DNA of 64,000 nucleotides from the NCBI RefSeq assembly GCF_900095135.1, contig NZ_LT605205.1:3968001-4032000 (forward strand), read 5' to 3'. Below the pieces are notes generated by a model. That model was not told where the DNA came from. It saw only the letters and a list, made by a program, of their open reading frames with translations, and did no database searches. Position 1 is the first letter of the stretch. Each line of letters opens with the position of its first letter. Below are positions 1-64,000 of this stretch, piece after piece. The position numbers and the translations under genes were made by a program. This DNA comes from Proteiniphilum saccharofermentans. Lineage in GTDB: Bacteria > Bacteroidota > Bacteroidia > Bacteroidales > Dysgonomonadaceae.

Positions 1-757
1 TCAACTCATATCCTTCCTTTTTCAAAAAAGGATATAAAAAATCGTATGCAAGTATCAAACTTTGATACCGGTTATCACCAAGTGTCTGGATATCTAAAAG
101 TCCGGTTCGGCACGCACCTATGATGGGTTCCTGATAAAATACCCCCTGTGCCCACTGATCTAAAATATCTGCGGCAAATCTGGCATAACTCTCATCTTCT
201 TTCAACCAGTAAATAACAGCAGCACTGAGAGCCAGGTCATTGATTTCTCCATTGATTATTGAAACAAACTGTTGTGGATCGATAAAATCTTTCTTATTGG
301 TTTCGGTATTCAACGCCCAAATATACATGGATGTATCATTAGGTACCAACTCTTCAAGGGACGGCATAACATAGGGAGCGCCACTTTCAGTAACAGGATT
401 CCTTTTATGGGTGGAAACCCTCACTGTGGGCACCGGAGCATCCCCCGAGTACCTTACTATATAATGGCCTGTCCCGTCATCGTATGCATGGGTGTAACGC
501 TTTCCCTCTACCCGGTTCATAAGATACCTGCCCAGTATCCACTCCGGATCGCTTTGATGGCGCTCCACATAAGGGCTTACTTTATCATAATGCTCATTGA
601 ATATGGACTTGGCCCATTCATGTTGTTCTATTTTATCAAGAATATATTTTTTCCCGGTATCCTTCACCAGGAGACGGGGATGTTCATGTTGATTCTGCCC
701 CGTACTATAAAAGATACCCGCACACAGCGTAAAAAGGAATACAACTACTCTGCTCAT
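1..757 (-). CDS. Polysaccharide lyase-like (alginate lyase/heparinase fold) protein, C-terminus outside window
   Basis: The reading frame starts at an ATG at 757 and is still open at base 1, so only about 252 N-terminal residues are visible. It begins with a Sec signal peptide (MSRVVVFLFTLCAGIFYSTG) and continues with the HPRLLV motif and alternating helices typical of the (alpha/alpha) toroid N-domain of alginate-lyase and heparinase II/III-like enzymes. Such proteins cleave uronic-acid polysaccharides in the periplasm by beta-elimination. It is the third gene of a minus-strand operon, 59 bp after a heparinase-like gene and downstream of a GH88 unsaturated glucuronyl hydrolase, which fits lyase function. 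The family is inferred from fold and context; the catalytic part is not visible. Confidence 0.7.
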   Translation of the reverse strand, partial: MSRVVVFLFTLCAGIFYSTGQNQHEHPRLLVKDTGKKYILDKIEQHEWAKSIFNEHYDKVSPYVERHQSDPEWILGRYLMNRVEGKRYTHAYDDGTGHYIVRYSGDAPVPTVRVSTHKRNPVTESGAPYVMPSLEELVPNDTSMYIWALNTETNKKDFIDPQQFVSIINGEINDLALSAAVIYWLKEDESYARFAADILDQWAQGVFYQEPIIGACRTGLLDIQTLGDNRYQSLILAYDFLYPFLKKEGYEL

Positions 758-816
758 AATCTACAAAACTCAAAGACAAACAGTTTCTAAATTGATTCAA
801 ATAAATGGCCCAAAGT

Positions 817-2706
817 CTACATTTCCGAAAGCCGTACTTTTATGGAACTTTTTCCATTGTCGATAGTCCATGCAGGTATTCTTAGTTCGACACGTTTCAG
901 GGCTTTCATCTGTCTGTCCAGTTTTAAGGGTGCAGGATAAAGAGACACAACCGACATTGCCAGGCCGGGATGGGAAATATTCTCTACCCTTAAACTCTTG
1001 CCTGACTGTCTGAGGATAACTCCATTATTTGTCAGTTCCACGTCAGAAGTAGTCATTAGCTGCCATGTAACAAGTTCTGTGGAACCGATAGTCTCAATAT
1101 AATCTTCAATCACAAGCGAGGTAGCAGAATCTTTAATGAATCTCCGCTTAGCCTCCTTTAACTGCCCACGGAAGGTAGGTGTCAGATCGATGGTAGCTTC
1201 AGGCATCGCTCCATCTTTAAAATCTACAATAGTGGCTAATCCGTCAACCACATGCAGTTGGTCGTTGACAGTTAAAGTACTATGCCCAAAATTATTTTTG
1301 GTAAGCAAAGTCCATCGCTCACATTCCTGACAACGACTCCATAAATCGAACCCGGTCTGTTCCAGCTCATGATAACTCTGATTTCCCGGATCTACTACCC
1401 AGCGTACTCCGTTTAATTCGAAGACAAACGAACCGCCATCCATATTCCCATGGTTGACCGTACCTCGCCCTCCTTTTCCTCCAAAGTAATAATTATGGCG
1501 GTCACCCTTTTCTCCTGTAAAAACAACAACGGGATTAGAACCTCCCCCCTTCCAGGCCGTAGGGATCTCCCCTTTTCCTTTTTCCTCATATTGAGCAATC
1601 CACACCAGCGCTGCACCGGCGAGCCGTGATAATTTCCCCATCTTGGCGGGAGGTATTAGAAACCGTTCTTTTTCGAAAAAAGAAGCATTCCCGGATTTTG
1701 CAGCAAACCATGCGAGGGTTTCATCTCCCTGCACACTGCGCCTGTCCCCGCAATCAGCAAAATTATAATACCATCCGGATGGCGCATTCATCAGCACCCT
1801 GAAAACCGCACTCTCTTTGAATCCCGGATAGTCGGAATGTCCAAAGTCTTTTCCAAAAGCGCTCTCAAGCATGGCCACAGTAGTTGCGGAAAAGCTGGTT
1901 CCATATTCCCAGTAAGTAGAACCTTCGGGATATACCCCATCGGGCATGTATTCAACCAATGAGTGAGGCAGACCGTCCAATGCCCTTCGAATAGTCTTCG
2001 CAGCAAGTTCGGGATCTTTCCCGGCAATGGCAATAGAAGCAGCAATCATACCACCATTACATACCTGATTCCAGTTATTCGTGCCGTAGGCCCAACTCGG
2101 GTTCTTTCCATTTTCAGGCCAACCTGGAAGGATACCCTTTTCAATCAGAGCACTTTGTGCCAAGTCAATAGTTGACTGCGGAAGATCACCCGCTGTCCAG
2201 TCGAGTCCGATAGCCACCGCCATCGCCATCTCCGCCACATCAAGGAAATGGGAAGGGTTCCAGTCCCGGAAATTACAAACTGCTACCAGTTCGTCATTGA
2301 TCCGCTCCAGTATTTTCGGATCTTTATCGATGCGATACACCATTCCGAGCATATTCATGCGGTAAAGCATTTCGCGGGAGACCGACAATAACCGCCGTCC
2401 GGTCTGAATCCTTTCCAATAAAGGCTCCTCCATGACTTTGCCGGCGTTCAACCGGATAGCCTCATACATATTCCGGGTAACCGGGTCTGTCTTCAGCTTT
2501 CGCCTGAGCGTCTTTTCCGCAGAACTGTTCAAGACAAGGCGGGGTTGGGATTTCCTCAGATTTTTTTTCAGGTATTGCACCGTCATGGGGTTGTCGAGTT
2601 TGGGAATATCATCCCTGCCCGACGCTTTCAACAGACCTGATATTGAGGAGGATGAAAGCATTATAATACATAAAAAAGAGATAACATAATAATGTTGTGT
2701 TTTCAT
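817..2706 (-). CDS. Heparinase II/III-like polysaccharide lyase, secreted
   Basis: This 629-residue protein has an N-terminal signal segment, then an all-helical toroid (about 60-370) with a GTNNWNQVCNGGM motif, then a beta-sandwich C-half opening with a NHGNMDGGSFVFELNG motif near residue 420. That is the layout of heparinase II/III-type lyases, where the helical domain and the HxNxDGGSF-like strand supply active-site residues. The role would be periplasmic beta-elimination of a uronic-acid polysaccharide, giving unsaturated oligosaccharides for the GH88 enzyme encoded 72 bp upstream. The PL family and substrate cannot be fixed by reading alone. It overlaps neither neighbour and sits in the middle of a three-gene minus-strand operon. 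Confidence 0.82.
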   Translation of the reverse strand: MKTQHYYVISFLCIIMLSSSSISGLLKASGRDDIPKLDNPMTVQYLKKNLRKSQPRLVLNSSAEKTLRRKLKTDPVTRNMYEAIRLNAGKVMEEPLLERIQTGRRLLSVSREMLYRMNMLGMVYRIDKDPKILERINDELVAVCNFRDWNPSHFLDVAEMAMAVAIGLDWTAGDLPQSTIDLAQSALIEKGILPGWPENGKNPSWAYGTNNWNQVCNGGMIAASIAIAGKDPELAAKTIRRALDGLPHSLVEYMPDGVYPEGSTYWEYGTSFSATTVAMLESAFGKDFGHSDYPGFKESAVFRVLMNAPSGWYYNFADCGDRRSVQGDETLAWFAAKSGNASFFEKERFLIPPAKMGKLSRLAGAALVWIAQYEEKGKGEIPTAWKGGGSNPVVVFTGEKGDRHNYYFGGKGGRGTVNHGNMDGGSFVFELNGVRWVVDPGNQSYHELEQTGFDLWSRCQECERWTLLTKNNFGHSTLTVNDQLHVVDGLATIVDFKDGAMPEATIDLTPTFRGQLKEAKRRFIKDSATSLVIEDYIETIGSTELVTWQLMTTSDVELTNNGVILRQSGKSLRVENISHPGLAMSVVSLYPAPLKLDRQMKALKRVELRIPAWTIDNGKSSIKVRLSEM

Positions 2707-2778
2707 ATTTGTCTAAATAATTTCATTTTATTTTCCTATTTCAGCTTTCATCCATACCCTCAACCGGGGTTCAGTATT

Positions 2779-4023
2779 TTATCGAACTTCCTGGACAACA
2801 GGTGCCCCGTTGGCCAGGCGTTCCCTGCGAACAAGCGACTCGATAAAATAGTAGTCAGCATATATGATCGGCACATTAATCTCCGAACCATGCGGCAAAT
2901 GACCGATGCTCGATATGGTTAGGAAACCGTGCTGCTCATGCAAGCCGGCACGATACTTCTTCGAGACACTCTCAATGATCCGGTCTGCCATTTCCCGATA
3001 ATAGTCCCCCTTATCCGTACCCATCGTAGATAGTTCATACAATGCGGAAGCTGTAATGGTTCCGGCAGAAACATCACGGGGTGCATCGGGAATATCCGGA
3101 GTATCAAAATCCCAGTAGGGAACCTTATCTTCCGGCAGGTTCGGATGTGCCAGTATAAAGTTGGCGATCGCCTCTGCCTGTTCCAAATACCTCTTATCTC
3201 CTGTCTCCCTGAAACACAGGGTATATCCATATAAACCCCACGCCTGTCCCCTTGCCCAGGCCGATTCATGCGAATACCCCTGGTGTGTATGGAACTGGAT
3301 AGCCTTTCCGTCGCCGGCAGCATCATAATCAACCACATGGAAGCTACTGTAATCGGGCCTGAAGTGGTTCTGCATGGTCGTATTGGCATGGGTAACGGCA
3401 ATATCCCGGTACTTAGGGTCTCCGCTGACCTTCGATGCCCAGAAGAGAAGTTCGAGATTCATCATATTATCAATAATGACCGGGAACTGCCATTTATCAC
3501 CATTATGGTCCCATGAACGAATACATCCTATAAGAGGATTATAACGGGAGATTAACGATTCGGCCGTTTCAAGCAGGATATCCTGATATCCCGGCACGCC
3601 GGATAACCGTAAACCGTTTCCATAACTGCAATACATCATAAATCCCAGGTCGTGTGTCCCTTTGTAGCTCTTTAACGACTCCAGGTAACCGGTATGTTTT
3701 ATTGCCGCTGCCTTCCAATAATCATCATTGGTCAGTTCATACATATACCAGAGATTGCCCGGGAAGAACCCGGAAGTCCAGTCCCGGGCTCTTACCAACC
3801 GCAGCGAACCATCCGGTTCAATATTCCTCGGGGAAGGGCGTTCTTCTGGAGTAGTACCGTTTATCTGATGGGCCGCATCAATGGCTTCAAAGGCAAACCG
3901 GAGCTGCTGTTCAGCAAACGCAAGATTATCTCTTACCAGAGCATCCTTCATCTTCCCGGGGGATGACTGTGAAGTACACCCCACAAATACAATCACAAGT
4001 AATAATAAATAGTTTTTTTGCAT
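2779..4023 (-). CDS. GH88 unsaturated glucuronyl hydrolase, lipoprotein
   Basis: This 414-residue protein starts with a lipoprotein signal whose Cys is residue 16 (IVFVGC). The rest is a GH88 (alpha/alpha)6 barrel. The two aspartates expected for this family are visible in HDLGF (Asp125) and VIIDNMMNLELL (Asp185), and the SHESAWARGQAWGLYGY signature follows at about 251. GH88 enzymes hydrate the 4,5-unsaturated uronic acid left by polysaccharide lyases, completing breakdown to monosaccharides. It is the first intact gene of an operon with two lyase-like genes, a coherent lyase/hydrolase set. The start lies directly after a decayed coding stretch that ends three bases upstream. Confidence 0.92.
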   Translation of the reverse strand: MQKNYLLLLVIVFVGCTSQSSPGKMKDALVRDNLAFAEQQLRFAFEAIDAAHQINGTTPEERPSPRNIEPDGSLRLVRARDWTSGFFPGNLWYMYELTNDDYWKAAAIKHTGYLESLKSYKGTHDLGFMMYCSYGNGLRLSGVPGYQDILLETAESLISRYNPLIGCIRSWDHNGDKWQFPVIIDNMMNLELLFWASKVSGDPKYRDIAVTHANTTMQNHFRPDYSSFHVVDYDAAGDGKAIQFHTHQGYSHESAWARGQAWGLYGYTLCFRETGDKRYLEQAEAIANFILAHPNLPEDKVPYWDFDTPDIPDAPRDVSAGTITASALYELSTMGTDKGDYYREMADRIIESVSKKYRAGLHEQHGFLTISSIGHLPHGSEINVPIIYADYYFIESLVRRERLANGAPVVQEVR

Positions 4024-4025
4024 AT

Positions 4026-4190
4026 TTACATTTTATAACGTTTCATACTGATAGTCACCTCACTTGCAGTCGCTTTATTGATGTATACGAAAGCACGGTA
4101 AGCTCCATCACCGGTTTCAACTATTCAACAGACTGTCCGTTACTCACTTTCGCCGAAAATTTATATGAGACCTCTTTTCCAGTATCGGTC
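4026..4190 (-). pseudogene. Degraded C-terminal end of a secreted protein upstream of GH88
   Basis: On the minus strand, a stretch reading DTGKEVSYKFSAKVSNGQSVE stops at an in-frame TAG. One frame over, the text continues as VETGDGAYRAFVYINKATASEV and then TISMKRYKM before a TAA at 4026-4028. The two pieces join smoothly if one frameshift is assumed, and the text reads like a beta-sandwich C-terminus. It ends three bases before the GH88 start, so it was probably the preceding operon gene. No open frame extends further upstream. The family is not recognised, and the call rests on translation only. Confidence 0.35.
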
Positions 4191-4238
4191 GAGATTTAAC
4201 GAGTGAAAAAACAAATTGGTATAAATGTGGAGTCCAGT

Positions 4239-4271
4239 ATTCATACAAAACAATGAAATCTTTGTATGAAT
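4239..4271. repeat. 11-bp inverted repeat with 11-bp spacer
   Basis: ATTCATACAAA at 4239-4249 is matched by TTTGTATGAAT at 4261-4271. It could be a hairpin in the leader of the lyase operon or a second regulator site next to the palindrome at 4312. No T-run follows on either strand, so a terminator is unlikely. Confidence 0.4.
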
Positions 4272-4311
4272 CACACATTAACCCACGTAATATATATTTT
4301 TTCATTTCTCA

Positions 4312-4333
4312 TTATAAATCACATGATTTATAA
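4312..4333. promoter_or_regulatory. 22-bp palindrome, possible operator of the lyase operon
   Basis: The perfect arms TTATAAATCA and TGATTTATAA are separated by CA. The site lies about 290 bp upstream of the GH88 start. Size and symmetry suit a dimeric repressor such as a GntR- or LacI-type uronate regulator, but no such gene is present in the window, so the role is inferred. Confidence 0.35.
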
Positions 4334-4609
4334 AATTAAAAAAAATACCGAAAACTATAATCCTCCGTGTACGAACACACAAGTTACCATAAACGATCCA
4401 ACATTCAAAGAATAACCCTTCAGCTGAAAATCAACCGAAAACACCATTTATCAGCAGGATAACGCCTGTAAAATTAATAAAATTCTACAAATTACCACCT
4501 TCTATGTACTCAATTTATTCAATCGCACTCTCAAAATAACGCAAACCCAAGCAATAATAGAACTTCCAGAATAGTAGTGACTGATGAGGGGTAATAATAG
4601 ATGCAGGTA

Positions 4610-6019
4610 TCATCTTTTCTCCAGCAACACCACATTTTCCACATGATGCGTGTGGGGAAACATGTCGACAGGTTGCACACGGGTAACCCTGTACTTGCCA
4701 TCAAGCAAGCTCAGGTCGCGTGCCTGTGTGGCAGGATTACAACTTACATACACAATCCGCTCCGGTTCAGCCAGAAGGATCGCATCAATCACATCATTGT
4801 GCATACCGGCCCGGGGCGGATCGGTGATAATCACATCCGGACGTCCATGCTCAGATATAAAATCGGCAGTAAGCACATCTTTCATATCACCGGCATAAAA
4901 GAGGGTGTTATCAATTCCGTTCAAACGTGAATTCTCATGTGCATCATGAATAGCTTCAGGAACATATTCTATCCCCACCACCTTTTTGGCATTCCGCGCC
5001 ACGAAATTGGCAATGCTGCCGGTACCGGTGTAAAGGTCGTAGACCGTCTCCTTTCCTGACAATTGTGCAAAATCACGCGCTACTTTATAAAGATTATACG
5101 CCTGTTCGCTATTGGTCTGGAAAAACGATTTGGGACCGATTTTGAATTTAAGCCCTTCCATCTCTTCGTAAATATGATCGCGACCACGCCAGACAATCAC
5201 TTCCTGATCGGTGATCGTATCGTTGGCTTTTTGGTTGACGACATAGAGTAATGAAGTGATTTGCGGAAATTCTTCGGTAATGAAATTCATCAGTTTCTCT
5301 CTTTTTTCCGGATCGTCTTCATAAAAGACCACGATCACCATCCATTCTCCAATGGAACTGTTGCGGATGATGAGCGTACGCATCAGTCCCACCTGGTTGC
5401 GAAGGTCGAAAAAGGTGTAACCGTTCTCCAGGCAAAACTCCCGGACTGCATTCCTTATCTGGTTGGAGAGGTCATCCTGAAGCCAGCATTTATCGATATC
5501 CAGTACTTTATCGAACATTCCGGGGATATGAAAACCCAGTGCATTCATATTGTCGAACGTTTCGTTGCTCGCTATTTGTGCTTCGGTCAACCATTTCTTA
5601 TTGGAAAAGGTGAATTCCAGTTTATTCCTGTAAAAGGTTGCATGAGACGCACCCAGAATGGGGTTAAAGTCGGGCAGATCGATCTTTCCTATCCGCTCAA
5701 GGTTATCCGTCACCTGCCGGTGCTTCTGCTTCAACTGCTCGTTATAAGGCAACATCTGCCACTTACAACCGCCACAGACTCCAAAATGACTACAAAATGG
5801 CACCGTTCTGTTTTCTGCATATTTTTCAATGCGTACCACCCTACCCTCTGCAAAGCTGTTCTTTTTCCGTGTCAACTGAATATCCACCACATCTCCGGGC
5901 ACTGCAAAAGGCACGAAGACAGCCATGCCGTCTACCTTGGCAATCGCCTTACCCTCGGCAGCCACATCAGTAATAAGAATATTTTCCAATAAGGGAAGTT
6001 GCTTTTTCTTTCTTGCCAT
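4610..6019 (-). CDS. rlmD: 23S rRNA (uracil-C5)-methyltransferase, RlmD/TrmA family
   Basis: This enzyme methylates a uridine of 23S rRNA at C5 using S-adenosylmethionine. An N-terminal TRAM domain is followed by an iron-sulfur cluster motif (CSHFGVCGGC, with a further Cys in DIDKCWLQ), then the SAM-binding fold (YDLYTGTGSIANF), the DPPRAGMH motif, and the catalytic cysteine in VYVSCNPATQ. Length is normal for the family. The open frame extends to an ATG at 6058, but a TATCTTTG promoter element at 6039-6046 would lie inside that longer version. The start at 6019 (MARKKKQLP) is therefore preferred. Several paralogues of this family exist in Bacteroidetes, so the exact target uridine is an inference. 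Confidence 0.9.
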   Translation of the reverse strand: MARKKKQLPLLENILITDVAAEGKAIAKVDGMAVFVPFAVPGDVVDIQLTRKKNSFAEGRVVRIEKYAENRTVPFCSHFGVCGGCKWQMLPYNEQLKQKHRQVTDNLERIGKIDLPDFNPILGASHATFYRNKLEFTFSNKKWLTEAQIASNETFDNMNALGFHIPGMFDKVLDIDKCWLQDDLSNQIRNAVREFCLENGYTFFDLRNQVGLMRTLIIRNSSIGEWMVIVVFYEDDPEKREKLMNFITEEFPQITSLLYVVNQKANDTITDQEVIVWRGRDHIYEEMEGLKFKIGPKSFFQTNSEQAYNLYKVARDFAQLSGKETVYDLYTGTGSIANFVARNAKKVVGIEYVPEAIHDAHENSRLNGIDNTLFYAGDMKDVLTADFISEHGRPDVIITDPPRAGMHNDVIDAILLAEPERIVYVSCNPATQARDLSLLDGKYRVTRVQPVDMFPHTHHVENVVLLEKR

Positions 6020-6038
6020 CTGTCTCACTTTACAACTA

Positions 6039-6046
6039 CAAAGATA
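6039..6046 (-). promoter_or_regulatory. -7 promoter element of rlmD
   Basis: TATCTTTG on the minus strand matches the Bacteroidetes -7 consensus TAnnTTTG, about 20 bp before the ATG at 6019. It excludes the alternative start at 6058. Confidence 0.6.
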
Positions 6047-6156
6047 AAATTTATCCACTGATTTCTTTTATACATCATAAAACAAAATCAGGTTTGTCCG
6101 TTGAAAAGGATTTCGGACACACGGCCTTAACGCTCTTTGCAAATTAGTGTACTCTT

Positions 6157-8244
6157 TTAATCAGAGAGCTCAATAAAGTCAATACCGATCTGATTTTTAT
6201 CCGCTGGCATCAAATATTCCATATTCAGGAGATTCCTCCCTCTATTAATCACTACATTCTTCAATGTATATTCATTGATTATATCATTCTCTTCGAATGA
6301 ATCTATAATTACACCATCTCCCTGATTAATTGAAAGTGAAAAAGTTCCATACTTCGGACCTTTGGAAAATTGAATTGTCACATCAGACACCCGCTCCTCA
6401 TTTGAGAAAAAAGATAGCGTAAGAGTATCTTTTGGTTTCATATCACTCCAAAAAACCTGCATATTATTACTCCATCCTCTGTTAACATTGTTGCTGTAAC
6501 GAAAATTACCTCCTGTTACTTTTTCTAATATCATATTCTCAGCTTCTACCTTATTATTCACTATTAGAGGTGAAACTACATCTTCGCGACTCATTGCTAC
6601 GGGAAAAGATGCATCTGAGAGGTTTGAACGAGGAATATTTTTTATATCTTTGGGACTGATGTACCAAAAAGTAATGGGTGAAAAATGGATCACAGCCTTT
6701 GTCCAATGCCACATCTCCATGTCAAATCTTAAAGATTTTTCGAAGGGTATTGCATCCAGTGAGCGAAACCTGACATTGTTTGTATACCCCGGATCAAAAT
6801 TCCCACTGCCATCCGGTTGAGCTATAAAAGGATGTCCTGTAAATTTTTCCGGCCGACACCATGCATATCCGTAATAATCTTCAGTTCCGGTTCCGAAATG
6901 CGAAGGAAAAGATTCACCGTCGACATATATTTTCTCATCACCTTCTCCCCACCATGCGTAGACAGTATTGAACAAAGTTAAGCAGTCCCCGACATACACT
7001 CCTCGTCCTTTTAACTTCACGTAATTTATATCGAAGGGAAAACCGTCTCCTTCATTATTTTTCATTTCCCCTGTGCTTAAAAAGCTATATTGTTTCCAGG
7101 TCGAACAAAAATACATTGTGTTTTTCGTCCATTTATAGGGAAGAGTGATGATCTCCGCATAGTCAATCTTCACATCCTGATCCCCTCTGTTTTCAAGCAA
7201 AATATCACATTTTCTCTTAAAAGGCATTACCCAATAACAAGACATAGTGCCGTCATCTTCAATTTTCGTGTACCATGAACTGTTTTTTCTTATTTTATAC
7301 CCGGTTCCGAAAAAGTCGCCTATGGGACAACTAATTGCCTTATTACCATCGAACAAAATATGAATTATTGTACTGCGTAATGCCTGTTCATAATTCCCGG
7401 CATTCATCCTGAGGGTTATTTTGCGTATTGCTGAATGATCGTTATGTATAGTCAAATTCAGATTTTCACCCACAGGAATTAATCCTTGCAATGTGTCTTT
7501 TTTCATTTCCTGTGAAATGAGGACATCCTTATCTGTTAGCTTTTTCTGAGTCGTATCTATTAGTTCTTTTGCGGCAAGCAACTGGGACATTTCAAAGGTT
7601 TTTACTTGCGTTTTACTTTCATATATACGATAATTTATATTGTAATATATGGCTTCTTCTTCCCCGCTTTTAGCTCCCATGCTCTTTATATTATCACTCT
7701 CATAAGTAATTTTGCATTTGCCGGAATAAGGTATTGGTAAATAAAGATTATGCCCTCTCATACCATAATCCGTCAGGTCCGATACGGAACTCGAAAGAGG
7801 CGCTCCTACCAATTGTCCCCCGCTGATAATGCTTAAAGCGTCGCCCTCAATTGCGGGGGTAGAATAATCATCGAGATATATCCTTAATATCCCTCTCCCT
7901 GAATCTTTACCGGAAAAAGTCATCCATATACGGACAATTGCCCCGGGACCTTTTGCATCCATCAGGACATATTCTTTTCGATCATGATCGACTTCTGTTC
8001 TTAAAAACATGTTCCGGTCCCAATTGGCAAACCAGCTTTTGAGATCAGGATCTACAGATGCCCTGTCATAACTGCTGAATTGTCTACATGTATAAAATGG
8101 CGAGGGGTATTCCGCCAGATTTTCTCTATCTGTCATTTCTTGCAGAAGACTTTCGAATGACACAACCTGTTGGGAATAGGTAACGTTGAAACTTATCAGT
8201 AACATAAAAAATAATATCCCCAGTTGATGGACTGTTGAATTCAT
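6157..8244 (-). CDS. GH172 (DUF2961) glycoside hydrolase, secreted
   Basis: This 695-residue protein has a signal peptide followed by a DUF2961 beta-jelly-roll core, now classed as GH172. Characterised members act on furanosides, including alpha-fructofuranosidases and exo-alpha-D-arabinofuranosidases. Two candidate catalytic glutamates are visible, Glu434 (WWGEGDEK) and Glu455 (FGTGTEDYYGYAW). Their spacing of 21 residues matches what I recall for the nucleophile/acid-base pair of a characterised member. A C-terminal beta-domain (about 570-695) may bind carbohydrate. It diverges from the hybrid sensor gene across a shared 216-bp intergenic region, so it probably belongs to that sensor's regulon. 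D-arabinofuranose, L-arabinofuranose and fructofuranose targets remain open. Confidence 0.85.
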   Translation of the reverse strand: MNSTVHQLGILFFMLLISFNVTYSQQVVSFESLLQEMTDRENLAEYPSPFYTCRQFSSYDRASVDPDLKSWFANWDRNMFLRTEVDHDRKEYVLMDAKGPGAIVRIWMTFSGKDSGRGILRIYLDDYSTPAIEGDALSIISGGQLVGAPLSSSVSDLTDYGMRGHNLYLPIPYSGKCKITYESDNIKSMGAKSGEEEAIYYNINYRIYESKTQVKTFEMSQLLAAKELIDTTQKKLTDKDVLISQEMKKDTLQGLIPVGENLNLTIHNDHSAIRKITLRMNAGNYEQALRSTIIHILFDGNKAISCPIGDFFGTGYKIRKNSSWYTKIEDDGTMSCYWVMPFKRKCDILLENRGDQDVKIDYAEIITLPYKWTKNTMYFCSTWKQYSFLSTGEMKNNEGDGFPFDINYVKLKGRGVYVGDCLTLFNTVYAWWGEGDEKIYVDGESFPSHFGTGTEDYYGYAWCRPEKFTGHPFIAQPDGSGNFDPGYTNNVRFRSLDAIPFEKSLRFDMEMWHWTKAVIHFSPITFWYISPKDIKNIPRSNLSDASFPVAMSREDVVSPLIVNNKVEAENMILEKVTGGNFRYSNNVNRGWSNNMQVFWSDMKPKDTLTLSFFSNEERVSDVTIQFSKGPKYGTFSLSINQGDGVIIDSFEENDIINEYTLKNVVINRGRNLLNMEYLMPADKNQIGIDFIELSD

Positions 8245-8278
8245 GCTATTTTCTTATTAAATACAAATTCATGAAAAC

Positions 8279-8286
8279 CAAAGTTA
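8279..8286 (-). promoter_or_regulatory. -7 promoter element of the GH172 gene
   Basis: TAACTTTG on the minus strand fits TAnnTTTG, 35 bp upstream of the GH172 ATG, in the divergent region shared with the sensor gene. Confidence 0.5.
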
Positions 8287-8438
8287 ATTCATAAATTTGC
8301 TGTTGAAGAAAATATTGTGCCATAAAAGTGTAATATTTTCTCATCAAAGTTCTATTTAACTGTTTTTATAAACCAGAGACCATTCACTCCTGCAAAGGAA
8401 CATGGTGGTTGGATACTGAATGATACTGATTTGAATTT

Positions 8439-8452
8439 CAATTTATAAATTG
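8439..8452. promoter_or_regulatory. 14-bp palindrome directly upstream of the hybrid sensor gene
   Basis: CAATTTATAAATTG is a perfect palindrome ending 8 bp before the sensor ATG. It could be a regulator site or a chance AT-rich symmetry. Confidence 0.25.
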
Positions 8453-8460
8453 TAAAGATC

Positions 8461-11400
8461 ATGAAGCCGAAGGTACTTGTCGTGTTTTATTTGTGTTTTC
8501 TCAATGGTATCCTTGTGAAGGGTTCTGATTACTATTTCAGAAATATGGCTGTGGAGGATGGCTTATCACAAAATATGGTCTATTCCATCATGCAGGATAA
8601 AACCGGTTTTATGTGGTTTGGCACAATGGATGGTTTGAATAGATACGATGGCATACAATTCAGGATCTTTAAGAAAGGAAATGGAGAAGCATATACAATC
8701 GGTTCAAATAAAATTTTCTCAATACTTCAGAATGAGGATGAAAAAATTTGGATTGGAACAGCGAACGGGATTTACATCTACGATCCTTTATATGAAAGTT
8801 TCAGTCGATTCAATGTGCAATCGGATGAGGGAGGGGAAATAGATGGGATTGTAAGAGATCTGAAGTTGGATAAAGAGGGTAATGTATGGATAATAGTTCA
8901 AGACAAAGGAGTATATTGTTATTGCCAGGGTAATTTGAAAAGCTATCTATTAGGAGATACACATGTAAGAGAGCTCCTATTCGATACCAGGGATAACCTA
9001 TGGGTCGCTACACACGGAAGGGGTTTGTTGAAAATCAATACCGAAAGTGCCGAAACTGTACAGTTTTTATTGGATGAAGAAAAAATAGACAGCCCGGACA
9101 ATAGTATTAATGTAATTCTCTCGTACAATTCTCATTATATGCTCGTCGGAACAGTAAATAAGGGAGTGCAGAAATTCGATCTGGAAAATGAGACTTTCAC
9201 TCCATTTCTGGAAAAAGGAAACGATGGAAAAACGCTTTTTGTAAGATGCATGATCAAGACGGAGAATCAGGAGTTATGGATCGGAACGGAAACAGGGATT
9301 TACATCTATGATCTTAAAACAGAAAGATATCTTAACTTGAAGCATATTTATAATGATCCTTATTCATTATCGGATAATGCGATTCACAGTCTGTTCCAAG
9401 ATCGGGAAGGGGGAATATGGGTCGGCACTTTTTTTGGAGGAATTTGCTATTTCAACTACGCTTTCTCACAGTTTGAGAAATATTATCCAATCGTCGGGGA
9501 AAATTCAATTAGTGGAAAAAGTATCAGTGAATTTTGTGAAGATTTCTCTAAAAAAATATGGATCGGGACAGAAGATGCCGGTCTTAACTGGTTTGACCCT
9601 CTAATGAAAACTTTTGGGAAAAGTTCTATACCCGCTAAAAATATCCATTCGCTGCTGTGCGATGAGAACAGGCTTTGGGTGGGTACATTCTCTGAAGGGC
9701 TTTATGTTTCGGATCTCCTCACCGGAGAAATTAAATCATATAAAAATTCATTATCCGAAAATTCCATTAAGGACGATAATATTTATTCTATTTATAAAGA
9801 CTCTTCCGGCAAAATATGGATCGGTTCAATGACCGGGCTTCAATATTTTGACGGGATATCCAATGATTTTAGGAGAATCAATGAGGATAGGATTAATAAT
9901 CAGGTCAATGACATACTTGAGGATTATAAGGGAACCTTGTGGTTCGCTACTATTGGAGACGGGGTCTTCTCATACAATAGATTTTCAGACGAATGGTTCC
10001 ATCATCCATCCACTGTGAATAATACCGACGATACGGGAAAATCTATCATCTGCTTATTGCAAGACAAGAAGAACAGACTCTGGATTGGTACCGAAGGGGC
10101 TGGCCTCGGGATCTATGACGTCAATACGAACTCTTTTAAAAGTGCAATCACATCTGATACCGGATTACCGAATGATGTCATTTACAGATTAATAGAAGAT
10201 AACAAAGGATATATTTGGGGTAGTACCAACAAGGGTATTTTCAGGTTGAACCCCGACAATATGGATGTGACAGTATATACTCATTCAAACGGATTATTAG
10301 GGGATCAATTTAATTACAAATCCGGGTTTAAAAGTTATGACGGGAAAATATATTTCGGGGGAGTAAAAGGATTTGTTGCCTTTATGCCTGATAACCTGGG
10401 GATAAATGAATATATACCGCCCGTAGTCCTGAATAGTTTTCAAATTCAGAATAAAGAAGTCACATTAACAGAAAAAAATTCTCCGTTAGAAAAATCCATT
10501 ACTTATACTCATAGCATCAAGGTTCCACACAATGTTTCAGTGTTTAGTATAGGTTTTGCAGCGCTAAGTTATACGTATCCCGGCGGAAATATGTATGCTT
10601 ATAAACTGGAGGGGCGTGATAACGAATGGATCTATGTCGATCAGGTACATCAGGTAAATTATTCTGATTTATCACCGGGTAATTATGTTTTCAGAGTAAA
10701 GGGATCTAATAGTGACGGTATTTGGAATGAAACGGAAACCTCATTAAAAATTGATGTGTTACCGCCCTGGTACAGGACTTTTGTGGCCTTTTTGTTTTAT
10801 ATTGTGGCAATAAGCGGCATAATATCCTTTAGCATATATAACTTTGTTCGCAGGACCAAACGTCGTAATGATCTATTACTGACAGAACTCGAAAATACCA
10901 AAGAAAAAGAATTATACACAGCAAAGATCGATTTTTTCACGCACATTACACATGAGATAAGGACCCCTTTAAGCCTGATTAAAATCCCATTGGGAGATGT
11001 AATGAAAAATATTGATATATACAATCCAAACTGGGACAATCTTACAATCGTTCAACGTAATGTGGATCGATTGCTCAAACTGGTCAATGAGCTCATGGAT
11101 TTTAGAAAGACAGAGTCCCGGATCCTTAGTTTGAATTTCGTAAAGACCGATGTTGTAGGTATTATAAAAGATACTATCAGCAGATTCAAACCAAGTCTGG
11201 ATTCTAAAAAAATAGTTTTTCAAAATAGTTTTTCAATTGAAAGTCTGTATGCCGATGTGGATAGGGAAGTATTTACCAAGATAATAAGTAATTTATTTTC
11301 TAATGCGTTGAAACATTCTCTTACAGTAGTAGAAATGAAATTCAGTCACAATGAAAAAAATTTCACTATAGAAATAGAGAATGATGGAGACACTATTCCT

Positions 11401-12417
11401 GATGAGTATCTGAAAAAAATATTTGAGCCGTTCTTTAAATTAAATAGAAACGTACAGGGTACCGGTATAGGTCTTGCATTTGTGAAATCATTGGTAGAAC
11501 TTCATAAAGGAACGATATACTGTGATAACTCTAAACCCGATAGAACTATTTTTGTGATGATCCTGCCTATTAATCAGGATTACAGTATAAATATAAATGA
11601 TGATGAACAAACAAACAGAATGTACGATACACCGTCGAAATCAGCACATACCTTACCAATCCATTCCAGGAGACCAAATCATACAATCCTTACAGTGGAA
11701 GACAATGAAGAATTTCAACAACTTCTTTATAAACACCTGACAAAGAAATATAATGTATTGCAGAGCAAAAACGGGTTAGAAGCCATGAGTATCATGGATA
11801 AAGAAAATATAGATGTAGTGATCTGTGATATAATGATGTCGGTAATGGATGGCTTAGAATTTTGCAAGACAATGAAAGAGAATATAAAATATAGCCATAT
11901 ACCGGTAATCCTGCTGACCGCCAGAACCAATCTGGAATCTAAAATTGAAGGGATAAACTGTGGAGCGGATGAATATATAGAAAAGCCTTACTCCGTGGAT
12001 TATCTTATGGCCAGGATTGACAATCTGTTAGAGAACCGGAGAAAGATGCAGGAAGCATTCAAAAATTCACCCGAACTGGCCTTTAAAAGTATTACTCATT
12101 CAAAGGCTGATGAAGAATTTCTACAAAAACTGATAGGTATTATTCATGATAATCTGGATGAGCCCGATCTAAATATAGATAAATTGGCGGAAGAAATGGC
12201 GCTAAGCCGCTCTACCCTTTACAGGAAAGTTAAAAATGTATCGGAATTGTCTCCCAATGATTTCATTTTACTTATCAGACTTAAAAAAGCCGCTGAACTT
12301 ATTAAACAAAAACAATATCAAATCAATGAAATCGCATATATGGTAGGTTTTAGCTCTCCAAATTATTTTTCGAAATGCTTCTTTAAGCAGTTCGGTGTTC
12401 CTCCCAAAGATTTTTAG
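8461..12417 (+). CDS. Hybrid two-component system sensor/regulator (HTCS)
   Basis: This 1318-residue protein carries a whole phosphorelay in one chain. A signal peptide leads into a periplasmic double seven-bladed propeller with repeated LWIGT/IWIGT-type units (about 25-680), then a Y_Y_Y domain and a membrane span at about 773-795. The histidine kinase follows with His831 in THITHEIRTPLSL, an ATPase domain (GTGIGLAFVKSL), a receiver with Asp1123 in VICDIMMSVMDG, and a C-terminal AraC-type DNA-binding domain. Such proteins bind an oligosaccharide in the periplasm and activate the adjacent utilisation locus. It lies between the divergent GH172 gene and the susC/susD operon, which are its likely targets. 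Confidence 0.96.
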   Translation: MKPKVLVVFYLCFLNGILVKGSDYYFRNMAVEDGLSQNMVYSIMQDKTGFMWFGTMDGLNRYDGIQFRIFKKGNGEAYTIGSNKIFSILQNEDEKIWIGTANGIYIYDPLYESFSRFNVQSDEGGEIDGIVRDLKLDKEGNVWIIVQDKGVYCYCQGNLKSYLLGDTHVRELLFDTRDNLWVATHGRGLLKINTESAETVQFLLDEEKIDSPDNSINVILSYNSHYMLVGTVNKGVQKFDLENETFTPFLEKGNDGKTLFVRCMIKTENQELWIGTETGIYIYDLKTERYLNLKHIYNDPYSLSDNAIHSLFQDREGGIWVGTFFGGICYFNYAFSQFEKYYPIVGENSISGKSISEFCEDFSKKIWIGTEDAGLNWFDPLMKTFGKSSIPAKNIHSLLCDENRLWVGTFSEGLYVSDLLTGEIKSYKNSLSENSIKDDNIYSIYKDSSGKIWIGSMTGLQYFDGISNDFRRINEDRINNQVNDILEDYKGTLWFATIGDGVFSYNRFSDEWFHHPSTVNNTDDTGKSIICLLQDKKNRLWIGTEGAGLGIYDVNTNSFKSAITSDTGLPNDVIYRLIEDNKGYIWGSTNKGIFRLNPDNMDVTVYTHSNGLLGDQFNYKSGFKSYDGKIYFGGVKGFVAFMPDNLGINEYIPPVVLNSFQIQNKEVTLTEKNSPLEKSITYTHSIKVPHNVSVFSIGFAALSYTYPGGNMYAYKLEGRDNEWIYVDQVHQVNYSDLSPGNYVFRVKGSNSDGIWNETETSLKIDVLPPWYRTFVAFLFYIVAISGIISFSIYNFVRRTKRRNDLLLTELENTKEKELYTAKIDFFTHITHEIRTPLSLIKIPLGDVMKNIDIYNPNWDNLTIVQRNVDRLLKLVNELMDFRKTESRILSLNFVKTDVVGIIKDTISRFKPSLDSKKIVFQNSFSIESLYADVDREVFTKIISNLFSNALKHSLTVVEMKFSHNEKNFTIEIENDGDTIPDEYLKKIFEPFFKLNRNVQGTGIGLAFVKSLVELHKGTIYCDNSKPDRTIFVMILPINQDYSININDDEQTNRMYDTPSKSAHTLPIHSRRPNHTILTVEDNEEFQQLLYKHLTKKYNVLQSKNGLEAMSIMDKENIDVVICDIMMSVMDGLEFCKTMKENIKYSHIPVILLTARTNLESKIEGINCGADEYIEKPYSVDYLMARIDNLLENRRKMQEAFKNSPELAFKSITHSKADEEFLQKLIGIIHDNLDEPDLNIDKLAEEMALSRSTLYRKVKNVSELSPNDFILLIRLKKAAELIKQKQYQINEIAYMVGFSSPNYFSKCFFKQFGVPPKDF

Positions 12418-12740
12418 GGGACAGTGAATACATTGTTCGTCTTATTTTGACACGATTTTGCATTTCTTTGAAACAATAGTTCATTTTCTATAATTTAAAC
12501 ATATTCATCTTTGTGATGATGATGGCGCTGTTCAGCGTGTTATTCAATTAGCAATACTTTGAAAATATTTATTTTTTGAGTTCTATATACTTATATTTTA
12601 ATTTGAAACATGAGTGCCTATGAGAAAACAAAAAAATGGAATAAGTGTGATTAGATAAGAGTTTACCCTATCACACTTTCAATGGACTCTTTTAAGAAAG
12701 AAATATTAATCAAATAAATTAAAAATTTAATTATGAGAGT
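12418..12740. other. Intergenic region carrying the susC operon promoter and leader
   Basis: 323 bp without a gene. It holds a 12-bp palindrome CGCTGTTCAGCG at 12526-12537, and a near-consensus -7 box (CATCTTTG, one mismatch) just before it at about 12507-12514. A 9-bp inverted repeat spans 12643-12678. The HTCS regulator would be expected to bind here, and the exact site is not identifiable by eye. Confidence 0.5.
12643..12678 (+). promoter_or_regulatory. Inverted repeat in the susC leader
   Basis: AAGTGTGAT at 12643-12651 is complementary to ATCACACTT at 12670-12678, with an 18-base loop, 62 bp before the susC ATG. It may fold as an RNA hairpin in the leader or mark a protein site. No T-run follows, so simple termination is unlikely. 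Confidence 0.35.
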
Positions 12741-15700
12741 ATGAATAACATAAATCTACAAAATGATGATACAGTCATCACAGCATTCGCCAGTCGTTCG
12801 GGTAAAATTGTAAAAACAGCAGTAATCTTATTGTTTGTAGCTACATTTTATTCATTGGCAACATCGGGATATTCTGAAATGTTTCCAATAGCGGAAGAAA
12901 AAATAGAATTGTCAACGATCTCCAATGAATCACATAGCATTCAGCAACAACCCGAGTCGGTAATTGTATCAGGTACCGTGATAGATGAAAGAGGAGAACC
13001 ATTACCCGGTGTATCTATTAGAGTTGGGGGTACTTCACAGGGAACCAGTACAGATATCGAGGGGAAATTTGAATTAAATACCCGTCAGGGAGCAACTTTA
13101 ATTATCTCTTTCGTAGGATACAAAACGCAGGAATTACCAGTCGGAAACGTTCCAATCTTAAACCGAACGATCACATTGCAGGAGGATATAGGTGAACTTT
13201 CTGAAGTGGTGGTGGTAGGTTATACAACCCAGAGCAGACGTGATATCTCATCTTCTGTAGCAAAGGTGAATATGGATATTTTTGAAAGTAATCCGACCTC
13301 TTCACTTTTAAATCTACTTTCCGGACAAATACCGGGCATGCAATCTATCAGAAGAGGAGGCACTCCTGGTGCTTCTGGCGGGGGACTTGTTATCCGCGGC
13401 AATACCTCCCTTTCGGCAGATGATGGATTAGCCGGCATCAGTAATCCTTTATTTATAATGGATGGTGTTCCAATGTCTTTACAGGATATCGCCGGATTTG
13501 ATGTATCTCAAAACGATTTTTTAGCAAGTCTTAATCCGGATGATATTGAATCTATTAGTATATTAAAAGATGCGGCCGCAACGGCTATTTATGGATCCCG
13601 CGGGGCCAATGGGGTTGTTATTATTACCAGCAAACGGGGCACTAGTGGAAGAGCTCGTCTGACCGGCAGTATTTCCACCGGTATTACTGCTACTCCTCAA
13701 AAAATGGGAGTATATATTGGAGAGGCGGAAAGACAAGCGAAGTTAGATCTATATCAAAAATCTCTTACTGCCCTATTTGGAGAACAGGCATGGGTAGACA
13801 TACGCAATGGATTAGAGGTGATGGGGTATATGCTGCCTTCGGTATTGACGGACAAGTACAATCCCGCGTTTAACAACGCATATAATTATCAGGAAATGTT
13901 TTATCAACCGGGATTCTCACAAAATTATAATCTGAGTTTTGAAGGAGGAAAAGAAGGTAGCTCCTATCGTGTTGGGCTGGATCACTATGATGAAAAAGGT
14001 GTATTGGTGGGTTATGGCTTCTCCCGTTCAACTCTCAGCGCCAGTCTTGTGAATGATATCAATAAATACTTCCGTAATGATTTTATTGTGCGTTATAGCT
14101 TTCTGAACAGAAAAGGAGGTCTGAACAGTTATATGAGAGCTTTGCCTACAAGTCCCACCGAATTACCCTCATCACTATTTTATCGTACTCCTGATGAACT
14201 GGACCAACTTTCGGGACAACTGGGGAATGCATATAATAAAAACGTCACACATAGTTTATCATTCAGTGATGCCTTAAGAATTAATTTCACAGAAAATCTT
14301 TCATTGAATAATCAGGCATCTGTAGCATTAATGTTCGGCTCCAATAATTACTTCATTCCTTCCACAGCAAGGGCCGACGGTAAAACATATGGGCAATCCC
14401 AGTCAAGTATTAATTCAATAATCAATGCAAACTCTGTACTTAATTATACGAAAGATTTCGGAAATCACAGCGTCGTGGGTTTGTTAGGCGCCGAAGTGAA
14501 CACAGATCAACAACAACAATCATGGATTTCGGCCGAAGATGGTACTTCCGACTATCTGAAAGTTATTCAAGGTTATCAGAAAGAAAATATCAATGGTTAT
14601 TCTGATATTGTGACTACTAATATGCTTTCCTATTTTGCGTCGGCGGCATATGGCTTTAAAAGAAACAGATACAAAGTAGAGGGTGTTTTACGAAGAGATG
14701 CCTCATCCCGATTTGGAGCAAATAATAAATGGGCAACTTTCCCGTCCATCAAAGTCCATTGGATCTTTTCGGATGAACCGTGGATGGAAAATACCTCTGA
14801 TTGGATAGATTTCGGGAAGATCCGTATATCATACGGCACTTCAGGGAGTATTGCCAGCGACCCATTATTACAATACAATTCACTCATTTCACTGAGCAAC
14901 ATTGGAGCCGGAATGAATGATATATATAGTAATAAGATGGATGTAAAAACATATGGTGGCTTATCGTTACTAATATCTGATTTCAACAAGGTGGCAAACA
15001 AAAATTTATCGTGGAGTAAATCGAATGAAATCAACTATGGATTAGACCTGGAACTATTTAACAGAAGGCTTTTTATTACGGGAGATATTTACTCCAGGTA
15101 TATCTCCGGCCTGATTTATCGCTCATTCCTGCCCCCCTATGTCGGATTTAATTCTCTTGAATCAAATTTGGTGGATATGATGAGTAACGGTTTTGAATTA
15201 GGAATAACAGCACATCTGTTTCCTCACTCCGGTGATTTCCAATGGACCTGGACGGCAAATTTTGCAAATAACAAAACGATTGTGGCAAAACTGGGGAATG
15301 GCGGACGTGATTATATCAGCGGTGACTATGCTTTTGTAGTGGGCAGGCCGGCTTTTCAATATTATACATATGAATATATAGGGGCACTTGATTCATTTGA
15401 TGATCTCCCGGTTAATCCGATGAATGGGGAAGCGCTTAGATACTACGCTGCAGATGCCGGATTGGCGTTAGGTCTTCAAGGGAGGATTTTTCCCGGTATG
15501 CCTTTATATACTGACGTGAATGGCGACTATTTAATCGATGGCGGAGATTATGGGAATGATAAAAAGATCATTGAAAATAAATCTCCTGAGCCCAAAATAC
15601 AAGGAGGACTCAATACAACCATCAGGTATAAAAACTTCTCTTTAAGGGCACATTCTTCGTTTGCATTCGGACATTATATTTTTAATACTACCTTACAACA

Positions 15701-16109
15701 GCAGCTGACAAATTTTGATAGTCCGGAAAGGTTTTTCCAATTGGCTTTGTATAAGTTTGACGAGACAAAATTCTGGCAGAAACCCGGTGATGGTTCCTAT
15801 TATCCGATGATGTACATAGGTTACTCAGACGGAGGATCAGCCCGCTCTTTCCGCAGATCTTCCATGTTTATAGAACAGGGTGATTATTGGAGTATTGATA
15901 ATGTAACACTGTCATACAATTTACCGGATAAACTCATCTCCCAACTAAAACTCAACAGGGTAAATGTCTATATGACGGTAAATAATCCGTATATGTGGAA
16001 AAAATCTCAGGTTTTCGACCCGCGTATGGTATCGAAAACAGGTTATTACAATGGAAGCGGATATCCATTATCTCGTAATTATCTTTTCGGTTTACAGTTT
16101 CAATTCTAA
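12741..16109 (+). CDS. SusC/RagA-type TonB-dependent outer-membrane transporter
   Basis: This 1122-residue protein imports oligosaccharides across the outer membrane using TonB energy. After a membrane-targeting segment (about 25-45), a carboxypeptidase-D-like beta-sandwich (GTVIDERGEPLPGVSIRVGG, about 75-150) is followed by the plug with the conserved SILKDAAATAIYGSRGANGV motif near 270-290. A 22-strand barrel ends in the aromatic terminus LFGLQFQF. The stretch before the sandwich is longer than usual and has a cytoplasm-like N-tail. The gene is directly followed, 12 bp later, by its SusD partner. The cargo is probably a furanoside-rich oligosaccharide, judged from the enzymes downstream. 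Confidence 0.96.
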   Translation: MNNINLQNDDTVITAFASRSGKIVKTAVILLFVATFYSLATSGYSEMFPIAEEKIELSTISNESHSIQQQPESVIVSGTVIDERGEPLPGVSIRVGGTSQGTSTDIEGKFELNTRQGATLIISFVGYKTQELPVGNVPILNRTITLQEDIGELSEVVVVGYTTQSRRDISSSVAKVNMDIFESNPTSSLLNLLSGQIPGMQSIRRGGTPGASGGGLVIRGNTSLSADDGLAGISNPLFIMDGVPMSLQDIAGFDVSQNDFLASLNPDDIESISILKDAAATAIYGSRGANGVVIITSKRGTSGRARLTGSISTGITATPQKMGVYIGEAERQAKLDLYQKSLTALFGEQAWVDIRNGLEVMGYMLPSVLTDKYNPAFNNAYNYQEMFYQPGFSQNYNLSFEGGKEGSSYRVGLDHYDEKGVLVGYGFSRSTLSASLVNDINKYFRNDFIVRYSFLNRKGGLNSYMRALPTSPTELPSSLFYRTPDELDQLSGQLGNAYNKNVTHSLSFSDALRINFTENLSLNNQASVALMFGSNNYFIPSTARADGKTYGQSQSSINSIINANSVLNYTKDFGNHSVVGLLGAEVNTDQQQQSWISAEDGTSDYLKVIQGYQKENINGYSDIVTTNMLSYFASAAYGFKRNRYKVEGVLRRDASSRFGANNKWATFPSIKVHWIFSDEPWMENTSDWIDFGKIRISYGTSGSIASDPLLQYNSLISLSNIGAGMNDIYSNKMDVKTYGGLSLLISDFNKVANKNLSWSKSNEINYGLDLELFNRRLFITGDIYSRYISGLIYRSFLPPYVGFNSLESNLVDMMSNGFELGITAHLFPHSGDFQWTWTANFANNKTIVAKLGNGGRDYISGDYAFVVGRPAFQYYTYEYIGALDSFDDLPVNPMNGEALRYYAADAGLALGLQGRIFPGMPLYTDVNGDYLIDGGDYGNDKKIIENKSPEPKIQGGLNTTIRYKNFSLRAHSSFAFGHYIFNTTLQQQLTNFDSPERFFQLALYKFDETKFWQKPGDGSYYPMMYIGYSDGGSARSFRRSSMFIEQGDYWSIDNVTLSYNLPDKLISQLKLNRVNVYMTVNNPYMWKKSQVFDPRMVSKTGYYNGSGYPLSRNYLFGLQFQF

Positions 16110-16121
16110 AAACATAATCAA

Positions 16122-17732
16122 ATGAAGAAAATATTAATTTTTACTCTATTATATCCCATACTCTTTGCTTGTCACGATTTTTTAGACGTAGAGCAAGTGG
16201 ATTTAGTGTACAATGAAGTCTACTGGAAAACTCAAAGCGATGCTGAAAAAGGTGTTTTGGGGATATATGCTTTATATAGAGGATTAATGGTAAATCCGCA
16301 GAACTGGTATCAAAGAGGCGATGCGACTACCGGTTTTGTAAATAGAGGATGGAATGGCGGTTCACCGGATCAATTATATAAAGTGGGCGATTTTGAAAAT
16401 ATTACCGGGCCAAAATCATGGGGAGAATTAGAAGATTATGGGGATTGGTCTAAATTCTATAAAGTGGTAGCCCAGGCGAATCTGGTAATTAAGAAAGTGG
16501 AGGAAATGCCTGCGGAGAAATTTACAGGTAATAACAAAAACAAACTACTTGGGGAAGCATATTTTCTGAGGGCCCTTGTCTATTTCAATATTTTACGAAT
16601 TTGGGGGAATGCTCCCTATATCAGTGAGTCTATTGAATCTTCGACGCAACTCATCAATAACGATTTGACACCTATACTCATTGGCAGGACAGATGACATA
16701 GAAATAGGGAAAAATGTACTTCAGGATGTGAATAATGCCATAAGTAAATTAGAATATGGGAATATGGCAAATGCGGAATGGGGAATCCGGGCTAACCTTG
16801 GATCTGCCGAAGCACTTGCCGGACATGTCAATATGTGGATGTATTTTCTGGCCAATAGAGACAATTTAGATAGCCAACAGTATTTGACGGATGCTATAAC
16901 AGCGTTGGAATCTTTGAAGAGTAATGGCGGATACTCGCTCGTGGACTATAGTAGTCCGACTGTAATTGAGACGCTTTATGGCGGAAAGTCGAGCGAAGCC
17001 ATATTTGAGCTGAATATCTCTTCCCAGGACAATGAATCTTATAGAGTAGATGTGGGTGGTATTATAAACCTGACCTGCAAGATTCCGCCTCTTGACGGTG
17101 ATGTTACAAAAGACAGGGCATCCAGTATTAATTTCGTTCCAAGGGTCCAAAAAGAGTTGATATATCCGGAATATGATATCGCTACTGAAACAGGAGATAT
17201 AAGAGCAAATCTTTTCTTCCAGGCATGGGAGTCACCGTACAATGAACCATTCAGTGATGTAAGCCCTGTGGCTACGGATAGAGAACTGGTTACATGGATG
17301 AAAAAATATGCGCTGATGAGTGTGGATCCTTTGCATTCATGGAACGAGTATATCCCTTATTTTGCAGAAGCAAATATTCCCATATTCAGATATACAGATC
17401 TTTATCTTCTCCTGGCGGAGGCATATTATAAGGATAATCAACAAGCTAAATCGATAGCTCTTGTGAATGACATAAGAGATCGGGCAAATTTACCCCCTTA
17501 TTCCGGTGACAATTTGCTGGCGGAGATCCTCCAACAACGAATCAGTGAACTAATTGGAGAAGGGCAGATCTATTATGATATGGTAAGGAATAACAGCTTC
17601 CCTAATCCACAGGTGATGGATCCAGGCAGGTATCAGCAAGAGGGCTACTATTGGCCGGTATCCGGCTCTGTTCTCCTATCAAATAAAATGATCTCTCAGA
17701 CTCCTTACTGGAACGGAAAAACGAGATGGTAG
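16122..17732 (+). CDS. SusD/RagB-type surface glycan-binding lipoprotein
   Basis: This 536-residue protein has a lipoprotein signal with Cys at residue 17 (LLYPILFACHDFLDVE) and the TPR-rich SusD fold, including the typical EAYFLRALVYFNILRIWGNAPYI segment. The C-terminal half has the usual RYTDLYLLLAEAYYKDN and IRDRANLPPYSGDNLLAEI motifs. SusD proteins form a lid over the SusC barrel and capture oligosaccharides at the cell surface. It is encoded 12 bp after susC, so the two surely form a pair. Confidence 0.95.
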   Translation: MKKILIFTLLYPILFACHDFLDVEQVDLVYNEVYWKTQSDAEKGVLGIYALYRGLMVNPQNWYQRGDATTGFVNRGWNGGSPDQLYKVGDFENITGPKSWGELEDYGDWSKFYKVVAQANLVIKKVEEMPAEKFTGNNKNKLLGEAYFLRALVYFNILRIWGNAPYISESIESSTQLINNDLTPILIGRTDDIEIGKNVLQDVNNAISKLEYGNMANAEWGIRANLGSAEALAGHVNMWMYFLANRDNLDSQQYLTDAITALESLKSNGGYSLVDYSSPTVIETLYGGKSSEAIFELNISSQDNESYRVDVGGIINLTCKIPPLDGDVTKDRASSINFVPRVQKELIYPEYDIATETGDIRANLFFQAWESPYNEPFSDVSPVATDRELVTWMKKYALMSVDPLHSWNEYIPYFAEANIPIFRYTDLYLLLAEAYYKDNQQAKSIALVNDIRDRANLPPYSGDNLLAEILQQRISELIGEGQIYYDMVRNNSFPNPQVMDPGRYQQEGYYWPVSGSVLLSNKMISQTPYWNGKTRW

Positions 17733-17843
17733 TAATTATCTGAAAAATTAATCGTATGAAACGAGCATGGGAATCATTACAACCAAGAACATGATTAAAA
17801 GCGAGTTCCATATGACACCATTGAAAATAAATATTTTAATCAT

Positions 17844-18623
17844 ATGAAAAAATATATTCACTTGATAATTGTCCTAATCGCCACAATAATATTATTCGGA
17901 TGTAATAATGAGGACTACATCATTGGTGGCGAGGCAAATGAAACCAATAAACTGGACATGACAACATTTGATCTGTTGAGCCGGATGAAAGAGACTGAAG
18001 TTGTCGCTGAGCTTTTTGAGAGAGCAGGATTGAAAGAGGCAATTAATGGAGATATAACCGTTGTTGCACCCAATATATGGTCTGTGAATCGTTATCTTCG
18101 CCGGAGAAACAATCAGGCACTACGGACAAATCCCGAAGCGGAACCGATCACCATTGATGATATAACCAGTGAAGAATTAACAAAGATGGGAATGTATATA
18201 TTGCCCGGGAAATGGTGGCGTGAAACGATTCCTGAAGATGGTAAAATCTTAACGGCATTGGATGGAACAGAAGTATATATATCCAGAGATAAAACCAATA
18301 CCGACCCGGGAGCCGCATGGGATGGCTCAGGTGTGGCAGGTTGGGGTTATCAGTATTCTAACTTCATGCAGGAAGTTCCTTATATTATACACATCCATTT
18401 TAAAAGAGGTGCCAATTGGGAATGGACCGGTATTGAACGCTCAAGCTTATCGGAATACTTCGATAATCCGGAATGTGATCATGTGTATCGCATGTATGTC
18501 TCCGATATATTGACGCTGAATGGAGTAGTACATGTTTTATACCAGGGGGACTACAATTATTCCGACCATTATTATTATCATTCCCTATTCTTTTTTGGAA
18601 CAAGAAGTGATGACTTATTGTAA
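17844..18623 (+). CDS. Fasciclin-like domain surface lipoprotein
   Basis: This 259-residue lipoprotein (Cys at residue 20, IILFGCNNED) has a stretch at about 35-140 that reads as a fasciclin (FAS1) fold. It shows a helix ending in AELFERAGLKEAI, the beta-turn segment ITVVAPNIWSVNRYL and a later YILPGKWW motif. In utilisation loci such proteins follow SusD and are thought to serve as extra surface glycan-binding proteins. It is followed 17 bp later by another lipoprotein gene. The FAS1 call is from pattern only, and ligand specificity is unknown. Confidence 0.6.
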   Translation: MKKYIHLIIVLIATIILFGCNNEDYIIGGEANETNKLDMTTFDLLSRMKETEVVAELFERAGLKEAINGDITVVAPNIWSVNRYLRRRNNQALRTNPEAEPITIDDITSEELTKMGMYILPGKWWRETIPEDGKILTALDGTEVYISRDKTNTDPGAAWDGSGVAGWGYQYSNFMQEVPYIIHIHFKRGANWEWTGIERSSLSEYFDNPECDHVYRMYVSDILTLNGVVHVLYQGDYNYSDHYYYHSLFFFGTRSDDLL

Positions 18624-18640
18624 CTTTTAAAATTGAGATT

Positions 18641-19771
18641 ATGAAAAAGCAAATTAAATTTCTTGGAGCACTAATTATTATGTCGACATTGTTTGTAGTG
18701 TCATGTTTTCAGGAACCGGATGGTATTGGCTACTTAAGCGATGATATATATCTGAAAGGGGCAGATACAATATATGTCTCAATTGGCGGAAAAGGAAATA
18801 CCGATTATGCATGGACCGATAATTCATCAGAACCGCTAAATTTCGCCATCGAAAATATCAGAGATGCTTCCAATAACCGTTCAGCACAGTTTTTTGAAAA
18901 ATATATCTATCGTACATGGATAAAACCTTATGATTTTTTGACTGATAAAACGGAAGAACAGGTCATGGCAAAACTGGAAGACAGGGAAGTTGAGCCTGTA
19001 ATGATCAACCCGGTAAATGGCCAGTTACTATATACGGAGGTTACATCTAACCTATCAGGTCCGGGAGATGTATATCATGTAGACGTAAGAGTAACCAATT
19101 CAAAAGGATCAAAACTATATCCCGATTATGCTATTTTAAAACTCACTTCAGATGCAAGGGCGTTTACTGTGAATGAAGTGATTAACGGCATCTCTGTGGT
19201 AAGGGGTGGTGCTAATAATTTCGTGCTCTATGATCAGATAAACACTTCACAACCCGACTTTATCACACGAAGAAATAATATTTATGCTGATAATGGTGTA
19301 GAATTTGTCAGAATCCATAAAGTTTCCGATGAACCGAACATAGGTATCAGGGTAATATTTAAATTGCTTGATTCCAAGGGAGCGCTGTTTAATCCGGCTG
19401 AGTATGCAACCTATGCTGCCGGGACATACAGTTATATTGATCATTCGATCAACAGGCAAAATACGAGTGAAGGGATGATAGTGGAGTTTCCCACTACACC
19501 CTGGCCTACAAATGTGAATTTCATGTCATACCTAAGGGGACCTACTGCTACTGATTTTCATTCTTTCGATATTGATAAACTATATGAAGACTTTCTGGCA
19601 GGCAAGGTTCCAAGTTTGATTGCACCTGCTAACTGGCCCGAAAACAACTGGGCGGATGCATCGGCCTGGTTCGTAAGAATTCGTTCTATAATCACATTCT
19701 ATGAAAGTGGTACCTGGGAGGTTAGTTGTCAAATACCATACACAGCCATTGATGGAAATTTCACTTATTAA
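18641..19771 (+). CDS. Surface lipoprotein, DUF5007-like, unknown function
   Basis: This 376-residue protein has a lipoprotein signal with Cys at residue 22 (TLFVVSCFQEPDGIGYL). The body is beta-rich, with no catalytic motif visible. The opening GIGYLSDDIYLKGADTIYVSIGG and the position after a fasciclin-like lipoprotein recall the DUF5007-type partner proteins of Bacteroidetes utilisation loci. The probable role is glycan binding at the surface, next to SusC/SusD. The family assignment is tentative. Confidence 0.5.
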   Translation: MKKQIKFLGALIIMSTLFVVSCFQEPDGIGYLSDDIYLKGADTIYVSIGGKGNTDYAWTDNSSEPLNFAIENIRDASNNRSAQFFEKYIYRTWIKPYDFLTDKTEEQVMAKLEDREVEPVMINPVNGQLLYTEVTSNLSGPGDVYHVDVRVTNSKGSKLYPDYAILKLTSDARAFTVNEVINGISVVRGGANNFVLYDQINTSQPDFITRRNNIYADNGVEFVRIHKVSDEPNIGIRVIFKLLDSKGALFNPAEYATYAAGTYSYIDHSINRQNTSEGMIVEFPTTPWPTNVNFMSYLRGPTATDFHSFDIDKLYEDFLAGKVPSLIAPANWPENNWADASAWFVRIRSIITFYESGTWEVSCQIPYTAIDGNFTY

Positions 19772-19817
19772 AATAAGCTATTCGAATATTCATCGGTAAA
19801 TATCAAAATAAAATAGT

Positions 19818-21293
19818 ATGTATATAACAAATAAATCAATAGGGAGCTTATTCAACTATTTTTTAATCGGAGTTTTCCTTTCATCCTGTTTGTTTTCTTG
19901 TGGGAATAGTAGTAATACCCCTTCAGGTCAGCCGAAAGATGATTCTTCGGAAACTGATAGGGTCTCGGAGTTAGAATTAAATGTAACTGTTTTCGATACC
20001 ACAGGTAAAGGAAAAGTAGAAGGCGCAACTATAGAAGTTTACAGTTCAGCGGAAGATCGAAATATCGGCAAGAATATAATATCATCAAAAAAAACAGATG
20101 CCAAAGGTATTGTCAGGTTTACAGGGAATGAACTCAATAAAAATAACCAGGTATTTGAAAAAATAAATGGGGTATATTATTTGAACATATTCAAACATAA
20201 TCTGAGGCAGCAGGCAGAAACTGAATTTTTGGACTTCACGAAAGAAAAAAAAGTGGATCAGTCAATATATCTGGAAAATGCCAATGCAGAAACCATTACG
20301 GTAAAAGTTGCCGTAGTATATGAAAACCCTGTTTTATTACCCCAAAACAAACGTCTTCACGAACTCTTTATCACTCCCGGATACAGTTTTAAATGGAACG
20401 ATCCGGCGGAACTTTCCAAGAATTATGAAAAGGCGCTGGAAGAAGTTTCAGGATATACTGTAGATTATCAAATAGTGAAGGAAATTGATGCTGAGCGACT
20501 ATTTACCTATCTTAAAAATGATCCCCGGAAGAGGTTGTTATCAGTGGAAGAAGTGGTGAAATACCTGGGAGAGGAAAATTGGGATACCTTTAAAAAAACA
20601 GGGACTTCATATGATTATAATGCCATGGTCACCCATTATGGTTTTGACAAAATGCGGGACAAGGGTGAAATTCATGAAGTATGGGTCTGGACTTTTCCTT
20701 ATGGTGGAATGTGGGAGTCACACATGATGGGCAAGGATGCTTTTTGGATTAATTCTCCGCCGAATGAAAATCCCTCATGTACGGAACTACTCAGTATTAT
20801 GGGATTGAATTACGAACGGGATCTGGCTTGTGCACTGGAAAGTTATGGACATCGTTTTGAATCAACCATGATGCAGGTTTACGGATGGTGGGATTATGAC
20901 AATAAAACCAGCCTGTCTCAACTTTCCACATGGGAAAAATATTCTGCCTATGGTTTGAGGTATGAGAAATTTGAGAAAGGTAAAGCCCAGGTTGGAAATG
21001 TGCATTTCCCACCTAACGGACAACAGGATTATGATTTTGGCAACGAAACACATATACTAAGCTATGTGGATGATTGGTTGAACTATCCTTATTTAAGAGG
21101 AAATGAGGCCAGAAGTGTGAATCGGACAGAATGGGGAAATCCTCAGGGTTCCTGGCAATTAGGATGGATGAAATATTATCTTTCCCATATGCCTCGTTAC
21201 AAAGGCATTCATCCGAATGATGGGAAATTGAATAATTGGTGGCACTATGTGGTAGATTATAACGATGCCATCAAACAACAAACTCTTGATTAG
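19818..21293 (+). CDS. Lipoprotein with N-terminal Ig-like domain and unassigned C-domain
   Basis: This 491-residue lipoprotein (Cys in SCLFSC near residue 25-28) starts with a short beta-sandwich (about 50-150; LNVTVFDTTGKGKVEGATIEVY) of the kind that spaces surface proteins from the membrane. The remaining 320 residues carry conserved-looking, residue-rich motifs: EVWVWTFPYGGMWESHMMG, SYGHRFESTMM and KLNNWWHYVVDYN. The clustered His, Glu, Asp and Trp residues suggest a sugar-processing or metal site rather than a plain binding protein. I do not recognise a named family. It is encoded between the surface lipoproteins and the fusion enzyme, and ends three bases before the latter. Confidence 0.7.
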   Translation: MYITNKSIGSLFNYFLIGVFLSSCLFSCGNSSNTPSGQPKDDSSETDRVSELELNVTVFDTTGKGKVEGATIEVYSSAEDRNIGKNIISSKKTDAKGIVRFTGNELNKNNQVFEKINGVYYLNIFKHNLRQQAETEFLDFTKEKKVDQSIYLENANAETITVKVAVVYENPVLLPQNKRLHELFITPGYSFKWNDPAELSKNYEKALEEVSGYTVDYQIVKEIDAERLFTYLKNDPRKRLLSVEEVVKYLGEENWDTFKKTGTSYDYNAMVTHYGFDKMRDKGEIHEVWVWTFPYGGMWESHMMGKDAFWINSPPNENPSCTELLSIMGLNYERDLACALESYGHRFESTMMQVYGWWDYDNKTSLSQLSTWEKYSAYGLRYEKFEKGKAQVGNVHFPPNGQQDYDFGNETHILSYVDDWLNYPYLRGNEARSVNRTEWGNPQGSWQLGWMKYYLSHMPRYKGIHPNDGKLNNWWHYVVDYNDAIKQQTLD

Positions 21294-21296
21294 TCT

Positions 21297-24104
21297 ATGG
21301 AAAATTTTAAAAAACTGTTGGTCATTATTTTTCTCATAGTGTGTTCTATACACCCACTGTGCAGTCAATCTTTGGAGTCGATACGGTTCAATGAAGGAAG
21401 CCATTTGTCAATTCAATCCATTGAACCGGGCATTATCTTTCCTGAAGAGCTGCCACTGGCCACATACCAGATAGGAAAAACAGAATACTCAACAGTTACT
21501 TCCTCCGGGATTATGGATGTATCTTTTTTGATGCAAACATCCCAATTGGGGATCCAAGGGATGATCAGTTTTAAAAATATTTCTGCCGACACATTGATTT
21601 TACATAACGTTGTTCCGCTGGGAAGAAGTGAAAAAAACGTATATATTACCGGAAAAGGTTCGCATGGCCTTTCCCGTACGTATTTGTTCCGACCGGATCA
21701 TGAACCGCTCAATGTTATTCTGCCCGACAATGCATGGGAATTGGGATTTACCTGTGCGGAAACAGGGGGAGAAGATCATATTGCTGCATTGGTACGACGT
21801 GAAAATAAGAGTCTGAAAAATGGAAATCTAAGACGTTTTGAAACCATCTTATATCCTGATGGCATTATTGAGTACAATTTCTGGCTGGATAAATATAAAG
21901 GTGATTGGCAAAATGGCCTGAAGTTAATGTTTCAGGATAGATTGCTGTACGATGTTCCGGTAGGTACATTCGATAATTCACTGATCGAAAGGGATGACTT
22001 GAAATGGATCCGGGACTGCTTCGCGGTCAATCTCATGATGACCTGGGATAAACGATTCTTTGATTATGAAGACAATTCGTTTCATGTACAGCAGTATCTT
22101 GAAAAAATGAAAAGCCTGATGGGTGGCTATGATGTGTATGGCATCTGGCCCACATGGCCCGCATTAGGGATGGACCAGCGGAATCAATGGGATATGTTCC
22201 GGGATTTACCGGGTGGATACACGAAATTAAGGGAGATCTCGGATCTATGCCACAAGATGGGAACTTACTTCTTCTTATGTTACAATCCGTGGGACGAAAG
22301 TACCCGTTCGGATGAGGGTCATTTCGACGGGATGACCAATATTACCGGAATTGCGGATATTGACGGATTCGTGCTTGATACCAAAGGTGGGTCAAGTGTC
22401 GAATTGCAGAATGCGGTGGATGCCGCCCGTAAAGGAGTTGTAATGTACAGTGAGGGAATGGCGGTACCTCGTGATATGCAGGGAATTGCCTCCGGCAGAG
22501 TGCATAATGCCCTTTATTATCCGCCGGTACTGAATTTAAATAAATTCATAAAGCCTGATTTTGCCATTTTCAGAGTAGCCGAGGAAGCACGCGAACCAAT
22601 AAAAAGGGAGTTCAATCTTTCATTTTTCAACGGATATGGCACGGAGATAAACAGTTTTCCTCCCGGAAGATTTGAATGGTCTGATCAACAAATGCAATAT
22701 TGGGGTAAACTGCTTATGATCCAAAGGGAAAACAGTACAAATTTTTTCCAATACGATTTTATACCGCTCATTCCCACATCGGTTGATAGTATCTATGTGA
22801 ATAGATGGGCAACAGAAACAAAGACGATCTATACAATTTTAAACCTGCGCCCGGCCGGATATGATGGAAATTTATTTCAGGTGGAGAATGAGGATGCCTG
22901 TCATTTTGTTGACCTGTGTAAACATGAAGAAGCGATTGTCAATAAGATTGGGGACAAAGACTATATACAAATAAAAATAGATGCATTTAACTGTTTTAAC
23001 CTGGGTACAAACAATGAAAGCTCGGTATCAGCAATCGCCCGGTTCCCCAAATTATTGTCCGTTGTATTGAGTGGAGATAAACTTTCTTTCTCATCCCAAA
23101 AGGGTGATAAAATCAGAATCTGGTCAGGAGAGCCGGGTTATGAAAATATTCCTGCTGAATATGACACGAAGCTACACACGATTCGATTGCAGGATGTATT
23201 TCCGGATAAGGAAGGAAAGTTTGTCATTCAGGCGTTTGAGGGAAAAGAATTAATCGATGAGAGGGTAATTCACATCACACCCGGCACAGCACGTTTGATA
23301 TCGGAAACTAAAATCACAGAGAAAGTGGAAACAGCGCCTATAGGTATGGTCACTATACCTGCCGGAATTTTTAAATGCGATAGTTACAGAGTAGGTGACT
23401 CTTTCATTCCTTATCCGGATAACCTGACATCCAGGGGTGAGGAAATATCCATGAAAAAATTTTTTATGGATCAATATCCGGTTACCAATACGCAATATAA
23501 AGAGTTTTTAGAAGCAACGAACTATCAACCAAAAGACACGACAAATTTCCTTAAACACTGGATAAATAAACAAATCCCCAAAGGACAGGAAAACTATCCG
23601 GTAATTTATGTGACACTTGAAGATGCAAAAGCGTATGCCACGTGGGCGGGAAAACGTATTCCATCCGAAATAGAGTGGCAGTATGCCGCCCAGACAGGAA
23701 ATGGGAATGAATGGCCCTGGATACAGGAAACACCTGTGGAAAGAGAAGAAGAGTTCATCACGAATACTCTTTCCGTATGGAAAATAAAAGGGATAGATTC
23801 AACCCGGTGCAATTTGGGAGACGGTTCGCTTTATCCGGTCGGGAAATATGAAAAAGGAAAGAATCCTTATGGATTATATGATTTGGTAGGTTGTGTATGG
23901 CAGTTGACAAATGATGTTTATGATAATACTACTTACAGGTATATAATGATAAAAGGCGGAAGTTATTTTTCACCAAAATCAAGTTTCTGGTATGTACAGG
24001 GAGGCCCCCGTGAATTGAATTTCAGACAATATCTGCTTCGGGTTTCTCCGTCGTTCGAAAGAAAGGCAACAGTCGGATTCCGTTGTGTAAAAGATGCACG
24101 GTAA
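21297..24104 (+). CDS. Fusion: glycosidase-like TIM barrel plus SUMF1/FGE-like domain
   Basis: This 935-residue secreted protein has a signal peptide (1-24) and a beta-sandwich to about 220. A TIM-barrel-like region (about 230-480) has candidate acidic residues Asp361 (DGFVLDTKGG) and Glu386 (VVMYSEG), the pattern of a retaining glycosidase. A small beta-domain follows. From about 680 to the end there is a formylglycine-generating-enzyme-like fold (MVTIPAGIF, YPVTNTQYKEF, PYGLYDLVGCVWQLTND, VGFRCV). The two closely spaced copper-binding cysteines of true FGE are not present near the end, so this domain is probably a C-type-lectin-like binding module. The gene starts 3 bp after the preceding one and is certainly cotranscribed. 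Confidence 0.75.
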   Translation: MENFKKLLVIIFLIVCSIHPLCSQSLESIRFNEGSHLSIQSIEPGIIFPEELPLATYQIGKTEYSTVTSSGIMDVSFLMQTSQLGIQGMISFKNISADTLILHNVVPLGRSEKNVYITGKGSHGLSRTYLFRPDHEPLNVILPDNAWELGFTCAETGGEDHIAALVRRENKSLKNGNLRRFETILYPDGIIEYNFWLDKYKGDWQNGLKLMFQDRLLYDVPVGTFDNSLIERDDLKWIRDCFAVNLMMTWDKRFFDYEDNSFHVQQYLEKMKSLMGGYDVYGIWPTWPALGMDQRNQWDMFRDLPGGYTKLREISDLCHKMGTYFFLCYNPWDESTRSDEGHFDGMTNITGIADIDGFVLDTKGGSSVELQNAVDAARKGVVMYSEGMAVPRDMQGIASGRVHNALYYPPVLNLNKFIKPDFAIFRVAEEAREPIKREFNLSFFNGYGTEINSFPPGRFEWSDQQMQYWGKLLMIQRENSTNFFQYDFIPLIPTSVDSIYVNRWATETKTIYTILNLRPAGYDGNLFQVENEDACHFVDLCKHEEAIVNKIGDKDYIQIKIDAFNCFNLGTNNESSVSAIARFPKLLSVVLSGDKLSFSSQKGDKIRIWSGEPGYENIPAEYDTKLHTIRLQDVFPDKEGKFVIQAFEGKELIDERVIHITPGTARLISETKITEKVETAPIGMVTIPAGIFKCDSYRVGDSFIPYPDNLTSRGEEISMKKFFMDQYPVTNTQYKEFLEATNYQPKDTTNFLKHWINKQIPKGQENYPVIYVTLEDAKAYATWAGKRIPSEIEWQYAAQTGNGNEWPWIQETPVEREEEFITNTLSVWKIKGIDSTRCNLGDGSLYPVGKYEKGKNPYGLYDLVGCVWQLTNDVYDNTTYRYIMIKGGSYFSPKSSFWYVQGGPRELNFRQYLLRVSPSFERKATVGFRCVKDAR

Positions 24105-24144
24105 AAAATATTTTCGATTATAAAATTATAAATAGGTATATGTT

Positions 24145-26181
24145 ATGAAGAAAACAAGTCTGATTATTCTATTATTATTTTTAGTATCTAACATGAATAT
24201 CGAAGCACAGCAGAGGCAGTTGTCAACTGACTTCTATTTAAATAATCGTTCTCCATTAATTACAAAACCATATATGGAACTCCCTTTGGGCGCTGTACAG
24301 CCAAAAGGATGGTTGAAGGATCAGATGGTGAGAATGAAAAACGGTATGACCGGTCATCTCGACTCTCTCTACCCCGAGGTGATGGGACCCCGAAACGGTT
24401 GGCTCGGTGGAGACGGAGATGTGTGGGAAAGAGGTCCCTACTGGATAGACGGCCTTCTTCCACTGGCATATATATTGGATGATGAAACATTAAAAGCCAA
24501 AGTGCAGCCCTGGGTGGAGTGGACCCTCCAGAGCCAACAGCAGAACGGTTATTTTGGCCCATCAATGGATAGGGAGCCGGAGGCAGGACTACAAAGGACA
24601 AATGCTCATGACTGGTGGCCGAAGATGGTCGTTTTAAAATTTATGAAGCAGTATTATGAGGCAACGTACGATGAGCGCGTGATTCCATTTATGTTAAACT
24701 ATTTTAGGTATCAGTTGAAAGAGTTACCTTTAAAGCCTCTGAACCACTGGACCCGTTGGGGTCAGCAACGGGGAGGAGACAACCTGATGATAGTTTACTG
24801 GCTTTATAATATTACCGGAGAAAAGTTCTTACTGAAACTGGGAGACCTGATTACAGAGCAAACTATAGATTGGACGAATGCCTTTCTGGAAGGTGATATG
24901 CTGAATACGCTGTTCAGTGTTCATTGCGTCAATTTGGCACAAGGTATGAAACAGCCAGTGATTCGTTATCAGGCAAGCAAAGATCAGAAACATATCTATG
25001 CCGTTCACAGAGGAATGAAAGATCTTAAACGTGCCCATGGATGGCCCAACGGCCTTTATGGTGCCGATGAGTTACTGCACACCGGAAACCCTACACAAGG
25101 CTCCGAGCTCTGTACTGCTGTTGAACTGATGTTCTCCCTTGAAAAAATGATTGAGATCACAGGAAGTGTTGAATGGGCGGACTGGCTGGAGAAAATTACT
25201 TTTAATGCTTTACCAACGCAAATTACTGATGATTTCGATGCACGCCAATACTATCAGCAACTGAACCAGGTTGAAGTATCACGTCATCCGAGAAATTTCG
25301 TAACATGCTACCATGGCACCGATCAACTATTCGGCCTGTTGACCGGATATCCCTGTTGTACTTCGAATTTGCATCAGGGATGGCCAAAATTCACGAAACA
25401 CTTGTGGTATGCATCCGAAGATAAGGGACTGGCTGCTCTCTTTTATTCCCCATGCACGATTACCGCTAAAGTTGGGACAGGTACTACGGTTAAAATCGAA
25501 GAGATCACGAACTATCCGTTTGAAGAATCTGTTCGTTTTACCATTGATATAATCGATCAACCTGTCGAAACGGTTATGTTCCCTCTCCACCTCAGAATCC
25601 CGGAATGGTGTAACGAGGCTACGATAAAAATCAATAATAAAATATGGAAAAATACCGGTGGCGGGATAATTGAAAAGGTTCATCGTGAATGGAAATCGGG
25701 GGACGTGGTTGAGCTGCTGTTACCGATGGAAGTAAAAGTTTCCCGCTGGCATGAGGCATCGGCGGCAATAGAGAGAGGTCCCCTTCTGTACGCCTTGCGG
25801 ATGGAAGAAAATTGGATCAAGGTAGAGGATGATCGCCAATTCGGAACCCGTTACGGGGAGTGGTACTATGAAGTGCATAGCGATTCGCCGTGGAACTATT
25901 GCCTGAAGGAGGAATCCATAAGACCTGAAAATATTGAAACCGATTTTCAGGTAATTGTGAATGAAGTGAAAGGATATCCATGGAATGTGGAAAACGCTCC
26001 TGTTGAAATAAAAACCAAAGGAAAACGAATGATTGACTGGCAGCTATACAACCGTTCCGCCGGACCTCTTCCATTCAGTGTACAATATCAGGCGGAGACA
26101 ATGCCCGAGGAAGAGATCATCTTGATACCCTACGGATGTACAACGTTGAGAATAGCGGAGTTCCCCGTTACAAGACAGTGA
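24145..26181 (+). CDS. DUF1680/GH127-like beta-L-arabinofuranosidase family protein, secreted
   Basis: This 678-residue protein has a signal peptide and the (alpha/alpha)6 barrel plus beta-domains of DUF1680 enzymes. The zinc/cysteine active-site pattern of GH127 is present: Glu321 and Cys323 in GSELCTAVEL, and the Cys404-Cys405 pair in GYPCCTSNLHQG. In characterised GH127 enzymes one cysteine of this cluster is the nucleophile for beta-L-arabinofuranose release. Sequence around the barrel start (GGDGDVWERGPYWIDGLLPLAY) differs from the next gene product, so it belongs to another subfamily and may cut a different linkage. It lies in the same operon, 41 bp before its paralogue. Confidence 0.82.
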   Translation: MKKTSLIILLLFLVSNMNIEAQQRQLSTDFYLNNRSPLITKPYMELPLGAVQPKGWLKDQMVRMKNGMTGHLDSLYPEVMGPRNGWLGGDGDVWERGPYWIDGLLPLAYILDDETLKAKVQPWVEWTLQSQQQNGYFGPSMDREPEAGLQRTNAHDWWPKMVVLKFMKQYYEATYDERVIPFMLNYFRYQLKELPLKPLNHWTRWGQQRGGDNLMIVYWLYNITGEKFLLKLGDLITEQTIDWTNAFLEGDMLNTLFSVHCVNLAQGMKQPVIRYQASKDQKHIYAVHRGMKDLKRAHGWPNGLYGADELLHTGNPTQGSELCTAVELMFSLEKMIEITGSVEWADWLEKITFNALPTQITDDFDARQYYQQLNQVEVSRHPRNFVTCYHGTDQLFGLLTGYPCCTSNLHQGWPKFTKHLWYASEDKGLAALFYSPCTITAKVGTGTTVKIEEITNYPFEESVRFTIDIIDQPVETVMFPLHLRIPEWCNEATIKINNKIWKNTGGGIIEKVHREWKSGDVVELLLPMEVKVSRWHEASAAIERGPLLYALRMEENWIKVEDDRQFGTRYGEWYYEVHSDSPWNYCLKEESIRPENIETDFQVIVNEVKGYPWNVENAPVEIKTKGKRMIDWQLYNRSAGPLPFSVQYQAETMPEEEIILIPYGCTTLRIAEFPVTRQ

Positions 26182-26222
26182 TTTAAACAGAGGTTAAATG
26201 ATATAACATAAACAGCACAGCA

Positions 26223-28088
26223 ATGAACAAATATTTTTTATTGTTCCTCTCAGTTACTTTGATCGTTTCTTGTTCATCGATACACAAGAATGATAAAGGG
26301 ATTTCTACTTCGAAAGTGATCGGCCAAATCGACTTTTCGAATGTACAACTCACGGATAATTTTTGGTCACCCCGCCTGAGAAATCATGCCAGCACAACAT
26401 TACCCGTGTGTATTGACCAGATAGAGAACAAGACAGGCAGGATCCGTAACTTTGAAAACGCAGCAAAAGGAACCGGCGAACATTCAGGGATCTTTTATGA
26501 TGACTCCGATGTGTATAAAGCACTGGAAGGCATGGCATATAGCCTGATCAACAATCCGGATCCTGAACTGGAAAAAAAATGTGATGACTGGATCGCAAAA
26601 ATTGCGGCATCCCAGCAACCGGATGGCTATATCAACACGTTCTACACCTTAACCGGCATAGATAATCGTTGGACGAATATGGACAAACATGAGATGTACT
26701 GCGCCGGACATATGATCGAAGCAGCTATTGCATATTATAAGGCAACCGGAAAGAGAACGCTTCTCGATGTCTCCATTCATATGGCCAATCACATGATGGA
26801 TTTATTCGGCCCCGGTAAGCGTCATTGGGTTCCGGGACACGAAGAAATAGAACTGGCGCTGGTAAAGTTATATGAAGTAACCGGGGAAGGAAAATATCTC
26901 GACTTCGCCTACTGGCTTCTCGAAGAGAGAGGGCACGGACATGGAAGTAAGGGATCGGAAGGAACATGGAACCCGCTTTATTACCAGGATGTGGTGCCGG
27001 TAAGAGATCTGGAAGAAATAACCGGTCACGCTGTCCGTGCCATGTATCTTTTCTGCGGAATGGCCGATGTTGCCGCTCTGAAGGGAGATGACGGATATAT
27101 TGAAGCGCTGAACCGTTTATGGGATGATGTCGTGCTTCGAAAAATGTATATTACCGGTGGTATAGGATCATCACGACAGAACGAAGGTTTTACAGAACCT
27201 TATGATCTACCGAATTACGAAGCATATTGTGAAACATGTGCTTCGGTGGGAATGGTGTTTTGGAATTCCCGTATGCATCAGTTAACCGGTGATGCAAAAT
27301 ATATTGACGTGATGGAGCGTTCTATGTACAACGGCGCACTTGCCGGTATATCTTTGAACGGCGATCGCTTTTTTTACGTGAATCCACTGGCATCCCACGG
27401 TAATCATCATCGTAGGGAATGGTACGGAACAGCCTGTTGTCCCAGCCAGATCTCACGGTTCTTGCCATCCATCGGGAATTACATTTATGGGGTATCGGAT
27501 AAGGCAATATGGGTCAATCTGTTTATAGGCAATAAAACCGAGATCAACACAGGAAAAGAGAAATTCACTATACGTCAGGAAACCGATTATCCATGGAACG
27601 GAACAGTTAAATTTAGCATAGAATCTCTTAACAAAACAATGAAAAAAGAATTTCGTTTACGTATTCCCGGTTGGTGCGATAAATTTACGGTTACCATAAA
27701 CGGTGAAACCATAGAAAATATACCTCTGGAAAAAGGATTTGCCGTAATAGACAGAAAATGGAAGAATTCCGACAAATTAGTTTTAACGATGGATATGCCG
27801 GTAGAAGTAATCACCGCTGATCCGCGCGTTAAGGAAAATACCGGTAAACGAGCCATTCAACGAGGTCCTTTGGTCTATTGCATGGAAGAAACGGATAATC
27901 CTTCTTTCGACAGCCTGTTTTTATCTCCGGATATGGAATTTACCCCTAACTTTAATGAATCCCTTCCGCAAGGAGTGGTTACCATAAGTGCAGGAAAGGG
28001 CAATGACAGCATTCTGTTCGTTCCTTATTATGCATGGGATAACAGGGAGGCAGGACAAATGAAGGTATGGGTTAATTACAAAAAATAA
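26223..28088 (+). CDS. GH127 beta-L-arabinofuranosidase, lipoprotein
   Basis: This 621-residue protein has a lipoprotein signal (LIVSCSSIHK, Cys17). The GH127 signature is complete: Glu337 and Cys339 in EAYCETCAS, and Cys405-Cys406 in GTACCPSQISRF. These are nearly the same positions as the zinc-coordinating Glu/Cys and nucleophilic Cys of the characterised enzyme HypBA1, as I recall them. The expected reaction is release of L-arabinose from beta-L-arabinofuranosides. It is the last gene of the susC operon, followed by a strong hairpin at 28181-28207. Confidence 0.88.
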   Translation: MNKYFLLFLSVTLIVSCSSIHKNDKGISTSKVIGQIDFSNVQLTDNFWSPRLRNHASTTLPVCIDQIENKTGRIRNFENAAKGTGEHSGIFYDDSDVYKALEGMAYSLINNPDPELEKKCDDWIAKIAASQQPDGYINTFYTLTGIDNRWTNMDKHEMYCAGHMIEAAIAYYKATGKRTLLDVSIHMANHMMDLFGPGKRHWVPGHEEIELALVKLYEVTGEGKYLDFAYWLLEERGHGHGSKGSEGTWNPLYYQDVVPVRDLEEITGHAVRAMYLFCGMADVAALKGDDGYIEALNRLWDDVVLRKMYITGGIGSSRQNEGFTEPYDLPNYEAYCETCASVGMVFWNSRMHQLTGDAKYIDVMERSMYNGALAGISLNGDRFFYVNPLASHGNHHRREWYGTACCPSQISRFLPSIGNYIYGVSDKAIWVNLFIGNKTEINTGKEKFTIRQETDYPWNGTVKFSIESLNKTMKKEFRLRIPGWCDKFTVTINGETIENIPLEKGFAVIDRKWKNSDKLVLTMDMPVEVITADPRVKENTGKRAIQRGPLVYCMEETDNPSFDSLFLSPDMEFTPNFNESLPQGVVTISAGKGNDSILFVPYYAWDNREAGQMKVWVNYKK

Positions 28089-28180
28089 TCTAAAGCAGAT
28101 AAAGGTAACCTGTTATCTATATCACCTGTTTATACCGGTTTTATCCGTAAGGGACAGAAGGCCCCCCTGGATGAAGCCGG

Positions 28181-28207
28181 TAATAACAGGTGTACACCCT
28201 GTTATTA
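28181..28207. terminator. Strong hairpin between the PUL operon and a convergent repressor gene
   Basis: The perfect 10-bp arms TAATAACAGG and CCTGTTATTA enclose a 7-base loop. The hairpin lies between two convergent genes, so it may end transcription from both sides. It lacks a long T-run, so termination by stem alone is an inference. Confidence 0.45.
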
Positions 28208-28242
28208 AAAGAAAGTACAATACAAGAAAATAGAAACCTGAT

Positions 28243-28623
28243 CTATACCGGATCCACAGTATTGCTCTTCTTATGCTTGGTTAAATTCTCAATGGTGCGT
28301 TGCTGTGAATCGATAATATTGATTAATTGCCGGTTGATATCAGTTTCATAATGAGCCTCCGGTTCTGTGATCACTTGATTGCTTTTATCATGTCCCTTCC
28401 TCATTTCCCCTCTGCCGGTGATCAACCAATCCGGATTTAACCAATCAATTGATTGGATGATTTTTAATAACATCTCATATCCGGGATAGCTTCTTCTATT
28501 TACAACAATATTCCTGACAGTTTGATCTTTTGATCCGATTTTTTTCGCAAATTGTGCAGGTACCCCATTACACTCAATTTCAATAATTTGAGCAATTCTG
28601 TCAAAAATAGTTTCATTTTCCAT
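28243..28623 (-). CDS. Helix-turn-helix repressor, CI-like
   Basis: This protein of about 126 residues has an N-terminal HTH (about 1-65; AQFAKKIGSKDQTVRNIVVNR). It also carries a WLITGRGEM segment, common to small phage-type repressors of Bacteroidetes, and a charged coiled tail. The frame allows a start at 28638, but MENETIFDRI at 28623 is preferred by similarity in length to relatives. A perfect 22-bp palindrome lies 27-48 bp upstream, the expected place for autoregulation. It diverges from a small conserved gene at 28765. No phage genes are near, so it is a solitary regulator. Confidence 0.75.
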   Translation of the reverse strand: MENETIFDRIAQIIEIECNGVPAQFAKKIGSKDQTVRNIVVNRRSYPGYEMLLKIIQSIDWLNPDWLITGRGEMRKGHDKSNQVITEPEAHYETDINRQLINIIDSQQRTIENLTKHKKSNTVDPV

Positions 28624-28649
28624 AGAAAAAGCAATCATTTTATTTGTCT

Positions 28650-28671
28650 ATATCAATAATATTATTGATAT
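28650..28671. promoter_or_regulatory. 22-bp palindrome, likely operator of the CI-like repressor
   Basis: The perfect arms ATATCAATAAT and ATTATTGATAT lie in the divergent region, just upstream of the repressor ATG. Its symmetry and position make it the best candidate operator for the repressor, and it could also control the gene at 28765. Confidence 0.55.
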
Positions 28672-28710
28672 TTGCAAAACGAAATAAATTATTACAAAGT
28701 AAACGTTTTT

Positions 28711-28745
28711 ATTTCACTTTTGAAATAGCAGGAAAACGCTATTTC
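28711..28745 (+). promoter_or_regulatory. Two mutually exclusive stems in the leader of the 70-aa gene
   Basis: Stem A pairs ATTTCA (28711-28716) with TGAAAT (28721-28726). Stem B pairs GAAATAGC (28722-28729) with GCTATTTC (28738-28745). The segment GAAAT is shared, so only one stem can form, which is the layout of an attenuator. The evidence is from pairing only. Confidence 0.3.
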
Positions 28746-28764
28746 CTTAACTAATACATAAAAA

Positions 28765-28977
28765 ATGGAAAGAAATTCGTTTCAGAAAGGCCTCGGGCAA
28801 GTACGGGTAAAAGATTTGGCTGAAGTTAAGGCTAAATTAATGCAGGCGCTTGGTATTCGCACACCGCAGGGACTCGGGTATCGTATCCGGGGCGTGTATT
28901 CCCTGAAGGTACACGAAAAGGAGCTAATAGAATCTATCTTCGCTGAATATGGAATTAAGGATATTTGGGGTTCGTAG
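28765..28977 (+). CDS. Small conserved protein, unknown function
   Basis: This 70-residue basic helical protein has the pattern RVKDLAEVKAKLMQALGI, then RGVYSLKVHEKELIESIF and YGIKDIWG at the end. I recognise this arrangement from small Bacteroidetes proteins that often sit next to regulators, and a DNA-binding or anti-repressor role is possible but unproven. It is divergent from the CI-like repressor and probably shares its operator. Confidence 0.6.
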   Translation: MERNSFQKGLGQVRVKDLAEVKAKLMQALGIRTPQGLGYRIRGVYSLKVHEKELIESIFAEYGIKDIWGS

Positions 28978-29138
28978 AGCATGTCTTGCAAGTATTAGAA
29001 AACCACACGCTTCAATCCGCCATTCAGATAAACAGAAGAAAATACATATATCGCTCCTTTAAAGGAACAGAATCATTATAACTTCCATACACTGATAAAA
29101 AATCAATAAAGTATGGATGGGAAAGGTAAACTAATCGC

Positions 29139-29249
29139 ATGAAAAAGAAGAATCAAGCCAGTGAAAAGTGGCTCGAGATTATTATTTATATCCTTTTAGC
29201 TATAATACTGATTGGACTGTTCGCCTGTCTGATTATCTTAACCCCCTGA
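29139..29249 (+). CDS. Small single-pass membrane protein, 36 aa
   Basis: The 36-codon frame starts MKKKNQASEKW and continues with one strongly hydrophobic helix (IIIYILLAIILIGLFACLII) up to the stop. The basic N-terminus and single span suit a genuine small inner-membrane protein. It lies between the small conserved gene and the two-component system, and its function is unknown. Confidence 0.4.
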   Translation: MKKKNQASEKWLEIIIYILLAIILIGLFACLIILTP

Positions 29250-29361
29250 TTTTATAATCTGTTACCTTCAGACGGGCACAAAAAAAATCATTGATACGAC
29301 TTAAAAAGATTTTTCAGATTTAATTCAGAAATTATGCCGTTCTTTGCTTCCAAGTTCCAAG

Positions 29362-29392
29362 TCTTGCATCTTGGCTCTTGGTTCTTGACTCT
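29362..29392 (+). repeat. Heptanucleotide tandem repeat (TCTTGNN) x4
   Basis: Four consecutive units TCTTGca, TCTTGgc, TCTTGgt and TCTTGac are followed by TCT, just before the response regulator start. This is a degenerate intergenic tandem repeat with period 7. Confidence 0.6.
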
Positions 29393-29408
29393 AAATATAA
29401 ATGTTCAT

Positions 29409-30086
29409 ATGAAGATATTGATAGTGGAAGATGAACCCTCCTTGCAGGAGTTGATCAGGCGAACCCTGGAAAGAGAAAGGTATGTGGTGGAATGTGCTTC
29501 AACCTATCAATCGGCCCTTCGGAAGATTGAAGATTACGAATACGATTGTATCCTGTTGGATATTATGCTTCCCGATGGTAACGGGTTATTGATACTGGAA
29601 GCTTTAAAGAAAATGCAAAAACCGGACAGTGTGATCATTATCTCGGCTAATGACGCACTGGAAGATAAAATTGGAGGGCTGGAACTGGGCGCGGATGACT
29701 ATCTGGCTAAACCCTTTCATCTGGCCGAACTGATTGCCCGGATCAGGAGTGTTATACGACGGAAACAACAGGACGGCAACATGGCCATTGAGACAGGCAA
29801 TGTGAAAATTTATCCTGATGGATTCAAGGTTACTGTTGGAGACAAGGATATAGACCTTAACCGCAAGGAATACGACATACTTTTCTATTTTGCAAATCGC
29901 AGCAACCGGCTGATCAATAAACACACACTCGCAGAAGCGGTGTGGGGCGACCATATCGATCAAGTCGATAATTTCGACTTCATTTATGCGCAGATCAAAA
30001 ACCTGAGGAAGAAACTGAAAGAATCCGGGGCAAGCATAGAAATAAAAGCCGTATACGGTATCGGCTATAAACTAATTATTGAATAA
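29409..30086 (+). CDS. OmpR/PhoB-family response regulator
   Basis: This regulator of about 225 residues has a receiver domain with the acidic pair in IVEDEPS, phospho-acceptor Asp51 in LLDIMLPDGNG and the lysine in YLAKPFHL. A winged-helix DNA-binding domain ends in YGIGYKLIIE. The frame is open to an ATG at 29334, but the extra 25 residues derive from the heptamer repeat region, and MKILIVEDE at 29409 is the typical start. The kinase gene follows 6 bp later. Two PepSY-like secreted proteins downstream are likely targets. Confidence 0.92.
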   Translation: MKILIVEDEPSLQELIRRTLERERYVVECASTYQSALRKIEDYEYDCILLDIMLPDGNGLLILEALKKMQKPDSVIIISANDALEDKIGGLELGADDYLAKPFHLAELIARIRSVIRRKQQDGNMAIETGNVKIYPDGFKVTVGDKDIDLNRKEYDILFYFANRSNRLINKHTLAEAVWGDHIDQVDNFDFIYAQIKNLRKKLKESGASIEIKAVYGIGYKLIIE

Positions 30087-30092
30087 TCGCTA

Positions 30093-31364
30093 ATGAAACT
30101 GATCTACCATATCATCATCCGTTTGAGCATTGTACTCAGTATTGTCCTGGCTATATGGGCTGTCTTCTTTTATATGAGGATGATCGATGAAATAAACGAT
30201 GAAACCGACGACTCACTGGAAGATTACTCCGAACAGATCATCATGCGTCAGCTTGCAGGAGAAGAAATGCCTTCTGAAAGTAACAACTCAAATAACCAAT
30301 ATTACCTGAAAGAAATAACAGCCGTGGAGGCACAAAGCAAACCCCATATTCATTATATCGATTCCATGATATATATACCACTCAAAAGGGAAACAGAGCC
30401 GGCTCGTATACTCACTACCGTTTACAGGGATGAAAACGGAAAATACTACGAATTAGTTGTCGCTATCCCCACCATTGAAAAAAAAGATCTCAAGGAGGCT
30501 ATCCTTTACTGGATGATCTTTCTGTATTTCGGACTTTTATTTTGCATCCTCCTGATCAATGTCTGGATATACCACCAGAGTAACCGCCCCCTGCATAAAT
30601 TACTTGCATGGCTCAACAGATACAAGATAGGAAAAGAAAACACTCCTTTAAACAATGATACGGGCATCACCGAATTCAAGAGACTGAACGAGGCAGTCGT
30701 CAAAAGTATGCAACGCAGTGAGGAAGTTTTCGAGGAACAAAAATTATTCATCGGGAACGCCTCCCATGAAATACAAACTCCCCTGGCCGTATGCCGCAAC
30801 CGACTGGAAAACCTGATGGAAGACGAATCCCTCACCGAAACCCAACTGGAAGAGTTGTCGAAAACACTCCAGACCCTTGAACAGATCACCCGGTTAAATA
30901 AAACACTACTATTGCTCTCCAAAATAGAAAACAGGCAGTTTCCCGGCACACATCATATTGAGTTAAATTCCATCATAAAAAAGAATATCAACGACTATCA
31001 GGAAGTGTATGCCCATATGAATGTAGAAGTTGAAATCAGGGAATCCGGTATATTTAAAGTAATAATGAATGAAACGTTGGCTGATATACTGGTCAACAAC
31101 ATTATCAAAAATGCTTTTGTCCACAACATCGCAAATGGAAAGATCGTTATCGAAATCTCTCCGTCGAAACTTGTTATCAAAAACAGCGGACAGGAATTCG
31201 CCCTTGACTCCCAACTTATTTTCAAGAGGTTCCACCAGGGGAATAAAAAACCTGAATCCTCAGGGCTGGGCCTGGCTTTGATCAAATCGATATGCGATTT
31301 GGAAAAGCTACATATAAGCTATGCTTTTGAGAATAATTTTCATCGTTTTGAAATCTCCCGGTAA
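30093..31364 (+). CDS. Sensor histidine kinase
   Basis: This 423-residue membrane kinase has a first span at about 7-28, a periplasmic sensor of about 110 residues, and a second span at about 148-168. The phosphorylated His225 lies in GNASHEIQTPLAV, and the ATPase domain ends with GLGLALIKSICDLE. It partners the OmpR-type regulator encoded 6 bp upstream. The stimulus is unknown; neighbours with PepSY-like folds suggest an envelope or metal signal. Confidence 0.93.
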   Translation: MKLIYHIIIRLSIVLSIVLAIWAVFFYMRMIDEINDETDDSLEDYSEQIIMRQLAGEEMPSESNNSNNQYYLKEITAVEAQSKPHIHYIDSMIYIPLKRETEPARILTTVYRDENGKYYELVVAIPTIEKKDLKEAILYWMIFLYFGLLFCILLINVWIYHQSNRPLHKLLAWLNRYKIGKENTPLNNDTGITEFKRLNEAVVKSMQRSEEVFEEQKLFIGNASHEIQTPLAVCRNRLENLMEDESLTETQLEELSKTLQTLEQITRLNKTLLLLSKIENRQFPGTHHIELNSIIKKNINDYQEVYAHMNVEVEIRESGIFKVIMNETLADILVNNIIKNAFVHNIANGKIVIEISPSKLVIKNSGQEFALDSQLIFKRFHQGNKKPESSGLGLALIKSICDLEKLHISYAFENNFHRFEISR

Positions 31365-31395
31365 AAAATTTCATTTTCTTTTCAGAATCGTGTTA

Positions 31396-31403
31396 TAGCT
31401 TTG
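31396..31403 (+). promoter_or_regulatory. -7 promoter element of the first PepSY-like gene
   Basis: TAGCTTTG fits TAnnTTTG and lies 35 bp upstream of the ATG at 31438, so the PepSY-like genes can be transcribed separately from the kinase. Confidence 0.5.
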
Positions 31404-31437
31404 CCATGTACAAACTGAACATAAAAAGAAATCACAA

Positions 31438-31878
31438 ATGAAAAAATTAATTCTTTTATTTTTCTGCGTGGCCGCCGTCCACGTAACAGCCAAAGCCGGC
31501 AACGACAGACCTATCAGTTTTGATCAACTGCCGGCCCAGTCTCAACAGATGATCAAGAAATATTTCCCCAACCAGTCCGTTGCATTGGTTAAAATGGAGC
31601 GTGAATTTTCGGGAAAAAGCTATGAAGTCATTTTCACCAATGGAAACAAAGCGGAATTTGACAGAAAAGGGATCTGGAAAGAGATTGATTGCAAGTACAC
31701 GGAACTTCCTTCGGAAGTAGTGCCTCCGCAAATCGCTAATTATGTGAGGACGAATTATCCCGACTTAAAAATAACCAAAATAGAGAAAAAGAGTCGAAAC
31801 CGGCATGAGATCGAATTATTGAATGGCATGGAACTGGAATTCGACGCTAACTTTAATGTAATTGATATTGATGATTAA
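31438..31878 (+). CDS. PepSY-like periplasmic protein (DUF2874)
   Basis: This 146-residue protein has a signal peptide (to about residue 20) and two tandem beta-lactamase-inhibitor-like PepSY repeats, each with a YFPNQSVALV- or NYPDLKITKIE-type helix-strand unit followed by an EFDxxGxW turn. Such proteins are periplasmic and often lie next to two-component systems; their biochemical role is not established. A paralogue of equal length follows at 31985. Confidence 0.85.
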   Translation: MKKLILLFFCVAAVHVTAKAGNDRPISFDQLPAQSQQMIKKYFPNQSVALVKMEREFSGKSYEVIFTNGNKAEFDRKGIWKEIDCKYTELPSEVVPPQIANYVRTNYPDLKITKIEKKSRNRHEIELLNGMELEFDANFNVIDIDD

Positions 31879-31912
31879 AAAATTCGGATCTCGGATTTGG
31901 GAGATTATCCCG

Positions 31913-31941
31913 CTTCTTAACTTCTCCACTTCTTAACTTCT
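31913..31941 (+). repeat. 13-bp direct repeat, intergenic
   Basis: CTTCTTAACTTCT occurs at 31913-31925 and again at 31929-31941, between the two PepSY-like genes. It resembles the low-complexity intergenic repeats common in this lineage. Confidence 0.55.
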
Positions 31942-31984
31942 GATTTCTTAGTACTAATTTCTGACTCAAACAAATTAAAAACGT

Positions 31985-32425
31985 ATGAAACAAAAAGCTA
32001 TCTTAATAATATTGGCTCTGGCTGTAATAACACTGCCATTTTTGAGCTGTGATGACGACAAATTATCGGATGCTGCCGCCAGCGATATCAGGGCATTTAT
32101 CGAAAACAAATATCCGGGTGCACAGGTCGTGGAGATTGACCGGGCAAGGAACACCATCGAGGTGGATATAATCCATGACACTTTAAGCAAAGATGTTGTC
32201 TTCGACCTGAATAATAACTGGCTGCACACATCATGGGATGTCAGGGTTTCCGAATTACCACAGGCGATAAGTAACATAGTAAATGATCCCGCATACAGTG
32301 GATACCATATCGATGATGCCGACTTTGTAGAAACGCCTCGGGGCAATTACTACCTGCTGGAACTTGAAAAGGGTAACTCCGAAATAAAAGTAAAAATCGA
32401 TGAAACCGGAAAAGTATTAAATTAA
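31985..32425 (+). CDS. PepSY-like lipoprotein (DUF2874)
   Basis: This 146-residue protein has a lipoprotein signal (Cys at about residue 20, LPFLSCDDDK) and two PepSY-like repeats (FIENKYPGAQVVEIDRARN and VNDPAYSGYHIDDADFVE). It is a membrane-anchored paralogue of the preceding protein. The pair of soluble and anchored forms beside a two-component system suggests a sensing or buffering role in the periplasm, which is an inference. Confidence 0.85.
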   Translation: MKQKAILIILALAVITLPFLSCDDDKLSDAAASDIRAFIENKYPGAQVVEIDRARNTIEVDIIHDTLSKDVVFDLNNNWLHTSWDVRVSELPQAISNIVNDPAYSGYHIDDADFVETPRGNYYLLELEKGNSEIKVKIDETGKVLN

Positions 32426-32431
32426 AGCCAA

Positions 32432-32529
32432 AACCCCTTCAACCGGGGTTCAAACGCTACTTCGGTTAAATAGAGATGCCGGCTTTCCATTACCTCCAAA
32501 GGGTTACGGAAAGTCGGCACCGGTTTTTT
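32432..32529 (+). terminator. Rho-independent terminator after the PepSY-like genes
   Basis: A small stem AACCCC/GGGGTT (32432-32450) is followed by a larger one. GCCGGCTTTCC at 32478-32488 pairs with GGAAAGTCGGC at 32508-32518, with one G-T pair, followed by CACCGGTTTTTTC. The second is a good intrinsic terminator and separates these genes from the convergent fumarase gene. Confidence 0.7.
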
Positions 32530-32554
32530 CTCTGCTATTTACCCTAACGTGTAT

Positions 32555-34195
32555 TTACCCTACTGCACAATTAGGCTGTGTCACTATCTGAAAGAAATCA
32601 TTTCCCTTGTCATCCACCAGGATAAATGCCGGAAAATCTTCCACTTCAATCTTCCATATCGCTTCCATCCCCAATTCGGGATACTCCACACATTCAAGGC
32701 TCTTGATGCTATCCTGCGCCAGGATGGCTGCCGGCCCGCCAATGCTGCCTAAATAGAAACCTCCATGCTTTTTACAGGCATCCGTAACCTGCTGACTGCG
32801 GTTCCCTTTTGCCAGCATGATCATGCTGCCGCCGTGCGACTGGAACAGATCCACGTATGAGTCCATGCGCCCTGCCGTGGTGGGTCCCATCGATCCGGAA
32901 GCATAACCCTCCGGAGTCTTGGCCGGGCCCGCATAGTAAATAGGATGATCCTTGATATACTGTGGGAGCCCTTCCCCGCGATCGATGCGTTCTTTAAGCT
33001 TGGCATGGGCTATGTCCCTACCGACAATGATCGTACCATTCAGCGAAAGGCGGGTGGAGACCGGATATTTGGAAAGCTCCGCGAGGATTTCACCCATAGG
33101 CCTGTTGAGGTCGATATTCACTCCCCCTCCTTCACCCGCTTCACGGTATTCTTCAGGAATAAGACGGGTGGGATTATCCTCCAGTTTTTCGATCCAGATA
33201 CCTTCACGGTTGATTTTTGCCTTGATGTTGCGGTCGGCCGAACAGGATACTCCCATCCCTACGGGACAGGAAGCGCCATGGCGCGGCAGGCGGATAACCC
33301 GCACGTCATGGGCGAAATATTTCCCTCCAAACTGTGCACCAAGTCCCAACTCTACGGAAGCTTTCTTCAGCCTGTTCTCCAGTTCAATGTCCCGGAAGGC
33401 CTGTCCCAGCTCATTCCCTTCCGTGGGCAGGTTATCATAGTATTTGGCGGAGGCAAGCTTCACCGTCTTCAGATTCGCTTCGGCCGAGGTGCCACCAATC
33501 ACGAACGCCAGGTGATAGGGAGGGCAGGCAGCAGTTCCCAGTGACTTCATTTTTGCGATCAGGAACTCTTCCAGTTTACCGGGAGTAAGCAGCGCTTTGG
33601 TCTCCTGATAGAGATAGGTTTTATTGGCCGAACCGCCTCCTTTGGCAATGCAGAGGAACTTGTACTCGTCTCCCTCCGTTGCATAGAGGTCGATTTGCGC
33701 GGGCAGGTTCGTGCCCGTGTTCACTTCATCATACATGTTCAATGCCGCATTCTGGGAATAACGCAGGTTCTCGTTCACGAAAGTATTGTACACTCCCCGT
33801 GAAAGGGCCTCCTCATCGTTCCCGTCGGTCCATACCTGCTGTCCCTTTTTCCCCATGATAATCGCCGTACCCGTATCCTGACAGAAAGGAAGAATCCCTT
33901 TCGCCGATATTTCGGCATTACGCAGAAAGGTGAGTGCCACGAACTTATCATTGTCACTTGCTTCAGGGTCGGCGAGAATGCCAGCCACTTGCTCCTGGTG
34001 GTCGGGGCGCAGCAGGAATTCCACATCACGGAAAGCAGTCTCCGCCAATAGGGTTAATCCCTCTTTCGAGACCTTCAGGATTTCTTTCCCTTCAAAGGAT
34101 GCCACTGATACATGCTCCTTTGTGAGCAGATAATAGGATGTCTGGTCTTTCGACATCGGAAAAGGCTCCTGATAAATAAATGGTTTTGTTGCCAT
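32555..34195 (-). CDS. Fumarate hydratase, class I (iron-sulfur)
   Basis: This protein of about 546 residues interconverts fumarate and malate using an oxygen-sensitive [4Fe-4S] cluster. The N-terminal catalytic domain carries [11 protein letters not shown] and [10 protein letters not shown], and [20 protein letters not shown] follows. The C-terminal swivelling domain holds [18 protein letters not shown]. Length matches the single-chain FumA/FumB type. The frame opens at 34252, but a -7 element at 34242-34249 would fall inside the coding region, so MATKPFIYQ at 34195 is chosen. The oxygen-stable class II enzyme is encoded just upstream. Confidence 0.93.
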
Positions 34196-34241
34196 AAATA
34201 TGATTTTGTTCAATAAGTCCGGGTTATTTTGCATTAGCAGG

Positions 34242-34249
34242 CAAAAATA
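34242..34249 (-). promoter_or_regulatory. -7 promoter element of the class I fumarase gene
   Basis: TATTTTTG on the minus strand fits TAnnTTTG, 47 bp before the ATG, in a 34-bp module repeated before fumC. Confidence 0.55.
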
Positions 34250-34258
34250 CAAAGAAAA

Positions 34259-34285
34259 AACGGCATCGGAAAACGACGCCGTTCA
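34259..34285 (-). terminator. Rho-independent terminator of fumC
   Basis: On the minus strand CGGCGTCG and CGATGCCG pair (one G-T pair) around TTTTC, followed by TTTTTT. It lies 20 bp after the fumC stop codon and overlaps the promoter of the next fumarase gene. Confidence 0.75.
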
Positions 34286-34304
34286 AAAATACTTGTTATT
34301 AAGA

Positions 34305-35702
34305 TTAAGCCAAGGGCCCGGTCATATCCTCGGGACGCACCCACTGATCGAAATCTTCCGCAGAGACATAACCCAGGCGGACAGCTTCCTCTTTGAGCGT
34401 AGTTCCGTTCCGGTGAGCCGCATTGGCGATCTCGGCAGCTTTATAATAACCGATCTTCGTATTCAAAGCGGTTACCAGCATCAATGAATTGTCGAGCAAT
34501 TCCTTAATACGCGGCCTGTTAGGCTCAATGCCCGATACGCAATGGATATCGAACGACAGGGCAGCATCTCCCAAAAGTTGTGCACTCTGAAGGAAGTTGG
34601 CTGCCATCACCGGTTTAAAGACATTCAGTTCAAAATGGCCCTGCATGCCTCCTACGGTAATTGCCACATCATTTCCCATTACCTGGGCGCATACCATGGT
34701 GAGCGCTTCCGACTGGGTCGGATTCACTTTCCCGGGCATGATAGACGAACCGGGCTCATTCGCGGGGATAATAATCTCACCGATACCACTCCTGGGCCCC
34801 GAGGCCAGTAGGCGGATATCATTAGCTATCTTGTTAAGCGATACAGCGACCTGTTTCAGTGCTCCATGTGTTTCCACAATGGCGTCATGTGACGCAAGCG
34901 CTTCAAATTTATTCGGGGCAGTTACAAAAGGAAGGCCGGTAAATTCGGCAATGTAACGGGTTACAGTCACATCATAGTCCCTGGGAGTATTTAATCCCGT
35001 TCCTACAGCAGTACCACCCAAAGCAAGTTCAGCCAAATGCGGCAAGGTATTTTCAATCGCACGGATGCCATACGCGAGTTGTGCGGCATATCCGCTGAAT
35101 TCCTGTCCCAATGTAAGGGGAGTGGCATCCATAAGATGTGTCCGCCCGATCTTCACCACATCCGCCATCTCTTTCGATTTGGCGGCCAATGCTTTCTGCA
35201 GTTGGCGCAATCCGGGAAGAGTCACTTCTACTATCTTTTTGTAGCAGGCGATATGCATTCCGGTTGGGAAAGTGTCATTCGACGACTGCGACTTGTTCAC
35301 ATCATCGTTGGGTTGTAATGTTTTTTCACCCTCTCCGATCGTCTTCCCTGCCAGTTGATGGGCACGGTTGGCAATTACTTCGTTTACATTCATGTTGCTC
35401 TGCGTCCCCGACCCTGTCTGCCAGATAACCAGCGGGAACTGGTCATCGAGCTTGCCCTCCAGAATTTCATCACATACCTGCGCAATATAATCGCGTTTCT
35501 CCTGCGACAACACACCCAATTCATGGTTGGCATACGCCGCTCCCTTTTTCAGGTAAGCAAATCCGTAAATGATTTCCTTCGGCATGGAAGCGGGACTTCC
35601 AATCTTGAAATTATTGCGCGACCGCTCGGTTTGCGCACCCCACAGCTTATCGGCAGGTACCCGTACCTCGCCCAGCGTATCCTTTTCAATTCTGTAATTC
35701 AT
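34305..35702 (-). CDS. fumC: Fumarate hydratase, class II
   Basis: This protein of about 465 residues belongs to the aspartase/fumarase superfamily and is oxygen-stable and cluster-free. Visible motifs are [12 protein letters not shown], the [10 protein letters not shown] segment, [11 protein letters not shown] and the superfamily signature [11 protein letters not shown]. The frame allows an ATG at 35714, and [11 protein letters not shown] at 35702 is preferred as the usual family start. It is transcribed toward the class I fumarase and has its own terminator. Confidence 0.93.
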
Positions 35703-35845
35703 AGATCCATGCATTTAATATTTATATAAATTTTCTTACCCTTTCCAATCCTTCACCCTCCACACATTCACAAGCAGTATCTTTCCTCTTTTCCCAATTC
35801 GGCAACCAGAAAAATAAATAAATCCCCCAGTTATAATCACTATCT

Positions 35846-35879
35846 GCAAAAATATAAAGAAAAAACGGCATCGGAAAAC
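35846..35879. repeat. 34-bp near-identical copy of 34241-34274
   Basis: The block differs from 34241-34274 at a single base. It contains the right arm of a terminator hairpin, its T-run and a -7 box, as read on the minus strand. The left hairpin arm is not conserved here, so this copy cannot form the terminator. Confidence 0.8.
35847..35854 (-). promoter_or_regulatory. -7 promoter element of fumC
   Basis: TATTTTTG on the minus strand, 144 bp upstream of the chosen ATG, lies inside the 34-bp block shared with the class I fumarase promoter. Confidence 0.5.
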
Positions 35880-35971
35880 TACTACCATTTCATGCTATAT
35901 CATCACATAAATATACTCATTTTAGGGGATGGTTTTATAATGAAAAAAAATGTTATTTTGAAGTTTCACTT

Positions 35972-36163
35972 AGAAACTGTTTTGAATTTTTTCATCCATT
36001 GTTTTTTAGTAATTTTTTGATGGATTTGGATTTTCATTTATTGAAATGTAGCGGGCTACTTGAAAGAAATGAAAGTTCAAAGGCGCAAAAAAAGGCAAAA
36101 AACAATATGAAAGAGCGGAAAAATAAGTGTGAAAAATTACTCATAAAATTCAAAACAGTTTCT
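35972..36163. repeat. 19-bp perfect inverted repeats bounding 192 bp
   Basis: The two 19-bp arms are exact complements and enclose 154 bp of AT-rich, non-coding DNA in front of the iron region. Size and geometry match both invertible promoter segments of Bacteroidales and small non-autonomous elements. No recombinase or transposase is near. Confidence 0.5.
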
Positions 36164-36198
36164 TATATCGTAATATCTAATTAATAATCAACAAAAAG

Positions 36199-36212
36199 CT
36201 GTAAATTTACAG
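36199..36212. promoter_or_regulatory. 14-bp palindrome upstream of the OB-fold lipoprotein
   Basis: CTGTAAATTTACAG is perfectly symmetrical and sits 24 bp before the ATG. An iron- or redox-responsive regulator is a plausible binder given the genes downstream. Confidence 0.35.
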
Positions 36213-36236
36213 TTTTAATCATAATAGAATAATCGT

Positions 36237-36782
36237 ATGAAGCAGTTAACTTTTATTTTAGTGGCATTTGCCTTCTTTGCCGCGTCCTGTAACAATGCGG
36301 GACAAACACAAAAGAGCAGTGAAAGTAAAGAGACCGTGGCGGAAACCGGAGCGATTGTCTTCGATGCCGACTCCCTTTATGCCGTAGCCGAATCATTGAT
36401 AGATGAACCGGTGGCAATCAAAGGGTATGTAACCCATACCTGTGAGCATTCAGGTAAACGCTGTTTTCTGACCGGAGAGGGACAGAAGTATTCAATCCGG
36501 GTAGAAGCCAAAGGGGACATAGGGTCATTCGACAAGGAATTGGTCGGTTCACAATTAAAAGTAAACGGTATATTGCGAGAAAGACGACTCACCGAAGTTG
36601 AAATAGCAGATATGGAAAGTAGTGTCAACGAAAAACTGACGAAAGAAGAAGCTTCTGCTGAAACTTGCGAGGCAGAGTTGGCCAATATCAACGAGATGAA
36701 AGATTGGATGAAAGCCCGGGGCAAAGATTATTACTCGATATATTATGTAGACGGGTTGAACTATGAAAAAGTTCACAATTAG
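36237..36782 (+). CDS. OB-fold lipoprotein of the ferrous iron region
   Basis: This 181-residue protein has a lipoprotein signal (AFFAASCNNAG, Cys18). An OB-fold-like domain covers about 45-125, with a CEHSGKRC motif that could bind a metal. A charged C-terminal helix includes one further Cys. The next gene overlaps its end by 20 bp, so the two are translationally coupled. Position before FeoAB suggests a periplasmic part in iron handling, which is an inference. I know of no assigned function for the family. Confidence 0.7.
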   Translation: MKQLTFILVAFAFFAASCNNAGQTQKSSESKETVAETGAIVFDADSLYAVAESLIDEPVAIKGYVTHTCEHSGKRCFLTGEGQKYSIRVEAKGDIGSFDKELVGSQLKVNGILRERRLTEVEIADMESSVNEKLTKEEASAETCEAELANINEMKDWMKARGKDYYSIYYVDGLNYEKVHN

Positions 36783-37317
36783 TCCAAAAATAAGAAAATG
36801 GATACGAATCCTACATCGCGACATCGGGTTCGTAATGGTAGGACTCTCCCTCGTTTATGGAATTTCCGGTATTCTGCTCAACCATATGGATCACAAAGAC
36901 CCTTCATATAAAGTTGAGAATAAGAGCCTGACTTTCACCAAAGGGCTCACAACGGAAGAGTTCACACAAGAATGGCAATCCGAACCCGACAGGCCCGGAC
37001 TGAACAATATCGGCGAAACCACAGGAAAATACAGGTTAATGCTGCAGGGCGGTATCGGAGAATATGACCCACAAACAGGTATAGCTCAATACCAGATAAG
37101 CAGGAAAAAACCGATTGCCTACTGGGTGAACCGGCTCCATTATAACCGCGTCAAAGGGTGGTCGCTCATGGCCGATATATTCGCCGGATCACTGATCTTT
37201 CTGGCCGTATCAGGACTGTTTATGGTAAAGGGAAAACATGGCATCACGAAAAGAGGGAAATGGTACCTGGTCATCGGCCTGCTTATTCCTATCTTATATA
37301 TATTACTGGCAGGATAA
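36763..37317 (+). CDS. PepSY-associated transmembrane protein
   Basis: This 184-residue membrane protein has a first span with histidines at both ends (ILHRDIGFVMVGLSLVYGISGILLNHMDH), a periplasmic PepSY-like loop, and two C-terminal spans preceded by NRLHYNRVKGWS. Such proteins resemble the membrane arms of ferric-reductase/PiuB-type proteins, with His residues placed to bind heme. Here it would reduce or relay iron for the FeoAB transporter encoded 102 bp downstream. The functional link is inferred from position. Confidence 0.7.
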   Translation: MKKFTISPKIRKWIRILHRDIGFVMVGLSLVYGISGILLNHMDHKDPSYKVENKSLTFTKGLTTEEFTQEWQSEPDRPGLNNIGETTGKYRLMLQGGIGEYDPQTGIAQYQISRKKPIAYWVNRLHYNRVKGWSLMADIFAGSLIFLAVSGLFMVKGKHGITKRGKWYLVIGLLIPILYILLAG

Positions 37318-37383
37318 GAAGGCTTAAAGCGACGACGAGCCCCATTATTTAGAAACAATATAAATAATTAAAGCAAAAAACCT

Positions 37384-37391
37384 TATCTTTG
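37384..37391 (+). promoter_or_regulatory. -7 promoter element of feoAB
   Basis: TATCTTTG fits TAnnTTTG, 29 bp upstream of the ATG at 37420. The transporter gene can therefore be expressed separately from the two upstream genes. Confidence 0.55.
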
Positions 37392-37419
37392 CAAGCCGAA
37401 ATAAGAAAATCAAACATTA

Positions 37420-39933
37420 ATGCGCCTTTCAGAATTACAAACGGGACAAAAAGCATACATCGTAAAAGTAAATGGTAGCGGGGCTTTCAGGAAACGTATC
37501 CTCGAAATGGGGTTCATACGCGGAGAGGAAGTCAAATCAATACTGAACGCTCCATTAAAAGATCCCATCAAATATGAGATCATGGAGTACGAGGTATCGC
37601 TACGCCGGAGCGAGGCGGTAATGATTGAAATTTCGATGCTGGCAGGGGACGCAAGGAATGATGCCTTACATAAAGAAGAAGCGCTACTCGAAGAAGTATT
37701 CGCTTCAGAAACAGAAGAAAACAATAATGGAACTGAAACCAGGGCATCTCTTCAAAGGCATGACCGGCCTCATCCCGAGAAAAGAATAAGAGTTGCGCTT
37801 CTGGGAAATCCCAATTCGGGAAAAACCACCATTTTCAATCTGGCTTCCGGTGCACACGAGCATGTGGGTAATTACAGTGGTGTGACTGTCGACTCGAAAG
37901 AGGGCACCTTGCGCCACAACGGCTATGAGTTCACACTGATAGACCTTCCCGGCACTTACTCGTTATCGGCATATACCCCCGAAGAATTATTCGTCCGGAA
38001 ACATATACTGGATGAAAAGCCTGATGTGATTGTGAACGTGGTATCGGCATCGGCGGCAGAGCGAAATCTCTATCTTACCACGGAACTGATTGATCTGAAA
38101 GTGCCGATTGTGATCGCCCTGAACATGTACGACGAACTGGAAGAGAGCGGCCGTACATTCGATTACGAGACGTTCGGATCATTGATCAATATTCCTATGG
38201 TACCCACCGTAGGCAAAAGGGGTGAGGGTATCCCCCAATTACTCGAAAAAGTAATCGATATCTACAAACAGGAGGAGTTCGATTATGTGCAGATCCCCTA
38301 TGGACGGGTGTTGGAGAAATCCATCGGCATCATGGAGCGGGAGTTCAAAAATGTGGAACCCACACTGTATGCCGGATGGAATATGCCGCTACGGTATATC
38401 TGCGTCAAATTGCTTGAAGGTGACAGGGATGTAGAGAAGCGTGTCCGCACATTGCCCCAACAGGAACAGATCTTCTCCCGCAGGGATAAAGAACGGATTT
38501 ACATTGAAAAGTTACTCCGGGAAGATCCGGAGTCTGCTTTTACCAATGCCCGGTACGGTTTTATCGCCGGTGGACTCAAAGAGACACTTACGGAAAAGAC
38601 CCAGTTCTCTGAAAAAACAAAATTACTTGACGCCCTCGTAACCCATAAATACATCGGGTTCCCCCTCTTTTTCCTGTTTTTATGGGTCATGTTCGAAGCC
38701 ACTTTCCGTCTGGGCAATTACCCTATGGAATGGATCGAGTGGCTGGTGGAACAACTGGGTAACCTCGTCAGGGGCAATATGCAGGAGGGACCATTAAAGG
38801 CACTGGTTGTAGATGGTATCATCGGAGGTGTGGGAGGCGTCATCGTCTTCCTCCCCAATATTGTGATATTATATCTTTTCATCGCCTTTATGGAAGACTC
38901 GGGCTATATGGCACGCGCCGCTTTCATCATGGACAAACTGATGCACAGGATCGGCCTGCATGGGAAATCGTTTATTCCCCTCATCATGGGGTTCGGTTGT
39001 AACGTCCCGGCCATTATGGCCACACGCACCATCGAAAGCAGGAGCAGCCGTATGATCACCATGTTCATTGTGCCGTTTATGTCTTGCAGCGCCCGGTTAC
39101 CTGTCTATATTCTCTTCGTGAGTGCTTTCGTACCTAAATACGGGGGGCTGGTAATGCTTGGATTATACGCTTTTGGTATTTTGATTGCCGCACTCACGGC
39201 AAGAATACTCCGGAAGACAGCCTTTAAAGAAGAGGAAACACCGTTTGTGATGGAACTGCCTCCTTACCGGATGCCGACCACTAAATCGATCATCACCCAT
39301 ATGTGGGACCGGTCGAGCCAATACCTGCGGAAAATGGGAGGCCCGATCCTGATCGCCTCCATCGTGATATGGTTCTTAGGATATTTCCCCCAGAATGCGG
39401 AGAGAGACGCCGCGTTCGACAGTGAGATCGCCATGGTCGATGCACAATACGATCGGAGTGAAATAAGCGACGAAGAGAGGGAGGAGAAGACAACAGAGAT
39501 AGAACATCTCCGCAATACAACTCATCAAGAGAATTCCTATATCGGGAATATCGGAAAGTTCATTGAACCTGCGATGCGCCCGCTCGGATTCGACTGGAAA
39601 ATATCAGTGAGCCTGCTATCGGGAATGGCAGCCAAGGAAATCGTCATCTCCACCATGGGCGTACTATACACCGGTGATAGTGAAGACCAGCAATCATTGC
39701 AGCACCGGCTAAAGGCAGAGTCTTATGCGGACGGATCGCCCATCTTCACCCCTCTTGTGGTAGCCGGTTTTTTGCTCTTTGTATTGATTTACTTCCCCTG
39801 CGTAGCCTCAGTAGTAGCCATCAAAGAGGAGTCGCATTCCTGGGGATGGGCACTATTCAGTGTACTTTACTCTACAGGCCTCGCCTGGTTTATAGCATTC
39901 CTGGTATACCAGATAGGAAACCTGTTGATTTAG
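37420..39933 (+). CDS. feoB: Ferrous iron transporter, FeoA-FeoB fusion
   Basis: This 837-residue protein imports Fe2+ across the inner membrane. Residues 1-75 form a FeoA SH3-like domain. From about 125 the G-protein domain begins with GNPNSGKTTIFN, then DLPGTYSL and ALNMYDE. The membrane part has two Gate motifs including GFGCNVPAIMATRTI, and the long loop with a helical hairpin at about 670-710. FeoA-FeoB fusions are usual in Bacteroidetes. A Cys-rich partner protein gene follows at 39980. Confidence 0.97.
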   Translation: MRLSELQTGQKAYIVKVNGSGAFRKRILEMGFIRGEEVKSILNAPLKDPIKYEIMEYEVSLRRSEAVMIEISMLAGDARNDALHKEEALLEEVFASETEENNNGTETRASLQRHDRPHPEKRIRVALLGNPNSGKTTIFNLASGAHEHVGNYSGVTVDSKEGTLRHNGYEFTLIDLPGTYSLSAYTPEELFVRKHILDEKPDVIVNVVSASAAERNLYLTTELIDLKVPIVIALNMYDELEESGRTFDYETFGSLINIPMVPTVGKRGEGIPQLLEKVIDIYKQEEFDYVQIPYGRVLEKSIGIMEREFKNVEPTLYAGWNMPLRYICVKLLEGDRDVEKRVRTLPQQEQIFSRRDKERIYIEKLLREDPESAFTNARYGFIAGGLKETLTEKTQFSEKTKLLDALVTHKYIGFPLFFLFLWVMFEATFRLGNYPMEWIEWLVEQLGNLVRGNMQEGPLKALVVDGIIGGVGGVIVFLPNIVILYLFIAFMEDSGYMARAAFIMDKLMHRIGLHGKSFIPLIMGFGCNVPAIMATRTIESRSSRMITMFIVPFMSCSARLPVYILFVSAFVPKYGGLVMLGLYAFGILIAALTARILRKTAFKEEETPFVMELPPYRMPTTKSIITHMWDRSSQYLRKMGGPILIASIVIWFLGYFPQNAERDAAFDSEIAMVDAQYDRSEISDEEREEKTTEIEHLRNTTHQENSYIGNIGKFIEPAMRPLGFDWKISVSLLSGMAAKEIVISTMGVLYTGDSEDQQSLQHRLKAESYADGSPIFTPLVVAGFLLFVLIYFPCVASVVAIKEESHSWGWALFSVLYSTGLAWFIAFLVYQIGNLLI

Positions 39934-39979
39934 GAGCTGCATCTAAAAACTTTTCCTGTTATAATACTGTTTAAAAGGC

Positions 39980-40123
39980 ATGGATATACAACTTTTCATC
40001 GTTATTATCATCGGTATCATTGTAGGGGTCATCCTCATACGGGCAATCTATCGTTTCTTTTTCACCGAAAGAGACCACTCCATCTGTGGCGGCTGTACCG
40101 GATGTGATATACACAAAGAATAG
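39980..40123 (+). CDS. FeoB-associated Cys-rich membrane protein
   Basis: The 47-residue protein has one N-terminal membrane helix (LFIVIIIGIIVGVILI) and a short cytoplasmic tail with CGGCTGC. This matches the small Cys-rich proteins encoded directly after feoB in many bacteria; they probably bind iron or an iron-sulfur cluster for the transporter. It begins 47 bp after the feoB stop codon. Confidence 0.8.
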   Translation: MDIQLFIVIIIGIIVGVILIRAIYRFFFTERDHSICGGCTGCDIHKE

Positions 40124-40168
40124 GCCCGCCATCTTAATCGATAATAGAGATACAAAAGCGATCCCTAT

Positions 40169-40640
40169 CTATTCTACAGGGATATAAATCTCCGTTTTCA
40201 ACTTTTCCGGGATCGTTTTACCGGGATGGTTGAGGTACTTTTCAAAACAATGATAATCCCTTAGTCCCAGGTTGTTCTTTCATGATTGTATATTCTTTAT
40301 TCGTTCTATAATCTATCGGTGAAATACCATACTGTTGCCTGAATGCTTTCGAAAGTGAAGTAGGCACATCATAGCCTACCCTATAAGCGATTTCGGAAAC
40401 GGACATATTCGTATATCGCAGTAATTTGGCGGCTGTTTCCAATCTTATCCGGACAATATAACTCCCGATAGGTTCACCTATCAAAGCACGGGTTATCCGA
40501 TGGAAGTGATAAGGAGAGAAATGGCTTATTTCAGCCAGTTCGGATAAATCAATCGGTTTATCCAGATTATTATTGATATAATCCTTAATGATATTGATCT
40601 GCCTTTGGTATTCTTCTGTCGTTGAAGTTCGCTGTTGCAT
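40169..40640 (-). pseudogene. AraC/GyrI-like regulator with internal deletion
   Basis: An intact AraC-type DNA-binding part (132 codons, 40242-40640; LSELAEISHFSPYHFHRIT, then IAYRVGYDVPTSLSKAFRQQYG) ends abruptly in MKEQPGTKGLSLF. In another frame, 40169-40262 encodes DYHCFEKYLNHPGKTIPEK and LKTEIYIPVE, which is the typical C-terminus of the GyrI-like effector domain of such regulators. The middle of that domain, roughly 120 residues, is missing. The remaining DNA-binding domain may still be made. A TATTTTTG promoter box and a palindrome lie upstream. Confidence 0.75.
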
Positions 40641-40659
40641 ATCGATAATTTATTTTCTG

Positions 40660-40689
40660 CAAAAATAGGATATAATATTATATATATCC
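40660..40689 (-). promoter_or_regulatory. Promoter and operator-like palindrome of the AraC remnant
   Basis: TATTTTTG on the minus strand (40660-40667) fits TAnnTTTG. Directly upstream, GGATATA (40668-40674) and TATATCC (40683-40689) form an inverted repeat, suited to autoregulation. Confidence 0.45.
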
Positions 40690-40718
40690 TTTCCGATCTT
40701 GCTAACATCCGATAAGAG

Positions 40719-40931
40719 TTATCTTACATATAACTGACGCTGATATACAGATGCCTGTTCCGGACACAATTCTCCCCCGTTATCCCAGTAAATCCGAACC
40801 TGTGGTAAGTATATCACATCCTTCGGATAAGGATTTACCGGGTCGGGATAATAGATCCCTTCATACATGATGTCTTCCGTCAGGGAATATTCCGAAGGAA
40901 GTATTCTTCTGATCGATACTTTATCTCTCAT
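40719..40931 (-). pseudogene. Truncated GNAT acetyltransferase
   Basis: The 70-codon frame starts [21 protein letters not shown] and continues to LPQVRIYWDNGGE, which reads as the N-terminal 50 residues of a GNAT acetyltransferase. It ends in an unrelated tail before a stop. The acetyl-CoA-binding half is absent. It overlaps the methyltransferase gene by 4 bp (ATGA), so it was the second gene of that operon. Loss of the rest probably came from the same deletions that affected the AraC gene next door. Confidence 0.55.
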
Positions 40932-41776
40932 ATTTTCTTTCCGATATAGAACACGTAGCCATAAAAGCTTTTATACTTATCATACAACTGCATCTCATGG
41001 CGTTGGTTTGAGATAAGCTCCCCTGCTGTTTTATTTCCTGCATACTTTGTAAGGAATTTCTCCTGTGCTGCAATTTGTGGAGCATAGAAGTGTTCCGTCC
41101 AACAGGTTTCGGGCAGGATAAAGGTACTGACAGGGATATACCCTGCTTCCTGCATTTGGGCAACTTTATTCGGAATGGTATCTATTTCGGGATAAGCATC
41201 CATCCAGAAATCATTGATTTCAGCCGGACGTTCACCGGTAAACCATGATGCTTCCGAAATGGCAATATAACCGCCCGTTTTCAGAAACTCCCGCCATTCG
41301 TTCAATCCCCGTTGAAAACCTATATTGTAAATCGCGCCTTCCGACCAGATCAGGTCTAATTCTTCCTTCTGAAAAGGAAGGTTATCCATTGAACCGACGA
41401 TTCCCTTAACCCTGTCTTGGAAATTGAACCGTTCGGCATTCCGGTTAAAGATACGGATAAACTCAGGAAAGAGATCTATTGCAACAATTTGCCCCGGAAC
41501 ATGTCCGGCCAATGTCATTGTTTGTCCACCCGTACCGCAGCCGATATCGGCAATCCTGGATTCATCCGTAAGATTGTTGATAAAGCTTAATGCTTTTAGG
41601 GTTATTTCGGGACTGCCCGGTCCCTGACGTTCTACATTTGAAAAATATTCGCAGATTAAATTAAAATCGAATTCGTGAATTGACCGATTAAGCGAGGACG
41701 GAGCGAGTTCACTCGGTTCGTCGAGCGTGAGGTCATTGGAGCGTAGCTCAATTGTTTTAATATTTTCGTTACTCAT
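40928..41776 (-). CDS. SAM-dependent methyltransferase with 24-residue in-frame insertion
   Basis: This 282-residue class I methyltransferase has motif [16 protein letters not shown] (about 75-89), then ATP-independent small-molecule features ([31 protein letters not shown]). The substrate is unknown. Relatives as I recall them start [21 protein letters not shown]; here residues 10-33 are inserted between KTI and HEFDF. The insertion is exactly 72 bp and flanked by a 5-bp repeat. The remainder looks intact, so the gene is probably functional. A truncated GNAT gene overlaps its end. Confidence 0.85.
41678..41754. mobile_element. 72-bp palindromic insertion inside the methyltransferase gene
   Basis: AATTG repeats at 41678-41682 and 41750-41754 bound the insertion. 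It is about 56% G+C against a clearly AT-richer surrounding and contains short palindromes such as GAGCTACGCTC and GAGTGAACTC. It keeps the reading frame. Its nature as a mobile palindromic element is inferred. Confidence 0.5.
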
Positions 41777-41904
41777 GATGTTTAAATTATTAATGGGATG
41801 ATGCCGGAACAGGGATTATAGCACCTGCCGCCGTATCAAAAATCTGTTAATATATAAATATGAAAATAACTCCGGCAAGAATATGCCTGAGTGTAACTTA
41901 AGGG

Positions 41905-41930
41905 ATAACCTTGCAGGATAGCAAGGTTAT
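41905..41930. terminator. Hairpin downstream of the DUF5131 gene
   Basis: The perfect 10-bp arms ATAACCTTGC and GCAAGGTTAT with a 6-base loop lie between the DUF5131 gene and the methyltransferase gene. No T-run follows on the minus strand, so it may be a stabilising 3' hairpin rather than a full terminator. Confidence 0.45.
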
Positions 41931-42004
41931 TTACTTCACGGACTCCTTCTTAAATTTAAACATCCAATTATTTTAACGGGGTAAAGATAATACATTTTTT
42001 CTTA

Positions 42005-42757
42005 TCATTTTATCGCATTAAAATTAATTTCCGCCTTGCGAGCCTGCGAGTGTTGTAAACGACGGTTTATGTGGTATAGTTTTCCGTCTTTGACGAACCT
42101 GGCTCCGGTTTGTTTGAACCAGAACGAAACATTCTGTCCGGCACACAGGTTGCGTAAATCTATGATCCAATCGAAATTACAGGTACGGGCACCGTATCCC
42201 GATTCCCCTCCGGCGACCACTTGCTCGACCCATGAACCTATATTGTATGAGGATAAATCTATGTGTTCCAAAAGCGGTTCACAAATAATGATTTTGTGTT
42301 TTATGGGTACCGTTTTATAGATAGGCAGGCGATAATCCGCCCTGTCCTGATTCTCAACCGTACAACAAATGGTTACATGATCATAGCCGTCGCCCCAATC
42401 TTCAGGCAATGATTCATGCAAACGGTCGATACGCTTGGTGATCATCATAAATTTCAAATCATTTCGAAGACGTATCATTTCCCATGCTTCCACACGCCAG
42501 GGATCGGCATCCTCCAAAAAGAAGTCGGAAGTGAAACAAGTGTAAACCATCGTTCCCGAAGGGATTTTGTATTCTCCGTTCCGCTTTTTCTGCACAGGTA
42601 AATCGAAATTCTTTGTTTTGGTAATAATACTACTGTCAACGTCCCGTTTTGAATCACCCCGGTAAACATAGCAATGCTTACAACCGGCGCTTAGCTTATG
42701 GCAGCCATGCCACAGGTTCCACATCTTCGACTTGGGTTCGATAGCGTTCGTGGTCAT
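42005..42757 (-). CDS. DUF5131 family protein (Gp37/Gp68-like)
   Basis: This 250-residue protein has three clustered cysteines in MWNLWHGCHKLSAGCKHCYVY, a pattern like a radical-SAM or iron-sulfur site. It also carries YTCFTSDFFLEDADPWR, MMITKRIDRL and VVAGGESGYGARTCNFDWI. These match the phage Gp37/Gp68 group, often annotated DUF5131, whose biochemical function is not known to me. It overlaps the metallo-beta-lactamase gene by 4 bp (ATGA), so translation is coupled. Confidence 0.85.
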   Translation of the reverse strand: MTTNAIEPKSKMWNLWHGCHKLSAGCKHCYVYRGDSKRDVDSSIITKTKNFDLPVQKKRNGEYKIPSGTMVYTCFTSDFFLEDADPWRVEAWEMIRLRNDLKFMMITKRIDRLHESLPEDWGDGYDHVTICCTVENQDRADYRLPIYKTVPIKHKIIICEPLLEHIDLSSYNIGSWVEQVVAGGESGYGARTCNFDWIIDLRNLCAGQNVSFWFKQTGARFVKDGKLYHINRRLQHSQARKAEINFNAIK

Positions 42758-43506
42758 TCGAACAGTGTTATTGTATAATCGAACAGTTCCATTCCTCCGT
42801 ATTTGCCATGTCCGGGGATAGCGATTTTAGTGCCCGGATATTTTGCTTTGACGCGCTTTACTGTTTCAGGCCATTCGTCAGGATTCGCTTCCGCAAGGTT
42901 TCCTTTTCCAGCCCCAACTTCTTTGATAAGGCAGCCGCCAAACATAATATCTTCCAGAGGGAAATATCCGATAACATTATCACAAGTATGTCCTTCCCCC
43001 AAAAAATCCACATATACTCTTTCTCCCCCTACTTCCAATTCGAGGAATGGATCGAATCCCTGTTGTGGAACCGGAAGTCCATCCTTTTTTGCTATTTGGA
43101 TTGTTTTCTGATAGGCATAAGAAGGTATTCCTTGGCTATGGAACTTATCCAATCCCCCTAAATTGTCGATATGATAATGAGTAGGAATAATTGCCTTGAT
43201 TTTGCATTTTAGCGTGCTTGTTATCCAATCAATCAGTTCAGAGGAAGATTCGTTATCGGTTGGCGTATCAAAAACAACAGCTTCGTTTTTGTTGCAAACA
43301 ATCATTCCGTTGCATGGGACTTTCCCGAAACTTTCGGTCTCAAGATAGGATATATGCTCATAAACATGTGCTGAGATTTGGGTTATCAACAACTTTTCCG
43401 ACTGATATACTTCCTTTTTTGATGCTGCTTCTTTACATCCTAAGAGGATAGTACTTAAGATAAATAGTGATATAATTCCGCCGATTGTTTGTGTTGCATC
43501 TTTCAT
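42754..43506 (-). CDS. Subclass B1 metallo-beta-lactamase, lipoprotein
   Basis: This 250-residue zinc enzyme hydrolyses beta-lactams, in most of its subclass including carbapenems. All six metal ligands of B1 enzymes are visible: His110, His112 and Asp114 (THYHIDNLGG), His173 (GEGHTCDN), Cys192 (MFGGCLIKE) and His233 (PGHGKYGG). The overall layout resembles CfiA/CcrA and IND-type enzymes of Bacteroidetes. A lipobox (LLGC, Cys24) predicts membrane anchoring. It lies in an operon of accessory genes and overlaps a DUF5131 gene. Actual activity and spectrum are not shown by the sequence. Confidence 0.88.
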   Translation of the reverse strand: MKDATQTIGGIISLFILSTILLGCKEAASKKEVYQSEKLLITQISAHVYEHISYLETESFGKVPCNGMIVCNKNEAVVFDTPTDNESSSELIDWITSTLKCKIKAIIPTHYHIDNLGGLDKFHSQGIPSYAYQKTIQIAKKDGLPVPQQGFDPFLELEVGGERVYVDFLGEGHTCDNVIGYFPLEDIMFGGCLIKEVGAGKGNLAEANPDEWPETVKRVKAKYPGTKIAIPGHGKYGGMELFDYTITLFE

Positions 43507-43610
43507 AATTTATACAATTTATTCGCTAATATTCCTCTCTTTTCTACGAGTTCATTCAAATCATTTGAAGTGAGACACAATTCGTCTGCATAGAATTGTA
43601 CCGCTTTACT
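43503..43610 (-). pseudogene. Short fragment resembling an AraC regulator
   Basis: 35 codons without a start read SKAVQFYADELCLTSNDLNEL and continue to ANKLYKL. The FYADELCLT stretch resembles the segment at the start of AraC DNA-binding domains (FYADKLCLTPKYLS). The frame ends with a TGA overlapping the beta-lactamase start. Only this piece is left. Confidence 0.35.
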
Positions 43611-43881
43611 CTTTGTTCCAGCGTTTTAGTATTGATAAAAACTCTCGAAGCATCGGGCGCGCTTCATCGGGTGTAAAATTATTTCCCGTCTCTTTATTCC
43701 AGTGATCGAGATACTCCAGGTTCGTCTCCACCATCTCTTCCATGGTTACATCACGGGTAAAAGTCCCGTTCTGATAGCAGTAAATGCAATACTCTTCATT
43801 TCTTGTCCCGTCGGCATTCGTGCCGAAATCTTCTGCGGATTTCATATTCATACCGCAACTTTGGCAAATTTTTTCTTCCAT
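43606..43881 (-). CDS. Putative zinc-ribbon domain protein
   Basis: This 91-residue protein has two CxxC pairs (KICQSCGMNM and YCIYCYQNG) that form a zinc ribbon, followed by a helical tail (VTMEEMVETNLEYLDHWNKETGN). Similar small proteins are widespread, often beside acetyltransferase and VOC genes as here, without an assigned function. It is intact and belongs to the minus-strand accessory operon. Confidence 0.82.
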   Translation of the reverse strand: MEEKICQSCGMNMKSAEDFGTNADGTRNEEYCIYCYQNGTFTRDVTMEEMVETNLEYLDHWNKETGNNFTPDEARPMLREFLSILKRWNKE

Positions 43882-43893
43882 GATTAATTGAAT

Positions 43894-44021
43894 TTATTGT
43901 GGGTTATAATCTGCAAATCCTAATCTGTTACCCGAAGGATCGGTAAACTCGACAGCCCAACCGATACGGATGCGGAACAATAAGGATATCCCTCAGTTAT
44001 TTTGTTGATTTCGAGATTCAT
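43894..44021 (-). pseudogene. Remnant of a VOC (glyoxalase-fold) protein
   Basis: An ATG at 44021 opens MNLEINKITEGYPYCSASV, which runs into a stop. In another frame the same stretch ends with RIRIGWAVEFTDPSGNRLGF and ADYNPQ plus a stop, a typical VOC C-terminus. About 80 central residues are missing and the frame is lost at the junction. Confidence 0.65.
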
Positions 44022-44024
44022 ATT

Positions 44025-44474
44025 TTACAATTCTATCTGATATATCCTTGATTCTTCATTCCAAGGGTGATACCCCTGTCCGATATACTTGAATCCAAAT
44101 TTCTCATAATAACCGACATGAACGGTAGATAAGTATAATTTTTTGAATCCGAATCTTTTAGAATCATCTTTTGCTTTGTTAATCAGAAGTTCCGCATAGT
44201 TGTTTCCTCTTTGTTGTTCCGAAATAAACACTGCGCAAATCCACGGATACAAATCCATCCGACTGATAAAATCGTTTGTGATTAGTCCGGCACATCCTAT
44301 AATCTCGTCTTCTTGTTGCAGCAAATACCATTGTGGCAGAGGATTTTCCGCGTTTATACTGTGGCTTATACTGTCTTCATACATAATCGGCGATACCGTA
44401 ACCCAGCTTTGCTGGAAAAAACGAACCGCTTTTTCCTTGTATTCGGGATTTTCCCGAACCGATATAATTTTCAT
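44025..44474 (-). CDS. GNAT family N-acetyltransferase
   Basis: This 149-residue protein has the GNAT core: a beta-hairpin IIGCAGLITNDF, then the acetyl-CoA-binding segment VFISEQQRGNNYAELLINKA with the degenerate Q-x-x-G-x pattern. It closes with GYYEKFGFKYIGQG. The acceptor is unknown. It starts directly at the end of another GNAT gene and is followed by the VOC remnant. Confidence 0.88.
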   Translation of the reverse strand: MKIISVRENPEYKEKAVRFFQQSWVTVSPIMYEDSISHSINAENPLPQWYLLQQEDEIIGCAGLITNDFISRMDLYPWICAVFISEQQRGNNYAELLINKAKDDSKRFGFKKLYLSTVHVGYYEKFGFKYIGQGYHPWNEESRIYQIEL

Positions 44475-44984
44475 TTATATTCTGATTAATCCGTAATAAT
44501 GCAAATCTATGACTTTACCGTTTTTAATGGCTGCGTGTTTCAGAACAGCTTCCCTTTCAAATCCGGCTTTTTCCAGAACCCGCTGCGAAGCTCTATTAAA
44601 ATCGAAAACAGGTGCGTACAACTTCTTTATCGGAAAATGAGAGAAAGCGTAATCAACCATTTCTTTTACAACATTTGTCATGATTCCTCTGTTCCAGTAA
44701 CATTCTCCCAACCAATAGCCGATTTCGGCGCTTATCCGTTCTACATCTGAGTTCAAAACTATTCCAATTCCTCCGACAGCTTTTCCGCCAACGTCAATCG
44801 CAAAATCAGTAAAGGGTGGTTCTTTGCTTAAAACCATATTGATAAACTGCTCCCCATCCTCAACCGTATATGGGTAAGGAAAATAATCCCTTACATTGTT
44901 CCAAATGTTTATATTATTGGCATTTTCAGCAATAGATATCTTGTCTGATAAACTCCATTCCCTTAGTAGATAGTTTTTATACAT
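44475..44984 (-). CDS. GNAT acetyltransferase, RimJ/RimL type
   Basis: This 169-residue protein begins NYLLREWSLSDKISIAENAN and carries the RimJ/RimL-like features IGYWLGECYWNRGIMTNVVKE and FNRASQRVLEKAGFERE. Members acetylate protein N-termini or small molecules including antibiotics; the acceptor here is unknown. It lies 5 bp after the DUF6398 gene and abuts the next GNAT gene, so all three are cotranscribed. Confidence 0.9.
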   Translation of the reverse strand: MYKNYLLREWSLSDKISIAENANNINIWNNVRDYFPYPYTVEDGEQFINMVLSKEPPFTDFAIDVGGKAVGGIGIVLNSDVERISAEIGYWLGECYWNRGIMTNVVKEMVDYAFSHFPIKKLYAPVFDFNRASQRVLEKAGFEREAVLKHAAIKNGKVIDLHYYGLIRI

Positions 44985-44989
44985 ACTTT

Positions 44990-45496
44990 TTATCCATTTG
45001 TCCGGAAAGAAATATCTTCTCCTCTTGCACGGGCCTCCCTAACCATCTGTTGGTATTCTTCCGGCAACGATTCGATTGGCATAATCATATCATCAATCAT
45101 GACAAACTGATTCAATGGGTTACTATCAACCATATGTCCGGTCGCAAATTCATTATTGAAGATTCTGTCCAATTTCAGCATATCCCGGATCAATTTAGAC
45201 TTGGCTCCTACTGTTGAGCTTTTTGTGCCGAAATAATTATGAATATCACTTGATGGAATATAGGGCTCAAAAGATTTGTCGAAAAGGAAGTTCAGATTAC
45301 CAATCGTATATATGACAGAGGCTGCCCATATCTCCATTTTTCCGGTCAAGAAAGGGACATTTCTCTTACGCCCTAATTTTTGAACCAGCTCAATACAAAG
45401 TTGTTTATATTCCTCATTTAGTTTCTCCTGACAGAAATTAGAGACCAGCTCGATCAATTCCTCTTCTTTTTTTCTTTTGATTTGTTTTGTGTCCAT
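44990..45496 (-). CDS. DUF6398 domain protein
   Basis: This 168-residue protein is helical, with the sections ELVQKLGRKRNVPFLTGK, MEIWAASVIYTIGNLNFLFD and FGTKSSTVGAKSKLIRDML, the pattern of DUF6398. The middle looks like a small DNA-binding or replication-associated helical domain, but no function is established. It is the first gene of an operon that runs on to the DUF5131 gene. Two identical palindromes lie in its upstream region. Confidence 0.75.
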   Translation of the reverse strand: MDTKQIKRKKEEELIELVSNFCQEKLNEEYKQLCIELVQKLGRKRNVPFLTGKMEIWAASVIYTIGNLNFLFDKSFEPYIPSSDIHNYFGTKSSTVGAKSKLIRDMLKLDRIFNNEFATGHMVDSNPLNQFVMIDDMIMPIESLPEEYQQMVREARARGEDISFRTNG

Positions 45497-45562
45497 ATAT
45501 TATACCTTATAAATAATTTTGTAAAAGCATTTTAGAGTTTACGAACGCCATCCCAACTTGAT

Positions 45563-45641
45563 GTCACAAATTGTGACTTCAAGTTTTGAAACTCGTTATC
45601 AGTCAATATTAATATTTTCGTTTAAGATCACAAATTGTGAT
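45563..45641. promoter_or_regulatory. Twin palindromes upstream of the DUF6398 operon
   Basis: TCACAAATTGTGA occurs at 45564-45576 and again at 45628-45640, each extendable by one matched base pair. The centres are 64 bp apart, close to six helical turns, so bound proteins would face the same side. They lie between the RhuM stop codon and the DUF6398 start. Confidence 0.6.
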
Positions 45642-45660
45642 TTATACTGTCAGATAACTT

Positions 45661-46659
45661 TTACTCGTCTTTTCTATCTTTTTTCTTGTTAGCCTTTCTT
45701 TCCAATTGCTTAATCGTATCCAGATAGGCTTGCTCAACAGGAGATACAGTTTTCACTTGATATTTTCTGTACTCAGCTTTTGCTTTCTCCATCGCTTGTT
45801 GATGGCTGATGCTACCGGCATCGGTCAATAACTTTTCTCCGGTTGAAGAAAGAATATTATCCAACTGATTAACGTAGTCCGACATATACATTGGATTACG
45901 CCGCATAGCTTGAATTTCCGCAAAGTCGAAATACCCGGAAACAAGATTGTTCAATATTTTAAGCTCGTCAGCCGTCAGGTAATTTTTTGCAACAGTTATA
46001 TCTTTGCTTGTGGGAAGATCTCCAGAGAATATAGTCAGCCCCATGAACGGTTTGTCAGAATCTGCCCGTTCGTAGATGACTTCTGCAGCGGTATGTCCAT
46101 GGGCCGCGAAGTGTAGCTTATTTTGTACAATTTTGAAGAATTGGATGGAAACATCAGATTTTGGATCATAATCCACACTTGTCGCATAAAGGTCGAGCAC
46201 CTGGCGATAAAGCACTTTCTCGGAAGAACGAATATCCCGGATCCGATCGAGCAGTTCTTTCCAATAACCTCCGCCACCTAATTGCTTCAGGCGTTCATCA
46301 TCCATCGTAAAGCCTTTGATAATATATTCTTTAAGCCGTTGGGTAGCCCAAATGCGGAATTGTGTACCCTGAAGCGATTTAACCCGGTAACCCACCGAAA
46401 TAATAACATCCAGGCTATAGTGGTTAGTATCGTATTTTTTACCATCCGCCGCAGTTATCCGGAAATTCCGGACAACTGAACTCTCATCCAACTCTCCTTC
46501 CTTAAATATATTGCCAATATGCTCTGATATTGTCCGCTTGTCCTTTCCAAATAATATCCCCATTTGGGACTGTGTCAACCAAACGGTTTCATCTTCTAAC
46601 CGGACATCAATTTTGATGCTGCCTTCTTTGTTTTGATATATGAGTATATTACTATTCAT
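45661..46659 (-). CDS. RhuM family protein
   Basis: This 332-residue protein has the N-terminal RhuM/KilA-like section (IDVRLEDETVWLTQSQMGILF, then KRTISEHIGNIF), the SLDVIISVGYRVKSLQGTQFRIWAT motif, and a Fic-like helical part with HGHTAAEVIYERAD. The latter is a reduced form of the Fic HxFxxGNGR motif, so adenylyl-transfer activity is doubtful. RhuM genes occur in pathogenicity and defence-type islands; their role is not settled. It has its own promoter box and lies 119 bp after the giant helicase gene. Confidence 0.88.
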   Translation of the reverse strand: MNSNILIYQNKEGSIKIDVRLEDETVWLTQSQMGILFGKDKRTISEHIGNIFKEGELDESSVVRNFRITAADGKKYDTNHYSLDVIISVGYRVKSLQGTQFRIWATQRLKEYIIKGFTMDDERLKQLGGGGYWKELLDRIRDIRSSEKVLYRQVLDLYATSVDYDPKSDVSIQFFKIVQNKLHFAAHGHTAAEVIYERADSDKPFMGLTIFSGDLPTSKDITVAKNYLTADELKILNNLVSGYFDFAEIQAMRRNPMYMSDYVNQLDNILSSTGEKLLTDAGSISHQQAMEKAKAEYRKYQVKTVSPVEQAYLDTIKQLERKANKKKDRKDE

Positions 46660-46699
46660 ATCGCTTTTTCTACTTTTATGTTAGGACTTAATTTACCTT

Positions 46700-46707
46700 C
46701 AAAGATA
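46700..46707 (-). promoter_or_regulatory. -7 promoter element of the RhuM gene
   Basis: TATCTTTG on the minus strand, 40 bp before the RhuM ATG, fits TAnnTTTG. RhuM can be expressed independently of the helicase gene. Confidence 0.5.
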
Positions 46708-46778
46708 AGGATCTTAGAAGAGCCATATTTTTTACATTTTGGCGGAAATATTCTTACCGACTGCAATAAACAGCTAAT

Positions 46779-49700
46779 TTACAAAATAATAGCCCGTCCG
46801 TTTTCCACTTTCATATAACCCCGCTCTATTGCTTCACGTATGCCCTTACGCATAGCATAATCAACAATATTCCCCGTCCTGGTAAAACCGAAAAGTTGCG
46901 CTGTAATACGTGACAAATCTTTTGTCGGGAGGCTGATTTGTGATCTCAATAAATATCTCATCGCATTCGCCACTTCATCAGGCGCCAAATCATGCGCAAT
47001 ACGTTCCGATACCGGCCTGAAAGTATCGTATGAAATCATCTGCTCTTCACTTCTCCAAAAGAAGAAAGATCCGTGGCCTCTTTTTGGATAGTGTTCAATC
47101 TTATTGAACAATTCATTAAAATAGGCATCTATCCGTGATCCTAAACGGGAAATTCCCCAGGAATTAAGCACACGCTTACACAGCAGAGAACGGCTTATTG
47201 GCGCTTCTGCTTCAAGTACCGTTTGGATTTGCCTTAAGATATAGTCCTCATGGTGAGGAAGAAGAAATGATTCTGAGGGAAATGGCACTTTTGGAAGATT
47301 TGCATACACATATGTATCATGTATATCGGATTCTTCTGTTTTTATTGGCTCTTCCCGCATTACGGTTGACGCTTCTTTCATCACAACCGGCTCTTTCGCC
47401 ATTGTATTTGGTTTTTCCGGCATCACTCCCCGATCCGCAAAATTATTTTTGATCAGCCCCTCTTCATCTCCTGCCAGAACCAATCCTTTTCCATCTTGTT
47501 TTTTAGCTATGACCGGTTCAGAGATTCCCTTTTTAGCTTTTTCGATGGCAGACTCAATCATGATCATTACTTTCGAGGGATTCTCCCACCAATCGAGCGT
47601 CCATACACGGCATATATTCCATCCCAACATGCGCAATACACTGTTCTGCACAATTTCCCTATCCCTGGTGGTTTTTGTCCGTCTATAATTTTCGCCATCA
47701 CAAATGATACCTAAAATATAGTTACCAGGATTATTCTTATCCACAACGGCAATATCAATCTTATAGCCGGAAGTACCGATATTTGTATGCACCTCATATC
47801 CTATTTCCCTTAATTTTTCAGCAACAAGATATTCAATTGAAGCATCCTTGGACATAGCTAACTGTCGCTCCCTATTGAGTCGCTCTCCCTTTTCCGCAAA
47901 ATCGAGAAAACGTTTCAGGCTTTTGACACCTATGGCAGAGGTGCGATTCAAATCGATCTGATCGGAACGCAGTGATGAGAAAATGATCATTTCATACCTT
48001 GCGCGGGAGACAGCCACATTCAGACGCCTCTCCCCTCCATTACGGTTTAATGGCCCGAAGTTCATACTCACCCGGCCTTCCGCATCCGGGCCATATCCCA
48101 CGGAAAACAGAATGACATCGCGTTCATCACCCTGTACATTTTCGAGATTCTTAATGAACAGGGGCTCTTTGCATTCCAGGGCAATAGCCTCTAAATCGGG
48201 TCTGAAAACAAACAGATCTGACAACAGGTCTTCAATAAGATTCTGTTGCACTGCACTAAAGGTAACTACTCCAATACTTTTTTTTCTTAACTCCTCATCG
48301 GACAAACGACGTTTGATCTCATTGACTACGGCTTCGGCCTCATTTCTATTCTGCCGGCTTCTCCCTTTGTCATAGAGCCCATCGATATGAACCATGCGGA
48401 CTTTCGATTCGATATTATCAGGAGAAGGAAAAGTAAGCAGTTTATTATCATAATACTCCGAATTGCTGAACGCTATCAGGCTTTCATGTTTACTACGGTA
48501 GTGCCACAGCAGATAGCGGGAGGGTATAGAAAGCGCCAAAGTATCGTCCAGGATACTCTCCAGATCTTCTTTATCCAGATTATCCTCATCCACGTTATTG
48601 ACAGAGAAAAAGTTTGTCGGAGGCATTTGCTTGGGATCACCTACAATGATCATGTTCTTTCCCCTGGCAATAGCGCCCACAGCCTCATACGTCGGCATTT
48701 GAGAAGCCTCGTCGAAAATGATCAGATCAAACTTGTCGGCATCGGGATTGATATATTGCGCGACCGAGATCGGACTCATCAGCATGCAAGGACACATGCG
48801 TGATAATAAAGTAGGAATCTGATCGAACAGGTTGCGGATGGACATGCCACGCGCATTATTCCTGATACTGCGTTGCAATATTCCCACTTCTGAATTTTGG
48901 GTAGCCTCAATAGTAAACGAGGGGATATTCGCGGCCAATCTGGCATATAATTCTTTCCTGGTGATTTCTGCAAAATTATCGTTCAATTCCTTGTACTTTG
49001 AAATCACATCATTGAATAATTCTCCTTTAAAAAGTTCCAATCCCGGCTCCTGCGCAATAATATAGTCAATAGCCGCATGATAGAATCCTTTCAAAAAACT
49101 GTTTTTTAATTGATGCGTCGGAATATTCTTCTCCCTGTATTCATCAGCGACAAATCCAATTTGAAGTCCGGCCGCCCTCTCTTTTGCAGTGAGCCACTGA
49201 CACCAGTCTTTTAGCTTGTCGATATGGGAAAGCCAACTATTTAACCGGGATAAAGCGTTGTCTAACCACAATGCATCATTGCCCATTAGCACCGTATCGT
49301 CCACATTCAATACCCTCGACATTTCGGATAATACATTCTCCAATTTCAACAACAACACGCTACATTCATTGAAAGATTTCTCATGTACTTTCCTAAAAGT
49401 ATCTATCCCGCTCACTAACTGCCTGGCGATATTTTGCTTCAGTTCATTGGCTTTCACGATATCGTTCGTAAAAACAAGCACAACATTGTCCAATAAAGAG
49501 AAATCGTTGATTATTTGAAGGATCGTTTCCCATTGTTCATTTTCCGGTTTGGCAAACTTTCCGAACAGCGAGTGCAACTTTGAGGAATAGTCATTCACTA
49601 ATTTCCGTTCCTGCTGGTATTGGATAATGTTTGTAAGTGTGTTCTTTATATCGATATGTTTAATAGTGCCGACATCAATATATAATTTCAATTGACCACG

Positions 49701-52700
49701 CACCTTCTTTTGTCCCAAAATCCGGGGGATATACCATTTATTGGCGGCCATATTCCATGCATTCAATAGAGATCTGGCATCGATAGTAAGGATATCTTCG
49801 CTGAAATACTGTCGGATTTCTTTTTTATATCGGTCACGCTCCTTTCCATGCACTACCACTTCTCTACATTCCGTGAACAGCTCTTCCGGCGTATGTTCGT
49901 GCAATAAAGCAGGTGTCAACCCGGGTATTTGAAGTAAAACAGCGAAAAGCGTTGCCGCGCTGTCAAACTGCCCCCGGGTATATTTTGTTTCAGGCGTATC
50001 TCCTGTCAGCGTACTTAATAGCGTTGTTTGCTTTTTCAGATCCGAAAAAACCTTAATGGCCTCCTGTAAGACAACAGAAGCTTTCTCTTTTGCTTCAGAT
50101 GTATATCTTGACAGGTTGATGCCGGTCAGAGGATGGTCATAAGGATGTCCGCAAGCATTGCCAATGCTTACCAGCAAATCGACCATATCCTGCCACTCAA
50201 GCAGTTTCTCTTCTGTCAGGCCGGGAAACAGGTGTGAAGGAAATTTTACCTCCTGATCCGTCTCTGTATGTAAATAATTTGTGATAGCCCGGTACAACGA
50301 TAACCCAAACGGATACTGCTTATGCAATGCATCCACGTATACATTCAGGTTTTTACGCAGTTCGAATAAACGTTTGGCATCCCGGTCGAAATTCTCAGGA
50401 GAACGGTGTTTCACAATTTCAGTCGTCCTTTTCAACTGCGACAGGACATCTGTCTTCTTCGCTTTATTTGAATGAAGTTCCAGACAGAAAGGAGCCAACC
50501 CGATAGCCTCCAGGCGGCTTTGCACAACCGATAACGCGGCCATTTTTTCTGCAACGAACAATACCCTCTTCTTCCGGTATAAGGCGTTCGCTATGATATT
50601 GGTAATGGTCTGCGATTTCCCTGTCCCGGGAGGTCCATGCAAGATATAGGTTTTATCATTGACGGCTTCATAAACGGCTTCCAACTGGGATGAATCGGCG
50701 CTGATAGGGAGTACAATATCTGCCGGACTCAACGTTTTATCCAAATCCGACGCATTGGTCACTCTGTCATCCACATCGAACTCAATTTTCCCGTTGACCA
50801 GGCTCTGTACCAATTTATTCCGTAGCAACTTATCCGAGTTATTGTGGATATCATTCCACATAATGAATTTATTGAACGAGAATATACCCAGAACAGCCTG
50901 TTCTTCCACATCCCATTTTGGCAGGTTTTTGATGCTGCTCCTGATGATAGAATAGATAAGCCTTACATTCACGCCACTTTCATCCTGCGGGAGTGGTTCC
51001 AAACCAGGCACATTGATACCGAAATTTTGCCTGAGCATCTCAAGCAAAGTGATGTTCAGCATAATATCTTCTTCCCGCGAACGAATGATATACCCTTTGG
51101 CAGCCGATTTCCGAATCATTTCTACGGGGAATAACAATATTGGAGCATAACGCGGACGTTCACTACTGGGAGTCTCGTACCAGCGAAGTAACCCGAGCGC
51201 CATATAGAGTGTATTGGCTCCATTTTCTTCAATCGACAATCTGGAGGAACGGTACAAATGCTTTAATGACTTATCCAATTCCGATTCTGTCAGGTAGGTC
51301 CTTAATCTCTTCTGATCCATTTCCGATTTGATCAACTCAATAATTGGATCGGAAGAGGCCAGAGAATGATAGACTCCAAAATCATATAACGGATTGTCCC
51401 AGTCTGTAGGTTTCGGCATGAGCCTGAACTCACTCCCATCGGCTAAGGCATCTTCAAATTTATCTAAATCGGCTGAAATTAATTGAAGTGTATTTCTCGT
51501 TATTCTGGTGTTCAACAGATTATTTCGCAAGCTCAAATCCAATAATTTTCGTTCCCACATCAATTGCTTGGTAACTTGGATATCAGTGGAAAGATTGGAT
51601 AAATCATATGGATTAATCGCTTCCGGATTAACAATTTCCTTTTCTATAAATGGGGCTTCGCTCTCTTTTATCTGCCAATGCTCACCATTCAAAACACGTT
51701 GCGGCAGAGGCCGTACTCCCGAATACCGGGAACGTTTCACATCCAAAGCCAAAACAAAATCACCAATTCGTTTGACAGCATCGTGTGCCTGCTTTACCGC
51801 CTGGTCGAAAGTAGCGTCATTTCCCTTATTCATACAGGTAGTTTCCACCAAGATAATCTCATTGACCCCTTCGGCTGTTCTTTTTGTCAGGAACGAACAA
51901 TCATCAATCACGCTATCAGGAAAAGTGTCCGGCACGAGCCACGCACCTGCAAAGGCGTGTCCCCGGGTAACAACAATCAAGGGATGGATACCAATCGCTT
52001 CCAGACAAGAAGCATACAATAAGGCCATGTCCAGGCATGTCCCCAGTTTCTGCGATGTCACACTATCTACCATTCTAATGCGCTGTCCATACTTCTCAAA
52101 ACTTGCCGGAACCGAGCTGTATATGATACCTTGTTCCGCAATGGCATTATAGACAGCCGCCATCTGATTCTTTACCCGGTTGGGATTCCTGCTCTGGTAT
52201 TCGTCAAGCGCCGGATTGCCCGTCATCTTTTCCAAAATATCAGCCACCCTTCTCTGTATGGGAATAACAGCAGGGTGGTTAGGAGTGACAAAAGCAGACA
52301 GCATCTCCGGCAGGATGGAAACCCCGCTCCACTGATCAAAAGCCAATACGTCGATAGGATAATCCTCCTTGAAAATAATCTCATCCTCCAGTTTAATGGT
52401 TAACGAAATATTCCCGGCTATCCGCTCGGTGAGTTGAATAAAAAAATTGGTCGACAATTTTAGTTTCAGGTCATCAATCCGGGCTGTATGGTTGGCAGGA
52501 ATTTCCTCTAACAGATAAGGTACTGTCTCGGCAAAATCGGGTTCGGTAGCCAGTTCCACACGGATATTGCTTAACGGCTTTCCTGAAATATTTTCAATGG
52601 TGAAAGCACGAACGACAGAAACACGATTCTGCTGAAACGCGAAATTGATCACAGGAAGATAGACGAATTCCACCTTTATTAAATTAGATCTTTCACTCAT
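46779..52700 (-). CDS. Giant transglutaminase-like / SF1 helicase / Vsr-like nuclease protein
   Basis: This 1973-residue protein has at least five parts. (1) A beta-sandwich, about 1-110. (2) A papain-like transglutaminase core with Cys222 (LGTCLDMALLYASC), His248 (VVTRGHAFAGAWL) and acidic residues after it. (3) A DUF4011-type region opening at WERKLLDLSLRNNLLN (about 382). (4) A superfamily 1 helicase with Walker A GPPGTGKS (689-696), Walker B DEASQMP (Asp1330), GDPKQMPP and the NVAVSRAR motif near 1561. (5) A Vsr/MTES_1575-like nuclease (about 1620-1720; GYKIDIAVVD, GIICDGENY), then a DUF3320 C-terminus. Related helicase-nucleases are frequent in defence islands. The likely job is sensing and cutting foreign DNA, which is an inference. 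Confidence 0.9.
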   Translation of the reverse strand: MSERSNLIKVEFVYLPVINFAFQQNRVSVVRAFTIENISGKPLSNIRVELATEPDFAETVPYLLEEIPANHTARIDDLKLKLSTNFFIQLTERIAGNISLTIKLEDEIIFKEDYPIDVLAFDQWSGVSILPEMLSAFVTPNHPAVIPIQRRVADILEKMTGNPALDEYQSRNPNRVKNQMAAVYNAIAEQGIIYSSVPASFEKYGQRIRMVDSVTSQKLGTCLDMALLYASCLEAIGIHPLIVVTRGHAFAGAWLVPDTFPDSVIDDCSFLTKRTAEGVNEIILVETTCMNKGNDATFDQAVKQAHDAVKRIGDFVLALDVKRSRYSGVRPLPQRVLNGEHWQIKESEAPFIEKEIVNPEAINPYDLSNLSTDIQVTKQLMWERKLLDLSLRNNLLNTRITRNTLQLISADLDKFEDALADGSEFRLMPKPTDWDNPLYDFGVYHSLASSDPIIELIKSEMDQKRLRTYLTESELDKSLKHLYRSSRLSIEENGANTLYMALGLLRWYETPSSERPRYAPILLFPVEMIRKSAAKGYIIRSREEDIMLNITLLEMLRQNFGINVPGLEPLPQDESGVNVRLIYSIIRSSIKNLPKWDVEEQAVLGIFSFNKFIMWNDIHNNSDKLLRNKLVQSLVNGKIEFDVDDRVTNASDLDKTLSPADIVLPISADSSQLEAVYEAVNDKTYILHGPPGTGKSQTITNIIANALYRKKRVLFVAEKMAALSVVQSRLEAIGLAPFCLELHSNKAKKTDVLSQLKRTTEIVKHRSPENFDRDAKRLFELRKNLNVYVDALHKQYPFGLSLYRAITNYLHTETDQEVKFPSHLFPGLTEEKLLEWQDMVDLLVSIGNACGHPYDHPLTGINLSRYTSEAKEKASVVLQEAIKVFSDLKKQTTLLSTLTGDTPETKYTRGQFDSAATLFAVLLQIPGLTPALLHEHTPEELFTECREVVVHGKERDRYKKEIRQYFSEDILTIDARSLLNAWNMAANKWYIPRILGQKKVRGQLKLYIDVGTIKHIDIKNTLTNIIQYQQERKLVNDYSSKLHSLFGKFAKPENEQWETILQIINDFSLLDNVVLVFTNDIVKANELKQNIARQLVSGIDTFRKVHEKSFNECSVLLLKLENVLSEMSRVLNVDDTVLMGNDALWLDNALSRLNSWLSHIDKLKDWCQWLTAKERAAGLQIGFVADEYREKNIPTHQLKNSFLKGFYHAAIDYIIAQEPGLELFKGELFNDVISKYKELNDNFAEITRKELYARLAANIPSFTIEATQNSEVGILQRSIRNNARGMSIRNLFDQIPTLLSRMCPCMLMSPISVAQYINPDADKFDLIIFDEASQMPTYEAVGAIARGKNMIIVGDPKQMPPTNFFSVNNVDEDNLDKEDLESILDDTLALSIPSRYLLWHYRSKHESLIAFSNSEYYDNKLLTFPSPDNIESKVRMVHIDGLYDKGRSRQNRNEAEAVVNEIKRRLSDEELRKKSIGVVTFSAVQQNLIEDLLSDLFVFRPDLEAIALECKEPLFIKNLENVQGDERDVILFSVGYGPDAEGRVSMNFGPLNRNGGERRLNVAVSRARYEMIIFSSLRSDQIDLNRTSAIGVKSLKRFLDFAEKGERLNRERQLAMSKDASIEYLVAEKLREIGYEVHTNIGTSGYKIDIAVVDKNNPGNYILGIICDGENYRRTKTTRDREIVQNSVLRMLGWNICRVWTLDWWENPSKVMIMIESAIEKAKKGISEPVIAKKQDGKGLVLAGDEEGLIKNNFADRGVMPEKPNTMAKEPVVMKEASTVMREEPIKTEESDIHDTYVYANLPKVPFPSESFLLPHHEDYILRQIQTVLEAEAPISRSLLCKRVLNSWGISRLGSRIDAYFNELFNKIEHYPKRGHGSFFFWRSEEQMISYDTFRPVSERIAHDLAPDEVANAMRYLLRSQISLPTKDLSRITAQLFGFTRTGNIVDYAMRKGIREAIERGYMKVENGRAIIL

Positions 52701-52751
52701 ATTAGCATTGGTATAAGAATATATCGCTATTGTATTTTTTTATTTGATATT

Positions 52752-52759
52752 CAAAGGTA
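52752..52759 (-). promoter_or_regulatory. -7 promoter element of the giant helicase gene
   Basis: TACCTTTG on the minus strand fits TAnnTTTG, 51 bp upstream of the helicase ATG. Confidence 0.5.
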
Positions 52760-52870
52760 AAAATTTTAATGAGGATTCAGAGGTAATAAACAAAAAATCA
52801 TACTCTCCATTCTACTTCATTTGCACATATGGAGTTAAACTTCATTTTGAGACAGTCTCTATATCTTTCA

Positions 52871-52897
52871 GCGGAAAGAAAGGATTGTGAACCTTTC
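52871..52897. repeat. Imperfect copy of the tRNA-Ser 3' end, or T-arm-like hairpin
   Basis: GCGGAAAGAAAGG at 52871-52883 is identical to 56548-56560, the end of the tRNA-Ser gene, in the same orientation. Similarity continues imperfectly through ATT and GAACC. The same stretch folds as a hairpin (AGAAAGG with CCTTTCT), so a terminator is the alternative reading. Confidence 0.45.
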
Positions 52898-52941
52898 TAT
52901 ATAACCTTGTAAAGCACAGTATCTTATTTTCCCTTTTAAGT

Positions 52942-53410
52942 CTAAGGCAGGATATAGCCTAATCGCTGAATGACTGGTGTACTTTGATATCGCGATGCTG
53001 TTTTCACAAGTGCCGATACTATCATAATCTGCGCTAATTCCTGCAATACGGTAGTTGCCCGATTTAATCCGATTTTGTGGGTATAGTTCAACAAATCAAG
53101 TGCAGTCAACTCGGGTGAAGAAACATTCATATACCCTGCATTAGTCGTTTTTTTCACAATATCTCCCTGTTCCCAACTATTTTTTGAAAAAAATGAAATT
53201 TTCAACTTTTTATTATGAATACTTCTCGACGCAGGGGTTTGTACTATCACAAAATATTCCATTGGCTGCTGATGTGTTGCACCATGCAAAGCCGCCGCCG
53301 ATAATAATGCCACATAATATGGCTGTTCAGCGACTCCATTAGATCATCAATAAATATGGCGGTAACATTCCTTGATTTGAATATTCTGGTGGAATTATCA
53401 CATAAAAAGT
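52942..53410 (-). pseudogene. AbiEi-type antitoxin remnant, two frameshifts
   Basis: The C-terminal part is open for 123 codons from a GTG (ALLSAAALHGATHQQPMEYF, then SSPELTALDLLNYTHKIGLNR), typical of AbiEi-type antitoxins of type IV toxin-antitoxin systems. Upstream pieces FYVIIPPEYSNQGMLPPYL and IDDLMESLN belong to the same family but lie in two other frames, one missing base apart each. The N-terminal wHTH is gone. No AbiEii toxin gene follows. Confidence 0.75.
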
Positions 53411-53569
53411 GAGTTTGCTATTCCTGATTATATTGAGCCAACAACCTTGCTTATTTTAGGTTATCCCAAGAATGGATTTTTAGAAGCAAATCGTCATACT
53501 ATGGAACGCAAAGCCCTTAATGAAACAATAATGATAGAAGGGTATTCTGAACCATTAAGCATAAAGTAA
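53411..53569 (+). pseudogene. C-terminal fragment of a nitroreductase
   Basis: 52 codons without a start read EFAIPDYIEPTTLLILGYPK and NGFLEANRHTMERKALNET before a TAA. This matches the C-terminus of FMN-dependent nitroreductases. The fragment begins exactly where the oppositely oriented AbiEi remnant ends, so a rearrangement joined the two. Confidence 0.65.
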
Positions 53570-53624
53570 GACTTCGGTCTGATTATAAATATTCACTTAA
53601 AATTTTATGCTTATGAATGAATTA

Positions 53625-53917
53625 TCAAGAGAGAGGTGTTTTGTCCTCGTATAGGTTTATATGAAAGTATCTCCGGCTTGCTTTTTTATTTTCTTCTTTA
53701 TTCCCGATTTCACAGCTATAAATATATTACCATTTCCCAAAGGCATCAAATGAACATTCGAAAACTCATAATCATCTATCTTCCCTTTTACTTTCAACAT
53801 TCCAAAAGAAGTTTTGGGCATAGGGATTTCAGGTATTTCGACATAAGTCCAACCTCCCTTCCCTTCAAATTTCTGTAATAAATAACTCCTGTTTACCAAT
53901 GGTTTTTCAGTTCCCAT
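53625..53917 (-). pseudogene. DUF1905 protein, frameshifted near its end
   Basis: The open part (86 codons, 53657-53917) reads FEGKGGWTYVEIPEIPMPK, then FGMLKVKGKIDDYEFSNVHL and ends in AGDTFI. DUF1905 proteins normally continue after GDT with a strand. That strand, HINLYEDKTPLS, is present one frame over at 53625-53663 before stops. A single lost base explains this. The function of the family is not known to me, and the truncated product may still fold. Confidence 0.6.
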
Positions 53918-53932
53918 ATAACCAAATTAATG

Positions 53933-53970
53933 AAAATAGCTGCGCAATTTTGAAGTGACACAGCTATTTT
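53933..53970 (-). terminator. Hairpin downstream of the GyrI-like gene
   Basis: The perfect 10-bp arms AAAATAGCTG (53933-53942) and CAGCTATTTT (53961-53970) lie just after the GyrI-like stop codon. The stem has T-rich ends on both strands, suiting an intrinsic terminator. Confidence 0.5.
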
Positions 53971-53992
53971 TTGTATTACGATAAAATCAATC

Positions 53993-54472
53993 CTATTTCA
54001 TAGGAATACACAGATTTACTATCCAAGGAGCATCCGCATCCTGAGTGTCTCCGGCGCAACTCACATACAGTTCATAATGATCCCGCATGTCATATTCATA
54101 CCCTTTATCATTAAAGGCGGAAGATACTTTTTGCCAAGCCTCGCCGTATTCTGACATTGTTACTTCTACTTGCATCACAAAATACTTACCTCCACTTATC
54201 GTATAGTCTTGCATTCCTTTACCGGGTTCAATCCCTGAAACGTTTTCCAGACAGGCTTCCGAACGTAATTTTTCAACCGGTGTATGCATAGGGTCATCAT
54301 GGTAAACACCTGCCATTTTTGGTGAAGCAGCCCAAAGATTATTGGCTCCGGCCCATGCCGCAAGTTTCTCAAATGCTCCTGCAATACCTGCATAATCTCC
54401 AATGTGTGAAATTGCAATCGTTTTAATGGGTTCGAGATTTTTGATCTCTGTACTGTTAATTTTCATATACAT
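53993..54472 (-). CDS. Stand-alone GyrI-like small-molecule-binding protein
   Basis: This 159-residue protein consists only of a GyrI/SOUL-like effector-binding domain: IKTIAISHIGDYAGIAGAFEKL, then KMAGVYHDDP, GKYFVMQVEVTMSEYGEAWQ and DMRDHYELY, ending WIVNLCIPMK. No DNA-binding part is attached. Such domains bind hydrophobic small molecules and can act as sinks or scavenging enzymes. An ATG at 54466 is an alternative start. It lies next to a WYL regulator gene, transcribed in the same direction. Confidence 0.85.
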   Translation of the reverse strand: MYMKINSTEIKNLEPIKTIAISHIGDYAGIAGAFEKLAAWAGANNLWAASPKMAGVYHDDPMHTPVEKLRSEACLENVSGIEPGKGMQDYTISGGKYFVMQVEVTMSEYGEAWQKVSSAFNDKGYEYDMRDHYELYVSCAGDTQDADAPWIVNLCIPMK

Positions 54473-54568
54473 TTATTTTTTAACACTATGGTTGTATGGA
54501 ACTCTCGATAATCATCTACTTGTGTGCAAATGGTTTTAGCTAACGCCGACCGTTGGTTCATGCTCATT

Positions 54569-55510
54569 TCATAAATTTAATTTTTTAATGATTTGTTTTA
54601 TAATGTTTTTTACCTCAACAGGACTAATTACAATTGTTGTATCGGCATTTGCCAACACCCATCTTGCTAAAGGTTCGAGTGAATAAGCCATATAAGTTTG
54701 CTCTATCTGCCCGTTTTCAAGCTCTTTTTCTTCAGTCATACCCATAAAATAACACCTGTCGGCATTGTACTTGGCAACCTCTTTGCTTGTGTGCAAGATT
54801 ACCTCTTGGAGGCATTGGGGATCATCATTCCCAAGAAGCGATTCTAACGGCGGATGAACTTTCGTATGCTTATTGGTCGTTATTTTTATGTTCTCAATGC
54901 GGTCGAGTCTGAATATCCGGTACTCTTCCCGCAGGTGACACCAGCCCGAAAGATACCAATTCGGATGCGAATAGGTGATGCCGACTGCCTCCAACGCCCT
55001 TTTGCTCTTATTTTCGTCAATATTGGTATAGTCAATCTCTACGATTAACTTATCGTTTATACTGCTTAATATTGTTTGCAACAAGTTGGGTAAACTCTCC
55101 CGTGTATTTTTGCTTTTATACACCGCTATGGTATCACCCATGTCATGGAGGTATTTTTTATCGACAGCTCGTAATGCGGCACGGATTTTATCCATTCCCT
55201 GATGAAAATAGTTGCTATTCTGGGTATCCGTGAGTTGTTCGATAATCTTCTCAGCGGTAAGAAAAGCGATTGCCTCCTCTTTGGTGAACATGAGTGAAGG
55301 TAATCTGTAACCTTCAACTAAAGAGTAACCGACTCCCGAATTGCCACATATAGGTACTCCGGCTTCCGATAAGGTATGCATATCACGATAAATGGTACGC
55401 AGGCTTACTCCAAAGCGTTCTGCCATTTCAGAAGCTTTCACAACCGGCCGTGATTGTAACTGCACCAGTAATGCCGATATGCGGTCAATTCGGTTCAAGT
55501 CTTTATTCAC
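54569..55510 (-). CDS. YafY-type transcriptional regulator (HTH_11 and WYL)
   Basis: This 313-residue protein has an N-terminal winged helix (MAERFGVSLRTIYRDMHTLSEAGVPI) and a C-terminal WYL domain with its YSHPNWYLSGWCHLREEYRIF segment, typical of regulators that answer to nucleotides or small ligands. The start is GTG at 55510, or TTG at 55498 (NRIDRIS), which is where most relatives begin. The upstream 35-codon frame overlaps this GTG. Its targets are probably the neighbouring VOC and GyrI-like genes. Confidence 0.9.
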   Translation of the reverse strand: MNKDLNRIDRISALLVQLQSRPVVKASEMAERFGVSLRTIYRDMHTLSEAGVPICGNSGVGYSLVEGYRLPSLMFTKEEAIAFLTAEKIIEQLTDTQNSNYFHQGMDKIRAALRAVDKKYLHDMGDTIAVYKSKNTRESLPNLLQTILSSINDKLIVEIDYTNIDENKSKRALEAVGITYSHPNWYLSGWCHLREEYRIFRLDRIENIKITTNKHTKVHPPLESLLGNDDPQCLQEVILHTSKEVAKYNADRCYFMGMTEEKELENGQIEQTYMAYSLEPLARWVLANADTTIVISPVEVKNIIKQIIKKLNL

Positions 55511-55614
55511 CCTGATTTATTGTATAAATGCGAATCTGTAGGGACAAACCTCACGGCATCTCCGGCATCAGCATCTAAAGACGTTGCAAGTTCTTTTATC
55601 GAATTTTTATCCAT
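55507..55614 (-). CDS. Tiny frame overlapping the YafY-type start
   Basis: The 35-codon frame from ATG reads MDKNSIKELATSLDADAGDA and ends in a TGA that overlaps the GTG of the regulator. The overlap could couple translation. The text is not recognised and may be a leftover of a larger gene rather than a real peptide. Confidence 0.25.
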   Translation of the reverse strand: MDKNSIKELATSLDADAGDAVRFVPTDSHLYNKSG

Positions 55615-55667
55615 TTGATTTTCTGCTTTTTAGCAATAATCCTGTGGTTGCGACAATTTAAGCTTGC

Positions 55668-56093
55668 CTAATTTTCATCAAACATTATTGCCCAAAGCAC
55701 ACCATAACGGTCAACGACTTCGGCATAACGTTTTGCAAAGAACGCTTCGGCAAGCTCACATTGGATGTTTTGTGCACCCTTGCAGAGTTTTGCGTACACT
55801 TCCTCGGTTTGGGCTATCGATTCGCACATAAGTGTTAGCATATGACCTCCATTACCAAAGTTGCGCTCGTCGCCCGGTATAGTGTCGGCAACGCTCATTG
55901 TTCCCCCCGGAAAGTCAATACAGCAGTGCAACACTTTCTGCTTGTAATGGTTTGGAATTTCCGGCATCCCCGGCTCAGCAGGCATAGAGTCATAGCGATA
56001 AAGATTTTCGATTTTTCCGCCCAATACGTCTGCATAGAAATTGGCTGCCTCTTCGGCCTGACCATTGAAAATAAGATAAGATGTAAGTTTCAT
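55668..56093 (-). CDS. VOC family protein, PhnB/YjdN-like
   Basis: This protein of about 141 residues has the VOC fold: SYLIFNGQAEEAANFYADVLGG at the start, the middle strand CCIDFPGGTMSVADTIPG and the end FAKRYAEVVDRYGVLWAIMF. PhnB-like members have lost the metal ligands of glyoxalases, and their reaction is unknown. MKLTSYL at 56093 is taken as the start, one codon after the first ATG. A TATCTTTG box lies 29 bp upstream. Confidence 0.88.
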   Translation of the reverse strand: MKLTSYLIFNGQAEEAANFYADVLGGKIENLYRYDSMPAEPGMPEIPNHYKQKVLHCCIDFPGGTMSVADTIPGDERNFGNGGHMLTLMCESIAQTEEVYAKLCKGAQNIQCELAEAFFAKRYAEVVDRYGVLWAIMFDEN

Positions 56094-56122
56094 CATTTTA
56101 TGTTTTTAATTGAATTGTGATG

Positions 56123-56130
56123 CAAAGATA
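56123..56130 (-). promoter_or_regulatory. -7 promoter element of the VOC gene
   Basis: TATCTTTG on the minus strand fits TAnnTTTG. A small inverted repeat (CTGTT/AACAG, 56138-56151) lies next to it upstream and may be a regulator site. Confidence 0.5.
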
Positions 56131-56548
56131 TGGTATCTGTTTGACAACAGTATGTCAGCAACTTTTTTAAAATACGATAAGGGGTACAATTTAGAGCGCA
56201 AAGTCCATTTTTTAAGCATTTCCAAGTTTTTGATTATAAATAACTGCAATATTGATAGAAGTCAAAGTATATATTAGAGATATAGTTCATATATATCTAT
56301 AAAACAAATAATTATATCTAAATCGCAACCTTTTCTATCCCCTTAAAAGGGTCACGATTTAGCTACGACTTTGAAACAATAATCGTATAAAAATAGAATA
56401 AAATTGATTGAAAATCAGAACAGAATACGAACTACAGCACTGTATAACAATCAGTTGATTAGAGATTCGTAGAAGGGTTCAAAATATTATAATACTTAGA
56501 GAAAAATCCTACACAAACCATTAATTTACAAATGATTACATATTTAAG
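56131..56548. other. Intergenic, AT-rich, one nested hairpin
   Basis: No gene is seen between the VOC promoter and the tRNA. At 56319-56361 the pairs TAAATCG/CGATTTA and CCTTTT/AAAAGG can form a two-step stem of 43 bases. It might belong to a small RNA or a decayed terminator, and nothing else supports either. The rest is plain AT-rich sequence. Confidence 0.45.
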
Positions 56549-56635
56549 CGGAAAGAAAGGGATTCGAACCCTTGGTACCCGTGAGAGTACAACGGTTTTC
56601 GAGACCGCCCCGATCGACCACTCCGGCATCTTTCC
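56549..56635 (-). tRNA. tRNA-Ser (anticodon CGA)
   Basis: The 87-base minus-strand gene has acceptor arms GGAAAGA and TCTTTCC with a G discriminator. The anticodon stem GCGGT/ACCGT has loop CTCGAAA, a long variable arm (GTACTCTCACGGGTAC) typical of serine tRNA, and a T-arm GGGTTCGAATCCC. CCA is not encoded. The CGA anticodon reads UCG codons. Confidence 0.95.
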
Positions 56636-56768
56636 TGATCGGATGCAAAATTACGCTATTTTCCCGTAAAACAGCACATAATCCTTCAATAAATTAGACA
56701 TTCTCTCACAACGGCATAATCCAGGCAATGCTGGATCATACACATTTAACTTAAAGAAACAGCCCGAT

Positions 56769-58835
56769 TCATTTCTTTAACGCCTGCAATGCCTCATTGG
56801 TTGCGGCAAGCAACGGATCAATGGAAATAGGTGAACCCACGGCATTTTTCATCCAATGCTGGGGAATAATACTTCCCTGCGTATACATGCGATCCATCTC
56901 GTCGGCAAGATTCTTACCCCGCACCTGCTGCTCAATCTGGAAAGCGATCAGATGTCCCATCGGATAGTTGGGCAGATAGAGCGGATAGTCAATCATATGT
57001 GAATAGATACCAAGCAATGTCTCATCCTCTCCTCCCAATATACCGGCATAATAGCTGTTCCATACCTCTTTGGCAGCACTAATCACCGCCTCTTTCAGTT
57101 GTTCCGCCGTAGCATCAGGGTTAGCATATAGCCATTCCCATACCTGTATGTCGACAAGAGAAACACCCATGATCTCATAACAAGACCAGAAATTATCCAA
57201 CGCCAGCCAATACTCATCTTCCGGGTTCGGATTTTTCAATCCCAACAACTCCAGATCCCTCTTCTGGAAAATGAATGCTACTGCTTCAGTAAAGGCAGTA
57301 TTGGGAACACCGTTCAACATATAATAATCTACATCGTTCATGGTAATAGTCTGCTCCACATTATGTCCGAACTCATGCACAGCAATATTGTAGCCTTTGT
57401 AATCCATACCTTCCGTCCCGACACGGGTACGCAAGCGTGCTACATCATTCCGCATGGCAGCTCCCCAAGCATGGCCGGCACCACGGGAAGCATCCACCGT
57501 AACAAGTGAAGCAATCTCTCTGGCTTTAGCAGGCTTCCAACCCAACTTTATCAAAATATTGGGAAGATCTTCTTCAAGTGCTTGTGCGTTGGGATACTTC
57601 CGGGAAGTAATGGCTGTCAGGTCCTCTTCGGGAATACCTCCTCCCGATTTGAAACCGTTGTACCAGATATCGAACGGTTCCAGCTTCCGTCCCAGCCTCG
57701 ATTCAATAAATGAAGCCACCTCTTTCACCTGCGGCGAAGAGAGTAATCCCCTGAATAGTTCCTCCACATCTTTTTGAGGTACTTCCATCGTACCATCAAA
57801 TGCACGGATTAGTTGAGTGGGATAATGGGGAGAATAGGGATCGAGCTGACGCATCGCCCGGAAATTTTTCAGAAACACCTCGTACCTACGGATATCTTCG
57901 GATTTGGATGCGACCGTTTTTCCATTATTATCAAATAAATCATTTGTGATCGGGTTCCATGAATAGCTGTCGCTATTGATTACCTGGCGGGGAATTGACT
58001 GATCGATAATGCGTTGCATCACGCCGTAGATCATCCGCTGTTTTTCCAATCCTTTTTCACTGTCGGCATAGTTCGATTTGAGTTCGTCGCGCAATCCCCA
58101 GTGAGAGATCAGTTTCATATTGGTGGGAAACAGTTGTTCTCCATTTTCATTCCGCAGATTTCCCATATAGATATTGTAGTCGGAGATATAGGCATCTGCT
58201 TCGGTTATCGTTCTGGAAATATCCTGTTGAACGGCTGCCGGTACACGCGATATAAACCTGTCACCCATACGGGCATAGGCCCACTCTTTCCGCGACCATC
58301 CTGCGCCCAGTTCAGTTTTTTCTTCCAGCGTATAGAAAGGAAAATTCAGCGCACTAAGAAACGCAATTTTATTGTTATACAAATCATCGGTCAAATGGGC
58401 AGAGACATCGTAACCACCGAACATCATGTCCACTGGTGTGATCTCAGGCCCTTCTAATTGCAAGGAAGCTTTGAGCATCACATCTATCTTGTGGAAGTAA
58501 CCGTAGATCACTTCAAAATTACGTTCCAACGCACTAAAAAGGCCGGAAAGTTTCGCTGTATCGCTAATAAACGAATTCTTACAAAATCCTGCGAAATCGT
58601 CTACGGTGCCATCCTGTTCGCCCCATTGCCCTGCTACCTGCCGTACACCCCGCTCTATGCGGAATGCGTGAGAATCTCCAAGAGAATCTTTGAGTTGTTT
58701 GATAACCGCCTCGACTTTGGCCTGAGGGATAAAATCAGTTGTTTGCATCCTGTTTTTGCTATTTTGAACGGAACTGTTACATGCCACTAATCCGATAAGA
58801 AAAGTAGAAAAGGTAAACGATAAGAATTTCTTCAT
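56769..58835 (-). CDS. M3-like zinc metallopeptidase, lipoprotein
   Basis: This 688-residue protein has a lipoprotein signal (LIGLVACNSS, Cys19) and a helical peptidase body. The active site motif is HEFGHNVEQ (His487, Glu488, His491), with a further glutamate at Glu517 (NTAFTEAVAF). This is the arrangement of M3-type oligopeptidases. The role would be periplasmic or surface trimming of peptides in a protein-fermenting organism. The family is firm at clan level, while assignment to M3 rather than a close relative is by pattern. Confidence 0.82.
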   Translation of the reverse strand: MKKFLSFTFSTFLIGLVACNSSVQNSKNRMQTTDFIPQAKVEAVIKQLKDSLGDSHAFRIERGVRQVAGQWGEQDGTVDDFAGFCKNSFISDTAKLSGLFSALERNFEVIYGYFHKIDVMLKASLQLEGPEITPVDMMFGGYDVSAHLTDDLYNNKIAFLSALNFPFYTLEEKTELGAGWSRKEWAYARMGDRFISRVPAAVQQDISRTITEADAYISDYNIYMGNLRNENGEQLFPTNMKLISHWGLRDELKSNYADSEKGLEKQRMIYGVMQRIIDQSIPRQVINSDSYSWNPITNDLFDNNGKTVASKSEDIRRYEVFLKNFRAMRQLDPYSPHYPTQLIRAFDGTMEVPQKDVEELFRGLLSSPQVKEVASFIESRLGRKLEPFDIWYNGFKSGGGIPEEDLTAITSRKYPNAQALEEDLPNILIKLGWKPAKAREIASLVTVDASRGAGHAWGAAMRNDVARLRTRVGTEGMDYKGYNIAVHEFGHNVEQTITMNDVDYYMLNGVPNTAFTEAVAFIFQKRDLELLGLKNPNPEDEYWLALDNFWSCYEIMGVSLVDIQVWEWLYANPDATAEQLKEAVISAAKEVWNSYYAGILGGEDETLLGIYSHMIDYPLYLPNYPMGHLIAFQIEQQVRGKNLADEMDRMYTQGSIIPQHWMKNAVGSPISIDPLLAATNEALQALKK

Positions 58836-58887
58836 GACTTTGTTTTTAGTTTAAAACATAAAGACTCTTGATATTGTAGATATTTCA

Positions 58888-58895
58888 CAAAGATA
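58888..58895 (-). promoter_or_regulatory. -7 promoter element of the metallopeptidase gene
   Basis: TATCTTTG on the minus strand fits TAnnTTTG, 52 bp upstream of the ATG. Confidence 0.5.
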
Positions 58896-59044
58896 TAAAA
58901 ATCAATTAAAAAACATCACTAACCGGCCCAGTGTTCCGGATTTTTTTTATAGTTTTACACCACAACATTGATCGGAGTAAATTTATTTTACGGAAGAAAC
59001 TGATGTTTGCGATATGGAAAAACAAACAAACCAAATTATTTTAA

Positions 59045-59926
59045 ATGAAATTAATAAATACCGTGCTTCTTCTATCAGCAACTATCGTCCTTTACGGACA
59101 GGAGTCCGGCATTATCGCCGAAGACGCAGAGATTCAACAAGCCGGTACCGGTTATGCTTTTACCGAAGGCCCAGCCGTTTCACCGGACGGGAGAATTTTC
59201 TTTACCGATCAGCCCAACGACCGTATTTATGTATGGGATGAAATCAGGGGAATTGAATTATGGTCGGAAGATACCGGAAGATCCAACGGTATGTATTTCA
59301 ATGCTGACGGCCAGTTGGTTGCTTGCGCCGACCTGTTTAACCAACTTGTATATTTCGATAGAGACAAAAAGAGACAACTTCTTTTTGAGAATTACGAAGG
59401 CAAACATCTGAACGGGCCAAATGATCTATGGATTGCCCCCAATGGAGATATTTACTTTACCGATCCTTATTATCACCGTAATTACTGGGAGGAAGGACAT
59501 ACCGAGGTACAGGACAGACGGGGCGTCTATCACCTTTCACGCGACGGAGCCATATCACGGGTAATCGATGATTACAAGCAACCTAACGGCATCATAGGCA
59601 CACCTGACGGTAAGACACTGTACGTAGCCGATATAAATGATGGGAAGATATGGAAATATGAGATCCGGCCCGACGGAAGCCTCTCCGGTAAAACATTCTT
59701 CGCACCTAAAGGTTCCGATGGAATGACTATCGATGAGCGGGGAAATATTTATCTCACGATGGGTAAAGTATGGGTCTATTCGCCGGATGGGGAACTGAGA
59801 CAGGAGATCGAAGTCCCTGAGAGCCCGTCCAACGTATGTTTTGGAGGAAAAGACCGGGATATCCTGTTCATCACGGCCCGTAGTTCGGTTTATACCCTAA
59901 AAATGAATGTGAGAGGAGTTAAGTAA
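59045..59926 (+). CDS. SMP-30/gluconolactonase-type lactonase, secreted
   Basis: This 293-residue protein has a signal peptide (LINTVLLLSATIVLYG) and a six-bladed propeller of the SMP-30 type. Typical repeats are FTEGPAVSPDGRIFFTDQP, HLNGPNDLWIAPNGDIYFTD, QPNGIIGTPDG and GSDGMTIDERGNIYLT, with the expected Glu, Asn and Asp metal ligands. It would open sugar lactones in the periplasm. It diverges from the metallopeptidase gene and is followed by an M20 gene without obvious metabolic link. Confidence 0.88.
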   Translation: MKLINTVLLLSATIVLYGQESGIIAEDAEIQQAGTGYAFTEGPAVSPDGRIFFTDQPNDRIYVWDEIRGIELWSEDTGRSNGMYFNADGQLVACADLFNQLVYFDRDKKRQLLFENYEGKHLNGPNDLWIAPNGDIYFTDPYYHRNYWEEGHTEVQDRRGVYHLSRDGAISRVIDDYKQPNGIIGTPDGKTLYVADINDGKIWKYEIRPDGSLSGKTFFAPKGSDGMTIDERGNIYLTMGKVWVYSPDGELRQEIEVPESPSNVCFGGKDRDILFITARSSVYTLKMNVRGVK

Positions 59927-60034
59927 TGCCTCCACAACATTATCAACCACCTTGCAATGCCGCTTCGTAATAGAGGGGGGGGATGCAAGAAAATCTATAA
60001 GACTATTTATTATCAAACTATAAAATAAAACAAT

Positions 60035-61408
60035 ATGATGAACGAAATCAACAAGTACGTAGAAACACACAAACAACGTTTTTTGGATGAACTCTTCGAA
60101 CTGATCCGCATCCCTTCCATTTCATCCATCCCGGCGCATAAACCCGATATGTACCGCGCCGCCGAAAAATGGAAAGAAATCCTGCTGGCAGCCGGCGCCG
60201 ACAAGGCGGAGGTAATGGAGACCGATGGGAATCCGGTAACCTATGGAGAAAAGATCATCGATAAGAAAGCACCAACCGTATTGGTATACGGGCATATGGA
60301 CGTGATGCCGGTCGATCCGGTCGACCTCTGGAAAACCGACCCTTTTGAACCGGTGGTGAAAGATGGCAAGATATGGGCACGCGGCGCAGATGACGACAAA
60401 GGACAGTCGTTCATGCATGCCAAAGCGTTCGAGTACCTGGCACAATCCGGCAAACTGGGATGCAATGTGAAATTCCTTATTGAAGGGGAAGAAGAGGTAG
60501 GATCGCCCAACCTTCCGAAGTTCTGCAAAAAACACAAGAAAATGCTGCAGGCCGATGTGATCCTTGTCTCGGACACCTCGATGATCGCCCGCGACATGCC
60601 CTCCATCACTACCGGGCTGCGCGGCCTGGCTTACTGGCAGGTTGAAGTAACGGGACCTGCTGCCGACCTCCATTCAGGACTGTTCGGCGGGGCGGTAGCC
60701 AATCCTATCAATGTGCTCTCAAAAATGATTGCCCAAACCATGGATGATGAGGGACGTATTCTCATTCCGGGCTTCTATGACGATGTGGCGGAGGTATCCG
60801 GGAAAGAGCGAGCCATGATGGGCAAAGCACCTTTCTCCATTCAGGAGTACAAGAAATCGGTGGGTGTAAAAGAACTGTTCGGGGAAAAAGGATATACCAC
60901 CAACGAACGTACCGGCATCCGTCCGACTTTCGACGTATGCGGGATATGGGGCGGTTATACCGGTGAAGGAGCTAAAACGGTACTGCCTTCCAAAGCGTAT
61001 GCCAAGATCAGCACCCGTCTGGTACCCAATCAGGATCATAAGAAAATAGAAAAACTGTTTGTGAAATATTTCGAGTCTATCGCTCCGAAATCGGTAAAGG
61101 TAAAGGTGGAATACCTGCATGGCGGACCATCCTATGTCTGCCCTATCGATCTTCCTGCATACAAAGCAGCAGAGAAAGCATTGAAAGATGTGTACGGAAA
61201 GGATCCCGTCCCCGTGCGTTCCGGTGGAAGTATCCCTATCATTGCTACTTTCGAAGAGATACTGGGAGTTAAGTCGGTACTGATGGGTTTTGGACTGGGA
61301 TCGGACGCTATCCACTCACCCAATGAGAATTTCCCGTTGGAACAGTTCTATAACGGTATCAGAACCCTTCCTCTGTTTTACCAATATTTGGCGGAAGAAA
61401 GAGACTAA
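60035..61408 (+). CDS. M20 family dipeptidase
   Basis: This 457-residue cytoplasmic zinc peptidase has its metal-binding residues visible in VYGHMDVMPVDP, ARGADDDKGQ, IEGEEEVGSPN and LVSDTSMI, and a final histidine in GLGSDAIHSPNE. The insert around 200-330 is the dimerisation (lid) domain. Members of this group cleave dipeptides, including CNDP/DapE-type substrates. A second ATG three bases later is equally possible as start. No signal peptide is present. Confidence 0.93.
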   Translation: MMNEINKYVETHKQRFLDELFELIRIPSISSIPAHKPDMYRAAEKWKEILLAAGADKAEVMETDGNPVTYGEKIIDKKAPTVLVYGHMDVMPVDPVDLWKTDPFEPVVKDGKIWARGADDDKGQSFMHAKAFEYLAQSGKLGCNVKFLIEGEEEVGSPNLPKFCKKHKKMLQADVILVSDTSMIARDMPSITTGLRGLAYWQVEVTGPAADLHSGLFGGAVANPINVLSKMIAQTMDDEGRILIPGFYDDVAEVSGKERAMMGKAPFSIQEYKKSVGVKELFGEKGYTTNERTGIRPTFDVCGIWGGYTGEGAKTVLPSKAYAKISTRLVPNQDHKKIEKLFVKYFESIAPKSVKVKVEYLHGGPSYVCPIDLPAYKAAEKALKDVYGKDPVPVRSGGSIPIIATFEEILGVKSVLMGFGLGSDAIHSPNENFPLEQFYNGIRTLPLFYQYLAEERD

Positions 61409-61434
61409 TTTTCAATGTGCCAATATGTGAAAGG

Positions 61435-61465
61435 TGGGAAAGTATCCAGAAGGTCTGGCTTCCCA
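61435..61465. terminator. Nested hairpin between convergent genes
   Basis: TGGGAA/TTCCCA encloses CCAG/CTGG, 26 bp after the M20 stop codon and before the convergent ATP-grasp-like gene. It is followed by T/A-rich repeat DNA and probably terminates one or both transcripts. Confidence 0.5.
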
Positions 61466-61469
61466 TTGG

Positions 61470-61495
61470 TAATTAGTAATTGATAATTAGTAATT
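61470..61495. repeat. 12-bp direct repeat, period 14
   Basis: TAATTAGTAATT occurs at 61470-61481 and 61484-61495. The second copy forms the last codons and stop of the neighbouring minus-strand gene. Confidence 0.6.
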
Positions 61496-62683
61496 TCTCA
61501 AAACACTCACATAAGCAATATAACCGGTAGTTTTGGTAACGGGAGTCAACGACAGGTAGCCGGAAAGTATCTTTCCGTTCTCTACCTTTAAAGGGGACTC
61601 CCGTTGCATTTTCTCATGGAAGGATAAAGCACCTTCCGGCTTCTTGAAATAATCCACAACAAATTGACCCTCCGCATCGGGGTATATGTATCGATTATGG
61701 AAGATATGTGCTACCATTCCCATATTCATCCGCATATTGATCTCCACACAGGGTTGGAGACAGTATCCTCCGGGCGTCTCACACACCATCATATCTACTC
61801 CTGCGTAGCCAGTATAAAGCGGGAAACGACTCAACAGCTTTTTAACCAGTAAATTTCTGAGCCGGCGTAATAACTCTACCGAAACAAACTTACTGAGTTT
61901 TTCCTCAATCCGGGTATCGCTGAGCAGTTCATTGCCCATATACGCACCGGAAGAGGCTGCACTGAACATAGAATAGCCTGCAAAACGCACCGTCCCTTCG
62001 TGCAGGTAAAATTCCATCGCAAAATCCTGTACCTTGGCCAATACCGGCTCTGCCACCACTCCGCCCTGCTCCTGGATGACCCGCCGGCACCAGTCCCGTT
62101 GCTTATCGGTAATTCCCTCCAATATCCATATCAGCCCTTTACCGCTACCCGAAAGGGGCATTTTCAACACCTTATTTCCAGATAAGGATTCCAGCCAGAT
62201 ATACAATTCCTCTGTGTCAGTAAAGAAATGAGACTCTCCACAAAAGCCTTCCCCTTCAGCTCGCAATTCTTGCAATATTTCCACGGCACACTGCCGGTTA
62301 GAATATTTTCTTAAACACGCTAATTCTTCCGGTGACGGCAACAATCCTTGTGATACTCCCTCTGATATTAGTTTTCTTCTCAATGCAGGGTTCCACCCCC
62401 AGGGAACAATCTTCAGGTGTGGGTATAATGCAATATCAGAAAATGAGACAAGCGACGCCTCTACAGGCAGGATCTTTTTTACAGCCTCCAGGAATGAGCG
62501 GTTCAACTCTCCTCCAGCAACCACTTTCGTATCACAATTATTCTTTCCGGTAACATCCTCCCCCCCATACCAAATAGGTAAAACAGCCAATTCCTCCGCC
62601 ATCCGGATTGCAGATGCAGGCGGAGTATAATTGGGCGTAAAATTGGCTAGGGCGAGATCATTCTCGGGATTAAAAAGATACAT
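61487..62683 (-). CDS. ATP-grasp-like conserved protein
   Basis: This 398-residue protein is soluble, starting MYLFNPENDLALANFTPNY. The middle has VLKMPLSGSGKGLIW, the C-half VAEPVLAKVQDFAMEFYL and TGYAGVDMMVCET, and VEINMRMNMG at about 330. These match the nucleotide-binding loop and the metal-binding Glu/Asn strand of ATP-grasp ligases. It is conserved in Bacteroidales as far as I recall, with no known substrate. It lies 68 bp after butyrate kinase, in the same direction, and may be cotranscribed. Confidence 0.7.
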   Translation of the reverse strand: MYLFNPENDLALANFTPNYTPPASAIRMAEELAVLPIWYGGEDVTGKNNCDTKVVAGGELNRSFLEAVKKILPVEASLVSFSDIALYPHLKIVPWGWNPALRRKLISEGVSQGLLPSPEELACLRKYSNRQCAVEILQELRAEGEGFCGESHFFTDTEELYIWLESLSGNKVLKMPLSGSGKGLIWILEGITDKQRDWCRRVIQEQGGVVAEPVLAKVQDFAMEFYLHEGTVRFAGYSMFSAASSGAYMGNELLSDTRIEEKLSKFVSVELLRRLRNLLVKKLLSRFPLYTGYAGVDMMVCETPGGYCLQPCVEINMRMNMGMVAHIFHNRYIYPDAEGQFVVDYFKKPEGALSFHEKMQRESPLKVENGKILSGYLSLTPVTKTTGYIAYVSVLRNY

Positions 62684-62728
62684 CGACTAAAATATTTGTT
62701 CAGTTCCGGATGAGAGGGTTCTGTATAA

Positions 62729-62760
62729 AAACCTACTGGTATATACAAACCTATTGGTAT
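62729..62760. repeat. 14-bp direct repeat at the end of buk
   Basis: AAACCTACTGGTAT (62729-62742) and AAACCTATTGGTAT (62747-62760) differ at one base. The second copy holds the buk stop codon. Confidence 0.5.
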
Positions 62761-63830
62761 TCTTTTATTTCAATGTCCCCGTTAAGTGCAAGAAGAGCGT
62801 TCTCGGCCAGGGCACCCATCTCATCCTGCCCCGGATAAACATGTACAGGCGCTATCCGATAAACCCGCTCAATGACAAGATTACAGAACCATTTACTGTT
62901 GGCAATTCCCCCGGTGATCAGGATCGCATCGACTTCACCTTTCAATACGGTGGACATAGCTCCGATCTCTTTCGCCACCTGGTAGGCCATCGCTTCCAGT
63001 ACCTCTTTACATTTTTCATCGCCATCTTTCGCTTCCCGTTCAGCCAAATAGGCATCATTTGTTCCCAGGTATGCCATCATCCCACCTTTACCGACGATCA
63101 TCGAGTACATCTCTTCGTAACTGTATTGACCACTAAATGCAGCTTTCAATAGAGTTCCTACAGGCAGTGAACCCGAGCGTTCGGGAGAAAAAGGCCCATC
63201 ACCATCCAGTCCCTGATTTACATCCACAACTCTTCCTTTGCGATGCGCACCGACCGTAATACCTCCTCCCAAATGGGCTACGATCAGGTTCATGTCCTCA
63301 TATTTTTTCATGATGGAGTTGGCGTGCGAGCGAGCTATCGCTTTCTGATTGAGTGCATGGAAAATAGAATTCCTCTCAAAGTCGGGATGTCCCGAATACC
63401 TGGCGAGCGGATCAAGTTCATCCACTACCACGGGATCGGCAATAAAAGCCTCGGCAGAGGGGAGTAACTTTGCAATGTCTGCAGCGATCAATCCTCCAAG
63501 GTTGCTGGCGTGTTCACCGCGTTTACATTCCAGCAGATCTTTTTTCATTACATCGTTTACCCGGTAAACGCCCGAACCGATTGGCTTCACCAATCCTCCG
63601 CGGCCAATCACCGCGTCAATGGTCTCCAGCGGTATATCGGCATTCTTTAGTTCTTCATAAATCACCTCTTTACGGTGTTCGAATTGGTCTGTGATCCGTT
63701 TGAATTTGCCCAACACTTCCTGAGAATGTTTGATGGTCTTCAGAAAAATCACCTTTTCCTGTTGAAAGATAGCGATCTTTGTAGAAGTGGAACCGGGGTT
63801 AATCACTAAAATACGCGTATTTACTCCCAT
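62751..63830 (-). CDS. buk: Butyrate kinase
   Basis: This 359-residue acetokinase-family enzyme converts butyryl phosphate (or branched-chain acyl phosphates) and ADP to the acid and ATP. Motifs are LVINPGSTSTKIAIF at the start, the hinge HLGGGITVGAHRKGRVVDVNQG, DGDGPFSPERSG and ILITGGIANSKWF. Length is exactly that of butyrate kinases, which are shorter than acetate kinase. It follows the phosphate butyryltransferase gene by 21 bp, the usual ptb-buk order. In amino-acid fermenters the pair may also make isobutyrate or isovalerate. Confidence 0.95.
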   Translation of the reverse strand: MGVNTRILVINPGSTSTKIAIFQQEKVIFLKTIKHSQEVLGKFKRITDQFEHRKEVIYEELKNADIPLETIDAVIGRGGLVKPIGSGVYRVNDVMKKDLLECKRGEHASNLGGLIAADIAKLLPSAEAFIADPVVVDELDPLARYSGHPDFERNSIFHALNQKAIARSHANSIMKKYEDMNLIVAHLGGGITVGAHRKGRVVDVNQGLDGDGPFSPERSGSLPVGTLLKAAFSGQYSYEEMYSMIVGKGGMMAYLGTNDAYLAEREAKDGDEKCKEVLEAMAYQVAKEIGAMSTVLKGEVDAILITGGIANSKWFCNLVIERVYRIAPVHVYPGQDEMGALAENALLALNGDIEIKEYQ

Positions 63831-63851
63831 TTGAATATCTTATTTTATTGG

Positions 63852-64000
63852 TTAATCAATCAGTGTGGCTAAAGCGATAGAGAGCAGCTTGCTCCTTTCA
63901 TCATCGGATCGTGAAGTTAGCACGACAGGTACTGAAGCGCCCATCACCACGGCTGCTGAGGAAGCCCCACCCAGAAAGTTGAGCGCCTTGTAAAACATGT
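63852..64000 (-). CDS. ptb: Phosphate butyryltransferase, C-terminus only
   Basis: The last 48 codons read MFYKALNFLGGASSAAVVMG, then ASVPVVLTSRSDDERSKLLSIALATLID and a TAA. This is the C-terminal helix-strand pattern of phosphotransacetylase/phosphotransbutyrylase enzymes (VPVVLTSRADS type). The 5' part lies beyond the window. Position before buk supports ptb rather than pta. The enzyme swaps CoA for phosphate on butyryl-CoA to feed the kinase. Confidence 0.85.
   Translation of the reverse strand, partial: MFYKALNFLGGASSAAVVMGASVPVVLTSRSDDERSKLLSIALATLID

Follow-up and report, generated by a model that had tools for sequence, protein, structure and literature searches.

The window, by which we mean the whole 64,000-nucleotide stretch analysed here, lies in a Proteiniphilum saccharofermentans genome represented by one contig of 4.41 Mb, and it contains a very long open reading frame that starts with ATG and encodes a single giant protein (Table 1). 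The frame agrees in position and length with the original prediction, which had not given its strand, and alignment confirmed the numbering of Cys222, His248, and Lys695. Pfam searches and structure models likewise establish that one chain carries a transglutaminase-like (TGL) core, DUF4011, an SF1 helicase, a Vsr-type nuclease domain, and DUF3320. The helicase, whose halves Pfam recognises as AAA_11/AAA_12, is most like Sen1, SMUBP-2, and Upf1 in sequence, and these halves are separated by a long stretch in which 27 of 530 columns are identical in at least 17 of 18 aligned rows. According to the part of PMC3710099 that treats this domain, DUF3320 overlaps a winged helix (wHTH).

Table 1. Features of the giant protein and its neighbours; coordinates are those of the window unless a locus is named.
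Feature	Coordinates	Strand	Basis
ProA-family giant protein	46779..52700	minus	1973-aa ORF; NF058533, 2192 bits vs cut-off 1500
N-terminal beta-sandwich, CARDB-like, residues 8-118	52347..52679	minus	Model strands; Foldseek 2kl6
TGL core, residues 119-345	51666..52346	minus	Structure models; distant Foldseek matches
Cys222, predicted nucleophile	52035..52037	minus	C in 18/18, 89/89, 97/97 rows
His248	51957..51959	minus	H in 18/18, 89/89, 97/97 rows
Glu286, predicted third triad residue, Glu replacing Asp	51843..51845	minus	E in 18/18, 89/89, 97/97 rows
Flexible linker, residues 346-384	51549..51665	minus	pLDDT about 50-68; mostly variable
DUF4011, residues 385-556	51033..51548	minus	PF13195, E 9e-50
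SF1 helicase first half, residues 669-770	50391..50696	minus	PF13086; Walker A GPPGTGKS 689-696 (Lys695)
Long poorly conserved stretch between helicase halves, residues 771-1300	48801..50390	minus	Alignment
SF1 helicase second half, residues 1301-1580	47961..48800	minus	PF13087, PF13086; DEAS 1330, GDPKQ 1354, VAVSRAR 1562
Vsr-type nuclease domain REase_MTES_1575, residues 1625-1719	47544..47828	minus	PF18741, E 3e-28
DUF3320, residues 1811-1858	47127..47270	minus	PF11784, E 1e-13
RhuM-family gene just 3' of ProA	45661..46659	minus	PF13310, E 4.5e-109
Example reverse transcriptases beside ProA	L088:13985-15112, L080:13794-14954, L086:6055-7218, L095:8477-9547		Retron-type, hydrophobic N-terminal stretch (by eye)

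The entire chain matches the NCBIfam model NF058533, "anti-phage protein ProA", at 2192.3 bits against a cut-off of 1500, with residues 19-1941 aligned to model positions 1-1903, head included; a headless protein also just passes this cut-off (1503). At the family level we found no difference from ProA, and the window protein is an ordinary, well-preserved member of that family and not a new kind of system. The original prediction had held the N-terminal head to be foreign to any nameable defence system, and this view did not survive: the head falls within the family match, all six parts share a single frame in 69 of the 80 genome loci fetched, and a comparable TGL-helicase-nuclease architecture, together with a suggested proteolytic role, appears in the passages of PMC3710099 (2013) that deal with such giants. 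What did hold is the broader notion that this is probably a defence protein whose head is a cysteine-type enzyme. The further suggestion of a sensor that would both cut DNA and act on a protein is a hypothesis, and in the window's branch the DNA-cutting half is without two residues that its relatives share. The other 11 genome loci comprise two that lack a recognised DUF3320 alone, six cut by a contig end, two split, and one short, and five of the eight viral-contig loci have all six parts, the other three being without a recognised DUF3320. Head and body were also seen on separate open frames, at L055:5955-7370 (with the body on L031) and in L078 and L132.

The giants described in those passages of PMC3710099 combine HEPN, a transglutaminase-like peptidase, an SF-I helicase, a Vsr REase, and wHTH. 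Their example is MTES_1575, in which, as presented there, the wHTH overlaps DUF3320; the giants are described as lacking modification genes, and protein cleavage by the TGL domain is suggested as a further line of defence; both the architecture and the idea of a protein-acting head were therefore already in print. The window protein likewise joins TGL, SF1 helicase, Vsr-type REase, and DUF3320/winged helix, but it starts with a CARDB-like beta-sandwich where the giants of that account start with a HEPN RNase, and a Pfam search of the window protein at E up to 1 found no HEPN family. Its DUF4011-helicase-nuclease-DUF3320 body also matches PADLOC PDC-S37 (1253 bits, residues 379-1967), whereas the 1550-position model finds no match within the TGL head. 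Hhe (NF042953) has a related DUF4011-helicase body, yet the window protein scores 794 bits against a cut-off of 2000 and is not a member. The name ProA prompted a comparison with the DefenseFinder system Prometheus; the passages found on Prometheus list it without its genes, and no link between the two emerged.

ProA is unevenly distributed. The cut-off is exceeded in 22 of 395 genomes of the phylum which, when sorted by the model range aligned, comprise 15 headed forms, six headless forms, and one with the head on a separate frame. Within the genus it is exceeded in 4 of 25 genomes, own genome included, a patchy occurrence. Matches were also found in 509 plasmid records, at least 80% of the query being covered in 25 of them, and in six phage records, one of which reaches that coverage, and the plasmid matches mark ProA as mobile; ProA loci also occur on viral contigs, eight such loci having been fetched. 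Of the fetched loci with a named source, that of Proteiniphilum acetatigenes is closest, with 96% identity in the head and 93% across the whole protein (the locus is also represented as L004).

Conservation was examined in three sets: 18 rows (the window protein and 17 matches to the family model), 89 aligned heads, and 97 headed rows (the window protein, 71 genome loci, eight viral-contig loci, and 17 loci of the G series). Five genomes are counted twice among the headed rows (L004/L076, L005/L077, L025/L092, L002/L122, and L017/L123), and among the viral-contig loci L161 and L162 are almost copies of each other, as are L159 and L160. L146, a 94-residue fragment, was removed from the head set, and L031, whose head lies on a separate open frame, was removed from the headless set, leaving 14 rows. 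The helicase Walker A motif is invariant in all 97 headed and all 14 headless rows, and DEAS and Arg1566 are each kept in 97/97 headed rows.

The head was modelled with AlphaFold from a 77-row alignment of residues 1-384 and a 39-row alignment of residues 119-345, giving mean pLDDT values of 89.6 and 93.2, respectively. Its first part is a beta-sandwich for which Foldseek returned the CARDB structure 2kl6 (TMt 0.65, E 0.011), and one of 77 family members has a Pfam CARDB match (E 0.0012). In the window protein the following core reaches 13.9 bits with Pfam Transglut_core (E 0.069), short of the cut-off of 23, and 26 of 77 relatives match that family at E up to 0.1. When the whole head was compared with the PDB by Foldseek, the top match was transglutaminase 2 (E 2e-4), with a poor overall superposition: the sandwich and the core do not fit at the same time (rmsd near 18). 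When the core was searched by itself, the top two matches were chains of axonemal repeats (E 3e-4 and 1e-3), followed by the putative cysteine proteases 3kd4 and 3isr and by PNGase (E 0.007-0.03), while further matches, up to E above 0.1, include CPR-C4 protease, PeiP, arylamine N-acetyltransferase, and the non-catalytic Rad4 and menin. TM-scores are low for both head and core (0.15-0.37 of the query), and a sequence profile of the head matched nothing in the PDB at E up to 1, so that no close solved structure emerged. Because the Foldseek matches are distant and poorly superposed, the modelled fold is placed as transglutaminase-like at the level of the superfamily.

The active site of a TGL fold usually presents its residues in the order Cys, His, acid. 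In the model, this order is realised by C222-H248-E286: helix 222-235 begins with Cys222 and strand 248-254 with His248, while Glu286, within the stretch V-E-T-T, comes immediately after strand 282-285. The papain-like Cys/His core of the original prediction thus stands insofar as Cys222 and His248 lie in a TGL-like core, with the amendment that the predicted third residue is Glu286 and not Asp. All three residues are identical in every row of the three sets, the fetch pattern having fixed His248 in 71 of the 97 headed rows and one of the two fetch patterns for the eight viral-contig rows having contained Cys222; Glu286 was in no pattern. The head could, in principle, be a non-catalytic binding or sensing module, like Rad4 or menin. 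That TGL folds include such proteins, which are among the Foldseek matches, and that the structural matches are weak both count against a catalytic head, but a module of this kind would have no need for an identical Cys, His, and Glu in 97/97 rows, and we consider it improbable.

The nuclease domain is confidently recognised (98.2 bits against a cut-off of 38.2), as the original prediction had said, yet it lacks the Glu and His common to most of its relatives. Where these have I-E-C-D-G...Y-H, the window protein has I-I-C-D-G...Y-R, so that Glu is replaced by I1666 and His by R1673; both shared residues are presumed to be catalytic. Among the 97 headed rows, 13 have both residues, one has Glu alone, three have His alone, and 80 have neither, whereas both are present in 13 of the 14 headless rows, the exception (L034) having neither. 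Eleven further related helicases were aligned, nine of which have Glu and His and two of which (L165 and L166) do not; both are also missing from L168, which stands outside that alignment and is a related helicase with only a short N-terminus. Loss of the two residues therefore needs no head, as L034 and L168 attest, and head and intact motif can coexist, since 14 of the 97 headed rows keep Glu and 13 of these also keep His. The 14 Glu-keeping rows are the viral-contig loci L158-L163 and the G loci L018-L024 and L027.

These observations were placed on a tree of the body built from 55 rows: the window protein, 20 loci (every fourth of 79 fetched), 14 of the 17 headed G loci, the 14 headless rows, and six others. 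All 35 headed rows fall on one side of a single branch (SH-aLRT 97), and the head label likewise needs one change in a tree built without the nuclease columns. The root is uncertain because the outgroup branches are long; the simplest reading is that the head was gained once and has persisted in both Bacteroidota and Bacillota rows. The eight Glu-keepers in the tree form a single group (SH-aLRT 100), and loss of Glu/His within the headed rows requires one change when the nuclease columns are left out. Among headed rows the loss is thus one event with no repeated pattern, which counts against the head as the output of the protein.

A reading in which ProA mainly degrades DNA has to be weighed here. 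The helicase would pass phage DNA on to a non-canonical nuclease of the Vsr type, and the role of the TGL head would be limited to processing or regulating the chain. The strongly recognised nuclease fold fits such a role, as does the full motif in most headless and outgroup relatives. Asp1649 is kept in 95/97 headed rows, and Asp1668, Arg1681, and Trp1694 in 97/97 each, so that the fold, and possibly a measure of metal binding, is retained. Vsr itself is active without that Glu and, with both Asp residues kept, the nuclease of the window's branch may therefore be active as well. A processing site could be marked by Pro359, which is nearly invariant in the alignments and, with the linker end from Lys378, an exception to the variability of the linker. 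Elsewhere, however, the linker mostly varies, and Glu and His have been lost together in 80/97 headed rows while the TGL triad is unchanged. Taken together, a DNA-degrading ProA appears a real possibility, though one we would place clearly below even chances, and the nuclease of the window's branch is probably not the main weapon but has been weakened, or is retained to bind DNA.

The invariant triad beside a changed nuclease site suggests instead that the head, and not the nuclease, is the indispensable enzyme in this branch, and the sequence counts (triad C/H/E in 97/97 rows versus nuclease Glu and His both absent in 80/97) suggest that the head may be the output. We therefore put forward, as a proposal about which opinion could divide almost equally, that ProA is an anti-phage and apparently single-gene DNA-sensing helicase with its TGL head as output. 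Judging from the domains, the C-terminal DUF3320 winged helix, DUF4011, and the SF1 helicase would detect invading or abnormal DNA and move on it. Detection would then switch on the N-terminal TGL enzyme, a predicted Cys222-His248-Glu286 hydrolase or acyltransferase, and the head would cleave or modify a protein, stopping infection. No widely shared partner gene was found beside ProA, a point against the proposal; the substrate may therefore be ProA itself or a host or phage protein. A stronger form of the proposal is that the window's branch has swapped weapons, the nuclease being dead, the body serving only as DNA sensor, and the TGL head acting as a cysteine protease effector; this we hold as a tentative and rather doubtful extension.

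If weapons were swapped in ProA, the change would be an independent counterpart of the protease-HamA fusions in Hachiman. As described in the portion of PMC12799240 that covers them, virtually none of these fusions retains the catalytic motif of HamA; what they activate in its place is a partner pro-nuclease, and immunity is lost in protease and in helicase mutants. Both systems, on that description, have a protease or protease-like part fused to a sensor helicase-nuclease whose nuclease motif is lost; the Hachiman fusions differ in their trypsin-like protease, separate genes, and partner pro-nuclease. If ProA acts on a protein, there would be two independent instances in which a defence nuclease gave up its motif next to a fused protease. 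With the architecture already known, what is new here is the Glu in the predicted triad and the change in the nuclease, and the invariant head set against the changed nuclease gives the 2013 remark on TGL cleavage a testable form, in which ProA is protein-acting, DNA-cutting, or both.

The surroundings of ProA bear on whether it is a defence protein at all. In the window, a RhuM-family gene lies just 3' of ProA, and in Proteiniphilum L076 and L077 a gene with a similar start (by eye) is found at the corresponding position. ProA is preceded by a 123-aa ORF (52942-53313) with an AbiEi antitoxin C-terminal domain (PF09407); reading the ORFs around it by eye revealed no AbiEii toxin gene. Ten of the 71 intact headed loci (five Bacteroides, four Dysgonomonas, one Tannerella) have a reverse transcriptase (RT) tail to tail with ProA, at 8-57 bases in eight loci and at 355 and 2020 bases in the other two. 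An all-against-all comparison of 588 neighbours of the 71 loci, many of which end within 8 kb, revealed no widely shared partner gene, the RT being the best candidate. An ABC-ATPase-like neighbour, seen by eye in five loci from five groups, lies at scattered distances and is probably there by chance.

Defence models were compared between nearest neighbours (125 of 131, at least 150 aa, two of the 125 being from L078, where ProA is split) and control genes lying far from ProA (125 of 130, from 12 regions of 12 genomes, three with headless forms). At E up to 1e-15, the neighbours matched 119 PADLOC families and the far genes 10; the best 25 of the 119 are all RT models, matched by nine proteins. 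A scan of 15 loci at E up to 1e-10, which covered 149 of their 156 neighbours, gave 216 families with no more than three members each. The original expectation of a defence neighbourhood thus receives a mixed answer: RT lies near ProA in 10/71 intact loci and no RT model is matched by the 125 control genes at E up to 1e-15, but the RT signal is one gene family in three genera, and defence-island enrichment around ProA is weakly supported. The SF1 helicase of Sen1/SMUBP-2/Upf1 type, and a window neighbourhood that by eye is no classic defence island, would suit a DNA repair or recombination helicase outside defence. We regard this as very unlikely, given a family named anti-phage in NCBIfam, a body that is PDC-S37 in PADLOC, the patchy occurrence in the genus, the presence on plasmids and viral contigs, and the RT, RhuM, and AbiEi neighbours.

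The neighbouring RT is best matched by the PADLOC model RT_III-A (3e-107). Upstream of it, in eight of nine regions examined, lies a conserved element that has GAGGATGAG/CTCATCCTC at its ends and a hairpin inside and resembles a retron msr-msd; covariation in this element is nearly uninformative because the pairs hardly vary, and an Rfam scan of six retron-bearing loci gave nothing at the gathering threshold. In the window's family, 90 genomes were surveyed: RT (E up to 1e-60) is present in eight, ProA in 16, and both in six, and five of the RTs adjoin ProA (hypergeometric 3e-4, uncorrected for kinship). This co-occurrence is not independent, because four of the five adjacent cases are the discovery loci L080, L083, L085, and L086, G814 alone being new. 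In 201 genomes of the Bacteroides pyogenes family, ProA occurs in 28 and RT in none, a zero that is uninformative without a positive genome. Neither a search of window positions 38001-62000 for an RT remnant nor a search of the own genome for an RT at E up to 1e-30 found one. A retron-ProA module in some Bacteroidota is possible.

Several further observations accompany the analysis. A lipoprotein-like ORF at 42754-43506 of the window has, by eye, a metal site like that of class B metallo-beta-lactamases (HxHxD, HT, C, GHG). L165:876-6320 and L166 are DUF4011-type helicases with a different N-terminal region, which looked kinase-like by eye, an impression that Pfam did not support in L165 at E up to 0.01; L165 ends in a WGR domain. 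Stand-alone relatives of the head also exist in Bacteroidota (n=8, L047-L054), four of them of about 400-440 aa (L047, L049, L050, and L051) and four of about 830-860 aa (L048, L052, L053, and L054). Pfam at E up to 0.01 assigned no transglutaminase family to L047, L048, or L049, and L048 has TPR matches below the cut-off. By eye, these stand-alone relatives have the Cys, the His, and a LETT or LETS pattern.
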